From an uncultured Arcobacter sp. (GTDB lineage: Bacteria; Campylobacterota; Campylobacteria; Campylobacterales; Arcobacteraceae): a DNA stretch of 5,116 bases. Positions 1 through 5,116 of this stretch are shown here, piece by piece. The stretch is from positions 1 through 5,116 of the forward strand of contig CAJXWI010000228.1 of NCBI GenBank assembly GCA_913062735.1, in the 5' to 3' direction. The notes beneath the pieces were generated by a model that searched no databases, had not been told where the DNA came from, and saw only the letters and a program-made list of their open reading frames with translations. The position numbers and the translations under genes are program-made. The first letter of the stretch is position 1; the number at the start of each line of letters is the position of its first letter.

Positions 1-387
1 TGAATTTGAGTTTTTTAAGGCTTTATAAATTCTTTTTTTTTGTTCAAAAAAAATTTCATTTGAAAGCTTTTTTCCACTTTCGTTCAATAAAATATGTCTG
101 TGCCTTGAATCAAATTCACCTTTTTTCATAATTATTTTTTTGTTTTTAATTAAATCTTTCAAAATTCGATTTAAACTTTGTTTGGTAATTTTTAATTTTC
201 TTAGCAAACCAGAGACGGTTATTCCTTCATACCTTTCTATCAAATGAATAACTTTTTGATGAGCAATTCCAAAAGAGTGCTTTTTTAAAATTTTATTAGG
301 ATCTGCAAAAGTTTCTCTATAAGCATAAAACAATTGTTCGATTAAATCTTTAATTTGTTCATCTTTTAAATATAAAAGTTCTTTCAT
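1..387 (-). CDS. MarR-family winged-helix transcriptional regulator (3' end beyond window)
   Basis: This is a DNA-binding regulator of the MarR family, normally a homodimer that represses its own or neighbouring promoters and is released by a ligand or oxidant. The frame is open for 129 codons from ATG (complement of 385-387) to the left edge, so the C-terminal dimerisation helix is missing; the family is usually about 140-160 aa. The winged helix-turn-helix spans roughly residues 40-105. It includes ITKQSLNRILKDLIKN (67-82) as the recognition helix region and a wing with D93-S-R95-H-R97, matching the family D-x-R signature. The visible part has no cysteine, which argues against an OhrR-type thiol sensor with an N-terminal reactive Cys. 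No clear Shine-Dalgarno precedes the ATG (AT-rich ACCAATAAA). The superoxide-reductase gene lies upstream on the same strand, separated by a terminator. Its ligand and targets cannot be read from the sequence. Family assignment is confident; the exact start is less so. Confidence 0.85.
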   Translation of the reverse strand, partial: MKELLYLKDEQIKDLIEQLFYAYRETFADPNKILKKHSFGIAHQKVIHLIERYEGITVSGLLRKLKITKQSLNRILKDLIKNKKIIMKKGEFDSRHRHILLNESGKKLSNEIFFEQKKRIYKALKNSNS

Positions 388-400
388 TTTATTGGTAAGC

Positions 401-417
401 TATATTGACATAATATA
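401..417. promoter_or_regulatory. AT-rich inverted repeat upstream of the MarR gene; possible operator/promoter
   Basis: TATATT (401-406) and AATATA (412-417) are perfect inverted arms around a 5-nt spacer, GACAT. The repeat lies 14-30 bp upstream of the MarR start codon. On the minus strand the inner arm reads TATATT at 412-417, a plausible -10 element. MarR proteins often bind short palindromes over their own promoter, so autoregulation is a reasonable inference. Short AT palindromes are common by chance in this genome, so confidence is low. Confidence 0.3.
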
Positions 418-451
418 TTAAGATCGATAGTTTTTTGAAGAAAATTAATCT

Positions 452-483
452 AAAAAAAAGGGGAATCAGATGATTCCCCTTTT
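452..483 (-). terminator. Rho-independent terminator of the superoxide-reductase gene
   Basis: A perfect 12-bp stem (456-467 paired with 472-483) contains a GGGG/CCCC block and closes on a 4-nt loop. Read on the minus strand it is followed at once by eight T residues (complement of A452-459). It begins 23 nt past the stop codon of the SOR gene, the expected place for its terminator. In the plus direction the tail is only TTTTCC, so it works mainly for the minus strand. It separates the SOR transcript from the MarR gene downstream. Confidence 0.88.
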
Positions 484-505
484 CCTCATTAATAAAGTAT
501 AGATA

Positions 506-889
506 TTAACTAACTGCTACTGTTTTCATTGTACTTTCCCAAACACCATGTTTAGTACAATAAGCTTGTGCACTTAATTTTAATTTAGATGAAGTAGGAA
601 CTATATTAAAAGTAACTTCAGCGTGGTTTTTTTCATTACCTAATGTACCAGGAACAAAATCAGCTCTTGCCAATAATGTTTCACCATTGTATAAAGCTAC
701 ATTAGAAATATAATGATCAAAATCATCTGGATGAGAATATTCATTTCCCATTTTTACAGTAACTTGAAACATTTCACCCGCTTGTGCATTTTCTTCACAG
801 TGAATGAATGGTGAGTGTCTATCTATTAAATCTTTTTTAGTTTCTCTCTCAATTGTATCTATATCGATATATTTATTAATTTTTGGCAT
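506..889 (-). CDS. Class II superoxide reductase-like protein (neelaredoxin/desulfoferrodoxin family)
   Basis: This is a small (127 aa) cytoplasmic non-haem iron protein with the Ig-like SOR fold, expected to reduce superoxide to hydrogen peroxide without making oxygen. The five expected ligands of the square-pyramidal Fe(Cys)(His)4 centre are visible: H25 in DRHSP, H53 and H59 in SHPDDFDHYI, then C111 and H114 in YCTKHGVWE near the C-terminus. There is no N-terminal four-cysteine rubredoxin-like (desulforedoxin) domain, so it is a one-iron, class II type. The canonical EKHxP segment is altered: D23-R24-H25-S26-P27 replaces the usual Glu-Lys before the His. This removes the lysine thought to steer superoxide and changes the Glu that ligates resting iron to Asp. 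AGGAG at 898-902 on the minus strand, 8 nt before the ATG, supports the start. The gene has its own -10 box and terminator, so it is probably monocistronic. SoxZ-like sulfur carriers share the fold but lack this His/Cys set. Family confident; activity inferred. Confidence 0.88.
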   Translation of the reverse strand: MPKINKYIDIDTIERETKKDLIDRHSPFIHCEENAQAGEMFQVTVKMGNEYSHPDDFDHYISNVALYNGETLLARADFVPGTLGNEKNHAEVTFNIVPTSSKLKLSAQAYCTKHGVWESTMKTVAVS

Positions 890-897
890 TTATATTT

Positions 898-924
898 CTC
901 CTAAATTGAAATTTCGGAATTATA
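898..924 (-). promoter_or_regulatory. Promoter -10 box and ribosome-binding site of the SOR gene
   Basis: On the minus strand 919-924 reads TATAAT, an exact -10 consensus, preceded by an AT-rich stretch with no good -35 at 17 bp. A weak or absent -35 is usual for Campylobacterota sigma-70 promoters. Transcription would begin near 912, giving a leader of about 22 nt that contains AGGAG at 898-902. The spacing of -10, leader, Shine-Dalgarno and ATG is internally consistent. The start site itself is inferred. Confidence 0.65.
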
Positions 925-998
925 CAATAATAATTTTAAAAAGTTTGTAAGAGATTCGTTATTTTCTCAATCAATCTTCTTTAATCTTTCAGATTCAA

Positions 999-1013
999 TT
1001 GTATTAAATACAA
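999..1013. repeat. Perfect 7-1-7 inverted repeat, operator-like
   Basis: TTGTATT (999-1005) and AATACAA (1007-1013) are perfect inverted arms around one A. The 7-1-7 geometry is that of Fur/PerR-family operators. Against the PerR consensus TTATAATNATTATAA, 11 of 14 specified positions agree. It lies about 75 bp upstream of the SOR -10 and 95 bp upstream of the proposed nfeD -10, too far for simple promoter occlusion. Its role is therefore unknown, and chance is possible in AT-rich DNA. Confidence 0.35.
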
Positions 1014-1016
1014 AAG

Positions 1017-1050
1017 TCCTAAGTATTTTATTAAAAATGGACACTTAGGA
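1017..1050. repeat. Hairpin-forming inverted repeat between divergent SOR and nfeD genes
   Basis: TCCTAAGT (1017-1024) pairs perfectly with ACTTAGGA (1043-1050). An inner stem, ATTTT (1025-1029) with AAAAT (1034-1038), closes a 4-nt loop and leaves a 4-nt bulge. AAA/TTT at 1013-1015 and 1051-1053 could extend the base past one bulged G. The plus-strand tail (TTTAGTTTAATTTTT) is U-rich but interrupted; the minus-strand tail is CTTTTG. It resembles a weak terminator, yet no gene is seen that it could terminate, because the flanking genes diverge from here. It could be an operator, or the end of a small untranslated RNA. Confidence 0.5.
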
Positions 1051-1108
1051 TTTAGTTTAATTTTTAAATCTAATAAAATATTTTATTTAAAATTTTGAAG
1101 CTTGGGAG

Positions 1109-1138
1109 TATTATATAGAGTAAACATATTTAAAAGGA
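1109..1138 (+). promoter_or_regulatory. Candidate nfeD-slipin promoter (-10) and ribosome-binding site
   Basis: TATTAT at 1109-1114 matches the -10 consensus at five of six positions, with only a poor -35 (TTTAAA at 1086-1091). A start near 1121 would leave a 24-nt leader carrying AAGGA (1134-1138), 6 nt before the nfeD ATG. The Shine-Dalgarno is convincing. The -10 is one of several TA-rich possibilities here. Confidence 0.45.
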
Positions 1139-1144
1139 ACAAAA

Positions 1145-2473
1145 ATGAAAGTAATATTTTGTTTTTTCTTTTTTTTCTCTTTTCTTTTCTCCCAAACGAC
1201 AATAACACATATTAAAATAAATAATGCTATTTCACCAGGAACTGCTCAGTACCTAAGTGATGCGTTTAAAGAAAGTAAAGAAAACAAATCATCATTACTT
1301 TTAATTGAACTTGATACTCCAGGGGGCTTAGCCACTTCAATGAGGGAAATGATTCAAAACATCTTAAATTCGCATATCCCTGTAATCATGTTTGTCTCTC
1401 CCAAAGGTTCACGAGCAGCAAGTGCTGGCACTTATTTAATGTATGCCTCTCATATTGCAGCAATGACTCCAGGTAGTAACATTGGAGCAGCCACCCCTGT
1501 TAATTTAATGCAAGCTCCAAAAGCTCCCAAAATAAGAGAAAAAGTTGGTGATAAAGACGAGCCTCTTAGTAAAAAAATAATAGATACAAAAACAGCTATG
1601 GAAAAAAAAGTCATTAATGATGCAATTGCTTATATAAAAAGTATTGCTGAATTTAAAGATAGAAATATTACTTGGGCTATAAAAGCCGTAAAAGAAGGAG
1701 AAAGTATTTCTTCAAAAGAAGCTTTGGCATTAAATGTAATTGACTTTATTGCCGTAGATGTGAAGGATTTATTAAAACAAGTTGATAATAAAGAAGTTGT
1801 TATTAATGCAGAAATAGTGCGTATTAATACAAAAGATGTAGAGCTTAAATTTTTTGAAGCTTCTTTAAAAACAAAAGTATTAATGATTATCTCTAATCCC
1901 AGTTTTGCGTATGCTTTTTTAATACTTGCAATGTATGGAATATTCTTTGAGATGATGAATCCTGGGTCTATTTTTCCAGGTGTTATTGGTGCATTTTTTG
2001 CACTACTTTCAATGTATGCTTTAAACATTTTGCCTTTCTCTTATGTTGGATTATTATTAATCTTACTGGGAATTGCTTTTATGTTAAGTGAAGTATTTAT
2101 TTCTGGTTTTGGTATTTTAGGTTTAGTAGGACTTCTTTCTTTTACCTTGGGTTCTTTTATGTTATTTGATAAAGAAACCTTGGGGCAAGATATATCTTCT
2201 TCTTTAATAATATCCTTTTCCCTTGTTTCTTTGGCTTTTTTTGTTTTTTTGATGGCATTTTTATTGAAGATAAGAAAAAAAGATCCTGTTAGTGGAATAA
2301 ATACCCTTCTTGGTGTAAAAGTCGAAATACTTTCAATTGGTAAAAATAATTATAAAGTTTCATGTAATGGTGAGATTTGGAATGCTATAAGTGCAGATAA
2401 CTTAGAAATAAAAGAAAAAGCAATCATTACAAATATAAAATCTTTAATATTAGAAATAAGGAGAATAAAATGA
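1145..2473 (+). CDS. nfeD: NfeD/STOPP-type membrane serine protease (ClpP-class, long form)
   Basis: This is a long-form NfeD protein, 442 aa, close to the length of the archaeal homologue PH1510. A Phe-rich signal peptide (residues 1-16, [16 protein letters not shown]) exports the ClpP-like domain, about residues 18-210. That domain carries the family motifs: [14 protein letters not shown] (56-69), the nucleophile Ser93 in [11 protein letters not shown] (90-100), [12 protein letters not shown] (108-119), and the probable general base Lys155 in KKVINDA (154-160), giving a Ser-Lys dyad. Four or five membrane segments follow (about 245-269, 273-296, 299-319, 321-341, 350-375). The C-terminal OB-fold NfeD domain (about 385-442) includes NGEIWNAIS (408-416). 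The protein should sit in the inner membrane with the protease domain outside the cytoplasm. Its stop overlaps the slipin start (ATGA), so the two are translationally coupled. Known relatives cleave the hydrophobic C-terminus of the partner stomatin; the same role is inferred here. Start chosen for the AAGGA at 1134-1138 and the signal peptide. Confidence 0.92.
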
Positions 2474-3213
2474 CTTCATTTATAATCTTATATATATTAA
2501 TCTTTGTTCTTGCTCTTTTGGCTTTATCTATTCGTATTTTAAGAGAATATGAAAGAGCAGTTGTTTTTACTCTAGGGAGGTTTTCAGGAGTAAAAGGGCC
2601 TGGATTAATACTTATTATTCCCTTGGTTCAACAAACAGTAAGAGTTGATTTAAGAACCATTGTTTTAGACGTTCCTACTCAAGATGTAATATCACATGAT
2701 AATGTATCTGTTCATGTAAATGCTGTTTTATATTTTAGAGTAGTAGACCCAGAAAAAGCGATTATTCAAGTAGAGAACTTTAAGAGTGCTACGAGTCAAT
2801 TAGCTCAAACAACGCTTAGGTCTGTTCTAGGTGGACATGAGTTAGATGAAATGTTAAGCGAAAGGGATAAATTAAATGCGGATATTCAAGAAATTTTAGA
2901 TAAACAAACAGATATCTGGGGAATAAAAATTTCTAATGTAGAAATAAAACATATTGACTTGGACGAAAGCATGATTAGAGCCATTGCAAAACAAGCCGAA
3001 GCTGAAAGAGAACGAAGAGCTAAGGTAATTAATTCCAAAGGGGAATTAGAAGCCAGTGAGAATTTATTAAAAGCTGCAAATATAATAAGTCAAAATCCTC
3101 AAGCCATACAGTTACGATATTTGCAAACCTTAAATGATATTTCAAGTGATAGAACAAACACTGTAGTATTCCCTTTCCCCAGTGATTTAGCTTCTTTATT
3201 AAAAACAAAATAA
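2470..3213 (+). CDS. Slipin (stomatin/prohibitin SPFH-family membrane protein)
   Basis: This is a bacterial/archaeal slipin, 247 aa, that oligomerises at the membrane and is thought to organise microdomains or help membrane-protein quality control with NfeD. An N-terminal hydrophobic segment (about residues 4-20) anchors it. The SPFH domain follows (about 22-175): [14 protein letters not shown] (27-40), [12 protein letters not shown] (43-54), [21 protein letters not shown] (59-79) and [10 protein letters not shown] (88-97). A charged coiled-coil-prone stretch, [15 protein letters not shown] (173-187), and a helical tail lead to a hydrophobic C-terminus, [15 protein letters not shown] (230-244). 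That tail corresponds to the segment of archaeal p-stomatin cut by its NfeD partner. AAGGAG (2458-2463), 6 nt before ATG, lies in the end of nfeD; the ATGA overlap indicates coupling. No strong terminator follows. The first 100 bp of the downstream spacer hold only a short AT palindrome and a G6 tract. Confidence 0.92.
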
Positions 3214-3314
3214 ATCAAGAGAAAGATTTAGCTCTAGTGATTACTGTAAAAATATGAATATTTAAAGAAAGGGGGGTAGGCTTGTAGACGATAAAATGCC
3301 TGCTAGATATAAAA

Positions 3315-3389
3315 CTACTGTTCTTTTTTCTTTTTTAAATCTTTACTTGCATCTGAATCTATATTATCAATATTAAAATATTTTGTCAT
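3315..3389 (-). CDS. Candidate 24-aa microprotein under a Fur-like box
   Basis: This short open frame on the minus strand encodes 24 aa, starting MTKYFNIDNIDS and ending KDLKKKKEQ before TAG (complement of 3315-3317). I do not recognise a family. The N-terminal half is rich in Asn and Asp, and the tail is strongly basic (KKKK); there is no membrane segment, cysteine or signal peptide. Support for translation is the signal set-up: AAGGA (complement of 3396-3400) 6 nt before ATG, a TATACT -10 at 3410-3415 giving a leader of about 14 nt, and a Fur-type palindrome at 3434-3458 over the -35 region. Such ordered spacing is unlikely to be pure chance, but a frame of this length alone proves nothing. 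It could instead be the start of a regulatory RNA. A terminator downstream is not clear. Confidence 0.45.
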   Translation of the reverse strand: MTKYFNIDNIDSDASKDLKKKKEQ

Positions 3390-3409
3390 TTTTTATCCTT
3401 TTAGTAATG

Positions 3410-3415
3410 AGTATA
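3410..3415 (-). promoter_or_regulatory. -10 box for the micro-ORF
   Basis: On the minus strand this reads TATACT, five of six matches to the -10 consensus, set in TTGTATACT, which resembles the TTGTATAAT of the SOR promoter. A start near 3403 puts the Shine-Dalgarno at 3396-3400 and the ATG at 3389 in good order. The -35 position (about 3433-3438) falls at the edge of the Fur-like palindrome and is a poor match by itself. Confidence 0.45.
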
Positions 3416-3433
3416 CAAAAAAGAAGATTAAAA

Positions 3434-3458
3434 CTTTATGATAACTATTATCATAAAG
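3434..3458. promoter_or_regulatory. Fur-box-like palindrome in the micro-ORF/thiL divergent region
   Basis: The arms CTTTATGATAA (3434-3444) and TTATCATAAAG (3448-3458) are perfect 11-bp inverted repeats around CTA. The core, TGATAACTATTATCA at 3439-3453, differs at one specified base from the Fur 7-1-7 consensus TGATAATNATTATCA. It covers the -35 zone of the minus-strand micro-ORF promoter, where bound Fur would block transcription under iron-replete conditions. It also lies 43 bp upstream of the thiL start codon and could affect that promoter. A terminator reading is less likely: the stem is AT-rich and no gene on the minus strand precedes it. Fur binding is inferred from the motif. Confidence 0.65.
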
Positions 3459-3485
3459 AAAATAAGTTGCTTCATTAGCTAGTTA

Positions 3486-3494
3486 TGCTAATAT
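3486..3494 (+). promoter_or_regulatory. Possible extended -10 promoter of thiL
   Basis: TGCTAATAT fits the extended -10 pattern TGn followed by a hexamer (TAATAT) with four of six consensus bases. It ends 7 nt before the thiL ATG, so transcription would begin at or next to the start codon. That would explain why no Shine-Dalgarno precedes it. The match is moderate and the region is AT-rich. Confidence 0.35.
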
Positions 3495-3501
3495 TCATTT
3501 T

Positions 3502-4335
3502 ATGAACAAAGAAGATTTTTTTATTAAACAATTTATACCAGCAAAGAAAGAAAATAACTTCATTGGTGATGATGCCGCCGTAGTTGGTGAAGATGTTTAT
3601 TCCATGGACGCATTTTTTGAAAATGTACATTTTAAAAGAAAATGGTTTACATTAAAACAAATTGCAAAAAAAGCAATGTTGGTTAATATTTCAGATGCAA
3701 TAGTAATGAATGCTATTCCTAAATATGCACTTTTATCTGTAGCTATTCCAAAAAACTACAGTAAAAAAGATTTAAAAGAACTAGCAAGTGGATTTAAGGT
3801 AGTTGCAAAACAATATGGTATTACTATTATTGGTGGAGATACAATAGTAAATGAAAAACTTGATATTTCAATTACTATTATTTCAAAAACAAAAAAAGCA
3901 ATTTACCGCACAGGTACAAAAAAAAATGATCTTTTGTGTTATACAGGATCTTTGGGTGAGTGTAAAAGAGATTTAGAAATTCTTCTAAATGATGGAAATA
4001 TTCCTTCAAAATCTAAGTTTATAAAACCTAAGTTAAAAGCTGCATTCTTTTATGAAATTGTGCCTTATATTCATTCTGCTTTAGATATTTCAGATGGTTT
4101 GGTTTTTGAGTTAGAGCGTTTAAGTAAAGCAAATAATTTGGGTTTTGAATTCTTTTATGATTTAAAAGAAGATATTATTACCTCAGGCGAAGAATATGAA
4201 ATATTATTTTCTTTTAAAGAAAATAATAAAAAAATTATAGAAAAAATTGCAAAAAAACATAAAGTAGAATTAAATATTTTTGCTAAAACAGTGAAGGGCT
4301 CTTATGAAAGCCCTTTTAATAACCACCACTTTTAA
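3502..4335 (+). CDS. thiL: Thiamine-monophosphate kinase
   Basis: ThiL phosphorylates thiamine monophosphate with ATP to thiamine diphosphate, the last step of cofactor synthesis, in the cytoplasm. It belongs to the PurM/SelD-like fold. Motifs in order: FIGDDAAVV (20-28), SMDAFFENVHF (34-44, usually TTDTLVEGVHF), VNISDAI (61-67), GGDT (111-114, metal/phosphate binding), DISDGL (195-200) and SGEEYEILF (228-236, usually GGEDYELLF), ending in NNHHF like the family's terminal GxDHF. At 277 aa it is shorter than the usual 300-330 aa, mostly through trimmed loops after the GGDT region, and appears complete at both ends. No Shine-Dalgarno precedes the ATG, and an in-frame TAA at 3463-3465 with no intervening ATG rules out an upstream ATG start. 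It runs directly into truD, 9 nt apart. No THI-box (TPP riboswitch) is visible upstream. The Gly-to-Ser and Asp-to-Glu changes are conservative and may be lineage features. Confidence 0.9.
   Translation: MNKEDFFIKQFIPAKKENNFIGDDAAVVGEDVYSMDAFFENVHFKRKWFTLKQIAKKAMLVNISDAIVMNAIPKYALLSVAIPKNYSKKDLKELASGFKVVAKQYGITIIGGDTIVNEKLDISITIISKTKKAIYRTGTKKNDLLCYTGSLGECKRDLEILLNDGNIPSKSKFIKPKLKAAFFYEIVPYIHSALDISDGLVFELERLSKANNLGFEFFYDLKEDIITSGEEYEILFSFKENNKKIIEKIAKKHKVELNIFAKTVKGSYESPFNNHHF
4294..4317 (+). terminator. Terminator-like hairpin inside the 3' end of thiL
   Basis: AAGGGCT (4294-4300) pairs perfectly with AGCCCTT (4309-4315) across an 8-nt loop, and T4314-4317 gives a run of four T. It lies within the last 14 codons of thiL, before its stop. 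With so short a U-run, and ribosomes translating through it, it may attenuate the thiL-truD message rather than end it. It could also be a chance product of the codons used. Confidence 0.4.
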
Positions 4336-4338
4336 GGA
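4334..4338 (+). promoter_or_regulatory. Shine-Dalgarno that fixes the TTG start of truD
   Basis: AAGGA overlaps the thiL stop codon (TAA at 4333-4335) and stands 6 nt before TTG at 4345-4347. This is the same spacing as for nfeD and the slipin. There is no in-frame ATG until codon 189, deep inside the conserved protein, so TTG is the start. Confidence 0.85.
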
Positions 4339-4344
4339 CAATAC

Positions 4345-5116
4345 TTGAACAAACAATATTATTTAAACCATTCGAAAATTGACGTTTTATTTAAACAAAA
4401 TAAAGATGATTTCTGTGTAACTGAAATTCCTTTATATGAATTTTCAGGATCGGGTGAACATTTAGTTATCAAAATAAGAAAAAAAGATTTAGCAACGTGG
4501 GATGCCGTTGAAATTATTGCAAAACACTTAGGGTGTAGACCTAGAGATATCGGATATGCTGGATTAAAAGATAAAAATGCTTTAACCATTCAAAGTATTT
4601 CTGTACATAAACAATATGAAGAGAAATTAAATTCTTTTTCTCACCCTTTAATTAAAATTTTAAATACTACCTATCATGATAATAAAATTAAAGTAGGGCA
4701 TTTAAAAGGGAATAGTTTTTTTATAAGACTTAAAAGAGTAACAGTAATAGAAGCTAATAAAATAGAACAAGTATTAAAAACAATTACACAGCATGGAATT
4801 CCAAATTATTTTGGTTTTCAGAGATTTGGAATTGATGGAGATAATTACAAAAAAGGTAAAGATATAATTGATGGCAAACTAAAAGAGAAGAGAAGAAACT
4901 TATCTCAAATGTATGTTAATGCCTATCAAAGCCATTTATTTAATTCATGGTTAAGTTCACGTATTGAAGTGTCAAAACTGGTTGCGGCTTTTGAACCTAA
5001 GGTAATTTACGAAAAACTTGATTTACCTTTAGATATTGTAAAATCTATGAAAAAACAAGCTCACCCTTTTAAATTATTACCTGGGGATTTAATGTCTCAT
5101 TATCCTTATGGAAGAA
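4345..5116 (+). CDS. truD: tRNA pseudouridine(13) synthase TruD (3' end beyond window)
   Basis: TruD isomerises uridine 13 of certain tRNAs (tRNA-Glu in E. coli) to pseudouridine. The gene begins at TTG and runs open for 257 codons to the window edge; the family is about 340-370 aa, so roughly a quarter to a third is missing. Visible motifs are DDFCVTEIPLYEFSGSGEH (21-39), GYAGLKDKNALTIQ (70-83) with the catalytic Asp76, GNSFFIRLK (122-130), PNYFGFQRFG (153-162) and YVNAYQSHLFNSWL (190-203), in the family order. The N-terminus fits the homologues at the TTG start, supported by AAGGA at 4334-4338. It follows thiL by 9 nt, the same neighbour pair as in Campylobacter jejuni, and should be co-transcribed with it. 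Nothing looks broken in the visible portion. Confidence 0.93.
   Translation, partial: MNKQYYLNHSKIDVLFKQNKDDFCVTEIPLYEFSGSGEHLVIKIRKKDLATWDAVEIIAKHLGCRPRDIGYAGLKDKNALTIQSISVHKQYEEKLNSFSHPLIKILNTTYHDNKIKVGHLKGNSFFIRLKRVTVIEANKIEQVLKTITQHGIPNYFGFQRFGIDGDNYKKGKDIIDGKLKEKRRNLSQMYVNAYQSHLFNSWLSSRIEVSKLVAAFEPKVIYEKLDLPLDIVKSMKKQAHPFKLLPGDLMSHYPYGR

Follow-up and report, generated by a model that had tools for sequence, protein, structure and literature searches.

The segment at positions 3315–3458 of the 5,116-nucleotide stretch of Arcobacter DNA analysed here (the window) is real, conserved DNA. It is best explained, with good confidence from sequence comparison, as the front part of a second superoxide reductase (SOR) gene, with its promoter region, its operator and ~18 recognizable initial codons, lying at the ancestral place of SOR on the thiL side after an nfeD-slipin pair came to separate it from the intact SOR. 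The region is probably an evolutionary remnant (hereafter the stub), and a new regulated mini-protein is the less likely reading. The individual tests are each modest on so short a stretch; together they agree. The genes and elements concerned are these:

506–889, minus strand: intact superoxide reductase, with the Desulfoferrodox domain at residues 21–119 and its core promoter kept
1145–2473, plus strand: nfeD-like membrane protein, one of the pair between SOR and the stub
2470–3213, plus strand: slipin (SPFH/Band 7), the other of this pair
3315–3389, minus strand: 24-codon frame MTKYFNIDNIDSDASKDLKKKKEQ, of which codons 1–18 align with SOR residues 4–21
3396–3400, minus strand: Shine-Dalgarno sequence AAGGA, 6 nt from the ATG, kept as AAAGGA in the relatives G001 and G013
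3410–3415, minus strand: -10 element of the stub promoter (TATACT), which aligns with the -10 of relatives' SOR
3434–3458, strand-neutral: palindrome CTTTATGATAA-CTA-TTATCATAAAG, a putative Fur/PerR-type operator
3486–3494, plus strand: presumed extended -10 of thiL, TGCTAATAT, just before the thiL ATG (3502)
3502–4335, plus strand: thiL (AIRS domain), the divergent neighbor of SOR in relatives

An earlier note on this DNA had described a Fur-type box ahead of a minus-strand microprotein frame, and inspection of the window sequence confirmed all of its elements and their coordinates. The arms of the palindrome (3434–3444 and 3448–3458) are 11 nt each, 100% complementary and separated by a 3-nt gap; its core, TGATAACTATTATCA (3439–3453), differs from the Fur 7-1-7 consensus TGATAATNATTATCA by one mismatch, with 13/14 specified bases in agreement. 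Among 3000 dinucleotide shuffles of the spacer (3214–3501), a perfect palindrome with arms of at least 11 nt appeared 15 times and a Fur match of 13/14 not once, which places this match above chance; when the whole window was shuffled, 25 of 200 shuffles held a Fur match at two or fewer mismatches. The TATACT element, the AAGGA 6 nt before the ATG (3389–3387) and a frame of 24 codons, the stop of which ends at 3315, are likewise all present as claimed. A Shine-Dalgarno sequence, ATG and 20-codon frame arose in 54/2000 spacer shuffles, however, so that the frame by itself is weak evidence. The proposal that the box covers promoter elements holds in that the palindrome overlaps the -35 place (3433–3438, at 17-nt spacing) of the TATACT promoter. 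No -35 consensus was found at 3433–3438, and a promoter scan of 3000–3800 listed a single site, which was not the TATACT promoter.

The frame was found in two of 104 family genomes: G001, the MAG Arcobacter sp. NORP36 (locus L001), the thiL of which is 92% identical to that of the window, and G013. These searches used sets of 12, 4 and 104 genomes, together with a combined box and frame pattern in the 104, and gave no convincing copy in the other 102. Weak matches in G002, G005, G014, G043 and G084 (E 0.1–0.7) lie inside longer open frames (111–767 aa) and were taken as chance. In G001 and G013, the closest two relatives found, the palindrome is present together with TATACT, AAAGGA and the frame (MTKYFNMDIIDTDASKDLAKKQ), and the pairing of a Fur-type palindrome with a plausible minus-strand promoter and start is conserved in both. 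All 25 bases of the palindrome are identical between the window and G013, and the same is true of G001; the 112-nt spacer 3390–3501 differs from that of G013 at 15 positions, none of which falls within the 25-bp palindrome. A search with this 112-bp spacer gave matches in 74/104 genomes, which are short and uninformative outside G001 and G013. The relatives share part of the acidic, Asn-rich start to which the earlier note drew attention (MTKYFNMDIIDTDASKDLAKKQ in G013) but not the KKKK tail; the frame is 24 codons long in the window and 22 in G001 and G013, with an unconserved tail. For about 85 nt past the frame (about 3230–3314), a stretch that includes a GGGGGG run, G001 and G013 have no equivalent; in them the stop of the frame lies near the slipin stop.

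The earlier note recognized no family for the frame, a view that has to be revised. The frame matches the start of the SOR gene, and the DNA ahead of the frame matches the SOR control region; Pfam gave no match in the 24 residues. The intact SOR of the window starts MPKINKYIDIDTIERETKKDLIDRHSP, and 8 of 18 aligned residues are identical in the frame. When the window SOR was searched by tblastn against 20 sequences, the frame was the second match in all three carriers (the window, G001 and G013), at 3392–3336 with 47% identity and E 0.54 in the window and at E 0.54–1.3 across the carriers, values that are not significant alone. The resemblance was spotted before it was tested. Scored against 12 SOR N-termini, the window frame was equaled by 0/5000 shuffles, and that of G013 by 1/5000 by maximum and 0 by mean. 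A profile of the SOR N-terminus, made from 4 distinct N-termini from 38 loci with the three carriers excluded, put the window frame at the top of 16,337 frames (overlapping loci included) once 61 SOR frames had been set aside, with 13.3 bits and E 0.059; the G001/G013 frame came next at 8.1–8.3 bits, only slightly higher than the background frame that followed (8.0).

By its N-terminal sequence, which stands above shuffles and background, and by its place and orientation, divergent beside thiL, the frame thus qualifies as the 5' part of an SOR gene. With the SOR of Arcobacteraceae (desulfoferrodoxin, PF01880) the stub shares its place by thiL, its orientation, the order of palindrome, -10 and Shine-Dalgarno sequence, and the residues K-Y-x-x-I-D-x-I ... 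K-D-L. Unlike these enzymes, it is recognizable over the first 18 codons only, with no recognized counterpart thereafter, and its palindrome is centered ~57 nt from the start rather than the 65–70 nt seen in relatives' SOR. The SOR-like part ends where the Desulfoferrodox domain starts, and the stub therefore lacks the domain that would mark a working enzyme. The differences between frame and SOR are mostly common to all three carriers, which suggests an old remnant or something that has been kept.

The upstream DNA points to the same ancestry. A DNA profile was built from relatives' SOR-thiL spacers with 20 SOR codons (29 spacers of 80–200 nt kept, 28 distinct used, the three carriers excluded), and in the window it gave two matches above the inclusion threshold, one at the intact SOR (954–830) and one at the stub (3460–3340). 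The former has an E value of 2.4e-21 and begins at model position 71, which indicates that the palindrome is missing from it. The latter (E 0.0089 after a large composition correction) spans model positions 54–192 of 193 and is colinear across palindrome, -10, Shine-Dalgarno sequence, ATG and codons. The stub scored 7.8 bits in the window and 13.4 bits in G013, scores reached by 0/1000 shuffles of each. Among 345 promoter segments of the fetched loci (taken from frames of at least 100 residues with an ATG start and no N), 38 outscored that of the window and all 38 belong to SOR; the best of the other 307 scored 6.9 against 7.8 for the window, and that promoter has a similar palindrome.

Gene order in the family is consistent with this assignment. 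SOR was found in 80/104 family genomes, and the best 30 of these 80 loci (L047–L076) comprise 2 carriers and 28 others, 22 of which have SOR divergent beside thiL; the remaining 6 have no thiL within the fetched stretch. All three carriers have nfeD and slipin between SOR and thiL. In the genus mates G002 (L002/L054) and G014 (L004 being taken as G014 from agreeing SOR coordinates), SOR adjoins thiL, and the nfeD-slipin pair lies ahead of a different gene on a separate contig. The adjacency of SOR and thiL in relatives, taken with the pair between them in the carriers, indicates that the micro-frame stands at the likely ancestral place of SOR. The left flank of SOR differs too, with a MarR-like gene in the window (1–387, minus strand) and a PpnP-type gene in G013. 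The SOR-nfeD spacer of the window holds an inverted repeat at 1018–1050 (TCCTAAGT...ACTTAGGA), perhaps a terminator or hairpin; that of G013 has a different sequence, in which an inverted repeat was also seen by eye.

The palindrome was compared with the SOR-thiL spacers of relatives, a set of 32 (41 loci less 8 with SOR without thiL and L005, which has no SOR) of which 30 are distinct. The motif AGGATAAnnnTTATCCT is present at 12/14 or better in 16/30, against 0.04 expected from mononucleotide shuffles, and these 16 palindromes are centered 65–70 nt from the SOR start but 62–111 nt from thiL. The other 14 spacers, genus mates among them (10/14), fall below 12/14. The window palindrome matches this motif at 12/14 and the Fur motif at 13/14, and on the best reading of these sequences it is the counterpart of AGGATAAnnnTTATCCT before SOR in relatives. 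Upstream of the intact SOR of the window no such palindrome was found, the best match being 9/14.

This phasing bears on a different account, in which the palindrome serves thiL (and truD) as operator and the minus-strand frame is open by chance. The presumed thiL promoter does lie directly beside the palindrome, and the start and frame features arise in shuffles at the frequency given above. The relatives' palindrome is nevertheless phased with SOR and not with thiL; the -10-like element before thiL is found in 29/30 relatives' spacers (by a loose pattern), including the 84–85-nt spacers of L007, L063, L068 and L069, which keep it without a palindrome; and a chance frame would leave the likeness to SOR unexplained. 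We consider a thiL operator beside a chance frame to be quite unlikely.

The protein that would act at this site may be Fur, PerR or another. Like a Fur box (7-1-7) or PerR box, the window palindrome scores 13/14 and overlaps a minus-strand -35 place; unlike a Fur box, the relatives' AGGATAAnnnTTATCCT is a poorer Fur match (11/14 in 5 perfect copies). Genome-wide, the Fur pattern at one mismatch is no commoner than its reversed control in G001 (9/8 vs 9/8) or G013 (11/11 vs 10/11). Several near-matches to it lie within ~10 kb in each of these genomes, by Fur-family and imelysin genes (assigned by Pfam in G013, with the same genes recognized in G001 by sequence). For C. jejuni, the boxes of PerR and those of Fur are described as alike and hard to distinguish (PMC4518328), and katA, rrc and ahpC are reported to be under PerR and/or Fur (PMC4518328, PMC4491227). 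In G063, SOR adjoins an AhpC-type peroxiredoxin and a Fur-family gene, a neighborhood that fits Fur/PerR-type control of SOR.

Related palindromes occur elsewhere in the fetched loci. A class of the form TAAGAYAAnnnTTATCCTA, at ~1501 in L093 and L095–L098, resembles the SOR palindrome. In L093 and L095–L097 it lies after a thiC-type gene and shortly before NUBPL/Mrp-type iron-transfer ATPase genes (the assignment being checked by Pfam in L097 only), and in L098 it precedes a thiol-peroxidase-like gene of the Redoxin family; the sites of this class in L090, L092, L094 and L101 have no such clear gene context. A redox/iron regulon of Arcobacteraceae is one possible interpretation of these sites. 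An identical copy of the palindrome region, 23 bases long (19 bases in another comparison), is present in G092 (L104 2561; G092:C2:309557-309579), with a second Fur-like site, and precedes frames of 68 and 254 aa; in G013 (L027) a perfect copy of the palindrome core stands ahead of another frame.

Iron- and stress-induced small proteins are a known class in bacteria, which share a short frame behind a metal-type operator. The stub could be read as such a gene, whether unrelated to SOR or born from the stub: a working Fur-controlled micropeptide, repressed in iron-rich cells and translated from the start behind AAGGA when iron is short. Operator, -10, Shine-Dalgarno sequence and frame are indeed kept in three genomes, and the frame is open in all of them, whereas the same changes placed at random introduce a stop in 40% of cases. 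Between the window and G013, codon positions 1, 2 and 3 carry 2, 2 and 5 changes over 22 codons, a distribution that could reflect some coding constraint. Over 21 hand-aligned codons there are 3 synonymous and 4 nonsynonymous changes, where 1.15 synonymous changes are expected at random (P for 3 or more, 0.08); the comparison covers three sequences, and within the frame two of these are identical. Set against this are the want of a convincing match in 102/104 family genomes, the variable length and unconserved tail, and the similarity to SOR, which explains much of the frame sequence; unlike members of the class, the 24-codon frame, with its lack of a Pfam match, appears to be accounted for by SOR descent. 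We regard a working micropeptide as unlikely. We hold the same doubt about a more specific form of it, in which the SOR stub was exapted as an iron- or oxidant-controlled micropeptide or leader and the 18-residue SOR tail does something. The stub operator, promoter, start and frame have survived the divergence of at least two lineages and the intact SOR is without the operator, from which it can be argued that the tail may act; if so, it might, for example, bind the partner of SOR or pace thiL transcription.

A Fur-controlled small RNA had also been suggested; it would start near 3403 and extend into the 3' end of slipin, and the orientation of the promoter would yield a transcript antisense to the end of slipin. 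The RNA 3402–3214 folds worse than 194/200 of its shuffles (z +1.83), however, no Rfam family matched and no terminator was found in 3000–3800, and the ~85 nt beyond the frame are peculiar to the window among the carriers. On the folding, Rfam and terminator results we rejected a dedicated regulatory RNA, which we consider very improbable.

The intact SOR of the window has a history of its own. In the SOR tree it does not group with the SOR of G001 and G013 but stands beside that of G063, without firm support (88/85, long branch). Residues 65–96 are identical to the G063 protein at 31/32 positions and to that of G013 at 25/32, whereas residues 1–32 match that of G013 at 31/32 and the first 64 residues at 57/64. 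Wholesale replacement from a G063-like donor was rejected on the G013-like character of these first 64 residues, which makes a mosaic SOR more likely.

Returning to the remnant of a second SOR copy, a plausible course of events can be outlined. SOR would have been copied by duplication, and the copy truncated as nfeD-slipin moved in, leaving the stub beside thiL. A Fur-family protein (Fur or PerR) would bind the palindrome and, because this overlaps the -35 place, would repress the stub promoter. If it is still transcribed, the stub would give a peptide that stops before the catalytic domain and so would not be an enzyme. At present the site may act mainly on the thiL promoter, or be a relic beside it.

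The titles and opening lines of abstracts among the matches listed for Arcobacter with Fur, iron, small proteins and superoxide reductase hold no report on this locus. For scans for small genes, the locus illustrates that a conserved operator, promoter, Shine-Dalgarno sequence and short frame can be the displaced front end of a larger gene. For the organism, it indicates that the redox gene SOR has here been separated from a control site to which it stands in fixed phase in about half of the relatives examined, and the control of SOR may therefore have changed in this lineage. For the Arcobacteraceae, the comparison exposes a candidate SOR operator that can be tested against both Fur and PerR.
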